This document shows positions 1-57,344 of a stretch of DNA of 57,344 bases, piece by piece. The stretch lies in the NCBI RefSeq assembly GCF_025370875.1, contig NZ_JAMXFD010000033.1, positions 1-57,344 of the forward strand, written 5' to 3'. The notes under the pieces were generated by a model. It did not search any database, had not been told where the DNA came from, and was given only the letters and a program-made list of their open reading frames with translations. This stretch comes from Laspinema palackyanum D2c (GTDB taxonomy: Bacteria > Cyanobacteriota > Cyanobacteriia > Cyanobacteriales > Laspinemataceae). Numbering within the stretch: position 1 is the first letter of the stretch; every line of letters starts with the position of its first letter. The translations under genes were made by a program, and so were the position numbers.

Positions 1-54
1 AGATTTAACCACTCAAGAACATTGAAGATTTTGGAAATTCATTAGATAAATTTA

Positions 55-122
55 TCACCACAAGTCCTAAAGAGCCAACAGAATTTTAAGTCTGCCGCGT
101 CTACCGATTCCGCCACAGGAGC
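55..122 (-). pseudogene. tRNA-Leu(UAA)-like, 3' part lost
   Basis: Read on the minus strand, the 5' acceptor strand GCTCCTG, a D-arm (GCGGAATCGGTAGACGC) and an anticodon arm with loop CTTAAAA (anticodon TAA) are intact, and a long leucine-type variable region follows. No T-stem or TTCNANT loop appears after it and there is no 3' acceptor strand complementary to the 5' one. The sequence runs instead into an AT-rich palindrome (GATAAATTTATC). The group I intron common in cyanobacterial tRNA-Leu(UAA) is absent; the loop reads like a spliced product. It is the last array member visible before the window edge. Likely a truncated pseudogene; the exact 3' limit is uncertain. Confidence 0.7.
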
Positions 123-135
123 GAGAGAACAAAGG

Positions 136-209
136 TACTCCCGGTGAGACTCGAACTCACAATGAATCGCTTTTGAGGCGATCGCGTTTTCCAATTACGC
201 CACAGGAGC
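136..209 (-). tRNA. tRNA-Leu(CAA), class I body
   Basis: The cloverleaf reads acceptor GCTCCTG / CGGGAGT, D-stem GCG/CGC, anticodon stem ATCGC/GCGAT with loop CTCAAAA (anticodon CAA), a five-base variable loop TCATT, T-stem GTGAG/CTCAC with loop TTCGAGT, and discriminator A. The odd feature is the short variable loop: bacterial leucine tRNAs normally have a long variable arm (class II). Its 5' acceptor strand is identical to that of the adjacent damaged Leu(UAA) gene. It lies 9 bases downstream of tRNA-Gln(TTG) in the array. Confidence 0.85.
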
Positions 210-218
210 AAAAATTGG

Positions 219-292
219 ATGCCCCGCCAGGGATCGAACCTGGACTCTTCTGGGTCAAATCCAGAAATGTTACCTAATTACACCACAGGGCA
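219..292 (-). tRNA. tRNA-Gln(UUG), array copy
   Basis: Acceptor TGCCCTG pairs with CGGGGCA. The anticodon stem TCTGG/CCAGA carries loop ATTTGAC with anticodon TTG, and the T-arm is CCAGG TTCGATC CCTGG. The 3' CCA is encoded (216-218). A second, normal tRNA-Gln(TTG) lies at 22996-23067, so this array gene is redundant with the chromosomal one and differs from it in sequence. Confidence 0.92.
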
Positions 293-303
293 TTGTGATA
301 TGG

Positions 304-376
304 ATGCCTGGGTTGGGGTCGAACCAACCTCTCTGTGAGTCAGATTCACAGCGACTTGCCAATCGTCCACCAGGCA
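304..376 (-). tRNA. tRNA-Gln(CUG)
   Basis: The acceptor TGCCTGG / CCAGGCA is perfectly paired, starting with the U1-A72 pair. The anticodon stem TGTGA/TCACA has loop ATCTGAC, giving anticodon CTG. The T-arm is GTTGG TTCGACC CCAAC and CCA is encoded at 301-303. The D-stem is three pairs (GAC/GTC). It is a paralogue of the neighbouring Gln(TTG) and reads CAG codons. Confidence 0.88.
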
Positions 377-383
377 ATACCAG

Positions 384-457
384 TCCCCCAGGTCGGTTTC
401 GATCCGACGACCTCCTGTTCTTCAGACAGGCGCTACTACCAACTGAGCTACCGGGGG
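384..457 (-). tRNA. tRNA-Phe(GAA)
   Basis: Acceptor CCCCCGG / CTGGGGG; anticodon stem CCTGT/ACAGG with loop CTGAAGA (anticodon GAA). The T-stem GTCGG/CCGAC is sound, but its loop is ATCGAAA, so the near-universal U54 is A. The 3' strand of the D-stem also has one mismatch. Pairing is otherwise good. CCA is not encoded. These deviations suggest a divergent, possibly poorly functional phenylalanine tRNA. Confidence 0.85.
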
Positions 458-461
458 ATAA

Positions 462-551
462 AGGAGAGAGAGGGATTTGAACCCTCGTCGGATTTATTCA
501 ACCCGATCGGTCTTTCCAAGACCGCGCCATCAGCCTCTCGGCCATCTCTCC
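462..551 (-). tRNA. tRNA-Ser(GGA)
   Basis: Class II tRNA. Acceptor GGAGAGA / TCTCTCC, anticodon stem CGGTC/GACCG with loop TTGGAAA (anticodon GGA), a long GC-containing variable arm, and T-arm GAGGG TTCAAAT CCCTC. The discriminator is U, whereas serine tRNAs usually have G. CCA is not encoded. Confidence 0.9.
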
Positions 552-588
552 AGGTTGGGTGAATTTCACCCAAGTTATACAAAAAAGG

Positions 589-675
589 CGGAGAGGGAGG
601 GATTTGAACCCTCGACGGTCGTTAAACCGCTCTTTCTTAGCAGGAAAGCGCCTTAAGCCACTCGGCCACCTCTCC
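589..675 (-). tRNA. tRNA-Ser(GCU)
   Basis: Class II tRNA. Acceptor GGAGAGG / CCTCTCC, D-arm with GCCGAGTGG, anticodon stem CTTTC/GAAAG with loop CTGCTAA (anticodon GCT), a long variable arm, T-arm GAGGG TTCAAAT CCCTC, discriminator G. It lies 4 bases after tRNA-Tyr. The downstream bases are GCCT, so a full CCA is not encoded. Confidence 0.93.
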
Positions 676-679
676 AGAA

Positions 680-766
680 TGGGCCGGGAGGGACTCGAAC
701 CCCCATGTTCAGCACAATAGCACTTGATTTACAGTCAAGCTCCTTCACCAATTTGGATACCAGCCC
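680..766 (-). tRNA. tRNA-Tyr(GUA)
   Basis: Class II tRNA. Acceptor GGGCTGG / CCGGCCC, anticodon stem CTTGA/TCAAG with loop CTGTAAA (anticodon GTA), a long variable arm, T-loop TTCGAGT, discriminator A. Length 87 nt is normal for bacterial tRNA-Tyr. CCA is not encoded. Confidence 0.93.
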
Positions 767-777
767 ATACAATGTGG

Positions 778-852
778 CAGTGCCGACGGGATTTGAAGAA
801 AGCAAACGCTGACTTGAAAGGTCAGTGGCTTTACCAATTTGCCTACGGCACC
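778..852 (-). pseudogene. tRNA-Glu(UUC)-like with broken T-stem
   Basis: The acceptor GGTGCCG / CGGCACT, the D-arm GGC/GCC and the anticodon stem CTGAC/GTCAG with loop CTTTCAA (anticodon TTC) all pair. The T-loop TTCAAAT and the 3' T-stem strand CCCGT are present. The 5' T-stem strand should be about ACGGG but reads CTTTC, so the T-arm cannot form. CCA is encoded at 775-777. Either a pseudogene, or a tRNA-like RNA kept for another purpose. An intact Glu(TTC) gene lies 170 bases upstream in the same array. Confidence 0.7.
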
Positions 853-859
853 AGGTTGG

Positions 860-931
860 CGAGGGGACTGAGATTTGAACTCAGATCAACGGTTTTGGAG
901 ACCGTCATGTTAGCCGTTACACTATCCCCAC
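860..931 (-). tRNA. tRNA-Trp(CCA)
   Basis: Acceptor GTGGGGA / TCCCCTC with a U2-U71 mismatch, D-stem GTGT/ACAT, anticodon stem ACGGT/ACCGT with loop CTCCAAA (anticodon CCA), T-arm CTGAG TTCAAAT CTCAG, discriminator G and encoded CCA (857-859). The D-arm and anticodon arm are canonical, while the acceptor mismatch is unusual. The gene is only six bases from tRNA-Met. Confidence 0.87.
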
Positions 932-937
932 GTTTGG

Positions 938-1009
938 TCGCAGCAGCAGGATTTGAACCTGCATCAACCCAGTTATGAGCTGGGTACTTTACCATTAAGT
1001 TATACTGCG
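938..1009 (-). tRNA. tRNA-Met(CAU)
   Basis: Acceptor CGCAGTA / TGCTGCG, anticodon stem CCCAG/CTGGG with loop CTCATAA (anticodon CAT), T-arm GCAGG TTCAAAT CCTGC, discriminator A, CCA encoded at 935-937. The first acceptor pair C-G is matched, so it is not a typical bacterial initiator (which has a mismatched 1-72). It is an elongator Met tRNA or, less likely, an Ile tRNA with a modified CAU anticodon. Confidence 0.88.
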
Positions 1010-1021
1010 ATATTGATTTGG

Positions 1022-1093
1022 TAGCCTCAACGGGAATTGAACCCGTATCCCAGCCTTGAAAGAGCTATATCCTAACCATTAGACGATGAGGCC
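1022..1093 (-). tRNA. tRNA-Glu(UUC)
   Basis: Acceptor GGCCTCA / TGAGGCT (G1-U72 wobble), D-arm with GTCTAATGGTTAGGAT, anticodon stem TAGCT/GGCTG carrying one U-U mismatch and loop CTTTCAA (anticodon TTC), T-arm ACGGG TTCAATT CCCGT, discriminator A. CCA is not encoded. Confidence 0.9.
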
Positions 1094-1150
1094 AGATCCA
1101 TTTCAACCGAATTTTTTTCTTGGTTTTTCCAAATTTAATCTGGGCTGAAC

Positions 1151-1224
1151 GGGAGTGACGGGACTTGAACCCGCGACGACTTGTTCGACAGACAAGTGCT
1201 CTACGCTAACTGAGCTACACCCCC
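1151..1224 (-). tRNA. tRNA-Asp(GUC), first gene of the array
   Basis: Acceptor GGGGGTG / CACTCCC, D-arm GCTC/GAGC, anticodon stem CTTGT/ACAAG with loop CTGTCGA (anticodon GTC), T-arm GCGGG TTCAAGT CCCGT. CCA is not encoded. It is the promoter-proximal member of the minus-strand array, about 200 bases downstream of the predicted promoter. Confidence 0.94.
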
Positions 1225-1713
1225 ATGAAATCAGCCTTAGATTACATGGAATTTGGAAAAGTTTGGCGGTTGATGGGGTGGGAATGATTCAAGGGAATGA
1301 TTCCCACCCATTGAGTCCGCCATTGTTTCCGTTTTCATTAAATGGCCCTTTGATTATTCAGTTTTCAAGGTTCGATGTGGGCGTTTGGGTAGAGCGTTTT
1401 GCTCTGTCTCTCTCGCCTCATATTTATATACTACATACATACTACAAAACTGTCAAGGGGTTTTGGAAAAATTTTTGAGTTTTTTTTGAAATTTCATTGA
1501 AATGCTTGTTTAACAAGGGTTTTGCCTGACAAGCAATCTGAGAAAACTGCAGTAAATTAACATACTACAATGAGAAAAGACTGAAGTATGGGCTGGATCC
1601 CAATAGGCCCAGACAGAGGGTGCTGACTCTCTTCGATGGAGTAGCGCTGACCCGGTTCTAGTTTTGGACCGAAAGCTGGTTAAAATCAGTAGGGTATCTT
1701 AAAAAATCAAGCC
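1225..1713. other. Divergent intergenic region: array leader and GST leader
   Basis: No gene is seen here. The left part (1225-1427) is the leader of the minus-strand tRNA array below its promoter. The right part holds the upstream region of the plus-strand GST gene, with a structured segment at 1618-1653 in which GGGT pairs with ACCC and ACTC with GAGT around a small loop, followed by a second short hairpin (about 1653-1671). Confidence 0.6.
1428..1456 (-). promoter_or_regulatory. Promoter of the tRNA array
   Basis: On the minus strand, TTGACA (1456-1451) is separated by exactly 17 bases from TAGTAT (1433-1428). This is a near-consensus sigma-70-type promoter, pointing at tRNA-Asp. A start point around 1420 would give a leader of about 195 bases before the first tRNA. 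Confidence 0.75.
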
Positions 1714-2373
1714 ATGTTGAAGCTATACTACAATCTCATTTCTTTGAACTCTCGCCGGGTCTGGATCTCCTTATTAGAAAAAGGTCTCCCGTTTGAATTG
1801 GTCCCGATGAAACTCGATGGTGATCAGTTTCAAGGGGAGTTTCTGGCACTCAATCCGTTTCACCAAGTTCCGGTTTTGGAAGATGGGGGATTTGTAGTCG
1901 TGGAGTCTTTGGCAATTTTGGATTACTTAGAGGCAAAATATCCGACTCCTTCTTTACTGCCTGCGGATCCGCAGATGTTAGGAACGGTGAAAATGATTGA
2001 GCTTTTGACGTTAACTCAAATGATGCCCCCGATGCGGCCCTTGATGATGAATTGGATGGGGTTTTCGCAAGAAAGTCCGGACAAGTTGCAAGAGGCAAAA
2101 CAGAATATTGCTCAGGTTTTAGGCTTTTTTGAAAGTAAATTAGCCGATCGCCCCTATTTTGGAGACCAACAGCTAACCTTGGCCGATATTGTTGCCGGAA
2201 CTGCGATTCCGTTTTTGCCGAGTATGGGATTACCCCTGGAAGATTATCCTCAGTTGAAGGATTGGTGCGATCGCCTGATGAACCGTGAGAGTTGGCAACA
2301 AACCCAACCCACCAAAAAACAAATTACAGAATTTCAAACCCAAATGAAAATTTTGCTCTCTCAGCGCCAGTAA
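1714..2373 (+). CDS. Glutathione S-transferase family protein
   Basis: 219 aa, the usual GST length. The N-terminal thioredoxin-like half (residues 1-80) has the beta-alpha-beta start KLYYNLISLNSRRVWISL, the cis-proline region QVPVLED and the glutathione-binding ES pair in VVESLAILDYL. The C-terminal alpha-helical domain (about 90-205) contains LTLADIVAGTAI, the usual N-capping Asp region. A cytoplasmic enzyme expected to conjugate glutathione to electrophiles or reduce peroxides; the substrate cannot be read from sequence. The ATG is preceded by a long structured leader and no strong Shine-Dalgarno sequence. Monocistronic: the next gene has its own TATAAT at 2401-2406. Confidence 0.9.
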   Translation: MLKLYYNLISLNSRRVWISLLEKGLPFELVPMKLDGDQFQGEFLALNPFHQVPVLEDGGFVVVESLAILDYLEAKYPTPSLLPADPQMLGTVKMIELLTLTQMMPPMRPLMMNWMGFSQESPDKLQEAKQNIAQVLGFFESKLADRPYFGDQQLTLADIVAGTAIPFLPSMGLPLEDYPQLKDWCDRLMNRESWQQTQPTKKQITEFQTQMKILLSQRQ

Positions 2374-2436
2374 ATTCCGGCAGTTTTTTCACCCAATGGT
2401 TATAATTTAACCACTGTAAAGCCACAAGAGGACTGA

Positions 2437-3141
2437 ATGATATTCATGAGCATTTCTTTAATCAATGTTGCCCACTACTACAAACAACTACCGCATCAAA
2501 AGCAAGCGCTGACTATCCTCCAAGAAAAAATAGAAGCGACTCATCCCGAGTGGTTAAGCGATGATTCGGCATTTGTACGAACCTGGAGAAAGCAAACAGA
2601 CAGCCCTAGGTTTTCTCCAGAAGTCGAGATTACTTCGGACCGGAAACAACTCCGAGGGGAGTGGGGAGGAAATACTTATACCATTGATGTGGATGAACTG
2701 AATGTGTTGGTTCTGGATACCTACGATAAAGAAACAGGAAATCTGGTCGATCGCGAACGGAGTGGAGATTTATTTGCCGAAGTCGCGGTTAATCCATTGA
2801 CGGGACATATTGTAGTAGGAGTTGTCCTGGATTATTTTGCTGCCGTCACCACCAGTGGCATTTTCGTCATTGATCCGCAACCGGGAGGCTATGGGATTTA
2901 TCGTGCCCAAGTCCCGGGACCGAGACCTTTTCCGAATGAGTTTTCGACTTATGGTTTAGGGGATATTACGTCCTTGAGTTTTGTAGAAGAAAACTTGCGG
3001 GTGCAATATGCGGATGCAGCAGGTAATCGTTCTACTATTACGTTTCAACCGGGAAATACTCCGGCGATGGAATATGCCAATTGTGTGGATAATATGGTGG
3101 TCGAGGGCGGTCCAGGGTTGTGCTCGCGAATTAATCAGTAG
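2437..3141 (+). CDS. Conserved hypothetical protein (cyanobacterial)
   Basis: 234 aa with no signal peptide or membrane helix evident. The N-terminal 40 residues (AHYYKQLPHQKQALTILQ, then IEATHPEWL) resemble a short motif I associate with the N-termini of some cyanobacterial cell-wall-related proteins; this is recollection, not a search. The remainder is beta-rich and unrecognised, with Cys near the end (ANCVDN, GLCSRI). The start at 2437 has a GAGGA four bases upstream; an in-frame ATG at 2446 is possible. A TATAAT box lies at 2401-2406 and a strong terminator at 3201-3240, so it is probably a single-gene transcript. Function unknown. Confidence 0.75.
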   Translation: MIFMSISLINVAHYYKQLPHQKQALTILQEKIEATHPEWLSDDSAFVRTWRKQTDSPRFSPEVEITSDRKQLRGEWGGNTYTIDVDELNVLVLDTYDKETGNLVDRERSGDLFAEVAVNPLTGHIVVGVVLDYFAAVTTSGIFVIDPQPGGYGIYRAQVPGPRPFPNEFSTYGLGDITSLSFVEENLRVQYADAAGNRSTITFQPGNTPAMEYANCVDNMVVEGGPGLCSRINQ

Positions 3142-3200
3142 GATAAATAGGAGGGCGATCGCCTGAGTGGATTTCAGAAGAAATAGAGTTCAACCCCGAA

Positions 3201-3240
3201 TGAACCCAGATACTTCCAGTGTCTCTGGGTTCATTTTTTT
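3201..3240 (+). terminator. Rho-independent terminator after the 234-aa gene
   Basis: TGAACCCAGA (3201-3210) pairs perfectly with TCTGGGTTCA (3224-3233) and is followed by seven T. It ends the plus-strand gene and lies just before the end of the convergent minus-strand gene at 3244. Confidence 0.85.
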
Positions 3241-3243
3241 AGA

Positions 3244-3639
3244 TCAATCTACTTCATTGAGTAAGGAAACCCCGGCATTCGCTTCCTCAGAACATTTGAG
3301 GATATAGAACTCAGCCCGATCGCTCAAGGCGGTGACAAAAACCCCAAAATCGTTCTGAGAATCCGTAGAGATCCAAGTCCCGCGTAGGCTGACTTCCACA
3401 TACTCGCTATCGGCAACGCAGATGGAAATCATATCCCCTGGATCGTTTAATGCCTCCGCTTCCAGAAATTTCAGTCCGGGCAAATCTGTAGGCAGCAAAA
3501 ACGACGCGCTAGAGGGGGCGATCGCGATGCTTTCACCCACTCGCATCGCCACGACTGCACGGGTCGCCACGACTTCCTCAATGGAGTCAGGCAGACGCTC
3601 TAGGTTAAAGCCGGTTTCAGTATAAATGAACTTCAGCAT
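3244..3639 (-). CDS. Conserved hypothetical protein
   Basis: 131 aa, soluble, acidic, beginning MLKFIYTETGFNLERL. I recognise the general form as a conserved short cyanobacterial protein but cannot name a domain or function. The ATG at 3639 has GAGAGA about nine bases upstream. It converges with the preceding plus-strand gene across a shared terminator. No membrane segment and no cysteine pairs that would suggest metal binding. Confidence 0.7.
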   Translation of the reverse strand: MLKFIYTETGFNLERLPDSIEEVVATRAVVAMRVGESIAIAPSSASFLLPTDLPGLKFLEAEALNDPGDMISICVADSEYVEVSLRGTWISTDSQNDFGVFVTALSDRAEFYILKCSEEANAGVSLLNEVD

Positions 3640-3878
3640 TGCCAGTGATCTCTCGTCTTTGTGAGTTATTCTTGCTTCGCCCTTGAGTGAGAGTCTGAGT
3701 TGCCCGAACTTATGTGATTCACAACAAAGAGCGGATATCTGCTTATAGAATTGTGAAACATCAAAAATTTATTGAACGATTGGCAATTCCCAATCTCAGA
3801 TTCACTCCGTCTAACTTCTTCCCTTGAGCTTTTCTCCAAAGAGTGTGCAGAAATTGTACATCAAATCCCGGGTTGCTC

Positions 3879-4427
3879 TCACTCGTTCCCCTTCAAATCG
3901 CTCCAGAATTGTTCTGCAAACGAGATCGCCGGGTGGATAGGGGCCTTGAGTTTGCTTTTGAGGGACATTCCGGCTTCCATCGGAGTGCGATCGCCCTTGC
4001 GAGAATTGCAACTCATACAGGCGGTTACGACATTATCCCAACTATGACTCCCGCCTCGGGATTTAGGCAAGACATGATCCAGGGTTAAATGTTTCGTACT
4101 GCCGCAGTATTGACAGGCATGGTGGTCCCGTTTGAGGACTTCCCGACGGTTGACCGGAGGCACCTTCCAAATCCGTTCAGTCCCCGTAATGGTGAGGCGG
4201 ATATGGGGAGGAACCATCACCACCTGAGAGGGCGATCGCACCTCATACATTTGAGGGAACTCCAAGTCAAAGTCGTCGCTATTGCTGCCATCGCTTAACT
4301 CTAACGGTTCTGCCTTGCCTGCAATTAACAGGACAATTGCTCGTTTAATGTTGACTCGGCTAATCGGTAAGTAGTTTTTAGAAAACACCACCACCGATTT
4401 TGTTAACACATTCGTTATGCTATTCAC
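3879..4427 (-). CDS. HNH endonuclease family protein
   Basis: 182 aa with the chosen GTG start. The C-terminal half has the HNH/zinc-finger fold: CQYCG, then LDHVLPKSRGG (the catalytic His region), WDNVVTACMSCNSRKGDR with the second CxxC. The N-terminal part (SKNYLPISRVNIKRAIVLLIAGKAE) matches the cyanobacterial HNH proteins that start just before this motif. The GTG at 4427 has AAGGAG seven bases upstream. The frame stays open to a GTG at 4457, but that region is a terminator hairpin, so the longer form is unlikely. It probably cuts DNA, but whether it is a repair, defence or mobile nuclease cannot be told. Confidence 0.88.
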   Translation of the reverse strand: MNSITNVLTKSVVVFSKNYLPISRVNIKRAIVLLIAGKAEPLELSDGSNSDDFDLEFPQMYEVRSPSQVVMVPPHIRLTITGTERIWKVPPVNRREVLKRDHHACQYCGSTKHLTLDHVLPKSRGGSHSWDNVVTACMSCNSRKGDRTPMEAGMSLKSKLKAPIHPAISFAEQFWSDLKGNE

Positions 4428-4440
4428 GACTCGACTCCTT

Positions 4441-4484
4441 AAAAAAACAGCCCCCACTTCCTGATTCAGGGGAAGCGGGGGCTG
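4441..4484 (-). terminator. Strong GC hairpin terminator
   Basis: CAGCCCCC...TTCC (4448-4461) pairs with GGAAGCGGGGGCTG (ending 4484). On the minus strand it is followed by seven T. It lies 15 bases downstream of the stop of the 4500-4817 reading frame and immediately upstream of the AAGGAG of the HNH gene. It could end the first transcript or attenuate read-through into the nuclease gene. Confidence 0.8.
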
Positions 4485-4499
4485 AAAAAACTCTTATTA

Positions 4500-4817
4500 T
4501 TAGGGTCTTCTCGTCCTAGATGGGTAAGGCACTTGATGCCTATCCCTCCCGCTTCTGCTATGAATATTTGGCCATGCTGATAGCTGACCTAACTCGGATT
4601 TAAAATCCTCACTCATCTCGAAATCTCGGTCCGCATTCCTATGATACTCAACCTGCCCGATGGACACCAAAGCGATAGCCGATGTCACGAGGCGATCGCC
4701 TGCATCAACATCACGGCCCAAGCCATTGGCATACTGTCCGGTGATTGTAGGAAGGAGGGGTAAAAAGTTCACGTTTAGATTTTTTGAAAGCAAGGACTTG
4801 AATTCTCCACCAAACAT
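4500..4817 (-). CDS. Hypothetical protein, doubtful
   Basis: 105 aa frame starting MFGGEFKSLLSKNL. No recognised domain; the C-terminal 30 residues are rich in Arg, His and Ser in a way typical of non-coding frames. In its favour, it ends with tandem stops just before a strong minus-strand terminator and fills an otherwise empty 380-base stretch. There is no clear ribosome binding site. It may be a decayed gene or the body of an untranslated RNA ending at the terminator. Confidence 0.35.
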   Translation of the reverse strand: MFGGEFKSLLSKNLNVNFLPLLPTITGQYANGLGRDVDAGDRLVTSAIALVSIGQVEYHRNADRDFEMSEDFKSELGQLSAWPNIHSRSGRDRHQVPYPSRTRRP

Positions 4818-4865
4818 ACTACACTAATATTACAGAGAATGTAAACCCTTCAGAGGAAAAAAGTT

Positions 4866-5201
4866 ATGTCCGCGATTACTCGAACCTCCACCACCGAAAT
4901 GGAAGTCACCAGCATCCGCTTAGAGAGATCTCTGAAAGAAAGCCTCAAAGCCATTTCTGGCAATCAAGGCTATCAAGCCTTGATTCGAGACGTGCTCTGG
5001 AATTATGTCCAGCAAAAATCAGGAGAGTATCGACCTTCATTTTCCCGAGACGATATTCGCGCCAGTTTAGATGCGACGGCCCAACGAGAGGAACGGTGTG
5101 TCCTCACCGGCAAAGTGATTCGACCGCAAGAACCCATGTTATTAGGCTTAACCACCGGGGGCGATATGGTACCTCTGAGTATAGAGAGTATGGTTGGATA
5201 G
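4866..5201 (+). CDS. Ribbon-helix-helix-type small protein
   Basis: 111 aa. Residues 10-55 (EVTSIRLERSLKESLKAISG, then YQALIRDVLWNYV) have the strand-helix-helix pattern of CopG/Arc-like DNA-binding domains. The C-terminal half includes REERCVLTGKVIRPQEPM, an unassigned module with one Cys. AGAGGA lies eight bases before the ATG. No toxin gene follows within 150 bases, so it is more likely a solitary regulator than an antitoxin. The DNA target is unknown. Confidence 0.75.
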   Translation: MSAITRTSTTEMEVTSIRLERSLKESLKAISGNQGYQALIRDVLWNYVQQKSGEYRPSFSRDDIRASLDATAQREERCVLTGKVIRPQEPMLLGLTTGGDMVPLSIESMVG

Positions 5202-5366
5202 TCAAGTCTCCCGCCTTCTTGTGGCTTCAGCAAGCCCAGGTTAGGGAATTTTTGGTTAAAAATTTAGAGGCGATCGCGTTGAATTGGCGATCGCCTCTGT
5301 CGTTCTTCCGGTCCAATGGGTCCTCTACCCTTGCCTATTTCTGGGTACAGGACCCAAACCGGGTTT

Positions 5367-5816
5367 TTATTCTGATCGCCGGTAATTGTCCCAAGCTTCT
5401 GTGATCAGTCGGGGTGCCGTTTCTGCGGGAATTTTCAGCGCTTGGGCCAGTTTATCCAAATAATGGGATTCTTGTGGCGTCACCTTCCCATCAACAATGG
5501 CAAAGGTAGCGGCTACGGCAAAGGCATCTTCGACCATATCATCCGGGAGGGCTTCAATGGCAGCATTAAACAAGGCTGCAGTCCCTTGACGGTCCCAAAT
5601 TCTATCAACTTTGGCCGAAATTTTGGAGATATCTTCTTCCACATACCCTCTCATCGCCCCACTTGCCATCAACTCATGGAGTAACTCCGATTGTTGTTCA
5701 GACATTTGACCATCGGCATAAACCACAATCAACGTAATGGCAAACAACGCTTCGACAGGCGTGAGTTTTTCCGTTGATTTCGCGTAAGTTTGGAACAGTT
5801 TGTCATATTTGCTCAT
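5367..5816 (-). CDS. TerB-like (tellurite resistance family) protein
   Basis: 149 aa, all alpha. Two TerB-type halves are visible: ALFAITLIVVYADGQMSEQQSELL (residues 24-47) and AFAVAATFAIVDGKVTPQESHYL (about 98-120), each with the acidic ADG/VDG turn that in TerB proteins carries metal-binding aspartates. The ATG has a GGGGGA immediately upstream. It follows aroB on the same strand after 39 bases and may be co-transcribed. The family role is poorly defined (stress, envelope-associated); tellurite resistance should not be assumed. Confidence 0.82.
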   Translation of the reverse strand: MSKYDKLFQTYAKSTEKLTPVEALFAITLIVVYADGQMSEQQSELLHELMASGAMRGYVEEDISKISAKVDRIWDRQGTAALFNAAIEALPDDMVEDAFAVAATFAIVDGKVTPQESHYLDKLAQALKIPAETAPRLITEAWDNYRRSE

Positions 5817-5855
5817 GGCATCCCCCTTTTTCGGACTCTCCCAGGTGAACCGGCG

Positions 5856-6950
5856 TTACTGCATTCCAGGCAATATCTGGCGAATCAAATCTGACGTCAC
5901 GCGATCGCTGACAGTTGCCGCACCGATTTGGGTGGGTAACACAAACCGCACTTTTCCATCTTTCACCTTCTTATCGGTTTGCAGGGTGTCAATAATTTCT
6001 TCAATGTTTAACCCCTCGGGTAATTTTGTCGGCAACCCGGCTTTTTCAATCAAGGCAAACTGACGGCGATCGCACTCCTCATCCCAGAGTCCCAATGCCA
6101 CCGCTAACCGCGATGCCGCCACCATCCCGATCGCCACCGCTTCGCCGTGATTCGTCCCCTTATAGTGGGTCAAACTTTCCACCGCATGACCGATCGTGTG
6201 ACCATAATTCAGAATCGCCCGCAATCCGGCTTCTTTTTCATCTTTACCCACAACATCCGCTTTACTTTGGCAAGAACGGGCGAGAATTTCTTCCAAAAAT
6301 CCCGCATTTACATAGCGCAACTGATCCAACCGTTTTGCCTGTTCCATCTGGGTGAATAATTCTGCATCCCAAATCACCCCATATTTAATGACCTCGGCCA
6401 TTCCGGCTCTAAATTCCCGGGCTGGGAGCGTTTTTAGAACCTCGGGGTCGATCGCCACTAACTTCGGTTGATAAAATGCCCCTATCAGATTTTTCCCCTG
6501 GGGATGATTCACCCCGGTTTTGCCCCCAATCGACGCATCCACCATTGCTAACAGGGTGGTGGGAACTTGAACAAAATTAATCCCGCGCAACCAAGTCGCT
6601 GCCGCAAATCCGGTCATATCTCCGACGACCCCACCGCCTAAAGCGACCATTGTGGAGGACCGTTCTAGGCGCTGTTCTAGGGCCGCATCGTAAATTTTTT
6701 GAATCGATCGCAGGGTTTTGTATTGTTCCCCTGCCGTCAGGATGCAGGTAGATACGTCAAATCCTGCGGCAGTTAAGGAGGACCGGAGGCAGTCGCCATA
6801 CCGTCGATCTACCACTGGGTTGGACACCATTAAGACTTTTTTCCCCAACTTCAGGGGCTGCATTTGCCCTCCGAGTTGATCTAAGGATTGAGGGGCGATC
6901 GCAATATTGTAAGAGTCCTGGGGCAGATTGACGCGGATATCAGACGGCAT
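5856..6950 (-). CDS. aroB: 3-dehydroquinate synthase
   Basis: 364 aa from the chosen start, the normal length. It converts DAHP to 3-dehydroquinate, the second shikimate step, using NAD+ and a divalent metal. Diagnostic motifs are the nucleotide-binding [39 protein letters not shown] and the metal-binding segments [20 protein letters not shown] and [10 protein letters not shown]. The start [14 protein letters not shown] matches the family N-terminus; an in-frame ATG 18 bases further upstream (6968) is possible, and neither has a good ribosome binding site. Divergent from petL; followed by the TerB-like gene. Confidence 0.96.
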
Positions 6951-7044
6951 GGTAAACAACCCATTCACTAAAACTAGAGGGCTGTATTGTATCGCAAGCC
7001 ATGATTCAATGGTGGGTAGCGATTTTAAATGGAGATACTTCTCA

Positions 7045-7140
7045 ATGTCTGGAATCCTTGCTTACGCTTTGATTGTCGGTGGAGCCTTCGTCAGTGCCGT
7101 GGTCCTGATGTTTGGATTGCGTGCCGTCAAGCTGATCTAA
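7045..7140 (+). CDS. petL: Cytochrome b6f complex subunit PetL (31 aa)
   Basis: 31 aa: [13 protein letters not shown] followed by a hydrophobic helix and ending GLRAVKLI. Length, single membrane helix and the basic C-terminal signature (Arg/Lys followed by LI) fit PetL, a small stabilising subunit of the cytochrome b6f complex in the thylakoid membrane. GGAG (7031-7034) lies ten bases before the ATG. A terminator cluster follows at 7179-7271. Identification rests on pattern recognition of a very short peptide; another small thylakoid subunit is possible. Confidence 0.75.
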
Positions 7141-7178
7141 TTCCAAATCCGATTGTCAAAGATCTAACAATACTCTTG

Positions 7179-7217
7179 AGCCCGCGCTTCTCGGGCTTCG
7201 TCCCTGTAGCCCCACCC
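7179..7217 (+). repeat. 39-base hairpin element, copy 1
   Basis: AGCCCGC and a complementary CGGGCT form a hairpin, a seven-base spacer follows, then TGTAGCCCCACCC. The same 39-base layout with the same outer sequences occurs at 49620-49658; only the loop and spacer differ. It could be a repeated terminator, a small mobile repeat or a shared RNA motif. Confidence 0.6.
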
Positions 7218-7248
7218 TTGAGGGTGCGGGTTTTTATAGACCTCATCC

Positions 7249-7271
7249 AACCCGCGAAGGCGGGTTTTTTT
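7249..7271 (+). terminator. Rho-independent terminator downstream of petL
   Basis: AACCCGC (7249-7255) and GCGGGTT (7260-7266) form a seven-pair stem with a GAAG loop, followed by a run of T. Confidence 0.85.
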
Positions 7272-7556
7272 ATGGCAGCGATCGCGAGGGGAGTTCCAGG
7301 CAAAAATGAGGCGATCGGCCCGGATGGAGTCCACAGAAGATTGCAGGTATTAAGAATCAACAAAAGATTAAAAACGCGATCCCCAATAGTCAGTATTTTT
7401 GCGGATACCTCATCCACAGGCACTTTAAGCCCAATAACTGCGTCGAATTAAAGTAGGTAATCAGACTAAATTTACATTAAGTTTATTTTTTATTTGCAAC
7501 TTTTCAGCGGTGCAGTTGGCTCTTTTTTTTCTAACCCTACAACCCATACCGACCCG

Positions 7557-8894
7557 ATGAATCTTTTCTTAATCAACCCTTTCCGGTTATCGCGCCTCAC
7601 GGTACCGCTGTGGTTTTTTGGCTTTGTGCCGTATAAATTAGGCGAAGCGTTATTAATCACCCTACTGCCATTATTTATCGTTCAAACCGTCGATGGCAGT
7701 GTAACCGATGTCGGACGAGTCCATTCCCTGACTTCCCTCGCCGGTGTCATAGCCTTTATTGTTTGGGGCAACCTTTCCGATCGCCTCAAACTGCGCCGTC
7801 CCTTCCTGATCCTCGGATTTTGTGGGTTTGCCCTCTGTACCGCACTCACGGCGATCGCCCAGGGAATCGAGCAAGTCATGATATTCTGTACCCTAGGCGC
7901 ATTTTTCATGGCCGCCATTACCCCCGTTGCCTCCGCCCTGGTCATCGATGGCAACCCCGAAGACCGATGGGCCAGTGCCTTTGGTCGATTTTATCAGATT
8001 TCTGGCTGGAGTTTTGTCGGGGGCGTTTTGTTGGGGGCCAGTTGGTTAGCCTTCATTCCCATCCATTGGACGAGTATGGGACTGCGATCGCTGTTACTCG
8101 TAGCCAGTGGTGCCGCTACACTCAGCTTGATTCTGTGCGTGAAATGGGTAAAAGAACCGCGCAAAAGTTTAGAACACCGCCAGTATCAGCCCGAGTTACA
8201 TGACGTGATCTCTGTAGCAGTCATCGAAAGACGGGCAATGTTTTATTCCTCGCGAATGCTGTATTTTATCCTGCATCCGTCATGGCCGGTTAACCTGCTT
8301 CATAACCTCTCCCGTCCCCTGCTGCTTTACTATGGTTGTGCAGCAGTCTTTTTCTTCGCGGTCAATGTCGTCTTTGTTCCCTTTCCGATTTTTCTGAGCA
8401 CCCATTTAGGGGCAACCAATACTCAAATTTTACTGATTAGCATGGGTAAAGCGGCGATCGAGGCGTTCTTTTACCTGCCAATGGCCCGTTTTGTCCAAAA
8501 ACGCAAAGGGGTTCAGCTACAAGCTTGGGCAACTGCCATCCGAATTGCCGTATTCCTGATTTTCACTCTAGTGGCGGTGATGCCTGTCCATCCCCTGAGT
8601 TTGCCCATTGTTGGCATCGCCCACCTCTTAACCGGCTTAACTTGGGCTGCAATTAGCATTTCTAGCACCACCATCGTTGCCAAACTTGCCCCCAAAGGTC
8701 AGGAAGCGATCGCAATGGGTTCCTATAATTCCCTGATAGGTATTGCCACAATTGTTGGCAGTTTGGTAGGCGGAATGATGGCTGTTTCTTATGGATATAG
8801 TGCTTGTTTCATCACAGGTGCCATCTTGATGGGTGTAACTGCAACTCGGTTATTTTGGATCGGGAAAATGCCGAACATGATTCTCCAAAAATAG
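7557..8894 (+). CDS. MFS transporter
   Basis: 445 aa with about 12 predicted membrane helices. After helix 2 the major-facilitator loop motif appears as WGNLSDRLKLRRPFL (G-x-L-[SA]-D-R-x-x-R-R). The ATG at 7557 begins MNLFLINPFRLSRLTVPLWF; a TTG 63 bases upstream extends the frame but adds no family-like sequence. It exports or imports a small solute across the plasma membrane by secondary transport; the substrate cannot be inferred. It ends 31 bases before the convergent substrate-binding gene of the ABC importer. Confidence 0.88.
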   Translation: MNLFLINPFRLSRLTVPLWFFGFVPYKLGEALLITLLPLFIVQTVDGSVTDVGRVHSLTSLAGVIAFIVWGNLSDRLKLRRPFLILGFCGFALCTALTAIAQGIEQVMIFCTLGAFFMAAITPVASALVIDGNPEDRWASAFGRFYQISGWSFVGGVLLGASWLAFIPIHWTSMGLRSLLLVASGAATLSLILCVKWVKEPRKSLEHRQYQPELHDVISVAVIERRAMFYSSRMLYFILHPSWPVNLLHNLSRPLLLYYGCAAVFFFAVNVVFVPFPIFLSTHLGATNTQILLISMGKAAIEAFFYLPMARFVQKRKGVQLQAWATAIRIAVFLIFTLVAVMPVHPLSLPIVGIAHLLTGLTWAAISISSTTIVAKLAPKGQEAIAMGSYNSLIGIATIVGSLVGGMMAVSYGYSACFITGAILMGVTATRLFWIGKMPNMILQK

Positions 8895-8925
8895 AGAAAC
8901 CGGATTAACTGATTATTTCCCCAGT

Positions 8926-9855
8926 CTATTCTGATTCATTCCCGGATTGCTGTGACTGTTTCGAGGCCAAAAACTCCCGCACTACTTCCTCATATCGACG
9001 AAATTCTCCATCAACTTGATAGTTCATTTGTTGCATTTCTGCTTCAGAAATTAATCCCGCCAGTTGGGTAATTGCCGCTTCTAGTTCTGGATATTTTTCT
9101 AAGGTTTCCTGCCGAACAATAGGAACCGCTTGATAAGGGGGAAAATAATTTTTATCATCTTCTAGCACAACCAATCCCAATTTATCAATCAATCCATTGG
9201 TAGAATCTCCGGCAATTAAATCCACTTTTTTATAAACTAAGGCCCGATACATTAATCCTAAATCCATGACTTCTGGAGGGCGGGCAAAGGTTAGTTGATA
9301 GGTTGCAGCCAAGCCCGGAAAGCCATCTTCCCGGCTCATAAATTCATAGCCAAATCCGGCTGTCCATTGGGGGGTATGTTCAGCCGCATCGGAGAGAGTT
9401 TTTAAGTTTAAATTCCGTGCATCTTCTCCTCGGACCATGATGGCAAAGGTATTATTAAAACCTAATGGAGGCATGACGGTTAAGTTAAATTGGTCTTGAT
9501 AGGCTTGTTTGACGTTCTGGTAAACGGTTTGAGCGTCGGAGATGGGGGGCTGGTTTAAAATGGCGGTAAAAGCCGTGCCGGTATATTCAACATAAGCATC
9601 AATTTGGCCGGTTCGGAGGCCATCATGACAGAGGAAGGTTCCGCCTAAATTTAACTGGCGATCGACCGTTAAATCGGTTTGAGATTCTATTTGTTGGGCG
9701 AGGAGTTCACCGAGGATATTTTGCTCAGTGAAATTTTTAGAGCAAATTACAATATCGGCCCTTCCCCTAGGGCGGGAGTTGTCCGTTTGGCATCCGGTGA
9801 CTGTCCCGAGAGTGAGGGTACAAAGGGCTAAGAATAAAAGTTGTTTGGCGTTCAT
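8926..9855 (-). CDS. Quaternary-amine ABC transporter, substrate-binding lipoprotein
   Basis: 309 aa. The N-terminus is a lipoprotein signal (LFLALCTLTLGTVTGC, lipobox Cys at about 22). The mature part has the OpuAC/OsmF-type ligand-binding fold: VICSKNFTEQNILGELLAQ, LRTGQIDAYVEYTGTAF, and the late VDLIAGDSTNGLI region. It should capture glycine betaine, choline or a related compatible solute at the outer face of the plasma membrane. Its ATG overlaps the stop of the permease gene by four bases (ATGA), so the two are translationally coupled. The ligand class is inferred from family; the exact ligand is unknown. Confidence 0.9.
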   Translation of the reverse strand: MNAKQLLFLALCTLTLGTVTGCQTDNSRPRGRADIVICSKNFTEQNILGELLAQQIESQTDLTVDRQLNLGGTFLCHDGLRTGQIDAYVEYTGTAFTAILNQPPISDAQTVYQNVKQAYQDQFNLTVMPPLGFNNTFAIMVRGEDARNLNLKTLSDAAEHTPQWTAGFGYEFMSREDGFPGLAATYQLTFARPPEVMDLGLMYRALVYKKVDLIAGDSTNGLIDKLGLVVLEDDKNYFPPYQAVPIVRQETLEKYPELEAAITQLAGLISEAEMQQMNYQVDGEFRRYEEVVREFLASKQSQQSGNESE

Positions 9856-10484
9856 TTTTTGACCGTTAATTGATGTTCAAGCCAGCCGATCGCCCCATCG
9901 GCAATTAAGGCGATCGCCGCTGCCGGAACTGCCCCGGCTAAAATCAGTTGATTGTTCACCATCGAAATGCCTTGAAAAATCAACGCCCCCAGTCCACCGG
10001 CCCCGATCGCCGCAGCAATCGTCGCCGTTCCCACGGAGATAGCCGTGGAGACTCGCACCCCAGCCAAAATCACCCCCATTGCCAAGGGAATCTCAACTTG
10101 ACAGAGCAATTGCCAATCCGTCATCCCCATACCCCTTCCCGCCTCACGAATGGCTGGATCTACCCCAACAATGCCGGTGTAAGTATTGCGAATAATCGGT
10201 AATAAGGCATATAAAGTTAGGGCAAATATGGCGGGGACTGCCCCAATTCCGCCAATGATGGGTACGGAAATTAAAAAGCCAAAGAGGGCTAAACTGGGAA
10301 CAGTTTGCAGGATATTGGCAACGCCCAGAATGCTCTGGGAGAGGTGCGGTTTGCGGGTGATGAGAATGCCGAGGGGAATCCCGACTGTTGTGGCAATGGT
10401 AATGGCGATCGCCACTAAAAATAAATGTTCACCACTCCGACGCAAAATTTCTTCACTATATCGAATCAGAAAAAACTCATCCAT
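9852..10484 (-). CDS. Quaternary-amine ABC transporter, permease
   Basis: 210 aa, about five membrane helices, with the binding-protein-dependent permease loop IREAGRGMGMTDWQLLCQVEIPLAMGVILAG (EAA motif region). Homologous to OpuCB/OsmW-type permeases. Only one permease gene is present, whereas many OpuC-type systems have two; a homodimer is therefore likely. It overlaps the binding-protein gene by four bases and follows the ATPase gene after a 131-base gap carrying palindromic repeats. Confidence 0.92.
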   Translation of the reverse strand: MDEFFLIRYSEEILRRSGEHLFLVAIAITIATTVGIPLGILITRKPHLSQSILGVANILQTVPSLALFGFLISVPIIGGIGAVPAIFALTLYALLPIIRNTYTGIVGVDPAIREAGRGMGMTDWQLLCQVEIPLAMGVILAGVRVSTAISVGTATIAAAIGAGGLGALIFQGISMVNNQLILAGAVPAAAIALIADGAIGWLEHQLTVKK

Positions 10485-10533
10485 TATTCAGGCTGATAGA
10501 GTAGACAAGGGTGGATTGATAGGGCAATGGGTG

Positions 10534-10600
10534 AGAAACCGGGTTTCTGGCCCCGATGGGTGACTCCATAGCCAAGATTTGGTCAAGAAACTGCGTTTCG
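10534..10600. repeat. AGAAACC/GGTTTCT palindromic repeat and variant
   Basis: A perfect 15-base palindrome-like unit AGAAACCGGGTTTCT lies at 10534-10548, with a degenerate copy AGAAACTGCGTTTC at about 10586-10599. A shorter relative (AAACCGGGTTT) ends the TerB-like gene near 5356-5366. This is a dispersed cyanobacterial intergenic repeat; here it sits inside an operon, between ATPase and permease genes. Confidence 0.6.
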
Positions 10601-10615
10601 GAGGACCAGAAACGC

Positions 10616-11398
10616 CTAGAAATCAGCGGTTTCATCGAAGGTGGGAGTGGGGAGGCAGCGGATAAAGGCTTGAGCTTCGGGATGTTCGGATTGCAAAAAT
10701 TCCGGGGGAGTGCCTAACATGACCAGTTTGCCATCTTGCATCAAGCCGATGCGGGTTGCCAAGCGTAAAGCTTCGTGAATGTCATGGGTGACAAATATTA
10801 CGGTTTTGCCGAGTTGCTGTTGCAGGTGTTTAAATTCCCGTTGGAGTTCCAGGCGGGTAATGGGGTCCACCGCCCCAAAGGGTTCATCCATGAGCAAGAC
10901 GGGGGGATCGGCCGCGAGGGCACGGGCGACGCCGACGCGCTGGCGTTGACCCCCGGAGAGTTGGTGAGGGTAGCGGTGGAGGAAATGTTGAGGTTCTAAT
11001 CCGACGAGTTCGAGGAGTTCGGTGACTCGGTTCTGGATGCGATCGCGGTCCCATCCCTGAAGTGACGGGACGAGACCGACATTTTTAGCTACGGTGAAAT
11101 GAGGAAATAAACCAATGTCCTGAATGACATAGCCCATCCGTCGCCGCAACTGAATCGGGTCCCATTGAGTGGTGGGTTTGCCCTCAACGAGGACCTCGCC
11201 ATGAGTGGGAATTTTTAGAGCATCCATCAGGGCGATCGTGGTACTTTTGCCGCTGCCACTGCGTCCGATGAGCACTAACGCTTCACCACGATTGACTTTA
11301 AAATTCAAATTGGAGACTAAATTGCGCTGATTCACCCGAAAGGTGACATCCCAAAATTCTACAACTGAATCGTTAACAGGGGGGTTGGGTAAGGACAT
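10616..11398 (-). CDS. Quaternary-amine ABC transporter, ATP-binding protein
   Basis: 260 aa. Walker A IGRSGSGKSTT (about residue 42), Q-loop VIQDIG, ABC signature LSGGQRQRVGVARAL, Walker B VLLMDEPFGAVDP, and the switch His in IFVTHD. The segment PHFTVAKNVGLVPSLQGWDRD is typical of the ProV/OpuCA subfamily, though the C-terminal CBS domains of those proteins are missing. First gene of the three-gene importer operon; drives uptake through the permease at 9852-10484. Confidence 0.93.
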   Translation of the reverse strand: MSLPNPPVNDSVVEFWDVTFRVNQRNLVSNLNFKVNRGEALVLIGRSGSGKSTTIALMDALKIPTHGEVLVEGKPTTQWDPIQLRRRMGYVIQDIGLFPHFTVAKNVGLVPSLQGWDRDRIQNRVTELLELVGLEPQHFLHRYPHQLSGGQRQRVGVARALAADPPVLLMDEPFGAVDPITRLELQREFKHLQQQLGKTVIFVTHDIHEALRLATRIGLMQDGKLVMLGTPPEFLQSEHPEAQAFIRCLPTPTFDETADF

Positions 11399-11888
11399 AA
11401 ATCAATGGATCGGTGGATCGAGGGCAGGGGTGGGGGAGAATTTCCGTCCGGAGGGCAAGGGGGGTTCTGGGGGCGGTCCTGTAATCGAACCCTTGAGTCA
11501 GTTCCATGATGTGGCTTGTGGAAGAGTGGCGATCGAGTAAAGTAAATTAAGAAAGACACTGCAGGAGGAGTCGAGCGTTGTGACGGCAAAATAAATTACG
11601 GCAACATTGTTGCACACAGAGATAGGTTTGTAAGTTTATAGAAAATGGCTCCTAGGCTGGAGATCGCTGCCGAAATCTAAGGACCGATCGCTAGGGGAAG
11701 AACAAAACACAACGCTCCATGCCAAACCGGGCATTCAGACTGACCCCGCTCAGATTTTAAGCCATTCGCGCCTTCAAGCAACCTTGGCGTTGAAACTGGG
11801 CAATAATATCGAGGCGTGGAAATGAGCGTTATGGTAGAAAGCCTTAAGGAAGGCATACAGTAAGGGGAGCAAAGGGAACCCGAAAGCA
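11399..11888. other. Intergenic region before the receiver gene
   Basis: 490 bases separating the divergent ABC-importer and signalling transcripts. No gene, tRNA or clear terminator is seen. Promoters of both units should lie here, but no near-consensus box stands out. AAGGGAACCC just before 11889 probably includes the weak ribosome binding site of the receiver gene. Confidence 0.5.
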
Positions 11889-12266
11889 ATGCATAAGATC
11901 CTGTTGGTAGAAGATAATGAGATGAATCGGGATATGCTATTGCGTCGTCTGAAGCGTCGGGGCTATGAGGTCATCGTAGCCGTCGATGGCGGACAAGGCG
12001 TCACAATGGCCCATGCCGAAACACCTGACTTGATTTTGATGGATATGAGTTTGCCGGTATTAGATGGGTGGGAAGCAACCAAGCGGATTAAAGCGGCACC
12101 GGATACTCAGTGGATCCCGATTATTGCATTAACTGCTCATGCCATGTCTGGCGATCGCGAGAAATGTCTGGCGGCAGGATGCGATGATTATGACACCAAA
12201 CCCGTGGAGTTTCCTCGGTTGTTAGAGAAAATTCAGTTACATATTTCCAAGCAACCGACTGTTTAA
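11889..12266 (+). CDS. Single-domain response regulator
   Basis: 125 aa, a complete CheY-like receiver and nothing else. The acidic pocket is E8-D9, the phospho-accepting Asp is D52 in LILMDMSLP, the switch Thr is T82 in ALTAHA, and the conserved Lys is K104 in DTKPV. Single-domain receivers of this kind act as phosphorelay intermediates or protein-binding switches. It lies upstream of the multi-PAS kinase (12907) and the receiver-cyclase (16943), both possible partners, but 640 bases separate it from the kinase. Confidence 0.94.
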   Translation: MHKILLVEDNEMNRDMLLRRLKRRGYEVIVAVDGGQGVTMAHAETPDLILMDMSLPVLDGWEATKRIKAAPDTQWIPIIALTAHAMSGDREKCLAAGCDDYDTKPVEFPRLLEKIQLHISKQPTV

Positions 12267-12906
12267 GATGCCGCTTGCACTCAGATGCTGAATGGGGAGA
12301 ATCGATGAGGAAAATTTAAGGGGTGCGATCGCCACGGGGTTAATTTCTTCACTCTTGAACAGCAATGAAAGGGATTTCCATCAGTCCACAGAAGTTTTGA
12401 GTGATATTTTTAAGGATTCGGAGTTCTCCAGGCGCAAACTGCGGATTTTTAATGAAGGAGGATTCTGGGTCAATTTTAAAATCCGGAGATCGGAATCACA
12501 GGGCAGCCGCCCTCATCGGTCAAACCTAGATTTTCCCAAGCATTCATCCCTTGCCGCCAATCTGGGTTATTTCCTGATTTTCTGGTTTAATCTCAACCCT
12601 ACTATTAGTCCATAGCCGTGATGGGTGAAATAACCAGAGCACCGAGGAGAAAAAGGAGGTGAATCAATGGTGCCAAGCACCTGCCGATTTGGGCAGCAAT
12701 TTCTGTGATCATAAATGGGAATTTAACGGCCAATGATTGTCTGAAATTTTAGTCAGCGCTTCACTTTCTTGAGATCGTCCAGGATCGGAACTCAAAAATA
12801 GCGGTTAGGAAAGCAGGGGCTCATATCCCGTTGATGACAAGACAGGAACTCTAAAAATGACGGTTCAAGTCAAACCCACCCTCTTCGCCAAAGAGATCTC
12901 ATCAAG
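12267..12906. other. Intergenic region with a possible short leader peptide
   Basis: 640 bases between receiver and kinase. A 107-codon plus-strand frame at 12292-12615 has no coding character. The notable signal is AAGGAGGTGA at 12652-12661 followed by a 13-codon frame (12667-12708). No terminator was found after the receiver gene. Confidence 0.5.
12667..12708 (+). CDS. Possible 13-aa leader peptide
   Basis: A perfect extended Shine-Dalgarno AAGGAGGTGA precedes, by five bases, an ATG opening a 13-residue frame (MVPSTCRFGQQFL, then TGA). Such a strong site is unusual in this window, where most real genes have weak ones. It lies about 200 bases before the kinase gene. It may encode a regulatory leader peptide or simply be chance. 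Confidence 0.3.
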   Translation: MVPSTCRFGQQFL

Positions 12907-15900
12907 ATGTCTAATAATTTACCGGCCCAGAAGTTGAAGCCCAATGCAGATGTGAATTGTAACCCCGAAAATCAGCAGGGGGGGCTGATTCAAACTTATA
13001 CCCGGGTGGGAATCCTCTTGGGTTGCATGATCCCAGTCTTTGCATGGATTCTGGACATGGTGATGCGAGAGGTGGACTGGTCTTTAGGGGCGATCGCCCA
13101 GGTCCATCTCACCAATCCACTCCACTGGATTCTAGACCTTAACCCCCTATTCTTCGGCTGGATGGGGTGGACCTGGGGACAATTAAAAATTGCCCAGAAA
13201 ACCACCTATCCCACGTCTTTGCATTTTAGTCCGGTCCAAAGCGACAGGGTTGGCATCCCATCCCTGGGGACCCCCACCGCAGACCAACTGGCACTTTACC
13301 TGAATCATCTCCCGATCGCCGTGATTGAATTCAACCTCAACGGTGAGATTCAAACCTGGAATCCCACTGCCGAAACTCTCTTTGGCTATCACGCCAGCGA
13401 AGCGATCGCCACCCCTTTAGTCACGGCTATCATCCCAGAAAATGCCCGTTCTGATTTCCAAAACCACTGGAATCACTTCTTAACCCACCCCTGTAAACAG
13501 CGTTGGCGGTTAGAAAATCGCACCCGAGACGGCAGAACCCTAACTTGTGAATGGAATGTCCTTCCCCTCCTCAATCAGTCCCGTGAACTCATCGGAGTCG
13601 CCGCTTTAGTTTGCGAAATTACTCAGCAGGTGCAAATCGAAACCGCTTTGCGCGATAGCGAAGCCCGATTGCGCCGACTCTCGGAAGCCACCTTTGAAGG
13701 GATCATCATTCATATCCGAGGAAAAATTATCGATGTTAATCAAGCCCTCGTAAAAATGAGCGGCTACTCGGAAGCCGAGTTGATTGGCAAAAATGCCTTC
13801 GATTATTTAACCCCCCACTCTAAAAGAATCGCTTTAACCCGGATTAAATTAGGCGATGCAACCCCTTACGAGGTAGAGGTTTTAAAAAAAGACGGCACAA
13901 TTGGGGTCGTAGAAATTCAGGGGAAAGAAATTTTAAATTCCGGTGAAAGAGTCCGGGTGGCAGCGGTGCGAGACATTAGCGATCGCAAACGCTCCCAAGA
14001 CCTGGAAAAATTGCTCATCGCCACGGTGACTGAAAATCAACGAACCCTAGCCACCCTGATGAGCAACCTTCCGGGCATGGTTTATCGCTGTAAAAATGAC
14101 CAAAGCTGGACAATGGAATTTGTCAGCGATGGATGTGTCGAATTAACCGGATATAATTCCGAAGATCTCATCGGGAATCGCCGGGTTTCTTTTGGCAAAA
14201 TCATCCATCCTGACGATCAAGACCAACTCTGGGCAAAGGTCCAATCCAGTTTACAAAACCAACAGCCCTTTGAATCGGCTTACCGCATCATCACTCGCAG
14301 TGGAGAAACCAAATGGATTTGGGAACAAGGACGCGGGATTTTTTCAGTTACGGGAGAATTATTTGCCCTAGAAGGTTACCTAACTGATATCACCGAACGC
14401 ACCAAATCCGTAGAAGCTCTGCGTCAGAGTGAAGCCCGCTATCGGGCTATTTCTGAACTAGCTTCGGATTTTGTCTATTCCATGACCCTCAATGAGCAGG
14501 GTGAACCGATCGCCGAATGGGTGACTGAATCCTTTAAACGGATCACGGGCTATACCCGAGAGGAAATCAATCAAAAAGGCGGCTGGCATCGGGTGATTCA
14601 TCCCGAGGATTTGCCCAAGTTTCGGCAATTTGAGCGAGAAATGCTCGGGGAACAGGGGGCGGTTTTAGAATACCGAATTTTTACCAAATCCGGTGAAATT
14701 TGTTGGTTGCGCGATTCCGCCCGAACGGTTGATAACCCCGGGGAAGAACCGAGAAAGAAGGTGCTCGGTTCGGTGCAGGATATTAGCGATCGCAAGCGGT
14801 CCGAGTTCCAAATGTTACACGCTATGTCTTTATTGAGCAAAAGCGAAGCCAAAAATCGCGCCTTGCTCAATGCCATGCCTGATTTAATGTTCCGCTTTGA
14901 TCGCAAACAAACGATTTTGGACTTTAAACCTGTCAATGGCATCGATTTTGGTAACTTAAGCGGCCAATTTTTAGGTAAAAAATTAAGTGAATTATTATCC
15001 GATGAAGTGGTCGCCGATTGTATTAATGCTTTAGAAAAAACTTTACAAAGTCATGAAATTGAAATATTTGAATATGACTTAACTATTAACGAAGAAATAT
15101 TTAGTTATGAAAGCCGGGTGGTGGCAAGTGGAGAGCAGGAAGCCTTGGCGATCGTCCGAGATATTACCGCCCGCAAGCGCTCGGAAGCGGAAAAACTGCA
15201 ATTAATCGCCTCTTTGCAAGAAAGTGAAGAAAAATATCGGTCCGTGGTGAATACGGTTCAAGAAGTCATTTTTCAAACCGACCCCAATGGATGCTGGACT
15301 TTCCTGAACCCGGCTTGGACGGAAATCTCAGGATATAGTATCCAAGAAAGTCTGGGGACGCCATTTTTAAACTATATTCATCCCGAGAATCACCTGGAGA
15401 CTCAACAAAAATTCCAGAAATTGGTGCAAGGACAGATTGACTATTGCCACCATGAGGTGTGTTATCTGACCAAGAGGGGCGATCGCCGCTGGATCGACGT
15501 TTATGCGAGGCTGAGACTCTCTGCCGAGGGGACAATCATCGGCCTTGCCGGGACTCTCAACGATATCAGCGATCGCAAGAAAGTCTCCCAGCAATTGCAA
15601 GAAGCCAAAGCCGCCGCCGAAGCAGCAAACCGCGCTAAAAGTGCCTTTCTTGCCAACATGAGTCACGAACTGCGAACCCCCCTCAATGCGATTATCGGCT
15701 ACAGCGAAATTCTCCTCGAAGAATCTGAAGATTTAGGGTCGGAAGAATTCATCCCGGATTTGCAAAAAATCCAAGTTGCCGGAAGACACTTACTCTCCCT
15801 GATTAACGATATTTTGGATATTTCCAAAATCGAAGCGGGTAAGATGGAACTCTATTTAGAAACCTTCGAGATCCAGACTCTGGTTGAAAATGTCCTGGCC

Positions 15901-16437
15901 ACCGCCAAACCCTTGATTCAAAAAAATAACAATACCTTAGAATCAATCTGTCCCCCTGATATCGGAACCTTATATGCAGACTTGACAAAAATCCGGCAAG
16001 TGTTATTAAACCTATTGAGTAATGCCGCTAAATTCACCACCGAGGGAACCATTACCTTTGAGGTTTCTCGCGACCTGATGTGGATTCCTCAGACCCCTTT
16101 GAATTCATCTCTCGGGGAGTCGGGGGAACCGAGGGGGACAGATTCTACCCCCCCTGTCAACGGTGACCCTTTGGGGCCTCCGTCTCCCTGTATTATCTTT
16201 CGGGTGACGGATACGGGGATTGGCATGAGTCCCGAACAAATGAATCAAATTTTTAACGCCTTTACCCAAGCGGACCCTTCTACGACGCGCAAGTATGGCG
16301 GCACAGGTTTAGGATTAGCCATTTCTCAGCGATTCTGCGAGATGATGGGAGGTGAAATCTCCGTGAGCAGTCAAGTGGGAGTGGGGTCCACTTTTACAGT
16401 CCGTCTCCGGACTGTCCCAGTTCAGCCTGACTCCTAA
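12907..16437 (+). CDS. Multi-PAS sensor histidine kinase
   Basis: 1176 aa. Two hydrophobic segments near residues 34-52 and 72-95 anchor it in the membrane. Six PAS-type domains follow at about 125-245, 250-362, 378-500, 508-632, 645-755 and 770-892, several ending in the D-I-[ST]-x-R-K PAC motif. The dimerisation/phosphoacceptor domain has NMSHELRTP with His at about 920. The ATPase has the N-box (LLNLLSNAAKF, about 1035), G1 DTGIGM (1102) and G2 GGTGLGLA (1131). About 40 residues rich in Pro, Gly and Ser are inserted before G1. There is no receiver, so phosphate should pass to a separate regulator, plausibly one of the flanking receivers. Signals sensed are unknown. Confidence 0.95.
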   Translation: MSNNLPAQKLKPNADVNCNPENQQGGLIQTYTRVGILLGCMIPVFAWILDMVMREVDWSLGAIAQVHLTNPLHWILDLNPLFFGWMGWTWGQLKIAQKTTYPTSLHFSPVQSDRVGIPSLGTPTADQLALYLNHLPIAVIEFNLNGEIQTWNPTAETLFGYHASEAIATPLVTAIIPENARSDFQNHWNHFLTHPCKQRWRLENRTRDGRTLTCEWNVLPLLNQSRELIGVAALVCEITQQVQIETALRDSEARLRRLSEATFEGIIIHIRGKIIDVNQALVKMSGYSEAELIGKNAFDYLTPHSKRIALTRIKLGDATPYEVEVLKKDGTIGVVEIQGKEILNSGERVRVAAVRDISDRKRSQDLEKLLIATVTENQRTLATLMSNLPGMVYRCKNDQSWTMEFVSDGCVELTGYNSEDLIGNRRVSFGKIIHPDDQDQLWAKVQSSLQNQQPFESAYRIITRSGETKWIWEQGRGIFSVTGELFALEGYLTDITERTKSVEALRQSEARYRAISELASDFVYSMTLNEQGEPIAEWVTESFKRITGYTREEINQKGGWHRVIHPEDLPKFRQFEREMLGEQGAVLEYRIFTKSGEICWLRDSARTVDNPGEEPRKKVLGSVQDISDRKRSEFQMLHAMSLLSKSEAKNRALLNAMPDLMFRFDRKQTILDFKPVNGIDFGNLSGQFLGKKLSELLSDEVVADCINALEKTLQSHEIEIFEYDLTINEEIFSYESRVVASGEQEALAIVRDITARKRSEAEKLQLIASLQESEEKYRSVVNTVQEVIFQTDPNGCWTFLNPAWTEISGYSIQESLGTPFLNYIHPENHLETQQKFQKLVQGQIDYCHHEVCYLTKRGDRRWIDVYARLRLSAEGTIIGLAGTLNDISDRKKVSQQLQEAKAAAEAANRAKSAFLANMSHELRTPLNAIIGYSEILLEESEDLGSEEFIPDLQKIQVAGRHLLSLINDILDISKIEAGKMELYLETFEIQTLVENVLATAKPLIQKNNNTLESICPPDIGTLYADLTKIRQVLLNLLSNAAKFTTEGTITFEVSRDLMWIPQTPLNSSLGESGEPRGTDSTPPVNGDPLGPPSPCIIFRVTDTGIGMSPEQMNQIFNAFTQADPSTTRKYGGTGLGLAISQRFCEMMGGEISVSSQVGVGSTFTVRLRTVPVQPDS

Positions 16438-16942
16438 TGCTCAAATGAGGCATTTTCCAGGGGAAATTCTCTGGCCGTCGGATAGAACCTTCAAGAAATA
16501 GGTAGAATCCTAGGAAGTTTCCCTCTTTAAATGGGATTTCGCCGAATCACTTGCACTACGGCCACAGAGCAAACGCCATCAGGGGTTGATTTGCTCCTTT
16601 AATCTCAGTAAACCCAGCTATGCGGACACTAATGCCATGATGCGATCGCCCAAAACTCCTCTCCTACTCCATGCGGTTCTGAGTCGTTTGAAAACCCCTA
16701 CACCCAGTCGGGTGCAGCTACGCAGACAAAGCCTCTATGAAAAGAGCTAACCTCAAAATAGAACTTTGACCCCCGGATTTGGTATCAAGACGTTCTACCT
16801 CCTGCCGGATCTCTAGGATCCCACGGCTAAGGTTACCCCTATCGTCTCCTAAAGGCGATCGCCACTTCCGATACGGGTTAACCCCATTAAACCCCTGCCC
16901 GATTGCTATTTCGAGCCTGCTAGATTTTAAAGAGTCGATGCC
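16438..16942. other. Intergenic region between kinase and cyclase
   Basis: 505 bases with no convincing gene. It contains an imperfect hairpin CACCCAGTCGGGTG around 16700 and HIP1-type sites, but no clear terminator or promoter. The frames present on both strands lack coding character. Confidence 0.45.
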
Positions 16943-18007
16943 ATGAACCTTGACCAAGCCTCGGTGCTGGTAGTTGATGATGTTGAAGCCAACCGCGATC
17001 TCCTCTGCCGCCGCTTGAAGCGGCAAGGCTACCACGTCAAAATTGCAGAAGATGGACTGAAGGCACTCGAATTAATCCGAGCGGAGCCCTTCGATCTCGT
17101 GCTGCTCGATATTATGATGCCCCATCTTAATGGCTATCAAGTCTTAGAGGAAATTAAGGCCGATTCCAGTCTGCGCCATATCCCGGTGATTATGATTTCC
17201 GCTGTGGATGATATTGATAGTGTGGTCAAATGCATTGAATTGGGCGCAGAAGACTATCTCTCTAAACCCTTTAATCCGGTGCTGTTAAAAGCTCGGATCG
17301 GTGCTTCTTTGGAGAAAAAACGCCTGCGAGACCAAGAACAAGCAGTTTTACAAAAGTTACAAGATGAACAGGCTAAATCGGAACTGCTCTTGCTGAATAT
17401 TTTACCCAAACCGATTGCGGAACGGCTTAAGGCCGGGGAACGGACGATCGCCGATAATTTTTCGGATGTGACGGTTCTGTTTGCCGATATTGTCGGCTTT
17501 TCCCAGCTTTCTTCTCATTTATCTCCCCCGGAATTGGTGGAGTTTCTCAACCATATTTTCTCCTTGTTTGATGAGTTGGCGGATAAATATGGGTTGGAAA
17601 AAATTAAAACTATTGGCGATGCCTATATGGTGGTCGGGGGATTACCGATGCCTAGACCGGACCATGCCCAGGCGATCGCGCAAATGGCTCTCGATATGCT
17701 CGACGCTACGACCCAATTAAAAACAAATCATGGCGAAACGATCGCCATGCGGATCGGCATCAGTACCGGCCCGGTGGAAGCGGGAGTCATTGGAACTAAA
17801 AAGTTTAGTTATGACCTATGGGGGGATACGGTCAATACGGCTTCAAGAATGGAATCTCACGGCATTCCTGGACGGATTCAAGTGACAACTTCGACTTATG
17901 AATGTCTGGCTGATGATTTTTTATTTGAAAACCGGGGCCTGATTCAGGTCAAAGGCAAAGGAGAAATGTTGACCTATCTCCTAATGGGTAAAAAACCTAT
18001 TGTTTAG
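16943..18007 (+). CDS. Receiver domain-adenylate cyclase
   Basis: 354 aa. Residues 6-125 are a receiver with D12-D13, phospho-acceptor D56 (LVLLDIMMP) and K108 (LSKPF). A helical linker (125-150) and ILPKPIAERLKAGE precede a class III cyclase domain (about 170-350). Metal-binding aspartates are D182 (FADIVGFS) and D226 (IGDAYM). K222 and D291 (YDLWGD) are the adenine-type pair, so cAMP is the expected product, and N298/R302 (NTASR) are the transition-state residues. Phosphorylation of the receiver likely controls cAMP synthesis, with the neighbouring kinase a candidate donor. Cytoplasmic. Confidence 0.93.
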   Translation: MNLDQASVLVVDDVEANRDLLCRRLKRQGYHVKIAEDGLKALELIRAEPFDLVLLDIMMPHLNGYQVLEEIKADSSLRHIPVIMISAVDDIDSVVKCIELGAEDYLSKPFNPVLLKARIGASLEKKRLRDQEQAVLQKLQDEQAKSELLLLNILPKPIAERLKAGERTIADNFSDVTVLFADIVGFSQLSSHLSPPELVEFLNHIFSLFDELADKYGLEKIKTIGDAYMVVGGLPMPRPDHAQAIAQMALDMLDATTQLKTNHGETIAMRIGISTGPVEAGVIGTKKFSYDLWGDTVNTASRMESHGIPGRIQVTTSTYECLADDFLFENRGLIQVKGKGEMLTYLLMGKKPIV

Positions 18008-18498
18008 TTTAATTCAATCTGATAATTATTTCAAACCCTTCGGGGTTTTCTATGTTTTAAAGCGGTGCCACCCAGACCGGAATCCATTCGGTTCCTCTGA
18101 AGGGTGACTGGGCGATCAAGGGTGAGATGCTCCTGCTGTTGACCTCCCTCGGTTGCAGGGGTGATTCATGAATTGCCCCGAACTGGAGGGTTGCTCAAGG
18201 GGCGATCGCCTCCCCAACGAAAACCTCCGGAGTCGGCGATCGCCCTACTTGTTCCCCTGAACAAATATCCCGTACCGTCCCCGGTTTCCCTAAAATTAGT
18301 GCAATGATTCTGACAGGTTGAGAGGCGATCGGCCCTTAAACCGATTCACCCCCCCCGCCAAAAATTTAGCCCAGCCCTTGACAATTTCTGGCTCCTTCCG
18401 ACTCAATAGATTGATGATCGGACAGTTCCTTGTTAAACTAACCACAGAATCACTGTACAGAACTATTATTGTTAACTTAATTCGGTAAGGCTAAGGCT
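18008..18498. other. Intergenic region before clpS
   Basis: 491 bases without a gene. It contains several HIP1 sites, a C-rich run near 18350 and a TTGACA at about 18378 that could be a -35 element, but no matching -10 is evident at the right distance. Confidence 0.45.
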
Positions 18499-18825
18499 AT
18501 GACTAGGGGACTTTCAGTAAAGATTCGCTCAATGGCGACAGCGCCGACTATTGCGCCGGACCAAGTGGGTCAAGTTACCCGACAACCGTATCCGAATTAT
18601 AAGGTAATCGTGCTTAACGATGATTTTAATACCTTTCAGCACGTTTCCTCCTGCTTAATGAAGTACATTCCCAACATGACAAGCGATCTGGCTTGGGAAC
18701 TCACCAATCAAGTTCACTTTGAAGGACAAGCTACAGTCTGGGTGGGTCCACTAGAGCAAGCCGAATTGTACCATCAGCAACTCAGCCGCGCTGGATTGAC
18801 GATGGCTCCTTTAGAAAAAGCCTAA
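18499..18825 (+). CDS. clpS: ClpS adaptor (ClpS2-like)
   Basis: 108 aa. It carries the ClpS core: YKVIVLNDDFNTFQHVSSCL (the NDD binding-pocket segment), the helical CLMKYIP region, and the ligand-pocket His in NQVHFEGQ. The long Pro-rich N-terminus and NDDFNTFQHV resemble the second ClpS type of cyanobacteria. It delivers N-degron substrates to the ClpCP protease in the cytoplasm. The ATG at 18499 has a weak AAGG upstream. MATAPTI, starting at 18532, matches homologue starts I recall and may be the true start. Confidence 0.9.
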   Translation: MTRGLSVKIRSMATAPTIAPDQVGQVTRQPYPNYKVIVLNDDFNTFQHVSSCLMKYIPNMTSDLAWELTNQVHFEGQATVWVGPLEQAELYHQQLSRAGLTMAPLEKA

Positions 18826-19030
18826 TCCGGTTAAAGAATCAGGCGTCCCAGCTTAGGGTTCAAGATGAGGGTTTCACGGTTTACCCTTAAGATGAACCAG
18901 AAGGTTGCATACTGTAAGCTACAGACGCGCAATTTCTCGTCTAGGGTATCCAAGCTGATTTCCAGGCTGTAGCAGCCTTTGGTTGGTTCCCCAATATCAA
19001 GAAAACACTATTCTATTTGGTAAACATCTT

Positions 19031-19327
19031 ATGGGAAAACCTTCTAGCGGTCGCTTGGTTCTGAATCACTCCACCCATATTCCTGGTTTAATCGCCATCC
19101 TGGAAAAGTTAACGGGTTGCCTCGGCATTCAAACCATTACTCCCGGGGTGATTGGTCGCGCCAAAGGTCACTGTCCCCAGATGAAGTTAAAAATATCGGT
19201 TCCTATTTTGGGCGGATATAAGGTGATTGCCAGACAGGGAAAAACGGTGCAAGAAGTCTTTATCATCACAGAATTAAGTCAACCGGACTTAGAAGGGGCG
19301 ATCGCTTCATGTTTGTCCAAAAAATAG
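19031..19327 (+). CDS. DUF2103-like conserved protein
   Basis: 98 aa beginning MGKPSSGRLVLNHSTHIPGL. This resembles the DUF2103 family of short conserved cyanobacterial proteins, which has been predicted to bind metal; the assignment is from memory of the family pattern. His and Cys residues (NHSTH, GCLG, GHCPQ) could be ligands. The frame extends upstream to a TTG, but the ATG at 19031 is the natural start. Solitary gene downstream of clpS on the same strand. Confidence 0.7.
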   Translation: MGKPSSGRLVLNHSTHIPGLIAILEKLTGCLGIQTITPGVIGRAKGHCPQMKLKISVPILGGYKVIARQGKTVQEVFIITELSQPDLEGAIASCLSKK

Positions 19328-19490
19328 CCCCGGGGTCTGACTCGGCAAAACCCTCTCCCCTGATGATTAGCTTTAAACTCCTGTTCTCCCACCCCATTCA
19401 TTTGAATTAACACTCAACGGTTGGAAAGCGGTGACTGTTCCTCAGATCCCCAACCCACTTCTGCTGACTTCTCCGTGAAGTCGCTTGCTT

Positions 19491-19961
19491 CTACCTTTCA
19501 CTCTTTTTTCTAATTCTTTTTTGGGGTTTAGACCCTTTTATTTTGGCATTCAGTTTTTGATACACCGCTCTATAAACTACATGATAACTCACCTCAACCC
19601 CACATTCTTCTTTTAACCAAGTTTGAATCTCTCCATAAGTGGTAAATCCCTCATTGTCCTCCAAATATTGCTTTAATTTTCTTATCGCTGCTGATGGAAT
19701 AGTCGTAGTTTTACCCTGGCTTTTATAGGGTTTGAGTAATCCATCTAATCCCTCTTGTTTGTACTTTTGAAACCAGCGATAAATTGTTGATGGGTCTCTG
19801 ACTAAAACTGAGGATAACTCTTGCAAAGTAGAGAGAGTTCCCGTTTTTAGTAAGTACAAAGCTTGCAGTCTTTCTTTCATTTGGACACTGGTCTGCCTCT
19901 CCAGCAAATGTTTCAGTTCTTCTGAAGATTCCTTAATTTCTAGGTTGAGAGTTCTTGCCAT
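19491..19961 (-). CDS. IS630-type transposase N-terminal fragment
   Basis: 156 aa with the helix-turn-helix/winged-helix half of IS630 transposases: MKERLQALYLLKTG, VLVRDPSTIYRWFQKYKQEGLDGLL, then the second wHTH (TTYGEIQTWLKEECGVEVSYHVVYRA) and a basic tail. In intact elements a DDE catalytic part follows. Here the 160 bases downstream contain no such frame and no terminal inverted repeats were recognised. It is a remnant, or a DNA-binding fragment kept alone. It sits where xseA might be expected upstream of xseB, but in the opposite orientation. Confidence 0.8.
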   Translation of the reverse strand: MARTLNLEIKESSEELKHLLERQTSVQMKERLQALYLLKTGTLSTLQELSSVLVRDPSTIYRWFQKYKQEGLDGLLKPYKSQGKTTTIPSAAIRKLKQYLEDNEGFTTYGEIQTWLKEECGVEVSYHVVYRAVYQKLNAKIKGSKPQKRIRKKSER

Positions 19962-20293
19962 TTGTATAAGTTTCTCGCTATCAGCCCCATTCCCTTGATT
20001 TCATGGGTTAATTCCATGCAGAGTTAGCATAAATTTTTTTAATTCCAGCCTAGCCTACTCAAACCGGATCGTCAAGAGGTCCCAACAATCACGAGGCATT
20101 GCCGAATCTCAATTCAAAGGAAGAAATCTGCTGTTTAAACTTGATAATTGAGTATATATAACTACACAATTGACCATTGTTGAGAGAAAATTCACCAACA
20201 ACGGCTACAAAATTTGCTCCGGGCTCGCACTTCATCCAGGGATCTATTAAAATTAAGCAGATTTTATTAACAGTCCCTTCAGACGAACAGAAG
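19962..20293. other. Intergenic region between IS630 fragment and xseB
   Basis: 332 bases, AT-rich, with no gene on either strand. It should contain the promoter of xseB. No insertion-sequence end or target duplication was recognised. Confidence 0.45.
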
Positions 20294-20554
20294 ATGAGCA
20301 ATTCAGGGCGGGTTCCGATTTCTAAGAACAAGGGTTTTACCCCCGAATCAGACTGGAACTATGAGGCAACGGTGGCTCAAATTGAGGCGATCGTTGAACG
20401 AGTTGAATCGGGGGAACTAGAATTAGCTGAGGTTTTCGACCAATTCACGACGGCAGTTCAGTATTTGCGACAGTGCGAATCGTTCCTCTCTCAACGACAG
20501 CAACAGGTGAATTTATTACTGGAAACTCTCGATGAGGTGAGTTTTGAGTTTTGA
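20294..20554 (+). CDS. xseB: Exodeoxyribonuclease VII small subunit
   Basis: 86 aa, the usual size. The core [31 protein letters not shown] is the XseB coiled-coil signature, followed by the second helix [16 protein letters not shown]. It binds the large subunit XseA to make the single-strand-specific exonuclease VII, active in the cytoplasm. The ATG at 20294 gives the family N-terminus; the frame stays open further upstream but that part is not family-like. XseA, usually directly upstream in cyanobacteria, is not in this window. Confidence 0.88.
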
Positions 20555-20572
20555 ACGATGAGGGGGAACCAT

Positions 20573-20672
20573 CTTGGTGCAACCCCTAAATAGGTGACTA
20601 CAAACGTTCGTAGTGACTCCTTGAGGAGTCATCTGGATGCAACCCCTAAAGGGGTGACTACAAACGGTTGAG
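20573..20672. repeat. Palindromic 'GACTCC/GGAGTC' and 'CAACCCCTAAA' repeats
   Basis: Between xseB and nurA two copies of [GA]TGCAACCCCTAAA..GGTGACTACAAACG flank a hairpin GTGACTCCTTGAGGAGTCAT. Related units occur at 27424-27447 and 32180-32279, so this is a dispersed intergenic family. It may also end the two convergent genes. Confidence 0.65.
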
Positions 20673-20696
20673 GGCGTTGCCACCCCCTTGACTGGG

Positions 20697-21926
20697 TTAA
20701 GCAATACTGCCGCGTTTGCGGGTTTCTTTGTAGGAGGTGCCGACATTTTGCAATCCGGCTTTAATCATTTGTTGTTCGAGAAGGGCAAAGAACCGAGCCC
20801 GATCGCCTCCCCGAACCACCGCTTGATTGTGGGCCTCCGCTAACACCACCGGATAGCCATACCCTTTTTGCACTTGGGACAGAACCATACTTAAAGCCAT
20901 CCCTAACAGAGATGGATCTTGCGCCACCCAGGCAGGCATATCAATTCGGGCAATTTCTGGCCCGACATGAAGGTAACAGAAATAAACTTGATGTTCCGGG
21001 GGATATAAATCCAGAATCCGCGAACAACTGCGCCAGAGGGGACTCCGTTGACCCGGTTCAAGTACAGAAGCCCATAATGTGGTATCCCGCAAGGGATCAA
21101 AGACTTGGCAGGGAGCTTTTTGGTCGTAGGGACGCAGGACAGAATCCGCCTCGATGGGACAATGGCTAAAACAGTCGGGATGAGGATGGGGACAGGCAGC
21201 TAATCTTAAGAAACTGAGGGATTCGCTGCTGCGGGAAGCACTGATATACCCCACAATTGGAACCTTGACTTGCCGCATTTTTTCCCAAGCTTCTAAAATG
21301 GCTCCAAGGATGAGCTGACGCGCATCGGTGGGTAAGGGTTCGAGAAACCAGTAAATCAAGGCTCCATCGACCATGCCTAAAATAGGCGCTTCTGGATGAG
21401 CAATTTGACCGCTTCCTGGGGTTCGCAAGGCGATGGCTAAATCTGCCAGGGCGATCGCCTCGGAAACCCCCCTTCTGTAACCCATCCATTCTTCGGTTTT
21501 AATCCCCCATTGCCGAGAAATATATAGGTCCTCGGGTTTATAAAACACCTCCGGCAGACTATCTAAGAGTGGCAGGCGACTTTGACCATAATGGAGAATC
21601 ACTCGCCCGACATTAATTAAGTAACAGTAGGCAATTTCGTGATGGGACGGTGCAATCTGGGACCCATCCGTAGCGAGGACGGTTTGCACGTTGGGGGGGG
21701 TGGGGATGTAGGGGGTAAAGTCCAGGGGTTCTGCCGGGATAGCAACGGGAAATCCCATGCGATCGCGCCAAATTTCTCGTTCCTGGATCAAATGCTCTTG
21801 CTCTGTGTGAGCTTTTTTCCGCAATTTTTGGGCGACTTCCAACCGCTGACGGGATTGTTCCGCTTCTTTGGAAAGATGTTCGCTGATTCCCTGCATTTGC
21901 CTTGCGATTTTGGTCAGATCTAGCAT
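20697..21926 (-). CDS. nurA: NurA-domain nuclease
   Basis: 409 aa. A long N-terminal coiled coil (residues 1-60) precedes the NurA domain: VLATDGSQIAPSHHE (first metal-binding Asp), GMVDGALIYWFL (second acidic motif), and late AYCYL/RICYL-type strands with VVLAEAHNQAVV. NurA-family nucleases act in double-strand-break end resection, in archaea with the HerA helicase. No HerA-like gene is adjacent here. The ATG has AGGGGGA upstream. The fold is RNase H-like and the protein should be cytoplasmic. Confidence 0.85.
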   Translation of the reverse strand: MLDLTKIARQMQGISEHLSKEAEQSRQRLEVAQKLRKKAHTEQEHLIQEREIWRDRMGFPVAIPAEPLDFTPYIPTPPNVQTVLATDGSQIAPSHHEIAYCYLINVGRVILHYGQSRLPLLDSLPEVFYKPEDLYISRQWGIKTEEWMGYRRGVSEAIALADLAIALRTPGSGQIAHPEAPILGMVDGALIYWFLEPLPTDARQLILGAILEAWEKMRQVKVPIVGYISASRSSESLSFLRLAACPHPHPDCFSHCPIEADSVLRPYDQKAPCQVFDPLRDTTLWASVLEPGQRSPLWRSCSRILDLYPPEHQVYFCYLHVGPEIARIDMPAWVAQDPSLLGMALSMVLSQVQKGYGYPVVLAEAHNQAVVRGGDRARFFALLEQQMIKAGLQNVGTSYKETRKRGSIA

Positions 21927-22019
21927 CCGTTCCCCCTGGGTATCAAATAGCCCGTTGTTGCTTTTGCTGTATTTATTTTATAGCCCAGGGCCGGACCCTT
22001 CAAGGCGTTGGTCCCGGAT

Positions 22020-22799
22020 TTAAGGCCAAAGTGAACAGTCTTGGCAGAAGCTAGACAAGGACAAGAGTTCTATCCCAGAATTGTTCTGCGCTGCTGAGCG
22101 ATCGCTAGGGGTATTATATCCCCAGTCTGCGAGATATAATTTCACCCCGGTCAGGTCCAGTTGTTTTTGGACGGATTCTAAGGTTTTTAAGCGGTCCTCT
22201 ACAAACCAAATGGTTGGGGTTGGGGTAATTTTTCCCAGCAATTCTCTGAGAATTTGGTGTTTGGGACGCTTGACATTTTTACCAAATACGCAGTCTTCTG
22301 GGAGTTGGATGCCTTGTTCTTCTAGCAGCGATCGCACGAAGCGTTCTTCTTTGGTAGTGATGATCACCAGTTGCTGATCGTCCGTGAGGTAGCGTTGCAG
22401 GCGATCGATAACACCGGGATAAAACCGATGCAAACTCAACCAGTCGGTGAGGTCTTCTGCGATCCATTTATCCCGGATGCCATCAACGATCGCCGCTAAC
22501 TCCGTCGGGTCTAATCCTTCATCGGTGACAATTTGCGAACAAATTGCGGGCCAGTTTTCTAATATTTGGTCTGGGTGAGTTCCCAAAAGGAGCGATCGCA
22601 CGAGGACCGGCATTTCCCATCCGGTTTCGATCGCCGGTCTGAGTTGATAAAACAAGGGCGCTATTTCTTCCGGGGGGAGGCGATCGGCATTCGGCCAGAT
22701 TTGGCAATACGATCGCCAAGTGGTTTGGAAATATTCAATTAATCCGTCACAAATGACGCCATCAAAATCAAGGGCTAGAATTGTCGGAAGTTTAGACAC
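22020..22799 (-). CDS. HAD-superfamily hydrolase
   Basis: 259 aa from a GTG. Motif I is LALDFDGVICDG; motif II is the strand VIITTKEERF; the Lys/motif III region is GKNVKRPKHQIL, and motif IV is WFVEDRLKTLESVQ. Likely a phosphatase or phosphoglycolate-phosphatase-like enzyme with a helical cap; substrate unknown. The frame continues to a TTG at 22874, but that stretch overlaps a terminator hairpin, so the GTG at 22799 right before SKLPTILALD is preferred. No good ribosome binding site is visible. Confidence 0.85.
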   Translation of the reverse strand: MSKLPTILALDFDGVICDGLIEYFQTTWRSYCQIWPNADRLPPEEIAPLFYQLRPAIETGWEMPVLVRSLLLGTHPDQILENWPAICSQIVTDEGLDPTELAAIVDGIRDKWIAEDLTDWLSLHRFYPGVIDRLQRYLTDDQQLVIITTKEERFVRSLLEEQGIQLPEDCVFGKNVKRPKHQILRELLGKITPTPTIWFVEDRLKTLESVQKQLDLTGVKLYLADWGYNTPSDRSAAQNNSGIELLSLSSFCQDCSLWP

Positions 22800-22877
22800 A
22801 ATCGGATTTGAGGGTAGAGAATCTCCTTGCCAATTTTCCCACAAATGGCGACAGGCTATCCGAATGCATCCCAAAAC

Positions 22878-22912
22878 AAAAGACCCACTTCTTATTAAAA
22901 AGTAGGTCTTTT
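22878..22912 (-). terminator. Terminator after tRNA-Gln
   Basis: AAAAGACC(C)ACTT (from 22878) pairs with AAGTAGGTCTTTT (to 22912). Read on the minus strand it lies 84 bases downstream of tRNA-Gln and ends in T-rich sequence; it may work in both directions. Confidence 0.75.
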
Positions 22913-22995
22913 ATTTAGACGCTTTGACACTGATAGCAGACGCCTTAATTCAGTGATTTTCTGAACTTCACTCTGCTTGATAGAGTTGTAGTCAA

Positions 22996-23067
22996 CTGGG
23001 GCGGAAGGATTCGAACCTCCGGATGCCTGGACCAAAACCAGGTGCCTTACCGCTTGGCGACGCCCCA
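22996..23067 (-). tRNA. tRNA-Gln(UUG), chromosomal copy
   Basis: Acceptor TGGGGCG / CGCCCCA, D-arm with GCCAAGCGGTAAGGC, anticodon stem CCTGG/CCAGG with loop TTTTGGT (anticodon TTG), T-arm GGAGG TTCGAAT CCTTC, discriminator G. CCA is not encoded. Its sequence fits normal bacterial tRNA-Gln, in contrast to the array Gln genes at 219-376. Confidence 0.95.
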
Positions 23068-23084
23068 TTTCTCTGACCTTAAAC

Positions 23085-23115
23085 ATACTAACAGATACCT
23101 ACCGGGTTTTGTCAA
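23085..23115 (-). promoter_or_regulatory. Promoter of tRNA-Gln
   Basis: On the minus strand TTGACA (23115-23110) and TAGTAT (23090-23085) are separated by 19 bases, 17 bases before the tRNA starts. The same two hexamers form the tRNA-array promoter at 1428-1456. Confidence 0.6.
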
Positions 23116-23172
23116 CTGTTTTTGAAAAGTTTTTTTTCACGGGTCTTGAGGAGATGGAGAAAATTTTCGTAG

Positions 23173-23387
23173 TAACGACTTTAGTCGTTACCTCGTGACT
23201 GGGCGTCAGGCAAGTCACGCACCCCTGTGCGGATCCTCCAGTTTCTTAACAGGCCCTTAATCTGCTGATGCTGAGTGTCACGGTTTCAGCCATGAAACGA
23301 CTGAAGTCGTTACTACCAACGAATCCGGAAACGACAGCAAGTCGGGACGTTGAACTAAGATAACGACTTCAGTCGGGACGTTGAACA
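23173..23387. repeat. Palindromic AACGACT/AGTCGTT repeat cluster
   Basis: A 20-base palindrome GTAACGACTTTAGTCGTTAC lies at 23173-23192 and a second AACGACTGAAGTCGTT at 23296-23311. Then comes a direct repeat AGTCGGGACGTTGAAC (near 23340-23355 and 23372-23387), the second copy fused to another AACGACTTCAGTCG half-palindrome. Confidence 0.7.
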
Positions 23388-23395
23388 GTCTCCCC

Positions 23396-25738
23396 TTACG
23401 CGCAGCGACTTTTAACATAAGGTTGTTTGGCGGGAATTTGAATTAAAAACTCAGTACCCTGACCGGGTTCTGAGTCACATTTGAGTACACCGCCATGTTT
23501 ATCGACGACAATTTTATAACTAATCGAGAGGCCCAGTCCGGTCCCTTTGCCTACGGGTTTAGTGGTAAAGAAGGGGTCAAATAAGCGTTTTTTAACTTCT
23601 TCGGTCATACCGGGCCCGTTATCGCGAATGCGAATGGAGACTTCGGTGGGGTTGCCGAGGGCATCGGTTTTGGCGATGTCGGTGCTGATTTTAATAATAT
23701 GGGGTGCGCCTTGATTTTCCAGGGCGTCCATTGCATTGGTGAGAATGTTCATAAAGACTTGATTGAGTTGTCCGGCGTAACATTCCACTTTGGGGAGTTT
23801 CCCATATTCTTTGATGAGTTCAACTCCGGGGTCTTTGCCTTTGGGTTTCCAGCGGTTATGTAAAATCAGGAGGGTGTTATCAATGCCTTCATGAATATCT
23901 ACGGGCTTCATTTCGGCTTCATCGAGACGAGAGAAGTTTCGCAAGGAGACGACAATTTGACGAATGCGATCGGCACCCATCTGCATGGAGGCGAGGATTT
24001 TGGGGAGATCTTCGAGGAGAAAGTCGAGGTCGATATCTTCGGAGACTTCGAGAACTTCTGGGGCGGGATTGGGGTAGAGGGATTGGTAGACTTCGATTAG
24101 GTGCAGCAAGTCTTGGGTGTAGTTGTTGGCATGGACGAGGTTGCCGGTGATGAAGTTAACGGGGTTGTTGATTTCATGGGCGATGCCTGCGACCATTTGT
24201 CCCAAGCTGGACATTTTCTCGGTTTGGATTAGCTGGGCTTGGGTTTGTTTGAGGTTTTGGAGGGCGACGCTGAGTTGTTGGGCTTGGGTTTGGGCGGCGA
24301 GGGCGGCGGCGTGGGTTTGGGCGTAGAGTTCGGCTTGGTCGATCGCCAGGGCGAGTTGATCGACGACGCCTTGGAGGAGTTCGATTTCGCTATCGGTCCA
24401 GGGGCGGGGTTCGCTATGGCTACAAACGACGGCCCCAAGTTGACCGGAACGGGTTTCTAAGGGGAGGAGGAGGACGGACAGAATACCCATGTCGGAGAAG
24501 AGGGTGCGGGTTTTGTCGTCTAAGTCGGCGCTGGTATCGAGGCGATCGCTTCGCAAGGATTCTAGGTTGCGAATTTTCTGGGTGAGGGGGCCGCTGAGGG
24601 AGGCGGGGTATTCGCACAGGAGGTTTTTTTTGTTGGGCGATCGCGATTCATGGGTGACGGTGAGGCTAGGCTGAAGCGGATGCGGCAAGTACCACAAGAA
24701 GTGACAGCGGTCAATTTGTAAGAGGGAGTGAATTTCGGTGACGGCGGTTTCGAGGATGGTGTCGAGGTCGAGGGAGTTGCGAATTTGACTGGCAAGGCGA
24801 AACAGCAAGCCTTCCCGACGAGAGAGGAGGGCTTCCCGGGCGCGCTCGCGATCGATGGCTAGGGCTAATGTGCTGGCAACCCAGATTAAGAGGTTTTGGA
24901 CGGACTCGCTCACCCCATTCTCGATGACAACGGCCATGACGCCACAAATCTGGTCATCGATGACTAAGGGTTGCAGTAAGCAATCCGGGTGGAGTTCACA
25001 GTTTTCTAAAGTATCGTTTTTGCCCCGTTCTCTTTGGCGAACCAAGCAGCCGGTATAAGTTTTGCGCGTTTGAGCGACGGTGCCAATTTGGGTTTGTCCC
25101 AGGGGAATGCGATCGGGGAACAGTTCCTGGTCCAGGGGAATCCCATCGGTTGATCGCATCTCTAGTTCTTTGAGGGCAGGATTTAAGGTCCAAACTGCGG
25201 CGGAGGTGGCTTCTAAATGCTCCACGATCGCTCTGATGATCGGTGGGAACAGGGTTTCTAAGGGTCCTCCTTTGGCGATGAGTCGTCCAATTTGAGCACT
25301 GAACCCATAGAGGCGGCTGCTATTCAGGGGAGTGTCTTCGAGTTGGTTTGGGGGGGTCACATTTTGGAAATACACGGATAAACCTTCGGAGTTTGGGTAG
25401 GCTTGCATTTTTAAACACCGTCCCAGATAAAATGCCTGACTTGTGACCGTCCGTGCCTCACCTAGGGCGCGTCGGTACTCCTCTATCAATTTAGACTGAT
25501 TCCATTGGCTGAATTCTTCCCAAATATTTTTACCTACTAAAAGATGCCTGGGTTTGCCTAAAATTTCTTCCGCCTGGGGGTTGATTTCGGTAAAATTCCA
25601 CTCGCGATCCAGTCGAAAATAACCGACATTTTTTAGATCTTCCCCCAAAGCGATCGCACAGGTCTCGTGAGAGGTCCTGACAATCTTGGCATCTAGTGCT
25701 TGAGGATCACAGGACTTGGTGTTAGTCGTTTTATCCAT
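23396..25738 (-). CDS. PAS-GAF-GAF sensor histidine kinase
   Basis: 780 aa, soluble. A PAS domain (about 30-130) leads into a first GAF (150-298) and a second GAF (310-468). A coiled coil (470-505, rich in Ala/Gln) is followed by a kinase core with H-box GIAHEINNPVNF (His about 521), N-box VFMNILTNAMDA (about 664), G1 DNGPGM (706) and G2 GKGTGLGLS (730). The GAF domains lack an obvious chromophore Cys-His motif, so bilin binding is not supported. No receiver is attached. The kinase core from SSLGQMV onward is strikingly similar to that of the 28321-29826 protein, so the two are paralogues. Confidence 0.94.
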   Translation of the reverse strand: MDKTTNTKSCDPQALDAKIVRTSHETCAIALGEDLKNVGYFRLDREWNFTEINPQAEEILGKPRHLLVGKNIWEEFSQWNQSKLIEEYRRALGEARTVTSQAFYLGRCLKMQAYPNSEGLSVYFQNVTPPNQLEDTPLNSSRLYGFSAQIGRLIAKGGPLETLFPPIIRAIVEHLEATSAAVWTLNPALKELEMRSTDGIPLDQELFPDRIPLGQTQIGTVAQTRKTYTGCLVRQRERGKNDTLENCELHPDCLLQPLVIDDQICGVMAVVIENGVSESVQNLLIWVASTLALAIDRERAREALLSRREGLLFRLASQIRNSLDLDTILETAVTEIHSLLQIDRCHFLWYLPHPLQPSLTVTHESRSPNKKNLLCEYPASLSGPLTQKIRNLESLRSDRLDTSADLDDKTRTLFSDMGILSVLLLPLETRSGQLGAVVCSHSEPRPWTDSEIELLQGVVDQLALAIDQAELYAQTHAAALAAQTQAQQLSVALQNLKQTQAQLIQTEKMSSLGQMVAGIAHEINNPVNFITGNLVHANNYTQDLLHLIEVYQSLYPNPAPEVLEVSEDIDLDFLLEDLPKILASMQMGADRIRQIVVSLRNFSRLDEAEMKPVDIHEGIDNTLLILHNRWKPKGKDPGVELIKEYGKLPKVECYAGQLNQVFMNILTNAMDALENQGAPHIIKISTDIAKTDALGNPTEVSIRIRDNGPGMTEEVKKRLFDPFFTTKPVGKGTGLGLSISYKIVVDKHGGVLKCDSEPGQGTEFLIQIPAKQPYVKSRCA

Positions 25739-28320
25739 GACGATTCCATGTTTAGTACAGGCGTTCTACCCCAGGACCCAAAATTCTCCACCGGCGATCG
25801 CCATTCAGCCGATCGTCGCTTCCGACACCCCGATTCCCCGCTGCCATCCCCGGGTATTCTGCCCCAATCCCAAGAAAGCGATCGCCACAGCTCCCGAATG
25901 CTTTTGAACCCCGCCCCTAACTCACCCGATGGAATTACCCGGGATGAATAACCCAGCATCAATCTGAATGCCGCTTGATTTCCCTGCACCAAAACATAGA
26001 CGGCCAGAGGAGTATGGCTGGTTTGATTGGCCCATTTTCCTCTATCCTTCCCGGCCAGGGTCCTGGAAGAGCCGATTGACAATTGCTCCCTCCCGTTATT
26101 TTTGATGGGTTTTTGACTTGGCACTGGTCCTTTCATTTTAAGGTACCCCTCCCCAAATTAGAAACGGCCAGTCTTTCTGACTGGACGGTAGCTTTTTATC
26201 ATGGATGGGATGGCCCGGTACTGAGTTTATTTTACGGGAATTTACCCCCACTCGATACGGGGAAATTGCGGATTAAGGATTAATTTTAAAAAAGCGCAGA
26301 TGCAACCATCGTTGTCAATTTTAGTTAAGGTATTTTTCCGCTCGCTATACTTCTAGCCAACCGTTTTATTCCCCCTTTCATCCTCTCCTGTCATCTAGTA
26401 TGTCTTTTTTGTTTCTTTTTTTTAAACTATTTAATAAAAATTAACTTTTGATGAAACTCACTCGGGCTGGATCAAGGATCAAGGTAGAGGACAACTCCTC
26501 TGTTGCAGCGGTGCGTTAAATTTGTCCTCAAAGAAAAGCCCAGTTTAAAACATCTAATGATATCAAAAAAAAATCCTTTATGTCAAGGAATCCTAACGAA
26601 TAAAGCGGGAACCCAATTCCAGGCGATCGCCCCCGGCTTCGATCACTCGGTCCGATCAACCTAAAAACCTCTTTTCGGACCTGGGTAGCCCCGTGGAACG
26701 GGCTTCTCCCCGGGGTTTAAATCTTCCAATCCACACAATCCCTCCTGTGTTTTTGATCATCCCCCTAAATTTTTACCCCATACCGGAGAGTTGTGAACCG
26801 ACCTGATCTCAATGCAAAGAAACGATGAAGAAACAACCAGTCTTTGTAAAGGCATCATAAACTATTTTTCCGGCATTATTTACGCCATTTCACCAGGCAG
26901 AGGAACATGAATCCGCCCCTTTCCCTAATATCTGTAGCCTCATTCCAAAACCCCAGGCAACGGTCACAATTTCCTAAGGTTGGGGAACCTTGGATGCAGA
27001 ACAGTACCCCTTGGGGCGGGGATTCTGTGGGGATCACTTCTGTTGAAGGCATTCGGCTCCAATCCTCTACATCCATCGGGGAATCCAATTCCTGAATTCG
27101 GCAATGCTCCACACCCTTGCCTCAGCCGAAGAATATCCTCATCTCGTTACTGTTTCCCAGTCGGTCCCTTCAGACTTCCCACTGCATTGCTTGCCTCCTT
27201 TGGGGAACTTTTAAGCTTTTGCGCTATCCTCGAACTCATCGGTTTTCAGCCTGATATACCCAAAAGGTTGACTAGGGGTTTCCTACTCTACACCCGGGCT
27301 GATTATCCTGATGGTTCCGGGGGGCTCACCCTGATGAATTAAAAGATTTGCTAACTGAATCCGAGTAATCTGTTCGGCATCTGAAGAAGGGAAGTAATTT
27401 TACCAAAAGTGGTATTCGTGCCTTGGTGCAACCCGTGAGGGTTGCACTTATTTTAAGCTTCGCTCCTGTAACTAAATTGAATGCTTGATCGCTTAGATTG
27501 TCACTTTTTCCCCCTATGCTTCTGAGTTAATTCTCAGGTTGAAGACCGAGGTATTATTCTATAGTGAAGGAATAATACCGGATTAAATTTAGAGGACCGC
27601 TGGTCTCCTGGGTGCTGTCTGAGGTCAGAGTAAATCAGCGTAAGCAGTTTTCCCCAGAAAAGATATCACCGTCTTGAGACTTCATCCCTCTTGCCACCGC
27701 TTCTTTACAGAAAAATCAGCGGTTCGTTTAAAAGCCCCTAAAACTCAGGAATCAGCCCGGGTCAAACCATGAAAAAATGTAACTTTTGTATTAAGTTTTA
27801 TGATCGGTGGGGTTTAGCTGCGATTCAATAGCCCCAGTTTTAAGAAAAAGTATTAAGAGATACTTAAAAACTTGAGAAAGTGTTCTATAAAACAAAAATG
27901 TAGTCAAGTATCAGTTACAAAGGAGGAAGACATCTAAATCGGGTTGCCCAAGAGGTAGGCGAAGTCAAAACTTTCTCAAAATTCACGAATCACAGATCTC
28001 AAGTTGTTAAAGGGATGCTGAAGAAATGAAGAAAGGAAACGCTTGTCACTCCACTGATGCCCAGTCGAGTCCCGAAGGAGAACTCACGAACCGAAACAAA
28101 TATCCAGAAAACCCAGTTTTCAGCAACCCAGTGTCAGAGAATTTTCCCATCGCCCCAGGGTGGAGGCCCTCATGAACACAGTCAGGCCCGGACAGGTTAG
28201 ATGCTTCACCGATTCCCTACCCTGAATCTGCCAAAGCTAATTAGAGAAATTGGTTAAGGTAAAGCCCGGTGCAAAAAAAAGAAATTGTCCAGAAATATTA
28301 ACTAGAGGAAGTTATTCGTT
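25739..28320. other. 2.6 kb region without convincing genes
   Basis: The longest empty stretch of the window, between the two paralogous kinases. Frames of up to 147 codons exist on both strands (25693-26136 minus, 26980-27342 plus), but composition and lack of ribosome binding sites argue against them. Visible signals are a GC-rich hairpin pair near 26688-26718 (GTAGCCCCG...CGGGC, then CCCCGGGG), a terminator-like perfect stem at 27426-27447, an AAAGGAGGAAG at 27919 with no ATG in range, and a 49-codon frame at 28026-28175. It could hold decayed genes, a long 5' leader of the 28321 kinase, or RNA genes. Confidence 0.5.
27426..27447 (+). terminator. Terminator-like hairpin in the empty region
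   Basis: GTGCAACCC (27426-27434) pairs perfectly with GGGTTGCAC (27439-27447) around a GTGA loop, followed by TTATTTT. The left arm CTTGGTGCAACCC is shared with the repeat at 20573-20672, so it is either a repeat copy or a terminator for an unseen transcript. Confidence 0.6.
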
Positions 28321-29826
28321 ATGTTAACCGCACTTAAATCCGAGTATAAAGAACCAGCGGAAGTACAGGAACTCCACCAACAACTTGCTGCCAGTGAAAT
28401 CCGGTTTCGGAATGTGATCGATAAATTGGCCGATGGCATTATCATCGTTGATGGCAAAGGACTGGTGCGCTTTATTAACCGCGCTGCCGAATGTTTGCTG
28501 TCATGTCAAGCTGATGCTCTGCTGGGGAAAGAAGTGTTTGGGACCCGAGTCTTCGAAATCCAGGGGGGGCAAATCGGAACGGAAATTATTCAGCGGGTGG
28601 GAGATAGCGATCGCGACAGCACAAGAGTGGTGCAAACGCAAGTGGAAATTTTGCGCAAAGGACAAGAAGATGCGATCGCTGAGATGCGAATTGTGGAAAC
28701 GGAATGGGAAGGGGAAAAAGCGCTGATGGCTTCCCTGCGCGATATTACCTCCCGAGTGCGAGCACTGGAAGCATTGCAAAAATCTGAGGCGCAGCTTAGG
28801 GAACAGACTCAACAACTGGAAAGGACCCTTCAGCAACTCAAGCAAACTCAATCCCAACTGATTCAAACGGAAAAAATGTCAAGTTTGGGTCAAATGGTGG
28901 CCGGGGTCGCTCATGAAATTAACAACCCGGTTAACTTTATTTACGGAAATATCGATCACGCCAGTTGCTATATCGAAGATTTAATGGGATTGATGGAACT
29001 GTATGAACAACACTACCCCAATCCGGTAGAAGAGATTACTCAGTACCAAAAGGAAATTGATTTAGAATTTTTGAGTCAAGATTTACCCAAATTACTCTCC
29101 TCCATGAAGTTGGGAACCGATCGCATCCGCGAAATTGTGATGAGCTTGCGGAATTTTTCGCGGTTGGATGAGGCGCAAATGAAACGAGTGAATATTCATG
29201 AAGGGATTGATAGTACCCTGCTGATTCTGCAAAATCGTCTAAAAGCGCGATCGGCATTTCCCGGAATTGAATTGGTTAAAGAGTACGGCGACTTGGAGGC
29301 GATTGAATGCTATGCCGGACAACTCAACCAAGTGTTTATGAATATTATCAGCAATTCCATTGATGCGATTGAAGAAAGTTCTAAGTTTTTAGTGCTGCAT
29401 TCTGAGTTATCTGCCTCTACCGACGAAGGGTCAGGGTCTCCTAAAATATCGCCTCAAATTAAAATAGCAACGGAATTGGTGGAAAAGAGTTCGGCGAATG
29501 GCGATCGCGATGAAACCCGTCTGGTGATTAAAATTTCCGATAACGGTCCGGGGATGAGCGAGGAAGTGCGGCAACGATTGTTTGATCCGTTCTTTACCAC
29601 CAAACCTGTCGGCAAAGGGACTGGGTTAGGTTTGTCGATTTCCTATCACATCGTGGTGGAAAAACATGGCGGCCAATTGCAATGTATTTCCACTCCCGAT
29701 GAAGGCACCGAATTTATCATTGAAATTCCGATACAACAACAAAAACGCAAGTCTTCTGAAACTTCGACCAGTCGCTCGGATTTACGACCCCAAACGCGAT
29801 TTCAATCTCATCTCAAGGCTTGCTAA
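28321..29826 (+). CDS. PAS sensor histidine kinase
   Basis: 501 aa, soluble. One PAS domain (about 20-145: FRNVIDKLADGIIIVDGKGL) is followed by a coiled coil (148-185) and a kinase core with H-box GVAHEINNPVNF (His about 198), N-box VFMNIISNSIDAI, G1 DNGPGM and G2 GKGTGLGLS. About 50 residues (SSKFLVLHSELS onward, Ser- and Thr-rich) are inserted between N- and G1-boxes. No receiver. The kinase core is paralogous to that of 23396-25738, suggesting a shared partner. AGAGGAAG lies upstream of the ATG. Confidence 0.94.
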   Translation: MLTALKSEYKEPAEVQELHQQLAASEIRFRNVIDKLADGIIIVDGKGLVRFINRAAECLLSCQADALLGKEVFGTRVFEIQGGQIGTEIIQRVGDSDRDSTRVVQTQVEILRKGQEDAIAEMRIVETEWEGEKALMASLRDITSRVRALEALQKSEAQLREQTQQLERTLQQLKQTQSQLIQTEKMSSLGQMVAGVAHEINNPVNFIYGNIDHASCYIEDLMGLMELYEQHYPNPVEEITQYQKEIDLEFLSQDLPKLLSSMKLGTDRIREIVMSLRNFSRLDEAQMKRVNIHEGIDSTLLILQNRLKARSAFPGIELVKEYGDLEAIECYAGQLNQVFMNIISNSIDAIEESSKFLVLHSELSASTDEGSGSPKISPQIKIATELVEKSSANGDRDETRLVIKISDNGPGMSEEVRQRLFDPFFTTKPVGKGTGLGLSISYHIVVEKHGGQLQCISTPDEGTEFIIEIPIQQQKRKSSETSTSRSDLRPQTRFQSHLKAC

Positions 29827-30367
29827 ATTCCCTGGTGTTCCCACGACCCACTTTGGGTGAAATTTATTGTTTCCTAGGGTGCAGTCTCATGAAGCGGTGG
29901 CCTGCTTATCTTTAGGATCTCCATAACGGGGCTTAAATCGGCTTAATTTTAAGTTAAGGTCGGTCCCTTGTTTTAGGGGGGTCTATCTTTTGCCTTTTTA
30001 AATCAGCGAAACCCTGAGCCGGTCCTATTTTTGCATAAGCAGAAAGGGTGACGGGCAAAATTGGCTGTTCCTGGATTAATTTTCTAGGTTCAGAATGGGG
30101 CAGATGGGCGAGGCTCAACTGGATGAGGGGGAGAGCGATCAAGGGGTGAAACTCTCCGGGAATTTACTTAGAAATACTATAACAGATTTTTCAAAAAAAT
30201 ACCAACTCCGTAAAAAAACTGAAACAGGTTAAACCCCTGGCTCGGCTAACAGGATGGGGACTGAAGAAAGCCCGGTATGCAAGTAGCGATCGCCCCGGGG
30301 TCGGTTGAGCTCATCCCATAGGCGCAGGGGCGGATCTAGTGATTTCTCGGGGGCGATCGCCTACTCA
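29827..30367. other. Intergenic region
   Basis: 541 bases separating a plus-strand kinase from a minus-strand membrane protein gene. No gene is seen; a 62-codon minus-strand frame at 29954-30142 lacks coding character. HIP1 sites occur near its right end. Confidence 0.45.
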
Positions 30368-30613
30368 TTAATGGGCTTTATTTAATCGTTTAGAAATCCA
30401 ACTGGTTAATCCACTCAACAGCGCACCAGCCATTAAAATACCAATGGCTGGATTAAAAACAGGTTGCCAGAGTTGATGCCAGAGATCTAGGCCGAGATTG
30501 AGCCCAGTGGAGCGTCCCACCACGGCGACTGCAAACCAAACAAAGCTTAACAATACAAAAAATACATCGGCAACTAAAAACAGGTTCAGCCAATTTAAAA
30601 GTTTTTCTTTCAT
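30368..30613 (-). CDS. Small conserved membrane protein
   Basis: 81 aa with two membrane helices (about 10-33, LFLVADVFFVLLSFVWFAVAVV, and 53-70, AIGILMAGALLSGLTSW). A basic tail KRLNKAH follows. Not assigned to a named family, although the N-terminal LNLFLVADVFFVL looks like a conserved cyanobacterial protein. AAGAAAAAC precedes the ATG; no strong ribosome binding site. Probably monocistronic. Confidence 0.75.
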   Translation of the reverse strand: MKEKLLNWLNLFLVADVFFVLLSFVWFAVAVVGRSTGLNLGLDLWHQLWQPVFNPAIGILMAGALLSGLTSWISKRLNKAH

Positions 30614-30747
30614 GGGCGCTTGCTTGTCCTAATCCTTTAAAAAATTTAACCCCATTGCGGCGATCGCAGTTCGGTGAATGCTAAGATACCACGGCTTAGG
30701 ATATCATACTTGGGCTGCCTGATGGGACTCCACAGGCAATCCCTGCC

Positions 30748-31068
30748 TTAGATGCGCCGCAGTAACGGAATCACCCTGGGAGAATGAACAATTCCCCAGA
30801 TATTGATGCTCAGACACAAACTGGCCAGAGCAAGCAAGATATAGGTAGGAGCCATGACCACCCCCACCAGGAACCAACTGACAACGTGCAAGATCATGAC
30901 GGTGGCATAAAAACTAGCGATCGCCGCCATCACCCGAATCTGTAGTTTCTGGGTTCCGAGTCCCATAAAAATCAGAGTTTGTAAGGTGGCGAGTAAGTTG
31001 GCCGGAACCAAAAACGCGCAAATTGCAATACAGTGGGTTCGAGAAAATTCGCAAATCAGATCAAACAT
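30748..31068 (-). CDS. Conserved membrane protein
   Basis: 106 aa with three hydrophobic segments (about 12-36, 46-72 and 75-92). It starts MFDLICEFSRTHCIAICAFLVPANLLATLQT. The form is that of a widespread small cyanobacterial membrane protein of unknown function. No transporter or enzyme motif is visible. It lies 134 bases upstream of the previous membrane protein gene on the same strand; between them is a GC-rich stretch with no clear terminator. Confidence 0.72.
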   Translation of the reverse strand: MFDLICEFSRTHCIAICAFLVPANLLATLQTLIFMGLGTQKLQIRVMAAIASFYATVMILHVVSWFLVGVVMAPTYILLALASLCLSINIWGIVHSPRVIPLLRRI

Positions 31069-31236
31069 TATAAACTTATGAAATTGTTTTGTGCTAAGTG
31101 TAACTAAAAAATTAGCATTGATTTACTGTAGCATATTGATTTTGATATGGGACGAATGATAGATAAAATTTATCAAAAAGTGAGGTATGGTAAAAATAAG
31201 AAAGTTGTAAATTCTTGTAAAGGATAGTGCACCATT

Positions 31237-31347
31237 ATGGAAAATGCAGAAGGGATTTTTAATGTTGTGGCTGGACTGCTGGCCGTCGGGATTTTTGTGG
31301 GCGGGATGTTGATGATGTTTACCACAGTCTGGACGACCAAGCGGTAA
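31237..31347 (+). CDS. 36-aa single-helix membrane protein
   Basis: MENAEGIFNVVAGLLAVG, then a hydrophobic helix and the tail TTVWTTKR, ending in TAA. One membrane helix of about 22 residues with acidic N-terminus and basic C-terminus is the architecture of small subunits of photosynthetic or respiratory complexes. AAAGGATAG lies 10-16 bases upstream of the ATG. I could not match it to PsbM, PsbX, Psb30, PetG, PetM, PetN or PsaM. Too short for most gene finders. Confidence 0.6.
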   Translation: MENAEGIFNVVAGLLAVGIFVGGMLMMFTTVWTTKR

Positions 31348-31544
31348 ATCCCCGAAACCCCAGAAACTCTCTAGGGAGTAGCGATGCGATCGCATCGTGA
31401 CTCCCATTAACCCGATAGGAAGGGCAGAGAATCCCGATGGAGTCGCACCCAAAACAGAGAAACAACATCCCGAGACTCGGTGCCACATTCGGGGGCAAAA
31501 TTGGCTATGATAAGATACAAAACCCCTTAGTGGTTTGTCCCTCA

Positions 31545-32105
31545 ATGCAAAATAGATACTTCATCAATCAACTGATGACAGCGGGAATCCTCTCTGTGGC
31601 GATCGCGCCTTGGATCCAACCCGTTGTCAAAGCCCGCGAACCTGTTCCATTATTTTTATTTGATACTCAATGTGTCACCAATGGACCTGGGCGATCGCAA
31701 CAAGAAACCTTAGATATATCCGTCGGGAGAAAAGTCTATCGGTCTTATTTCTTTTTAGGACCGGGAAGTCGAGAAGTCTCAGTAACCTGTCGGATTGGAG
31801 AACAAGAAGGTCAATTTGAATCCCTCTTATTAGAATTTGGAATGCGTGACAATGACCGAGGGAGTCCGCCGAATGCAGTCAATATTTATTTAGATGGGGT
31901 GCGACAGGAATCATATACCCTGAGTCCCGGAGAGCAAGTCGCTGTATCCCTGAACATCACCAATGTCAGTCATGTTGCCATTGAAACCGTTTGTTCGAGT
32001 CAAAATCGCTATTGCGATCGGGTGTACTTCTTTGAATCCACTCTCTTACCTCGGTTGAATATAGCCCCCATCGAGCCTAATTCTGAGTCTCCCAATCAAA
32101 TTTAG
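31545..32105 (+). CDS. Secreted hypothetical protein
   Basis: 186 aa from the ATG at 31545. It begins with a signal peptide (MQNRYFINQLMTAGILSVAI, cleavage likely after VVKA at about 28). The mature domain has strand-rich sequence with four cysteines (CVTN, VTCR, VCSSQ, YCDR) that could form two disulfides. The phrase DISVGRKVYRSYFFLGPGSREVSVTC suggests a beta-sandwich. Function unrecognised; periplasmic or extracellular location is likely. The frame extends 36 codons upstream, but that part lacks a signal-peptide-like start. Confidence 0.7.
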   Translation: MQNRYFINQLMTAGILSVAIAPWIQPVVKAREPVPLFLFDTQCVTNGPGRSQQETLDISVGRKVYRSYFFLGPGSREVSVTCRIGEQEGQFESLLLEFGMRDNDRGSPPNAVNIYLDGVRQESYTLSPGEQVAVSLNITNVSHVAIETVCSSQNRYCDRVYFFESTLLPRLNIAPIEPNSESPNQI

Positions 32106-32179
32106 GACAGCACTCCAATTCCACAACCTGGCGAGGGTTCAACCCTCGCCCTGTCAAAGTAGTTGTATTTTCTTGACTC

Positions 32180-32279
32180 AAAGAAGGAGTGACTACGAAC
32201 CTTTGTCACGACCCACGTTTGTAGTAACCCTTTTAGGGGTTACCTCTTTTTGACTCCTGAAGGAGTCACTACAAACGTT
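32180..32279. repeat. Palindromic intergenic repeats before the AKR gene
   Basis: GTAACCCTTTTAGGGGTTAC (32223-32242) and TGACTCCTGAAGGAGTCA (32251-32268) form hairpins, flanked by ACGTTTGTAG and CACTACAAACGTTG. These are the same units as at 20573-20672. Confidence 0.65.
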
Positions 32280-32287
32280 GCTTTTCT

Positions 32288-33232
32288 TTATAACCAAGGA
32301 CGAGTGACTTGCTCCAATTGCGCCACTTCATTCGCCGTTAATTGCCATCCCACCGCACCGGCATTTTGTCGCGCCTGTTCTGCATTTTTCGCCCCAGGAA
32401 TGGGAATAATACCCCCTTGAGCAATTAACCAATTCAAGGCAACTTGAGCGGGAGTTTTGCCATAATTTTGACCGAATTGGCGCAACAAGTCTAAGACAGG
32501 AGCAATTTTCCGCAATCCCTCCGGGTTGAACCGGGAATCCCACTGGCGCGGTCCGCTGGGTTGGGGACTGTCGGGGCTGTATTTGCCCGTGAGTAATCCT
32601 TGTTGGAGGGGACTATAGGCCAAAATTGTGATTCCTAATTCCCTGGCAGTTTTGATAATTCCTTGGGTTTCTACCTCACGAGATAATAAAGAATAACGCA
32701 CCTGATTGACGGCTAACGGAATTCCCCGTTTAGACAAAACAGCATGAGATTCCCGCATTTGGGCAGCGGAATAATTGCTAACGCCAATGGTTTGGATTCG
32801 GCCTTTTTCCACTTCATCGGCTAAAGCATTCATCAAGGTTTCTTGACTCATTAAGAATGTAAAAGGCCAATGCACTTGATAGAGGGTGACTTGGGTTAAT
32901 TGCAGGCGATCGAGACTAGCGGTGAGCGCTTCAGCAACCGATTCAGACGTAAACCGCCAGGGTAAAGGACCGTATTTTGTCGCCACTTGAATTGGGGTTT
33001 CTGTTTCTCCAATAAATTGACCGAGAAGCTGTTCAGATTTGCCTAATCCATAGACTTCGGCGGTATCAAAAAAAGTAATTCCCGCCTCAACAGCAGCATG
33101 AAAGGCTTCTTGAACCTGCGTGGCTCCGTAATCTTTGCCATAGTTCCAAAAGAGGGTATCTCCCCAGGACCAAGCACCAATACCGAGGGTCGGGACCGTT
33201 GGTCCATTGTTTCCTAATTGGATGAATTCCAT
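32288..33232 (-). CDS. Aldo/keto reductase
   Basis: 314 aa, full length. The TIM-barrel catalytic set is visible: Asp and Tyr in FFDTAEVYGLGKSE, Lys in VATKYG, His in LYQVHWPF. The NADPH-binding end is IPIPGAKNAEQARQNAGA. It reduces aldehydes or ketones with NADPH in the cytoplasm; the substrate is not determined. The ATG at 33232 starts MEFIQLGNNGPTVPTLGIG, the family N-terminus. It lies 48 bases downstream of the FHA-CHAT gene on the same strand. Confidence 0.92.
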   Translation of the reverse strand: MEFIQLGNNGPTVPTLGIGAWSWGDTLFWNYGKDYGATQVQEAFHAAVEAGITFFDTAEVYGLGKSEQLLGQFIGETETPIQVATKYGPLPWRFTSESVAEALTASLDRLQLTQVTLYQVHWPFTFLMSQETLMNALADEVEKGRIQTIGVSNYSAAQMRESHAVLSKRGIPLAVNQVRYSLLSREVETQGIIKTARELGITILAYSPLQQGLLTGKYSPDSPQPSGPRQWDSRFNPEGLRKIAPVLDLLRQFGQNYGKTPAQVALNWLIAQGGIIPIPGAKNAEQARQNAGAVGWQLTANEVAQLEQVTRPWL

Positions 33233-33280
33233 GGTTTTAAAATCCTGAATCTTTGATTGCCATTGTATTGTAATCCAGAA

Positions 33281-36200
33281 TTACCAAGGGCTGCCAATCA
33301 GGGTAAACACCGCCCAAAAATAGGGATGTTTGAAATCCCGGGTTTGATTGTCATTGATGCCCTCAGAACGCAGGGAAAAATTCGTGGATTCCGAGTAGAG
33401 GCGATCGCCTTCAAAGCGCACTCTTCCCTCTAACATGGCAATCTGTGCCTGTCGCAGGGCTTCTGCTTTAATCGGTGCAGTTTTTAGACTTTGATAAAAC
33501 TCTGTCATCAGGGCTAAGGTTCCTTCATCGCTGACGTAAGTCAAACTCGCTATGGCAGTTTTTGCCCCAATTCGCACCGCTAATCCCGCAAACCCTAACT
33601 CAGCCTCTAAACTGCCGATCGCCGTGCGACAGGCACTTAAAACCAACAAATCCACCGGCGGATTGTTCCATTCTAAATCCCGCATTTCCTGCAAGTTTAA
33701 GGGTCCGTCCCAAAGCTGGATATAAGATTCACTGGGGTCTCCGGGATTAAATTGTCCGTGAGTGGCCAGATGGACTAACCTAAACGGTTGAGATGCGCGC
33801 TGAAATTTGAGGTTTTCCAAGGTAAATTCTTCATTTAAAAAGGATTGTCCCTTCTCTAAAGTCTGAAGAATCGCTTCTAATTCTAAAGGAACGGCTGGCA
33901 GATCGGGTAAGGTATTAAAAGTAGAGGCTCCCATTGCTAAAATAGGATAATTCCGGATATCCTCATAGCGAGTATCGGTTAAGTTCACACTGGGAATTAA
34001 GCCCAAGCGATATTTTTCGACTAGAAATTGCTCTCCATCGTGCAAGGCAGCAATAGGAAGGGTTCGTAATCCCGGGTCCATTGAAAAAGCAATGGTGTCA
34101 ATTTCTTGCCCTTCTAATTCGGAAGCAAGTGGGGCAATCAGCCATCGATACAGTTGTTGTGCCGGAGGTAAATAGGTTTGAGTATTTAATCGTTTGAGGT
34201 CCGTAACTTGGGCCAATAAATTGCGGGCTGTGTATAATAGTTCTTCTTGGTTGGCTTCGGGAATGATCCGGTGAATGGGTTGACCCTTGGGGGTGATTAG
34301 GATTAAATCTAGGCGATCGCCCCGGGATAAAACATAAACAATCGCTGGATTTGTGCCGGTTTCTTGGGCTATTGTTCGTAATTTTTGGACGATTTCTTCA
34401 AAGGATAGGGATTCTACCTCCAAATCTTCTTTGAAATAGGTTTCAAATTCAGATTGTCGGAGTCCTTCAATTTGCTCAATGGTGGACCGGAGATTTTCGT
34501 TCCCTTGAGTCAGCAAATCATCGAGGGCTAATCGGGCTGTTGCAACGCGATCATTGGGTAAAATTCGGCTATCGAGTTGGCGACTTTCAATCTGAATCAG
34601 GGGTTGCGCTTCTGGGGGTTTTTCTAGTTGAGTTTGTAATAGGGTTTCCGGTAAGGCGAGGGAGGGAGAAGACTCAGGAATCGGTGCCGGAGGGCGGATG
34701 ACTGAGGGTTCTGTCGCAGCAGAAACCAAAGAAATATTCCCTTGAGTAAAGGAAAAGGGAAAGGATTGCACGGGCACAATGATATTATTTCCAGCCGTCA
34801 TAATCGCCGCTAGAGTGCCATTAAGTTGAGCATCACCGATAATAAATGGCGCTTGGGCGATCGCACTGCCATGACTAATTTTTATCTCCCCTTCTTCGCT
34901 TACACCGGCAGTGGAAATGCTGGCATCGGGGGAATTTTCATCCAGTAAGGTATCTGTTGCCCGAAAAAATCGCCCGGTGGTAATTTCGACAGTTCCCCCG
35001 GTACTCCCCTCAGCGCTAATGGACTGGACTTCTATATCCCCGGGTGCCGTTAAGGTGACATCCCCTGCTGCTTGTTCTGTAGCATTGGTGGCGATTGTGC
35101 CGGTTTGGATTCCCGGTGCCAAGGGTTCTCCAGCAATGCCTTGGCAAGACTCACAGGCCGAAATTGTGAGACTGCCACCGCCAAATAATCCCGAGGTATT
35201 AATCTCTTCCGTGAAAATGCGATCGCGGTTACTGGTGAGGGTAATGTCGCCTCCACTTCCCGAAGTTGTCGAGGTATTCAGAATGCCGGTAGTAATTTCT
35301 CGTCCAGCAGTAACTTCCAGGGTTCCCCCCGGTGAGATCACATCCCCAGTTGTGACAAAACTGTTGGTACTGGTGAGATTCATTTGGGCCGGATTAGCGG
35401 TGACATTTCCGACTGTAATTTGCTCTGTCGCATTCAGTTCTAAAAGCGGGGTCGTGGGATTTGCGTTTGCCTCTACTAGGTTCACATCTTCCAGGGCGAT
35501 CGTTCCGGAACTGTTCACCGTCAGGCGATCGGCTGTAATCCCCTCAGATGCAGTAATTTCGGTGGTTTCTTCAATGGCGATCGCCCCTAATGCACCCCCT
35601 TCCCCACCCCCGACTTCCCGCGCCCAGATAATACGGCCCGGGGTATTTAGAGTGAGAGATTGTGTCGCATTTTCCCGACTATTCAGAGTATTATTAAACG
35701 TAATCAAACTCCCCGGAGTCAGGGTACTCAAGCGGATATCATTGCCGAGAATCACCGCACTATTCAGAATAATATTCCCTTGGGCCACAATATCACTCGA
35801 TAGGGTTAAGACATCCGCCACAATGTCTAAACTGCGGAGGGGAACCTGACTGCCAACAGGTTGGTTCACTCTTACGGTCCCCAAGGGCGAACTGACATTA
35901 AGCTGGCGTTCCCCATTGATCGTCCCATTAAAGGTGATATTACTCCCGGCAAAGGTAACATCGGCATTTAAAAAGATATTTCCAAAGCTGAGTTCTCCTT
36001 CCGTAATGACATCCGCACTCACCAAGGTTGCGCCTGCGGTATCGATATTCAGGGTGGCATTATCCGAGAGAGTGAGATTTCCCGCGATATCCGTCGCACC
36101 TTGTCCTTGGGGCGATCGCAGGGTGACCGGATCACTGAAATCCACAACACCCGCAATGGTAATCAGTCCACTGCCATTTGCTGCACCAATAATAACCGAA

Positions 36201-38170
36201 TTAAACCCATCCTCTAGGGCCGCTAAATCCGCCACCGTCAAATCCAAAACCGTATTCCCACTATCACTGCCACCGGATAAGACAATATTTTGGTTCAGAT
36301 TTCTCGGTTGTAGGGTTAAAATGCCAGTCCCAGTAACCGTACCATTCAAATCAATTTCGTTACCCGTCAGCGTCATATTACCACTGCCACTGTTGACAAT
36401 TCCTAGAGTGAGGGTATTGCCCGCATCTAGGTTAATATTGCCATTAACTGTTGTTCCTAATGATACCACTTCCCCGGCGGTAATAATATTTCCACTGCGA
36501 CTGATGGCTGAAATATTCCCGCCATTGCTGGTGAGATTTCCCGTAATAATATCGCTCGTCGCCGAGAGGATGATAGGACCGGCAGCAGTGGTAATATTGT
36601 TAACTGTAATGCTGCCTCGGGTAGCACTCTCACTCCCGGAAAACACCGTATCGGCGATCGCCTGATCCGGGGGAACATTGGCGACATTAGACAAACTCCC
36701 TTCCCCAGCGCGCAGAATCACCGAGGGACTGCTGGTGAGAATGGGAATATCCGGATCGGAACCCGTCAGAGTCCTGTCCGGTTGGGTGATATTAATACTC
36801 ACCCCGATAATGCTCCCCCCGGCCTCCACTTTCAGGGAAGCGCCAGTATAGTCCCCAAAGCTCACATCCCCATTGGAAGTTACAATCGGGTCAAACAGAC
36901 TGATCAGGGTTCCCGGTTCTCCCGACCCGGTGCGAATCGCAAAATTTCCCCCGGCGGCAAAGTGAGAATCCCCGGAAATCGGACCATCACTCACTAATGT
37001 GATATCTCCCCCGGCGCGAAAGGGTTCAAATTGAAACTTAACCGGATCCACGGAAGGGATAGAATCCAAGGCTAAGATATCAATGGCGCGATCGCCTCGC
37101 AAGGTTAAATTGCCCCCGGCATCGGCTAAAAAAGGCCGGTCCAGGCTGTCTCGCACCCGCACCGTATCCCCAGCCCGCAACTGCATATCCTCGGTGGTTT
37201 GTAAGGTTGTTTCTCCTAAAGTGAGAGTTTGGTGAGCCGACAAGGAAACCGTCTTTCCCGATAAGTGAGACTGACTCATTGCCACATCTCCCGATGCGAT
37301 TCCCAGTCCGGAACTGATTAATTCCACCGTTCCATCGGGGTTGATGCGAACATCCGTCACATGGGAAGAATCCCCTCCCGTGAGTAAGGCGGGTAACGCA
37401 AGAGGTGCGATCGGAAAAGGCGCAGCAATGTCCAAACTCAGCAGATGATTCGGTTGAGATAAGCGCACCCAACTCGAACCGGGAACCGTCGCCATTGTGA
37501 TGCTTCCCTGGGGTGAGGCAACTGCCCCCCGATTCAAAATCGTTCCCCCAATCAGGGTTAAATTTTGACCCGATACCACCGTTAAATTCCCAGAATTAAT
37601 GATAGCCCCGGGCTGTAACGTCTCAAAAACTAATGCATTAGGAGTTCCCACTAAATCTGCATAAAGATTCCCCCCCACCGCATTAAACCATCGGTCATCA
37701 AATCCAATTCCCGTTGCCGTTGTTGCCAGAAACGAACCCGGGACATTCAGACTGGCATTGGGTCCAAAAACCATCCCGGCAGGATTCATTAAATAGAGAT
37801 GAGACGCACCGCCAGTTACCTGAATTAGTCCATTAATATAAGAAGCATTGCTGCCATTAATTCGGCCTAAAATATTGACAATTTCTGGATTAGAAATAAA
37901 ATTAGCAATCTCAGCGGGATTCAGCCCAAATTCAGTAAAACTATGGAACAGATTCCGCCCATCGGAGGACCGCTGACCCCCAGTGATATCATAACGGGTT
38001 CCCTCCGGCGTAACCAGGGTCCCCGTCCCATCCGTTGCTGGGACAATCGGTTGAGATTGGGCGCTCAAAGCCGAGAAAAACACCGCTAAGGGTAGTATCA
38101 AAAGCCCGATGGAGAGTGCTTTTGGGGATGATTTGCCTGAGTTGGGGGGGGTCACCGTTTTCTGATCCAT
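33281..38170 (-). CDS. Filamentous-haemagglutinin N-domain / CHAT protease fusion
   Basis: 1629 aa from the chosen ATG, which has AGAGGG ten bases upstream; a longer form from 38230 is possible. A signal peptide (IGLLILPLAVFFSALSAQSQ) leads to a TpsA/FHA secretion domain (about 35-190) with FHSFTEFGLNPAEIANFIS, ILGRINGSNASYINGLI and LYLMNPAGMVFG. About 900 residues of beta-helix-like repeats (LTLGET, GNITLDAG types) follow. The C-terminal 330 residues are a CHAT peptidase: catalytic His in VHLATHGQF (about 1471) and Cys in LVLSACRTA (about 1514), ending in YFWAVFTLIG. A two-partner-secretion passenger carrying a caspase-like protease is implied, with surface or extracellular location. No TpsB pore gene is in the window. 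Confidence 0.92.
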   Translation of the reverse strand: MDQKTVTPPNSGKSSPKALSIGLLILPLAVFFSALSAQSQPIVPATDGTGTLVTPEGTRYDITGGQRSSDGRNLFHSFTEFGLNPAEIANFISNPEIVNILGRINGSNASYINGLIQVTGGASHLYLMNPAGMVFGPNASLNVPGSFLATTATGIGFDDRWFNAVGGNLYADLVGTPNALVFETLQPGAIINSGNLTVVSGQNLTLIGGTILNRGAVASPQGSITMATVPGSSWVRLSQPNHLLSLDIAAPFPIAPLALPALLTGGDSSHVTDVRINPDGTVELISSGLGIASGDVAMSQSHLSGKTVSLSAHQTLTLGETTLQTTEDMQLRAGDTVRVRDSLDRPFLADAGGNLTLRGDRAIDILALDSIPSVDPVKFQFEPFRAGGDITLVSDGPISGDSHFAAGGNFAIRTGSGEPGTLISLFDPIVTSNGDVSFGDYTGASLKVEAGGSIIGVSINITQPDRTLTGSDPDIPILTSSPSVILRAGEGSLSNVANVPPDQAIADTVFSGSESATRGSITVNNITTAAGPIILSATSDIITGNLTSNGGNISAISRSGNIITAGEVVSLGTTVNGNINLDAGNTLTLGIVNSGSGNMTLTGNEIDLNGTVTGTGILTLQPRNLNQNIVLSGGSDSGNTVLDLTVADLAALEDGFNSVIIGAANGSGLITIAGVVDFSDPVTLRSPQGQGATDIAGNLTLSDNATLNIDTAGATLVSADVITEGELSFGNIFLNADVTFAGSNITFNGTINGERQLNVSSPLGTVRVNQPVGSQVPLRSLDIVADVLTLSSDIVAQGNIILNSAVILGNDIRLSTLTPGSLITFNNTLNSRENATQSLTLNTPGRIIWAREVGGGEGGALGAIAIEETTEITASEGITADRLTVNSSGTIALEDVNLVEANANPTTPLLELNATEQITVGNVTANPAQMNLTSTNSFVTTGDVISPGGTLEVTAGREITTGILNTSTTSGSGGDITLTSNRDRIFTEEINTSGLFGGGSLTISACESCQGIAGEPLAPGIQTGTIATNATEQAAGDVTLTAPGDIEVQSISAEGSTGGTVEITTGRFFRATDTLLDENSPDASISTAGVSEEGEIKISHGSAIAQAPFIIGDAQLNGTLAAIMTAGNNIIVPVQSFPFSFTQGNISLVSAATEPSVIRPPAPIPESSPSLALPETLLQTQLEKPPEAQPLIQIESRQLDSRILPNDRVATARLALDDLLTQGNENLRSTIEQIEGLRQSEFETYFKEDLEVESLSFEEIVQKLRTIAQETGTNPAIVYVLSRGDRLDLILITPKGQPIHRIIPEANQEELLYTARNLLAQVTDLKRLNTQTYLPPAQQLYRWLIAPLASELEGQEIDTIAFSMDPGLRTLPIAALHDGEQFLVEKYRLGLIPSVNLTDTRYEDIRNYPILAMGASTFNTLPDLPAVPLELEAILQTLEKGQSFLNEEFTLENLKFQRASQPFRLVHLATHGQFNPGDPSESYIQLWDGPLNLQEMRDLEWNNPPVDLLVLSACRTAIGSLEAELGFAGLAVRIGAKTAIASLTYVSDEGTLALMTEFYQSLKTAPIKAEALRQAQIAMLEGRVRFEGDRLYSESTNFSLRSEGINDNQTRDFKHPYFWAVFTLIGSPW

Positions 38171-38833
38171 TGCCGCCATTCCCTCTAAAATTTGCGATCG
38201 CTTTTTAACTAACACTCTAGCTGCTGACACCCTGAGTTTTTTCTAGGGACCGAAAGAGCATCTCTACCTATCCCTACAAAAATATTGCCACAGTCCGAGT
38301 CCAGAAACACAGTTTGTGGATGACTAGATTATAACTTTTATAGCCGCCTTTACCCGGGTTAAATCGTTTCAAATCAGGGAACCTAATCGTGAAAAATAAC
38401 AGAAGGAAAGATAGCCTTCTCTTTTCTGGCCTAGATTTACCGGACTCTTTTTGTCTTTTTCTTGCCATAAACAACTCAGTTAAGCTATACGGATTCCCTA
38501 TAGCCTGCCGCTTCAATGAGATTGGGCATTCCACCAAATCGGCTTGAATAAATTTGAATTCAAGCCGATTTGGTTTCATCTGTCAAGCAGAAACTTTTGG
38601 AGACAAAAAGGAGTCTCACCATTCCTTAATCCTTTTTTTTTAAGATTTATGAACAAGAGGTGACATTTATTCGTCCCAGAGGGCATAACCAAACCAGGGT
38701 GAATTTGGAGTCGGCTTGTAGCTACTTCTCTCTTTCGGGGAATTCCTTCGTGACTCTGTTGGGTGGGGACCAGGACAGCCACCCAAAAACTATCTTTAAA
38801 ACGCTTTGTTCTAGCTAGGAGAACTAACCAATT
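38171..38833. other. Divergent intergenic region, FHA-CHAT / RTX
   Basis: 663 bases holding the promoters of both giant genes. A perfect 16-base inverted repeat lies at 38534-38573. Minus-strand frames at 38274-38579 and 38576-38911 look non-coding. GCTAGGAGA lies upstream of the RTX start. Confidence 0.5.
38534..38573. repeat. Perfect 16-bp inverted repeat
   Basis: CCAAATCGGCTTGAAT (38534-38549) and ATTCAAGCCGATTTGG (38558-38573) pair without mismatch around an eight-base AT loop, followed by TTTCATC. Terminator-like in shape, but no gene ends here on the plus strand; the stem is also suited to be a dimeric-regulator site. Confidence 0.7.
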
Positions 38834-41800
38834 ATGGCAGTCATTCAGGGTACGCCGTTCGATGATACCTTGCTCGGAACTCAGGGCAACAATTTTATTT
38901 ATGGATGGCAAGGCAATGATGTCCTCACGGGTGCAGATGGGGATGATATTCTCTACGGGGATGAAGGAAATGATAGTCTAACTGGGGGGAATGGCAACGA
39001 CTTACTCGCAGGCAGTCAAGGCGATGATGTCTTTGATGGCGGGGATGGCAATGATATCCTCTATGGTGGACAGGGGGATGATATCTTAATCGGAGGATTG
39101 GGAGGCGATCGCCTGTTTGGAGATAGCGGATTCGACACCTTTTATCTGGAATCGGGTGCAGATACCGTCACCGGAGGCAAGGATCAAGATACCTTTATTC
39201 TGTTTCCCCCCCTAGGCGGAAATACCTTAGTAGAAGCCGCGATTATTACCGATTTTAATCCCTTAGAAGATGAACTCGAACTCACCGGGGGACTCACCTT
39301 TGAAAGGTTAAATATTTTTCAAGGCACGGGATTTTATGCCAATGATACGATTATCCAGGACCGGAATACTGGGCGATATTTAGCGATTTTGCTGAATGTG
39401 GCAACCCCTAGTTTGGTGCAAGAGGCGACTGAGGACATCCCAACAGCAGTACCCGCAGAAGCAGCAACCGAACCCCCGTTGATCACCTTTGTCAGTCCCT
39501 CACCGGGAATTTCACCGATAACCCCACCTGCAAGAGCCCCTATAACCCTACCAGGAAATCAACCGGACGATACTCTACCGGGAAATCAACCGGACGATAC
39601 CCTACCGGGAAATCAGTCCCCGACTAACATTATTCTCTCCAATACCAGCATTGCCGAAAACAGTGCCAACGGCGCAATTATTGCGGCCTTATCCACGGTA
39701 GATGGTGATGCTGGAGATACCCATACTTATACCTTAATCGATAACGCGGGGGGACGGTTTACCCTCAGTGGCAATCAATTAGCAGTGGGTAACGGCTCCT
39801 TACTCGATTTTGAAACGACCGCGAGTCATGGGATTATCGTCCAAACCCGTGACTCCGCCGGGAATACCTTTGATAAACCGTTTACCATGAGCCTCACCGA
39901 CGTTAACGAAGCCCCCACGGATATCACCCTTTCTCAAAGCAGTATTGATGAAAATAGCCCGAATGGGACAGTTGTGGGAAATGTAACCCCCGTTGACCCC
40001 GATGGCGGAGATACCCACACTTATAGCTTAATTAACACCGCTGGAGGACGCTTTGCCCTTGAAGGAGATCGCCTAGTCGTCACCGATCGCACTTTATTAG
40101 ACTATGAGACAGCCACCAGCCATATCATTACCGTACAGAGCAAGGATTCTGGAGGCTTGACCTTTGTTAAAGACTTAATCATCAGCATTAATGATACCCC
40201 GGAACCCCCCATTTTAGACCTAGATGGCACTGTCGATGACCCGAATGGGAATATTAACTTTTCCACTAACTTTATCAGCAATTCTGGGACAGTCCCCATT
40301 GTAGACCCAATTGCCCTCACTTTGACCGATGTGGATAGCACCGAAATGACCGGGGCCACCATTACCATTCGCAATTTACTCGACGGTGCCAATGAAGTGC
40401 TCAGTGCCACCCCCGTCGGCAATATCACCGCCAGTTATAGCAATGGCGTCCTCACCCTCAGTGGCACCGATACCCGGGCTAACTATCAACAGGTGCTGCG
40501 AAGCCTCACCTATAACAATACTGCTGCTTCTCCCAATCCCTTGGCTCGTACCATCGAGTTTACCGTCACCGATGGTAGCACATCTAGTCCCGTTGCCACC
40601 ACCACCCTGAATATGGGCCCGAATACGCCGCCAGCAGTGGATCTCAATGGCGGTGCAGCAGGCATTGATTATGCGGCGACATTCAACGCCGGGATGGGTG
40701 CAGTGGCAGTGGTAGACAGCAGCAGTTTAACCGTCACCGATGTTAATAATCCCTCATTAAGTTCCGCTACCGCAACCATTACCAACCTGCTTGATGGCAG
40801 TGCGGAATCCCTAGGGGCAACGACTACAGGCACGAATATTACCGCCAGTTACAATTCGGTGAGCGGAATTTTAACCCTGAGTGGGACCGATACGGTGGCG
40901 AACTACCAGCAAGTGCTGCGAAGCGTTACTTACAATAACAACAATTCTCTGCCCAACACGACTCCGCGCAGCATTCAGTTTGTGGTGAATGATGGTAGCG
41001 TACAGAGTACCATTGCCACAACCACTCTCACCCTGAATACCAATGCGGACTTGCAGTTAACCAATACCGTCAGCAATCCCACAGCGGCGATCGGGGAAAC
41101 CCTCACCTTTACGGTGGCACTGATTAATAATGGCCCTGCGGGAGCCACGAACATCGCCGTCACCAATATTTTGCCTGGGGGAATGGATGGCATAACGGCA
41201 ACTCCTTCTAGTGGCAGCTACGACGCGAATACCGGAATTTGGACGCTGGCGAATTTAGTTAGTGCAGGTAATGCCACCCTCACAATTAGTGGCATTGTGC
41301 AGAGTTACGGCACGATCGCCAATACCGCCCAAGTCACCGCAGTAGATCAGCCGGACCCCGATTCCACGGCGAATAACTTCATCCCCACAGAAGATGATAT
41401 TGCCAGCGATCGGGCCACCATCCCCCTGCCACCGGGCGGAATCCAACTGAGTGACGTGATGGCAGGGATTGGCGGCTTTGGGAATAGCGGCATTGATACA
41501 GAGGATCTGGCTGGTTTCTCAGTCAGCAGTGCGGGGGACGTCAATGGCGATGGCTTGGACGATCTAATTGTCGGCGCACCCCTTGCCAACCCCGGGGGTA
41601 ATACCCAGGCCGGGGAATCATACGTGGTGTTTGGCAAAGCCGATGGCACTGCGGTGAATTTGAGTGATGTTGCTGCCGGGACTGGAGGGTTCATCATCAA
41701 TGGCACTGATATGAATAACCGCTCTGGTTTCTCAGTCAGCAGTGCGGGGGACGTCAATGGCGATGGCTTGGATGATCTAATTGTCGGCGCACCCTATGCC

Positions 41801-43435
41801 ACCATCGGGAATAACTTAAGTTCCGGGAAATCCTACGTGGTGTTTGGCAAGGCCGATAGCAGTGCGGTGAATTTGAGTGATGTCGCTGCCGGGACTGGGG
41901 GATTTATCATCAATGGCATTGATGAGGCCGACACCTCGGGTCGCTCAGTCAGCAATGCCGGAGACGTCAATGGCGATGGTTTGGACGATGTGATTGTCGG
42001 GGCATGGGGTGGCAGCCCCGGGGGTAACAGCTTGGCGGGGGAATCATACGTGGTGTTTGGCAAGGCCGATAACACTGCGGTGAATTTGAGTAATGTGGCT
42101 GCGGGGACTGGAGGATTCATTATCAATGGCATTGATGCGAATGACCAGTCTGGTACCTCCGTCAGCAATGCCGGAGATGTGAATGGCGATGGCTTAGACG
42201 ATCTGATTGTCGGCGCACTCCATCCCGACCCTGGGGGTAACGCCGGGGCCGGGGAATCATACGTGGTGTTTGGTAAGACCGATGGCACTGCCGTTGATTT
42301 GAGTGCAGTAGCTGCGGGGACGGGAGGGTTCATCATTAATGGCATTGATGCGAATGACAACTCGGGTCGCTCAGTCAGTAATGCCGGAGACATGAATGGT
42401 GATGGCTTGGACGATCTGATTGTCAGCGCACCCTATGCCGACCCTGGGGGTAACGCCGAGGCCGGGGAATCATACGTGGTGTTTGGCAAGACCGATGGCA
42501 CTGCCGTCAATTTGAGTGATGTCGCTGCGGGGACTGGAGGATTCATTATCAATGGCATTGATGCGAATGACCAGTCTGGTTTCTCAGTCAGCAGTGCCGG
42601 AGACATGAATGGTGATGGTTTGGACGATCTGATTGTCGGCGCACCCTATGCCGACCCTGGGGGTAACGCCGAAGCCGGGGAATCATACGTGGTATTTGGT
42701 AAGACCGATAGCACTGCGGTGAATTTGAGTGACATAGCTGCTGGGACTGGAGGTTTCATCATCAATGGTATTGAGGCGGATTACTACTCTGGTATCTCAG
42801 TCAGCAGTGCCGGAGATATGAATGGTGATGGCTTCGATGATGCGATTGTCGGGGCACCCGGTGCTAACGGCGGTGCCGGAGAATCCTACATCATCTGGGG
42901 TGGCAATTTTACCAACGCTGTCACCCAGCAGGGGGGGACGAACTCGGAATGGTTGGCGGGAACTGGTGCGGCTGATTTGTTGGTGGGGGCGCAAGGAGAC
43001 GATACCCTCATCGGCGGTGGCGCTGCTGATGTGCTTTATGGTGGCATCGGAGACGATTTAATTGGGATTGGCGATGCGGGATTTAAGCGGATTAAAGGGG
43101 GTCGCGGAACCGATACCCTGCGGTTGGATGGGGCGTTCAATCTGGATTTAATCGCCATTGCTAACAATAAGTTATCCGGGATTGAAGTTATTAATCTCAA
43201 TGGCAATAACAATGGGTTAAGGTTGAGTCATTTTGATGTGAAGGGGCTGTCTGATGTGACTTCTGGCAGGTTGACTCGGTTAATTGTTGATGGGGTAGCC
43301 GGAAACTCGGTGAGTGCGGCGGGCGGCTGGGTCGCTGGTGGCACAACTGTTTTTGGGACGAACAGTTACAACACTTACAGTCTGGATGGTGCGCTGTTGT
43401 GGGTAGATACGGATATTACTCCGGTGATTAGTTAG
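38834..43435 (+). CDS. Giant RTX / cadherin-like / FG-GAP protein
   Basis: 1533 aa, without signal peptide. Residues 1-105 are nonapeptide RTX calcium-binding repeats (GGxGxDxLxG type), followed by a 105-residue segment ending DRNTGRYLAILLNVATP. Then two cadherin-like repeats (about 265-455), two repeats with LTLSGTDT..NYQQVLRS (455-735), a DUF11-like domain (735-850), seven FG-GAP/integrin-alpha-like repeats with AGDVNGDGLDDLIVGAP (870-1370), and a C-terminal short RTX block (GTGAADLLVGAQGDDTL) with a final domain. It would be a secreted, calcium-stabilised adhesin; type I secretion is inferred from RTX content. GCTAGGAGA precedes the ATG. Confidence 0.93.
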   Translation: MAVIQGTPFDDTLLGTQGNNFIYGWQGNDVLTGADGDDILYGDEGNDSLTGGNGNDLLAGSQGDDVFDGGDGNDILYGGQGDDILIGGLGGDRLFGDSGFDTFYLESGADTVTGGKDQDTFILFPPLGGNTLVEAAIITDFNPLEDELELTGGLTFERLNIFQGTGFYANDTIIQDRNTGRYLAILLNVATPSLVQEATEDIPTAVPAEAATEPPLITFVSPSPGISPITPPARAPITLPGNQPDDTLPGNQPDDTLPGNQSPTNIILSNTSIAENSANGAIIAALSTVDGDAGDTHTYTLIDNAGGRFTLSGNQLAVGNGSLLDFETTASHGIIVQTRDSAGNTFDKPFTMSLTDVNEAPTDITLSQSSIDENSPNGTVVGNVTPVDPDGGDTHTYSLINTAGGRFALEGDRLVVTDRTLLDYETATSHIITVQSKDSGGLTFVKDLIISINDTPEPPILDLDGTVDDPNGNINFSTNFISNSGTVPIVDPIALTLTDVDSTEMTGATITIRNLLDGANEVLSATPVGNITASYSNGVLTLSGTDTRANYQQVLRSLTYNNTAASPNPLARTIEFTVTDGSTSSPVATTTLNMGPNTPPAVDLNGGAAGIDYAATFNAGMGAVAVVDSSSLTVTDVNNPSLSSATATITNLLDGSAESLGATTTGTNITASYNSVSGILTLSGTDTVANYQQVLRSVTYNNNNSLPNTTPRSIQFVVNDGSVQSTIATTTLTLNTNADLQLTNTVSNPTAAIGETLTFTVALINNGPAGATNIAVTNILPGGMDGITATPSSGSYDANTGIWTLANLVSAGNATLTISGIVQSYGTIANTAQVTAVDQPDPDSTANNFIPTEDDIASDRATIPLPPGGIQLSDVMAGIGGFGNSGIDTEDLAGFSVSSAGDVNGDGLDDLIVGAPLANPGGNTQAGESYVVFGKADGTAVNLSDVAAGTGGFIINGTDMNNRSGFSVSSAGDVNGDGLDDLIVGAPYATIGNNLSSGKSYVVFGKADSSAVNLSDVAAGTGGFIINGIDEADTSGRSVSNAGDVNGDGLDDVIVGAWGGSPGGNSLAGESYVVFGKADNTAVNLSNVAAGTGGFIINGIDANDQSGTSVSNAGDVNGDGLDDLIVGALHPDPGGNAGAGESYVVFGKTDGTAVDLSAVAAGTGGFIINGIDANDNSGRSVSNAGDMNGDGLDDLIVSAPYADPGGNAEAGESYVVFGKTDGTAVNLSDVAAGTGGFIINGIDANDQSGFSVSSAGDMNGDGLDDLIVGAPYADPGGNAEAGESYVVFGKTDSTAVNLSDIAAGTGGFIINGIEADYYSGISVSSAGDMNGDGFDDAIVGAPGANGGAGESYIIWGGNFTNAVTQQGGTNSEWLAGTGAADLLVGAQGDDTLIGGGAADVLYGGIGDDLIGIGDAGFKRIKGGRGTDTLRLDGAFNLDLIAIANNKLSGIEVINLNGNNNGLRLSHFDVKGLSDVTSGRLTRLIVDGVAGNSVSAAGGWVAGGTTVFGTNSYNTYSLDGALLWVDTDITPVIS
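41515..42895 (+). repeat. Seven tandem 213-bp FG-GAP repeats in the RTX gene
   Basis: The marker TCAGTCAGCAGTGC or a near variant starts units at about 41520, 41733, 41946, 42159, 42372, 42585 and 42798. All six spacings are exactly 213 bp (71 codons). Units differ by scattered substitutions only. The regularity implies recent tandem duplication or homogenisation by recombination. Confidence 0.85.
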
Positions 43436-43456
43436 TTCTTCCCGAGATTTTGCACC

Positions 43457-43537
43457 AGCAACAGCCGACGGGGATTAAAATCCCCGTCTAATAGCTGCGA
43501 GTCGGTTTTTAACCGACTGAAATAGCGGTTGTTGCTC
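43457..43537. repeat. Cruciform-like repeat after the RTX gene
   Basis: An outer arm AGCAACA (near 43458) pairs with TGTTGCT (to 43537). Inside are two hairpins: GACGGGGATTAAAATCCCCGTC (43467-43488) and AGTCGGTTTTTAACCGACT (43500-43518). This three-way-junction form resembles dispersed cyanobacterial palindromes; it probably also terminates the RTX transcript. Confidence 0.7.
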
Positions 43538-43590
43538 CAAATTCAAGTGTTAAGATTTGCGCCAAACCGTTGAATTCGCGAGGGATTACG

Positions 43591-44634
43591 ATGTCGTTAG
43601 AAATTATGGGATCGCGCCAGTTCCCGGAATGGTTGTATCAACACCAAGTTAGTCTGGCTTTTACTACCTACCAAACGGGGAAGCTGTTTCTCATCGGATT
43701 GCAACCCAACGGGCGCTTATCGATTTTCGAGCGCACGTTCAATCGGGCAATGGGATTATCGGCGTCGGCGAATGCGTTATATGTGAGTTCGCTCTATCAG
43801 TTGTGGCGGTTTGAAAATGCTCTGGAACCGGGACAGGTGCATCAAGGATACGATCGCCTTTACGTTCCCCAACTCGCCTACACCACTGGCGATTTAGACA
43901 TTCACGATGTGGCCTGCGATCGCACCGAAACCCCAATTTTTGTCAATACTTTGTTTAGCTGTTTGGCAACTGTCAGCCACACGCACAGTTTTATCCCCTT
44001 ATGGCAACCGCCGTTTATCTCCAAACTCGCGGCTGAAGATCGCTGTCATCTGAATGGGTTGGCAATGGAAAACGGAACGCCCAGCTATGTGACGGCAGTC
44101 AGTCAAAGTGATGTGGCAGATGGGTGGCGCGACAAACGGCACAATGGCGGTTGTGTTATCGATGTGAAGGGCGATCGCATTGTCCTCGACAATCTCTCTA
44201 TGCCTCACTCGCCGCGTTTGTACCAGGATAAACTTTGGTTGCTCAATTCCGGAACCGGGTATTTCGGGTATGTGGATAGGGCAGCGGGTCGATTTGAACC
44301 TGTTACCTTTTGTCCCGGATACTTGCGGGGATTAGCCTTTTGCGAAGATTTCGCCGTTGTTGGCATCTCGAAACCTCGTCACAATAAGACCTTTAGCGGT
44401 TTACCCTTAGATGCAGCTTTGCAATACAAAGGCGCAGAGGCACGCTGCGGGTTGCTGATTATAGACTTGCGGAGTGGGGATATCCTTCACTGGTTGCGCT
44501 TGGAAGGGAGTTTGTTTGAAGAGTTGTATGACGTGGCAGTTTTACCGGGGGTGCGCCGTCCGATGGCGGTGGGGTTAAAAACTGATGAAATCCTCCGCAT
44601 GATTACGATTGGTCCTGCGCCAACTGTCATCTAG
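43591..44634 (+). CDS. TIGR03032-type conserved protein
   Basis: 347 aa, soluble. The sequence resembles the TIGR03032/DUF4915 family: RQFPEWLYQHQVSLAFTTYQTGKLFLIG at the start, DIHDVACD, CHLNGLAM, GGCVIDV, LWLLNSGTGYFG and the Arg/His-rich GISKPRHNKTFSGL. These repeating beta-blades suggest a propeller. The biochemical role is unknown; family members often sit near large secreted or TPR proteins. The ATG at 43591 has GAGGG six bases upstream; the frame's earlier TTG is rejected. It lies between two RTX genes with the same N-terminal module. Confidence 0.85.
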   Translation: MSLEIMGSRQFPEWLYQHQVSLAFTTYQTGKLFLIGLQPNGRLSIFERTFNRAMGLSASANALYVSSLYQLWRFENALEPGQVHQGYDRLYVPQLAYTTGDLDIHDVACDRTETPIFVNTLFSCLATVSHTHSFIPLWQPPFISKLAAEDRCHLNGLAMENGTPSYVTAVSQSDVADGWRDKRHNGGCVIDVKGDRIVLDNLSMPHSPRLYQDKLWLLNSGTGYFGYVDRAAGRFEPVTFCPGYLRGLAFCEDFAVVGISKPRHNKTFSGLPLDAALQYKGAEARCGLLIIDLRSGDILHWLRLEGSLFEELYDVAVLPGVRRPMAVGLKTDEILRMITIGPAPTVI

Positions 44635-44981
44635 TCCCTCCAGGAGAGAGGATGGGTTTTGATGGCGATCGCCACCCTGGACCGCTTCAAAAACTCATCT
44701 CAAAAACAATCCCTTCTATCAAAACCATAAGTGATTCAAAAAGTCAAGGCGATCGCCACCGGCATACCGGGAAATTTTTAAGCCGAAATCCCTACCCGTT
44801 AGATCGAGAGTCATGTCATAGATAACAATACCGATGACATTCAGGGGGGCGATCGGGCATAACTGAGAAAGTAGGAGTCAGAGTGGGATTTTCCTTCTTT
44901 CAGGGATGGAACTTGATCCGGGCGATCGCCAACTTATTGACTAGCACACTTTCTCAAGTCTAAAGGGGCAACTCAAACACT
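44635..44981. other. Intergenic region upstream of the second RTX gene
   Basis: 347 bases without a gene, rich in HIP1 sites. A weak AAAGGGGC lies about 15 bases before the RTX ATG. Its sequence shows little resemblance to the region upstream of the first RTX gene apart from the last few bases. Confidence 0.45.
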
Positions 44982-47900
44982 ATGGCAGTCATTCAAGGCA
45001 CACCGTTCGATGATACCTTACTCGGAACCGCAAATCCCGATGTGGTTTATGGGTGGCAAGGTAACGATTTTCTACAGGGTGTAGAAGGAGACGAAATCCT
45101 CTACGGGGACCAAGGAGAGGATACCCTAATTGGGAGTCTAGGCAATGATTTACTTGCCGGGGGTCTAGGCAATGATGTCTTAAATGGCGAGGCGGGTAAT
45201 GACATTCTTTATGGCGGGGCCGGAGATGATATCTTAATCGGAGGATTGGGAGGCGATCGCCTGTTTGGTGATACCGGATTCGACACCTTTTATCTGGAAT
45301 GGGGTGCAGATACCGTCACCGGAGGCAAGGACAAAGATACCTTTATTCTCTTTCCCACCCTAGGCGGTGGTAGCTTGGCAGAAGCAGCAATAATTACGGA
45401 TTTTAGTCCCTTAGAAGATCAACTGGAACTCACCGGGGGAATCACCTTTGAAGGGTTGAATATCTTTCAAGGAACAGGATTTTATGCCAAAGATACGATT
45501 ATCCAGGACCGGAATACAGGCCGATATTTAGCGATTTTGCTGAATGTGGCAACCCCTAACTTGCTCAAAGAGGTGACTGGGGAAATCCCCCCCACAGAAA
45601 TAGCAGTCCCCGCAGAAGAGGCAAGGGAACAACCGAACGTTGTATTTGCCACTCCCTCCGTTGTCATTTCACCGATTGCACAACCTGGAACGCCCATTGA
45701 TAATCCGCCAACTGATAATCCGCCAACTGATAATCCGCCCATTGATAATCCGCCCATTGATAATCCGCCAACTGATAATCCGCCAACTGATAATCCGCCC
45801 ATTGATAATCCGCCAACTGATAATCCGCCAACTGATAATCCGCCAACTGATAATCCGCCAACTGATAATCCGCCCATTGATAATCCGCCCATTGATAATC
45901 CGATTCCAGGAACACTGCAATTTACGGCGAGTCACTTTGCAGTGAACGAAGATGGGACTGCCGTCATGAGCATCACCGTAGAACGGATAGAAGGAAGTGC
46001 GGGTACAGTGGGTGCAAGCATTACCCTCATTGATGGCACGGCAACTGCCCCCGATGACTATGATAATACACCTATTTTAGTCACTTTTGCCGATGGGGAT
46101 ACCAACCCTAAAACCATTGAGGTTCCGATTATTGATGATCCTCAGATTGAAGGGACGGGAACAGTTAGTTTAACCCTAATTAACCCCACAGGTGGTGCTA
46201 TTTTAGGAACTCAAAAAACGGCTAATTTAGACATTTTAGATAATGAAATACCCACTCCCGGTACTTTACAATTTAGTGCCGCTAATTTTACCGTGAATGA
46301 AGCGGGTACTCCGGTGAGGGCAGTGACTGTGACTCGGGGGGGTGGTACGACAGGTGCGGTGACGGTTCAAGTAATTCCTGTGGAGGGGACAGCAACGGCA
46401 CCGGATGACTATGATAATGCTCCCATTACAGTTAGCTTTGCTGATGGGGACAATGAACCGAAAATTGTCACAATTCCGATGGTCGATGATGAGGTAGTAG
46501 AAGGGGATGAAGGGGTTAATTTAACCTTGTTTAATCCCACAGGAGGCGCATCATTAGGGGTTCAAAATACAGCAATTTTAGCTATTATCGATAACGATCG
46601 CCCTTCGCAACTCCAATTTAGCACCGCTACCTACAGCATTCGGGAAGATGGGGGTAGTGCAACGATTACCGTTACCCGGGACAATGCGATCGGGACAGTC
46701 AGTGTTGAGTATGCGACTTCAACCCCCAATCGCAATAATGCTACCACCGCCGATGCGGATTATATTCCCACCCAAGGAACTCTGACCTTTAATCCCGGAG
46801 AAACTATAAAAACCCTGACGATTCCCATTTTAAATGATGACGTAGTAGAGGGAACGGAGGCGGTGCAAATTGCCCTTTCTAATCCTTCTAACGGGGCAGT
46901 ATTAGGGGGAGTTTCGACAGCAATTTTAGAAATATTAGACCATGAACCGGGACAGTTAGAATTTATCAGTGCCAGTTCCAGTGGATTAGAAGGCAACAGT
47001 GGCACCGCAGTAGATAAAGTTGTCGGAAAAATCCGACGCAGTGGCGGCAGTGATGGGGAAGTTACGGTGCAGGTGGTGTTAGATAATCCGGCAGGAACGG
47101 CGACGCCCGGGGAAGACTATACCACAACCTTTCCGATTTCGGTGACCTTTGCCGATGGGGAAAGTGGCGATCGCGATGTGGCGATCGCGATCGTTGAGGA
47201 TATGCTGAATGAGGCGAATGAAACTATCCCGTTAAAGTTAGTTAATCCCAGCGGTGGCGCAAGGTTGGGCACGCAACAGACAAACCTCTATACCCTCACC
47301 AATGATGATGGTGGAATCAACATCCCCACCGCGTCCAATTTTGTGGCGTCTAATGTGATCTCTGGCGGGGATACGGTTCACACTTTTACCATCGATTATG
47401 CGGACAATGTGGCGATCGATATCCGGACATTGGATAATGCTGATGTGGTTGTTACCGATCCCAATGGGGCCGCAATTCCGGCTACCTTTGTCAGCGGGAC
47501 TCCCCCTGGAAGCGGGACGCCGCGCACGGTGACTTATCAGATGGCCGCGCCTGGTGGTACTTGGGATATCGGAGATAACGGGATTTATACGGTACGGCTT
47601 CAAGACAATCAAGTGAGGGATACCAGTGGCAATGCCGTCCCCAGTGGGACTCTGGGACTGTTTACCGTGGATGTGGATGCGATGGCGCCAACAGCCAATA
47701 ATTTGACCGTTACGGATGTAGATACCAGTGGCGACACCCCTCATAGTTTTACGGTGGACTATACCGATAATGTGGCGATCGCTTTCAGTAGTTTGGATAG
47801 TTCCGATATCCGCGTCACGGGTGCCAATGGTTTCAACCAGTTAGCCCGATTAGTGGGCGTTAATACCAGTGAGAATGGAACACCGCGTACTGCTACCTAT

Positions 47901-49508
47901 CAGATTACCCCTCCCGGTGGCACTTGGGATAGTGGGGATAACGGCAGTTATGCGATCGCGGTAGAAACATCTCAGGTTCTCGATACCACAGGGAATGCCG
48001 TTCCCGCCACCCACCTCGGCAATTTCAATGTGAACTCACCCCTTCCTCTGGATCCGACGGTGACTCTGGGGGTGTCTCCAACGGCAGTTTATGAGGATGA
48101 TAATATAATATCGCCCACCGTCGTCCGAGGATACACCTTCACTCGTACCGATAGCGTGAATGTACCGTTAAGCAGTCCGCTAACCGTGAATTTCATAGTG
48201 GAAGGAGAGGCAACACTAAACACCGATTACAATCCAACGGGTGCGGATACTTTTGGAACGACCGGAACTGTAACCTTTGCCGGTGGTTCGGATACCGCCA
48301 TTGTATCGATCGCGCCGGTTTCGGATACGACCATCGAAGAGGATGAAAAAGTGACACTCACTTTGGCAACAGGTGCCTACGCGATCGGAACGCCTGGTGC
48401 CGTGACCTTTACAATTCTCGATGATGATGGCCGGGTACTCAATACCAACGATAGCGGTTATGGTTCGTTACGACAAGCCCTCAAGAATGCCAGTCTGCAA
48501 CCGGGATCTCATCTGATTGATTTGACCCCGGTGACGGGAACCATTACCTTGGCTTCACCCCTACCACCGATAAACAATAATATGAGTATATCATTCAATG
48601 GCCCCGGTGCCAACCTGCTCACCATCAGTGGCAATAACACTCATCAAGTGTTCTCTGTCAGTAGTGGTAGTACAGCTAACTTTAATAACTTAGCGATCGC
48701 CAATGGCAATCTGACCCTTCCTTCAGGAGCTCCAGGAGCCAATTACGGCGGTGGTATCCACAATCGCGGTACAGTTAACCTCAACCATAGCATCGTGAGA
48801 AACAACCAGGTGTATGGTGCAAATGGAGGTGGAGTCTTCAACGCGGGCATCCTTAACGTAACCAATAGCACGATCTCGGGCAATTCCGCCGAACCGAACC
48901 CTGATAACGTCGGGGGTCAAGGGGGCGGCATCTGGAATACAGGTACCGTTAATCTCACAAATAGCACAATTTCTGGCAACCGTTCATCCTTTAAGGCCGG
49001 AAATCTTAGCGGGGCGGGTATTTATAACTCGGAGTCAGGTACAGTCACGCTCTCCAACAGTACCATTGCCAATAATTACACGGTGTACGTTACTCCCGAG
49101 CCTGGGGTTACTGGCGTAGAAGGGAGAGGAGGCGGAATCGCCAATGCTGCTGGCGGTACGGTGCGTGCGAAAAACACGATCATTGCCAACAATGGTGATA
49201 ATCCTTCTTATCCCGATTTTGCTGGGGTTCTGACGTCAGGGGGTTACAACCTAATTGGTAACTCATCCGGTGTTATGGGTTTGCAGGGAACTGATATTCG
49301 GGATGTCAATGCGATGCTAGATCTCCTGGCAAATTATGGCGGCACCACGGCAACTCATCGATTGCAAGGGAGTAGTCCTGCTATTAATGCGGGGAATGCA
49401 ACGTTTCCCTCTCCTTATATTTCCTCGCTACCGTTTGACCAACGGGGAGAGGGGTATGCTCGCATTTTGGGTGCGGCAATTGATATCGGTGCGTTTGAGC
49501 TAATGTAG
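44982..49508 (+). CDS. Giant RTX / Calx-beta / beta-helix protein
   Basis: 1508 aa, without signal peptide. Residues 1-210 repeat, nearly identically, the RTX plus DRNTGRYLAILLNVATP module of the 38834 protein. A 70-residue P[TI]DNP linker follows (about 237-306). Next are four Calx-beta domains (about 310-770, with FADGD and ATAPDDYDN motifs), two beta-sandwich repeats (DYADNVAI / DYTDNVAI, about 780-1025), a fifth Calx-beta-like domain (1030-1150) and a right-handed beta-helix of the choice-of-anchor-Q type (SGYGSLRQAL, repeated NLTNSTISGN, GYNLIGNSSG, ending SPAINAGNA..GAFEL). A secreted, calcium-stabilised surface protein is inferred. Confidence 0.93.
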   Translation: MAVIQGTPFDDTLLGTANPDVVYGWQGNDFLQGVEGDEILYGDQGEDTLIGSLGNDLLAGGLGNDVLNGEAGNDILYGGAGDDILIGGLGGDRLFGDTGFDTFYLEWGADTVTGGKDKDTFILFPTLGGGSLAEAAIITDFSPLEDQLELTGGITFEGLNIFQGTGFYAKDTIIQDRNTGRYLAILLNVATPNLLKEVTGEIPPTEIAVPAEEAREQPNVVFATPSVVISPIAQPGTPIDNPPTDNPPTDNPPIDNPPIDNPPTDNPPTDNPPIDNPPTDNPPTDNPPTDNPPTDNPPIDNPPIDNPIPGTLQFTASHFAVNEDGTAVMSITVERIEGSAGTVGASITLIDGTATAPDDYDNTPILVTFADGDTNPKTIEVPIIDDPQIEGTGTVSLTLINPTGGAILGTQKTANLDILDNEIPTPGTLQFSAANFTVNEAGTPVRAVTVTRGGGTTGAVTVQVIPVEGTATAPDDYDNAPITVSFADGDNEPKIVTIPMVDDEVVEGDEGVNLTLFNPTGGASLGVQNTAILAIIDNDRPSQLQFSTATYSIREDGGSATITVTRDNAIGTVSVEYATSTPNRNNATTADADYIPTQGTLTFNPGETIKTLTIPILNDDVVEGTEAVQIALSNPSNGAVLGGVSTAILEILDHEPGQLEFISASSSGLEGNSGTAVDKVVGKIRRSGGSDGEVTVQVVLDNPAGTATPGEDYTTTFPISVTFADGESGDRDVAIAIVEDMLNEANETIPLKLVNPSGGARLGTQQTNLYTLTNDDGGINIPTASNFVASNVISGGDTVHTFTIDYADNVAIDIRTLDNADVVVTDPNGAAIPATFVSGTPPGSGTPRTVTYQMAAPGGTWDIGDNGIYTVRLQDNQVRDTSGNAVPSGTLGLFTVDVDAMAPTANNLTVTDVDTSGDTPHSFTVDYTDNVAIAFSSLDSSDIRVTGANGFNQLARLVGVNTSENGTPRTATYQITPPGGTWDSGDNGSYAIAVETSQVLDTTGNAVPATHLGNFNVNSPLPLDPTVTLGVSPTAVYEDDNIISPTVVRGYTFTRTDSVNVPLSSPLTVNFIVEGEATLNTDYNPTGADTFGTTGTVTFAGGSDTAIVSIAPVSDTTIEEDEKVTLTLATGAYAIGTPGAVTFTILDDDGRVLNTNDSGYGSLRQALKNASLQPGSHLIDLTPVTGTITLASPLPPINNNMSISFNGPGANLLTISGNNTHQVFSVSSGSTANFNNLAIANGNLTLPSGAPGANYGGGIHNRGTVNLNHSIVRNNQVYGANGGGVFNAGILNVTNSTISGNSAEPNPDNVGGQGGGIWNTGTVNLTNSTISGNRSSFKAGNLSGAGIYNSESGTVTLSNSTIANNYTVYVTPEPGVTGVEGRGGGIANAAGGTVRAKNTIIANNGDNPSYPDFAGVLTSGGYNLIGNSSGVMGLQGTDIRDVNAMLDLLANYGGTTATHRLQGSSPAINAGNATFPSPYISSLPFDQRGEGYARILGAAIDIGAFELM
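45690..45899 (+). repeat. 14 x 15-bp tandem repeat coding (P[TI]DNP)n
   Basis: Fourteen head-to-tail units of CCGCC[AC]A[CT]TGATAAT-type sequence fill 210 bases exactly, coding a Pro-Asp-Asn linker between the RTX module and the Calx-beta domains. The units come as two types (ACT for Thr, ATT for Ile) in clustered order. It is a candidate length-variable locus. Confidence 0.9.
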
Positions 49509-49543
49509 GCGATCGCTTTAATCTCAGGCGATCGCCTTTGCAG

Positions 49544-49732
49544 CCCACATTCCGCATAAGGGTATTCCCACAAATAAATCATCCAAATTCGAGGGTTAAG
49601 CACCTAACAAAACGGTATCAGCCCGCCCTTTTCGGGCTGAGTCTGTGTAGCCCCACCCGTCAGTCGCGCTCCTTTTTTGGAGATTTTATTCTATGGAGTT
49701 CCCTAAATATTTTTGCTTATGCGGAATGGGGG
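49544..49732. mobile_element. MITE-like element, 189 bp
   Basis: CCCACATTCCGCATAAG (49544-49560) and CTTATGCGGAATGGGGG (49716-49732) are inverted repeats matching at 16 of 17 positions. They enclose a short non-coding sequence including the hairpin element at 49620-49658. No target-site duplication is obvious. The left-end sequence CCCACATTCCGCA recurs exactly where the chaN-like frame breaks at 57270. Confidence 0.5.
49620..49658 (+). repeat. 39-base hairpin element, copy 2
   Basis: AGCCCGC..CGGGCT hairpin, seven-base spacer, TGTAGCCCCACCC. It has the same length and layout as 7179-7217. Confidence 0.6.
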
Positions 49733-49859
49733 TTCCCATTGAGTCCCTAAAGTTTTATCCCAAAATTACTATGACGGCGTTGAAAGCGCCCCGATTCGGT
49801 TAAAAAAGGTAAGGTTGGCGAGGCCAACCCTACCTGTTAATTTATTGAAAATGGACAGT

Positions 49860-50591
49860 TTATTTAACCAAAACCCCGGGTTCTTTTTGTCGGGGGACGA
49901 CCTCTAAAATATCGGTTTTAGCACAGTATTTTAGATCTTCATGACAGTTGAGACGGAGCAGGCGTTGGCCGTGACTGGCGTGATGCATTAAGCCTAATAA
50001 ATCGTCTTGCCAGTGACGATAGAGGGCTAGAGCGGCGATCGCCTCGTCATTTCCAGCGAGTTCCTTGGGTGAGAGACTGCTACTGGCGAGTAAACCATCC
50101 ACGATCGCCCCTGCACAGACGGTATCTTCTAGGGAATAGCTGCCTTCCCAACCGGAACTGACAATCCAAACGGTTTCTGGATTGGTTTCTAGCAGATAAT
50201 TGACCACCGCTTGGCGATTAATTAACGCGGCTGCAAGTACCGACGGGGCTGCTTGGACCCGTTGCAGCGCCCTTGTCCCGTTGGTGGTACTGATAAACAA
50301 ACGACAGTCTGTGACTCGTTCAGGCGTGCAATCCAAGGGGGAGTTCCCTAGGTCACACCCTTCGACTTTGGCCCCCCCGCGTTCCCCAGCACGCAGGCGT
50401 TTTTCAGCGGGCCAATCTGCGCTCAGTTGCATGAGCTGATCCATATCACTAAACACTTGCACTGCTTCTGCACCGGCATTGAGTACGGTGGCGATCGTGC
50501 TGGTGGCGCGTAAAACGTCCACGGCGATCGCGCAATCCGGCACGCTATCGGTGGGGGTCAGTTCGGGAGTATGGTAGACAAAGAGCTTCAC
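49860..50591 (-). CDS. comB: 2-phosphosulfolactate phosphatase family protein
   Basis: 243 aa from a GTG. Family motifs are [24 protein letters not shown] near the start, [35 protein letters not shown], and [17 protein letters not shown]. In archaea and some bacteria ComB dephosphorylates 2-phosphosulfolactate in coenzyme M synthesis. Cyanobacteria have no coenzyme M, so the real substrate here is open. The Mg-binding acidic residues of the family appear intact. An AGGTG lies 14 bases upstream of the GTG. Convergent with the RTX gene; the MITE-like element lies between them. Confidence 0.88.
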
Positions 50592-50734
50592 TGCTTGAAA
50601 ACACCTGCTTGTTAAACTGCCGAGTTCTTATTTTATGGGTTTGGGGGGTATTCTTGATACATTTTCTTAGAAATTCGGGTTAGGGGCGATTTCACCCCTG
50701 TGGATCTTCCGGGTACAGACCCCCCAGGGAATCT

Positions 50735-52147
50735 CTAGGCATTATCCTTTCCCGTCCCCTCAAGACTCTCAGGATGTTGTCCCGTTAAAAAGACCATCAT
50801 CGATAAATGTTCGGGATGTTCAATCATTTCTTGGGCCAATAAAAAGGCGGAGATCGTCCAGGTTTGATATTTTCTGGCTTCTTTCCCAATCAGTCTGCCG
50901 GTGGTCCCATCATAATATTCCGGCCACTCATCTTTTTGTAACCGTTTTGCAGCAATTTGAATCGCTTTGCGGGCAATCTCTGGTTTTCCCGTATGCAGGG
51001 CCGCTGCGGTTAACATCCACAACAATACCGGCCAATTTCCCCCATTATGATAGGACCAAGCCCGATTTTTGGGGTCGCATCCGGTCATCATTTCCCAATC
51101 CCGTCCTTCTAAGGCGGGAAAACAAATTTTCATGGGCATTTGTCCCACTAGATTTTCCCAGCGCTTTTCAATCAAAGTCATCACTTCTAGGGATTGTTCT
51201 GGGGTGGTTAAGCCGGATAAAATTGCCATTAAGTTACCCAAGGCAAAAAACCGACAATCCAGTTGAGAAGGGCCGAGATTTCCGGCGAGATAGCCTCCAC
51301 CTTCGGGCAACCACCGACTCAGGCGATCGTAGGGAATCGAATCGGAGTAAATATTAAATTGATTGAGGGCGGTTTCCCCATATTCTTCGCCTTTGTAGCG
51401 GTAAATGGCATTGACGCGATCGAGGTCAAGCCAATAATGTTGTCGCAAATGAATTTTGAGCGACTGTAATCGTTTTTCAACTGCTTGATTAATGTAGGAG
51501 TTCTCTACATTTTGGAGCAGGAGTTCTTTAGCCGATCGCAATGCATAATAAAATAAAGATTGAATTTCCAAGGGATGACCATCAATGCCCATCCGTCGGT
51601 CAATCATGCAAGCGCCATCGGGAACTAAGATGGTGGGGTACATATCGAAGCGAGCCACCAAACACAACTCCATAATTAACCGGATGCCTTTTTGAAACTC
51701 CGGTTGATGGGCGATCGACAATTCGCCGGTGGTGTTGATATAATTCCGTAAGACGAAAATCCACCACAAACAAGAATCAACCGGCGTGACTCGCCCGATC
51801 GCGTGATTGCCAAAGTCCGCGAGTAAATATTCTTCATGTTTGCCGTGGACGACTTTGAAACTCGCGGGCATTAATCCTCGACCCGCTTCCAGAAAATCCA
51901 GTTGCCTTTCTTTGATTTGTAACTTTAAGGTTTGGACCAGAAAATTGCGAACAATTTCGGTTTGGCCTTTCATTAAAAAGACCAGTGCACAGGAGACAAA
52001 ATCCCGGATAAAACACTGGTCATAATTGAGTGCTTCCGCACTGGGATCTGAAGCGGCAACGGTACCGACGGGATGACCGTTGTAATAAATAATCGATTTT
52101 TCCAGAACCTGCCATGCTTCGTCGAGGATAGTGCTGTCCGTACCCAT
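50735..52147 (-). CDS. Alkaline/neutral invertase, GH100
   Basis: 470 aa, full length for the cyanobacterial enzyme. It hydrolyses sucrose to glucose and fructose in the cytoplasm. GH100 motifs are [19 protein letters not shown] (residues 41-59), [20 protein letters not shown] (110-129), [24 protein letters not shown] (about 181-204), and the C-terminal [11 protein letters not shown] and [25 protein letters not shown], which carries the expected catalytic Glu. No signal peptide. AGGGAA precedes the ATG. Confidence 0.95.
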
Positions 52148-52272
52148 TAATTCCCTGAGTGTACTGCTTTGCTAAACACTTCATTATAGCACCCCTTCAG
52201 GGCAATTCCCTGATTCTGGGTCAACCTTCAAAACAGGCGGTTTCTCGTCGGGACTGATGGCAGGACTTCAGT

Positions 52273-53901
52273 CTACCAATCTTCCCCAGCACCCCCACCG
52301 CCACTCTCCCCTCCCCCGAAATCACTGCTATCGCTACTACTGTCGCTACTGCTATCGCTACTGTAACTATAAACGGGAGGCGGGGGAGGCAAGGCAGGAA
52401 GGATGACGCATTGGGTGCTTTCGTTGCCGCAACAGTGGCAGCGATCGTGAATTTCCTGTCTGCCGGTACAATCGGTTGTCGGTTGCTGGATGACTTGTTC
52501 GGTGCGAGTGACGGTGAATTCCTGGCAGATGGCACATTCCAAAATGGCGGAGTTTTGAATATAACCGCGAATGTGAACCAGGTGATTGCCAGATTGGGGG
52601 TAACAATTCGTACATTGCCACCCGATAAAGTTGACGCTACCGAGGGTTTGAGCAGTGGTTTCCGCTGTTGTGAGTAAGGATTGCAAGGGGTAACCCTGGA
52701 TTTTGTGGAGGGGATAGCGGCAAACCAGACAATGAGCAGGGCGATCGCACTCCCGAGGTCCCATAAAGCTCAGTTGGTCCTGAACCCGCGATCGCCCGGT
52801 GGGTGGTAGGAATACGGCATTAACGGGGGGTTGCAGACAGGGTATATCTTCGAGGAGTTCTTCGTGGCGATCGCAACAGTGGCAATCCTCGGTGATCCAC
52901 TGTTTCCCGGTTCGATTCCAGGTGGGTTCTTCCACTATTTTTGTCACTTGGCGGGTGACGGTTAATTCTTGACAAGTGGGACAATTCGTAACATTAGATA
53001 ACTGAGTTTCATAGCTGAGAATTTGAACCCCACCGATGGGATGACTGGGATAGCACCTTGCACAGAATGCTCCCTTAAATTCAACACTTCCGAGTTGTTG
53101 GGCGACTCGTTCCGGTGGAGTTAAATGGGAGTTTATTTCCGGTTCTTCTAAGGGTTTTAGAGGGTGTTTGCACTGATTACAATAAAGACGTTGCGGGTTT
53201 TGAAAGAGCTGGTTTGAGCGCGTTCTTCCGGTGGGTTCGATGAAAATTCGCCGTTTTTGCCGATAGACTGTTCCTCCGGCGATCGTTGCTAATGCGCCCC
53301 CTCCCCCTAACAACCAAGGTATCCAATCCCCGGGAACAGCTTCTGTTTCCATTTCAGTGATTAAGGGGGGAGGATCCGCTGCGATTACCGCGATTAACGC
53401 CTGGGTTCCGGCTAAAATTCCACCCTCAAAATTACCCTCTCGAAATCGAGGTGTCACTTGAGTTTTAAGTATATTTCCAACTTCAGCATCCGGCAGCAAG
53501 CTTTCCATTGCATATCCGGTTTCAATTTCCACCCGTCGCTCACCCACAGCGGTTAAAAATAACAGCCCATTATCGGCTCCAGATTTGCCAACTTTCCAGT
53601 GATTAAACAGTTCCGTTGTAAATACCTTGGAACTGGAGGATGGAGCCGTTGTCGGCACCGTCACCACGGCAATTTCTGCCCCCGTAGTTGCCTCCAATTC
53701 TGCTATCATCTGATTCAGTTGATTTTCAGTCTCATTGCTGAGAATATTTGCCATATCCGTCACCCATCCCCCATATTGTTGTCGGGGATTCGGAACCTCT
53801 TGGACGGTTAAGGCATGACTGAGCAGGGGAAATATTATCAGGGAAAATCCGAACAAGATTCCCCAAAATGTTTGCTTAATTCCAGTAGTTCGGGTAAACA
53901 T
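52273..53901 (-). CDS. TPM-domain protein with two zinc-ribbon modules
   Basis: 542 aa. A signal peptide (ILFGFSLIIFPLLSHA) is followed by a TPM (TLP18.3/Psb32/MOLO-1) domain at about 35-175 with DMANILSNETENQLNQMI, TGAEIAVVTVPT, NGLLFLTAVGERRVEIETGY and LLPDAEVGNI. A membrane helix lies near 193-212. Then two copies of a roughly 130-residue module follow, each with four CxxC pairs (CNQC, CARC, CPTC, CHCC; CLVC, CTNC, CAIC, CHCC). The C-terminus is a Ser/Asp stretch and GGGGAGEDW. It should be membrane-anchored with an extracytoplasmic TPM domain. A paralogue is directly upstream; the pair may form one transcript. Confidence 0.88.
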   Translation of the reverse strand: MFTRTTGIKQTFWGILFGFSLIIFPLLSHALTVQEVPNPRQQYGGWVTDMANILSNETENQLNQMIAELEATTGAEIAVVTVPTTAPSSSSKVFTTELFNHWKVGKSGADNGLLFLTAVGERRVEIETGYAMESLLPDAEVGNILKTQVTPRFREGNFEGGILAGTQALIAVIAADPPPLITEMETEAVPGDWIPWLLGGGGALATIAGGTVYRQKRRIFIEPTGRTRSNQLFQNPQRLYCNQCKHPLKPLEEPEINSHLTPPERVAQQLGSVEFKGAFCARCYPSHPIGGVQILSYETQLSNVTNCPTCQELTVTRQVTKIVEEPTWNRTGKQWITEDCHCCDRHEELLEDIPCLQPPVNAVFLPPTGRSRVQDQLSFMGPRECDRPAHCLVCRYPLHKIQGYPLQSLLTTAETTAQTLGSVNFIGWQCTNCYPQSGNHLVHIRGYIQNSAILECAICQEFTVTRTEQVIQQPTTDCTGRQEIHDRCHCCGNESTQCVILPALPPPPPVYSYSSDSSSDSSSDSSDFGGGESGGGGAGEDW

Positions 53902-53997
53902 TGGTTAATTTCACTCCAGTTTACAAAGCTAAATTTAGGGCAATTCGTTTCTAAATAAGGGGGAAAATATCAAGAGAATAGGTGACTATAATACCCG

Positions 53998-55662
53998 TTA
54001 AAAATCTCCTCCAGCACCGCCACCACCACTGCTGCCGCCGCCAAAACCACCTCCGCCACCACCTCCACCACCAAAACTACCACCGCCGCCATAACTCCCT
54101 CCATAACCACTACTACTGTCGTTCGTTAACCGGGGAATTTTTTGCTGAGTATCCTCGCGATAATTGCAAGATTGACATTCATAAATAATCTGGAGAATTC
54201 CCCCTTTTTCGTAGGTGGCTCGTTGCAGGGTTTTTTGTTCTACGACAATCATCGTGAATTCTTGACAATGGGGACATTCACTAAAGCGATGCTGATTGAG
54301 CAGATAGCGCCTGAGATGAAAGGTAGATGAATCATCGGGATAGCATTGGGAACAGTGCCACCCTTCAAATCGGGTACTGCCTAATCGTTGGGCGACTTGT
54401 TGCGGGGGAGTGAAGCGATCGCAGAGAATGTTTTGATTCAGTTTAATTAAGGGAGTTTCACATTTCTGGCATTTCACCGGCAGGTTGAATCGAAATAAGG
54501 CGATAATCCAAGGAGAAACGACATAGGTTATCAAACTAGAAACGAGTACCCAGATGAATAAGAATAATCCGGTCACTTCTGTTAAACTAGACAAGGGCAG
54601 AAAAATAGTCTGGCTGATTCCATAAAATATAGGTTTTCCCAGAGGAATAATTAATAACGACCAGAAACCTATAAAAACAAAAGTCACCCCCATTGCAATT
54701 ATTTTGTAATTAAAAAATGGCGTACTTATCAGCACATTAGTGGTGACATGATGATACATGGCCCGCCAGAAATTGACTACAAAAAATAGGGAACCGCCTC
54801 CCAGGGAAATGATGGCGAATCCTCGCCACAGCATCCCGGATGGATCAGCGATCAGGGTAAGCAAAATTAAGCCGAAGGAGAGACTAAAAACAGTACAATA
54901 AATCCACGCAGAAAATCCTGTTTCGAGGCGGTTGTCGAACTTACCCATGACCAGCGATCGCCCTTTGGGTTTTAGGGATAGCGGTTGCTGTGTCATGGAT
55001 TGGACTTTTTTATAGCCCCCGAAAGAGAAGACAAAGGCAACCAAAGAAGTAATTCCCAAAAATGGCGTGGGAGAGGAGGGTTCTGAAAACTCCTTTACTG
55101 GGGGATTTCCCGATAACTCGGTGACTAACGCTTCCGTTCCCGCTAATATGCCTCCATCCCAATCTCCTACCCGCAGTTTTGGAGTGATTTGATTGGTAAT
55201 AATGTTACCCACTTGGGCATCAGGTAAGAGTCCCTCTACGCCATATCCCGTTTCGATTTCAACTCTTCTATCTCCGACGGAAGTTAAAAACAAAACGCCA
55301 TTATCTACGCCTTCTTTACCAATTTCCCATTCATTAAACAGTTCCGTAGTAAAGTCTTTCGGACTGGGAGAGGGGGCGGTTGTGGGGACCGTTACCACGG
55401 CAATTTCTGCCCCCGTGGTTGCCTCCAATTCCGATATCATCTGATTAAGTTGAGTTTCTGTACTCTCGCTGAGGATATTCGCCATATCGGTTACCCATCC
55501 CCCAGACTGTTGCCGGGGATTGGACACATCTTGCACGGACAAAGCGTGACTGATGAGGGGAAAGCCAATCAGGGATAAGCCGAGTAAAATAGTCCAGAGC
55601 ATTCTTCCTTGGGTGACTCTTATCCGTAAATTTGTCCGGATGATTCTGAGCAATGGGGTCAT
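53998..55662 (-). CDS. TPM-domain protein, multi-helix, one zinc-ribbon module
   Basis: 554 aa from the ATG at 55662, which has GAGG about 11 bases upstream. The signal peptide (TILLGLSLIGFPLISHA) and TPM domain are close to the neighbouring paralogue's (SVQDVSNPRQQSGGWVTDMAN, TGAEIAVVTVPT, VDNGVLFLTSVGDRRVEIETGYG). The middle part has about five membrane helices (LVAFVFSFGG to VVSPWIIALF), then one four-CxxC module (CQKC, CSQC, CPHC, CQSC) and a Gly/Ser-rich tail ending GGAGGDF. TPM proteins act in membrane-protein or photosystem repair in related systems; the function here is unproven. Confidence 0.88.
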   Translation of the reverse strand: MTPLLRIIRTNLRIRVTQGRMLWTILLGLSLIGFPLISHALSVQDVSNPRQQSGGWVTDMANILSESTETQLNQMISELEATTGAEIAVVTVPTTAPSPSPKDFTTELFNEWEIGKEGVDNGVLFLTSVGDRRVEIETGYGVEGLLPDAQVGNIITNQITPKLRVGDWDGGILAGTEALVTELSGNPPVKEFSEPSSPTPFLGITSLVAFVFSFGGYKKVQSMTQQPLSLKPKGRSLVMGKFDNRLETGFSAWIYCTVFSLSFGLILLTLIADPSGMLWRGFAIISLGGGSLFFVVNFWRAMYHHVTTNVLISTPFFNYKIIAMGVTFVFIGFWSLLIIPLGKPIFYGISQTIFLPLSSLTEVTGLFLFIWVLVSSLITYVVSPWIIALFRFNLPVKCQKCETPLIKLNQNILCDRFTPPQQVAQRLGSTRFEGWHCSQCYPDDSSTFHLRRYLLNQHRFSECPHCQEFTMIVVEQKTLQRATYEKGGILQIIYECQSCNYREDTQQKIPRLTNDSSSGYGGSYGGGGSFGGGGGGGGGFGGGSSGGGGAGGDF

Positions 55663-55971
55663 AATTTCGAGCCTCAAATTTTTATCAACGGCTGGGAATA
55701 TCCTGAAATTAAAGGATGTCAATTCATAAATCAGAAAAATGGAGAGGATTTTTAGACTAAACCTGACTCGGGACCCCAGAAATCAGTCATAACATTAGCC
55801 GGGAATGATAAAAAGTAGTGGGGCTTCGCCCTCCTCTCACTCAAGGAGACTTGTTGCATCACTCCTGGACTCATGAGGGGGAGTTACATTACCTCGCTAC
55901 ATCCTGGCATTGATTGAGATAAATTAGAAGAGAATTTAACATTTTGTTATGAATTGGGTAGAGGGGGAACG
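55663..55971. other. Divergent region between TPM and lemA-like genes
   Basis: 309 bases with no gene. It should contain the promoters of the TPM pair (minus) and the lemA-like gene (plus). GGGCTTCGCCC near 55819 is a short GC hairpin. No clear consensus box was found. Confidence 0.45.
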
Positions 55972-56739
55972 ATGAAGGATTCTAATTTTCAAATTCCTGA
56001 AGATATGGCCCAGGAAGTGCTAGAACTGGCTTCCCGCTACTATTCTGGGTCCCAAAATAGTTATTCTTTGGAGCAGTTGCAACAGGCGGGTTCCGATGTC
56101 CAGATTCCACCAGAGTTGATAAATAAAGCGATTCAAGAGGTACGGGAAAAACGCCGGATTGAGGCGCAGGCGCAACAAGGGGCACAGGAAAGGCAAAAAA
56201 CGATAAAAAAGGTGGCAGCAGGGGTGGCAGTCGCGATCGCCCTCTGGGGAATTTTTACCTATAATTCTCTGTCAAGCAGCGCCTCTGATGTGGAGGCAAG
56301 TTGGGCACAAGTCGAAAATCAACTCCAACGGCGGGCGGATTTAATTCCGAATCTGATTAGTGTGGCGAAGGCACAAACTGCTGCTGAACAAGAAACGATC
56401 GCCTTGTTGATGCGATCGCGAGAAAGTTATCTCCAAGCCCAAAATTTACCAGAAAAACAGGCGGCGATCGCAGAAATCAATGTAGCGATTAATCAATTTA
56501 ATCAATCTCTCGGGATGAACCCTCAATTACAATCCTCTCAGGCATTCCAAAATCTCAGTTATGAACTCGCTGGCACAGAAAATCGGATTGCTGTGGAACG
56601 AATGCGTTACAATCAAGCAGTGCAAGTCTACAATCAAAAGGTGCGGGCTTTCCCCAATTCTTTGATTGCGGGCTTGACAGGGTTTGACCAAAAACCCTTT
56701 TTTGCAGCAGAAAGTCGCGATGTTCCTAGAATTGAGTAA
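55972..56739 (+). CDS. LemA family protein
   Basis: 255 aa. The N-terminal 75 residues (soluble, helical, with EDMAQEVLELASRYYSGSQ) are not part of classical LemA. A membrane helix (about 82-100, VAAGVAVAIALWGIFTYNSL) follows, then the LemA core: VEASWAQVENQLQRRADLIPNLISVAKAQ, and the second coiled-coil helix with LAGTENRIAVERMRYNQAVQVYNQ. The core should be extracytoplasmic or membrane-associated. LemA proteins often sit with TPM genes, as here. The ATG at 55972 follows GAGGGGGAAC. Confidence 0.9.
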   Translation: MKDSNFQIPEDMAQEVLELASRYYSGSQNSYSLEQLQQAGSDVQIPPELINKAIQEVREKRRIEAQAQQGAQERQKTIKKVAAGVAVAIALWGIFTYNSLSSSASDVEASWAQVENQLQRRADLIPNLISVAKAQTAAEQETIALLMRSRESYLQAQNLPEKQAAIAEINVAINQFNQSLGMNPQLQSSQAFQNLSYELAGTENRIAVERMRYNQAVQVYNQKVRAFPNSLIAGLTGFDQKPFFAAESRDVPRIE

Positions 56740-56742
56740 TTG

Positions 56743-57288
56743 ATGAAAAAATCTGACCTGATTAAACTCGGTACTTGCTCGTTGGGGATTATTTTAGCTT
56801 GTACTTTATCAGTCCAAGGGGTGGAAATCACCCCTCGAATCCCTGAACTTAATAGTCTGTTTTCTCGACTATTACCCCAAGAACAGGTGCTGCCCGAATT
56901 AGGTAAAGCCCATGTGGTTTATTTAGGGGAAACTCACGATAGTGAAGCGGATCATCAAGCGCAGTTGGAGATTATCCGCGCCTTGCATCAGCAGAATCCC
57001 AATATGGCGATCGCGATGGAAATGTTCCAGCGTCCCTATCAAGGGGCTCTCGACCGTTATTTACGGGGAGAAATCACAGAAACTGAACTGATTGCAGAAA
57101 CGGAATACGAGAAACGCTGGGGATTTCCTTGGGAGTATTATGCAGAGATTGTGCGATTTGCTAAAGAACATCAGTTGCCAATTTTAGCGTTAAATGCACC
57201 GATGGAAGTTACCCGAACAGTAGCGCGGGATGGGTTAGAAGGGTTAAGCATACCGGACCGAGAATATATCCCACATTCCGCAGGTTGA
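56743..57288 (+). pseudogene. ChaN-family protein, interrupted
   Basis: 181 aa as read, starting three bases after the lemA-like stop, so co-transcribed. A signal sequence (IKLGTCSLGIILACTLSVQG) precedes the ChaN domain: GKAHVVYLGETHDSEADHQAQLEII, NMAIAMEMFQRPYQGALDRYL, EKRWGFPWEYYAEIVRFA. ChaN domains (PF04187) normally run about 200 residues beyond the first motif with further conserved His/Glu. Here the frame stops after EYIP at an abrupt TGA within CCCACATTCCGCAGGTTGA. The sequence past 57270 does not continue the domain, so the gene appears interrupted. Confidence 0.75.
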
Positions 57289-57344
57289 ATCAAGTCAGTA
57301 AATAATATTTCTGGCAGGAGGCCCCTAGGAACTGAAGGATCCAT

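Follow-up and report, generated by a model that had tools for sequence, protein, structure and literature searches.

In the trn operon of Anabaena sp. PCC 7120, one of the systems closest to the locus described here, a published operator for the repressor TrcR controls a set of tRNA genes; the level of TrcR falls when translation is blocked, which allows transcription of the operon, and alr0857 is among the genes raised in a trcR deletion (excerpts of PMC10272220). According to the same excerpts, this operon is long, lies on one strand and is redundant with the housekeeping tRNAs, its TAGTAT -10 box lies inside TGTAGTAT, and trcR carries the same operator; all these features are shared by the present locus. 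A second relative is the YrlA type of Y RNA, a stem-closed RNA with a tRNA-like part adjoining a Ro60-type gene (Ro60/Rsr), an arrangement that is also found here. The tRNA-like part of the Y RNA has been suggested as a possible competitive inhibitor of an anticodon nuclease, and in Deinococcus the Y RNA tethers Ro60 to an exoribonuclease (excerpts of PMC7790460). The role of Ro60 and Y RNA in bacteria is little known.

The window, that is, the whole stretch of 57,344 nucleotides of Laspinema palackyanum D2c that was analysed, is an entire contig (NZ_JAMXFD010000033.1, here C33). The first-pass annotation of this sequence had described at least 13 tRNA-like genes head to tail on the minus strand, mostly 4-13 bases apart, five of them encoding CCA (Gln, Gln, Glu-like, Trp and Met), behind a TTGACA-17-TAGTAT promoter. 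ARAGORN detected 11 tRNA genes between 134 and 1225, all on the minus strand. Rfam gave 11 matches above cut-off, ten of which agree with ARAGORN; it lacks the gene at 301-376 but adds one at 778-852. The window thus holds 12 tRNA genes (11 from ARAGORN and a decayed one from Rfam), which together with half of a tRNA-Leu(UAA) make up the 13 described. The features are as follows.

1-77, strand not assigned: insertion-sequence end (GGCTCTT end at 76/77) plus assembly overlap, interrupting the array; from repeats at contig ends
78-133 (start approximate), minus: 5' half of tRNA-Leu(UAA), truncated where the insertion sequence entered; from congener comparison and the joined flanks
134-209, minus: tRNA-Leu(CAA); ARAGORN and Rfam
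216-292, minus: tRNA-Gln(UUG), CCA encoded; ARAGORN and Rfam
301-376, minus: tRNA-Gln(CUG), CCA encoded; ARAGORN only, absent from the Rfam matches
383-457, minus: tRNA-Phe(GAA); ARAGORN and Rfam
462-551, minus: tRNA-Ser(GGA); ARAGORN and Rfam
587-675, minus: tRNA-Ser(GCU); ARAGORN and Rfam
679-767, minus: tRNA-Tyr(GUA); ARAGORN and Rfam
778-852, minus: decayed tRNA-Glu(UUC) with a damaged T arm; Rfam, 37.5 bits
857-931, minus: tRNA-Trp(CCA), CCA encoded; ARAGORN and Rfam
935-1009, minus: tRNA-Met(CAU), CCA encoded; ARAGORN and Rfam
1019-1093, minus: tRNA-Glu(UUC), CCA encoded; ARAGORN and Rfam
1149-1225, minus: tRNA-Asp(GUC), first gene of the operon; ARAGORN and Rfam
1428-1456, minus: operon promoter, TTGACA (1456-1451), 17 bases, TAGTAT (1433-1428); from the sequence, operator as published
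1428-1435 and 1439-1446, minus: two TrcR boxes TGTAGTAT, the first overlapping the -10 box and the second within the spacer; operator as published
3244-3639, minus: alr0857-family gene; NCBIfam NF045647, 150.8 bits, cut-off 75
4816-4833, plus: trcR operator ATACTACACTAATATTAC, 16 of 18 bases identical to Anabaena; upstream of trcR
4866-5201, plus: trcR, encoding a repressor of 111 aa, ribbon-helix-helix as read from the sequence; tblastn and upstream operator

By ARAGORN and Rfam coordinates the spacers are 3-10 bases long, with two exceptions of 35 and 55, and all five CCA-encoding genes were seen, as was the lack of an encoded CCA in the tRNA-Gln at 22996. The decayed gene corresponds to the second tRNA-Glu of the congeners, whose T arm is sound in the four compared. 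The promoter is present where it had been placed, and five TrcR boxes were observed in the window against 0.61 expected, a number reached in none of 100 shuffles. The trcR gene adjoins the array in 8 of 8 genomes (our own and seven congeners). Its product matched no Pfam or NCBIfam model, and tblastn against phages found it only in nine Nodularia phage records, including two phages named in the excerpts of PMC10272220.

The array is cut at the window edge, as had been noted, and the cause is the assembly: the whole contig ends in an insertion sequence, where the array stops. Bases 1 to 76-77 of C33 are repeated at the ends of C31, C36 and C37, and the genome has exactly eight ends of this element, four per kind. 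The 8-base flanks are identical in three pairs of ends; C33 and a further contig, C49, form the leftover pair, in which 7 of 8 bases match and C33 has an additional T. The ends and 8-base duplications resemble those of the ISL3 family; a plasmid search with the insertion sequence gave no match. The 3' half of tRNA-Leu(UAA) lies on C49 (locus L041) at about 19249-19302, and the two flanks, joined minus one duplicated copy, were recognised by ARAGORN as tRNA-Leu(taa). In all seven congeners this tRNA is intact and the array runs contiguously across the break point. C49 was placed after C33 on the basis of this target-site bookkeeping and the seven congeners, and the two contigs almost certainly represent one operon split by the insertion sequence. 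Because of this element, the distal half in L. palackyanum D2c is probably no longer served by the TrcR promoter, and a single promoter driving the whole array can no longer be assumed.

Beyond the window edge, C49 carries 14 tRNAs (ARAGORN), an RNA that we call SRL-GAC RNA, a gene for a GNAT acetyltransferase, five tRNA-like repeats and a gene whose product probably has the Ro60 fold. The array is longer than first seen, as predicted: the window holds 12 tRNA genes, and a further 14 precede the GNAT gene on C49, densely packed and all on one strand. Two Nostoc plasmid arrays were used for the colinearity comparison. The gene order common with that of ATCC 53789 comprises 18 of 24 genes (shuffled orders averaged 7.7, with a maximum of 13 in 5000), and that common with PCC 7524 comprises 15 of 20 (shuffled largest 11). 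Judged by this shared order and by the TrcR operator on its promoter, the C33-C49 array belongs with the Anabaena-type trn operons, and the suggested kinship holds. Another 38 tRNA genes lie elsewhere in the genome, with which the array is largely redundant; neither ordinary single tRNA genes to the left nor an array of sole copies was found. Sequence identity between an array tRNA and the gene with the same anticodon elsewhere is 50-84%, so the array members are not fresh copies of those genes. The proposal that the array was horizontally acquired and integrated fared less well: it bears no mark of recent integration, and all seven congeners searched carry it beside trcR, one of them (G005) on a contig of 7.69 Mb.

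The SRL-GAC RNA of the distal half joins the sarcin-ricin loop (SRL) of 23S rRNA to its GTPase-associated centre (GAC), sites far apart in the rRNA sequence at which translation factors dock.

C49 18288-18491, minus: SRL-GAC RNA, about 204 nt; rRNA match and covarying structure

It gave an Rfam large-subunit rRNA match of 52.6 bits; the Rfam cut-off was reached in L041, L282 and L298 and missed in L220 and eight other scanned copies. The bacterial large-subunit model scored 49.1 bits on the C49 copy, slightly below its cut-off of 50, and this match covers only about positions 1078-1159. The SRL core precedes the GAC, the reverse of the 23S order. The exact joint pattern occurred in 85 stretches of the genome contig collection, all cyanobacterial by title, of which 35 adjoin tRNAs and 50 do not. 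An exact TrcR box lies just upstream in 27 of these 50 solo stretches, the other 23 being without one. In a test restricted to the first 80 of the 85 loci (79 in one related step), the box was present in 25 of 47, compared with 2 of 1160 control windows; the principal counts were then repeated with all 85 loci, and one intermediate comparison left out L094, L125, L131 and L132. None of the 412 tRNAs within 2 kb of the SRL-GAC RNAs in the 85 stretches is on the opposite strand. We aligned 28 sequences (our own copy and 27 of 79, picked for diversity), and 93.1% of cells were paired and 20 of 45 pairs changed on both sides; the both-side-changed cells numbered 95, against 29.7 in shuffled alignments (95 was reached in 0 of 500) and 7-26 after sliding, for a structure that was chosen on that same alignment. 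Helix 44 showed no both-side changes in the 28 sequences, and the GAC core is nearly unchanged at the L11-binding site. On these data we have little doubt that the SRL-GAC RNA is real and structured, and its boxes make control by TrcR quite probable. The open-licence literature, which excludes most subscription papers and preprints, contained no report of RNAs that mimic rRNA, nor of fragments of rRNA located within tRNA clusters or next to Ro60.

Two alternatives bear on these conclusions. C33 and C49 might not be neighbours and might each carry a separate partial array; they are separate contigs, and their flanks differ by one base in eight with a T to spare on C33. However, every other element end pairs exactly and the congeners are contiguous at the break point in seven of seven cases, and we consider this very improbable. 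The SRL and GAC pieces could also be debris of a broken 23S gene, both being 23S sequence in an assembly that has no full 23S gene. We rejected this source, which seems hardly credible: the order is reversed relative to 23S with the spacing kept, the closing helices covary, the GAC sequence differs from that of a congener's 23S, the core is kept in congeners, the combination occurs in 85 stretches, and it has TrcR-type boxes of its own.

The SRL-GAC RNA and the tRNA-like repeats have a frame in common. Both frame motifs, as written, are present in only 40 of 87 SRL units; they also occur at 10 of 79 other TACATAC sites, which on reading are further frame units. The tRNA-like units have a variable anticodon arm, and in some other cyanobacteria the frame carries helix 71 of 23S rRNA. 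The Ro60-like gene was found in 31 of the 85 SRL-GAC stretches, always on the same strand, and not seen in the other 54 (stretches of up to 8 kb); a gene for an L12 paralogue precedes it on the same strand in 8 of 90 loci. A structure model, made for the 95%-identical protein of L228 and weak (pLDDT 62.8, pTM 0.43), has a helical repeat part followed by a vWA part, as in the Ro60 fold. The three best Foldseek matches in PDB, 9nep, 9nf8 and 1yvp, are all Ro60 (E 1.8e-8 to 1.3e-6), with alignments of about 454-497 columns and a TM of about 0.35. By sequence the protein showed a sub-threshold VWA match and no TROVE match in Pfam, and TROVE chains in PDB were reached only at E = 1. The Rfam YrlA model (RF02553) scored 37.1 bits (E 0.00017) in L282 and 34.5 bits (E 0.00095) in L257, below its cut-off of 69 and on the tRNA-like part; the SRL-GAC RNA gave no match to it. 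It is fairly likely that the frame RNAs and the Ro60-like protein form an RNP of the Ro60/Y type.

GAC mimics were also found in 78 viral contigs. A tRNA lies within 1.5 kb in 57 of them; random points in these tRNA-rich loci have one in 52% of draws. The viral GAC is split by an insert of 94-331 bases, as measured in the 56 contigs with the stricter motif and enough flank (31 clusters), and the GAC 3' piece is present in 69 of the 78. The SRL core was absent from the 78 GAC loci and the joint SRL-GAC pattern gave no match in viral contigs; the phage mimics have neither the shared frame nor an SRL. Of 17 phage records in one search, 8 were inspected. Several candidates were discarded. The lone SRL 14-mer occurred in 50 viral stretches, apparently by chance or as coding matches: one has at least 300 bases of 23S and the remaining 49 all lack a tRNA inside the 1.5-kb range, which gives a rough background for the GAC result. 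T4 rnaC and rnaD showed no GAC mimic by eye, and the match in Paenibacillus phage Pd_22F is a full 23S gene. Thirteen viral helix-71 matches were not counted; one has at least 300 bases of 23S, tRNAs lie no more than 1.5 kb away in five of the remaining 12, and the rest may be homing-endonuclease-type sites.

Taken as a whole, the locus may be a TrcR-repressed, split trn operon that also encodes framed RNA decoys, a reading to which we give an even chance. On this reading the C33 half is promoter-proximal and the C49 half distal, with the insertion inside tRNA-Leu(UAA). By analogy with Anabaena, a block of translation would lower TrcR, the operon would be read and damaged pools would be replenished by its spare tRNAs. 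The frame common to the SRL-GAC RNA and the tRNA-like repeats may be a Y-RNA stem to which the Ro60-like protein binds, with each RNA displaying a copy of a translation RNA: the SRL plus GAC of 23S, a tRNA with a variable anticodon arm or, in some other cyanobacteria, helix 71. Such RNAs could act as decoys drawing off nucleases, toxins or drugs aimed at the copied sites. We propose this decoy role tentatively, as somewhat short of an even chance. More doubtful is a wider, undescribed strategy common to cyanobacteria and large phages, in which stress or infection operons would combine spare tRNAs with ribosome-site mimics as decoys, in cyanobacteria on a Y-RNA-like frame with interchangeable baits and a Ro60-like protein, switched on when TrcR is lost.

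The SRL-GAC RNA might instead guide or gate the Ro60-like protein during the quality control or decay of damaged large subunits under stress. The linkage to the Ro60-fold gene and the tethering of Deinococcus Ro60 to an exoribonuclease (excerpts of PMC7790460) are in line with this idea, but it leaves the frameless GAC mimics of phage tRNA clusters unexplained and no Ro60-like gene is seen in 54 of 85 stretches, albeit short ones; we regard it as unlikely. Nor does it seem likely that the RNA would titrate L11, L12 or translation factors and thereby adjust the traffic of factors or the stringent response, processes in which these proteins have roles. The near-constancy of the GAC core at the L11 site would suit a titrator, as would the L12 paralogue gene, yet the latter was found in 8 of 90 loci only. 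A natural RNA of this kind would provide the GTPase centre in minimal form as a ready-made model, and would directly test whether cells and phages shield translation by decoys. The locus links three previously separate lines, the TrcR stress regulon, Ro60/Y RNA and phage tRNA clusters, and every step can be tested in laboratory strains of Nostoc or Anabaena and in laboratory phages.

Compared with 23S rRNA, the SRL-GAC RNA neither forms an unbroken stretch of large-subunit sequence nor keeps the rRNA order. The tRNA clusters of large phages such as Pseudomonas phage pf16 share with this locus dense co-directional tRNA genes and GAC mimics mostly near tRNAs, whereas the phage GAC is split by an insert and has no SRL core. 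Jumbo phages likewise have Ro60-type (TROVE) proteins in an RNA-repair setting, for which the relevant passage of PMC7824862 names no rRNA-mimic RNA. Unlike YrlA, the RNAs found here are several on one frame, none matches above the YrlA cut-off, and parts of 23S (SRL plus GAC, or helix 71) replace the tRNA-like part. In comparison with the Anabaena trn operon, the present operon lies beside trcR, on a 7.69-Mb contig in a congener, it is split by an insertion sequence, and its distal half adds the SRL-GAC RNA, the tRNA-like repeats and the Ro60-like gene.

The tRNA array reported by the first-pass annotation is real: ARAGORN detected 11 tRNA genes at 134-1225 on the minus strand, the promoter TTGACA-17-TAGTAT is present upstream, and the five array genes encoding CCA agree with those in that annotation. 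Eleven Rfam matches in the array were above the cut-off, 10 of them common with ARAGORN; Gln(CUG) at 301-376 was detected by ARAGORN and is missing from the Rfam matches. Further features of the window are:

78-133, minus strand, 5' half of tRNA-Leu(UAA)
778-852, minus strand, decayed tRNA-Glu, the extra match by Rfam
3244-3639, minus strand, alr0857-family gene

As had been anticipated, the array continues past the window edge, and contig C49 of the same assembly (7.03 Mb in 81 contigs, of which C33 is the whole window) holds the rest, from tRNA-Pro on. The first 76-77 bases of C33 constitute one terminus of an insertion sequence and are repeated at contig ends in C31, C36 and C37. With up to 3 mismatches allowed, a pattern search revealed 8 such ends in the genome, four of each kind. 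Their 8-base flanks are shared exactly by C31 and C7 (TTTTAGAT), by C37 and C38 (CTCCTATC) and by C36 and C14 (TGGAAAAT); the leftover pair is C33 (ATTCTGTT) and C49 (AATCTGTT), with 7 of 8 bases equal. Joining C33 and C49 minus nine bases (one flank copy and a surplus T from C33) yields a tRNA-Leu with the anticodon TAA. tRNA-Leu(UAA) is whole, with Pro adjoining, in all seven congeners found; their array gene order is nearly equal, with gaps or absent genes elsewhere in the array in some.

On C49, ARAGORN detected 14 further tRNAs, from Pro to Lys, and one additional tRNA at 17928-17999 was matched by Rfam in one of two scans. A long and perfect-looking palindrome resembling a small mobile repeat lies between tRNA genes at 17653-17706. 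The remaining features of C49 are:

16348-17340, GNAT gene, after the tRNAs
after the GNAT gene, a 66-aa ORF
14959-15697, five tRNA-like repeats 161-166 bases apart, four detected by ARAGORN and the fifth under the Rfam cut-off
13421-14854, 477-aa gene (Ro60-like)

The TrcR paper (PMC10272220) reports that Anabaena TrcR binds TGTAGTAT across the -10 box TAGTAT of the trn operon, that this repression is relieved by translation inhibitors, and that alr0857 is among the derepressed genes. In the window, the octamer TGTAGTAT occurs 5 times against 0.61 expected, and in the array promoter one copy lies over the -10 box and a second in the spacer. Two more, at 1562-1569 and 1725-1732, lie near or inside a glutathione S-transferase-like gene (1714-2373), of which the former might be an operator. 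The ORF at 4866-5201 is identified from sequence as trcR, because its upstream operator differs from the published one at 2 of 18 bases and the only phage relatives of its product are nine Nodularia phage records (34.5% identity, E 1e-5), which include both phages named in PMC10272220. The distance between trcR and the array promoter is about 3-4 kb in 8 of 8 genomes, and the gene is oriented away from the promoter.

Between tRNA-Arg(UCU) and tRNA-Ala(UGC) on C49 sits the SRL-GAC RNA. Its region 18334-18404, the GTPase-associated centre (GAC, helices 43-44 of 23S), scored 52.6 bits with the archaeal large-subunit rRNA model of Rfam (cut-off 50) and 49.1 bits, just below the cut-off, with the bacterial one. 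About 60 bases before this match is the sarcin-ricin loop (SRL) core, AGTACGAGAGGA, which is present also in a congener's 23S. The Rfam rRNA cut-off was reached by this copy and those of L282 and L298, and not by L220 or eight other copies scanned. A class search (E <=1e-15) found DNA of this kind in 28 of 388 genomes, and the exact SRL-then-GAC pattern matched 85 stretches in genome_contigs, every one with a cyanobacterial title. When aligned, 28 diverse copies support a predicted fold of a closing helix, the SRL hairpin, the GAC and further helices: 93.1% of cells are paired, two-sided changes occur in 20 of 45 pairs, and such cells number 95 against 29.7 in shuffled and 7-26 in slid alignments, the helix registers having been picked on the alignment tested, a choice that benefits the paired percentage more strongly than the covariation.

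A full 23S rRNA gene was not found in the assembly, the sole large-subunit match being the SRL-GAC RNA. There are 38 tRNA genes outside the array, among which Ala(UGC), Leu(UAA) and Ile are absent; genes for these usually lie within the rRNA operon or bear an intron. Array tRNAs share an identity of 0.50-0.84 with same-anticodon genes elsewhere in the genome. In one congener (G005 C1 7166836-7167465), three large-subunit rRNA fragments lie adjacent to each other, apart from the 23S gene.

The RNA has tRNAs within 2 kb in 35 of the 85 stretches, and all 412 of these are on its strand; in the other 50 it is solo. An exact TrcR box is located 38-80 bases before the SRL core in 27 of the 50 solo stretches and is absent in 23. 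Among the first 80 loci, it precedes 25 of 47 solo copies (31 with one mismatch allowed) versus 2 of 1160 control windows (14), and 0 of 33 array-borne copies. Therefore, the SRL-GAC RNA is part of a tRNA array in some stretches, and in the others it often has its own TrcR-type promoter. Of 90 loci, 40 have an unnamed gene and 32 a ThiF-type gene downstream of the solo RNA, and 8 have a gene for a ribosomal protein L12 paralogue, all on the same strand. At L269 2753-3133 this paralogue gene adjoins the Ro60-like gene.

Of the 85 stretches, 31 encode a relative of the 477-aa protein, every time on the RNA's strand; a first pass that included congeners and plasmids gave 39 of 89 loci. Neither Pfam nor NCBIfam gave the family a name. 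The three best PDB matches of an AlphaFold model of the L228 protein, a stand-in 95% identical to the 477-aa protein (14 sequences, pLDDT 62.8), were all Ro60, with low TM-scores. The SRL-GAC RNA and the tRNA-like repeats both open with a stem, CCCUAAC and UACAUAC, and close with ACUUG and the stem's other strand. Among units with both frame motifs (40 of 87 SRL, 37 of 58 tRNA-like and 3 of 4 helix-71 units), the closing stem is paired at 4-5 of 5 places in 40/40, 37/37 and 3/3, respectively. The Rfam YrlA model matched the tRNA-like part in L282 and L257, under the cut-off. In the repeats (L041, the C49 locus, and L298-L304), a constant frame carries an anticodon arm that varies among units and, widely, between congeners; the anticodons at C49 14959-15697 are Leu AAG, Val CAC, Asp AUC and Met CAU, and others occur elsewhere. 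Nine cyanobacterial stretches (L213, L217, L223, L248, L249, L257, L262, L269 and L290) carry the frame with CTAAGGTAG, which in some is embedded in ATAACGGCCCTAAGGTAG, 23S helix 71. The frame, shared by SRL-GAC, tRNA-like and helix-71 units, thus presents three or more kinds of translation RNA. At L298 6307 onward (same as L256), the insert after the frame start is not tRNA-like and corresponds to no recognised 23S piece.

The GAC core was also found in 78 viral contigs (L134-L211; 45 clusters), none of which contains more than 300 bases of 23S; in 69 a helix-44 piece lies further along. The inserts measure 94-331 bases with paired flanks (56 measured, 31 clusters), and flanks are paired six of six in 17 clusters versus a shuffled mean of 2.3 and maximum of 8. 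A tRNA lies within 1.5 kb of the core in 57 of 78 contigs (234 on the same strand, 0 on the opposite), compared with 52% of random points in the same loci. Of seven named phages compared, pf16, UNO-G1W1, Milchi and 4_4572 carry the mimic within 1.5 kb of tRNAs and GAP32 at 2.6 kb, and XacN1 and XaC1 have no tRNA within 3 kb; in none of the seven does an Rfam family above the cut-off cover it. In pf16 it occupies an unannotated gap from tRNA-Asn to tRNA-Pro, and part of it is covered by small annotated ORFs of the opposite strand in UNO-G1W1 and Milchi. Helix-71 matches lie near tRNAs in 5 of 12 cases, fewer than for the GAC, and one 204-kb viral contig (L209, L339) bears both.

Beyond the observed sequence, structure, linkage and operators, we propose that translational stress would induce the operon here, that the Ro60-like protein would bind the RNAs, and that the RNAs may act as decoys. 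The decoy reading is suggested because the displayed modules are sites attacked by toxins, nucleases or antibiotics and are accompanied by spare tRNAs and, in cyanobacteria, also by an RNA-care protein. A role in quality control, or one in titration, instead of decoy action is in each case a good rival. Pointing the same way as the decoy reading, PMC7790460 suggests the tRNA-like part of a Y RNA as a possible anticodon nuclease inhibitor.

As far as our literature searches reach, the SRL-GAC RNA is without a published description. A CUA-anticodon tRNA, labelled Pyl by ARAGORN and possibly an amber suppressor, lies within the array of the Nostoc PCC 7524 plasmid pNOS7524.01 (L334 2609-2680). 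The tRNA array itself is a member of an already known kind: in keeping with the kinship to cyanobacterial arrays raised by the first-pass annotation, its gene order matches two Nostoc plasmid arrays at 18 of 24 and 15 of 20 genes, versus maxima of 13 and 11 in 5000 shuffles.
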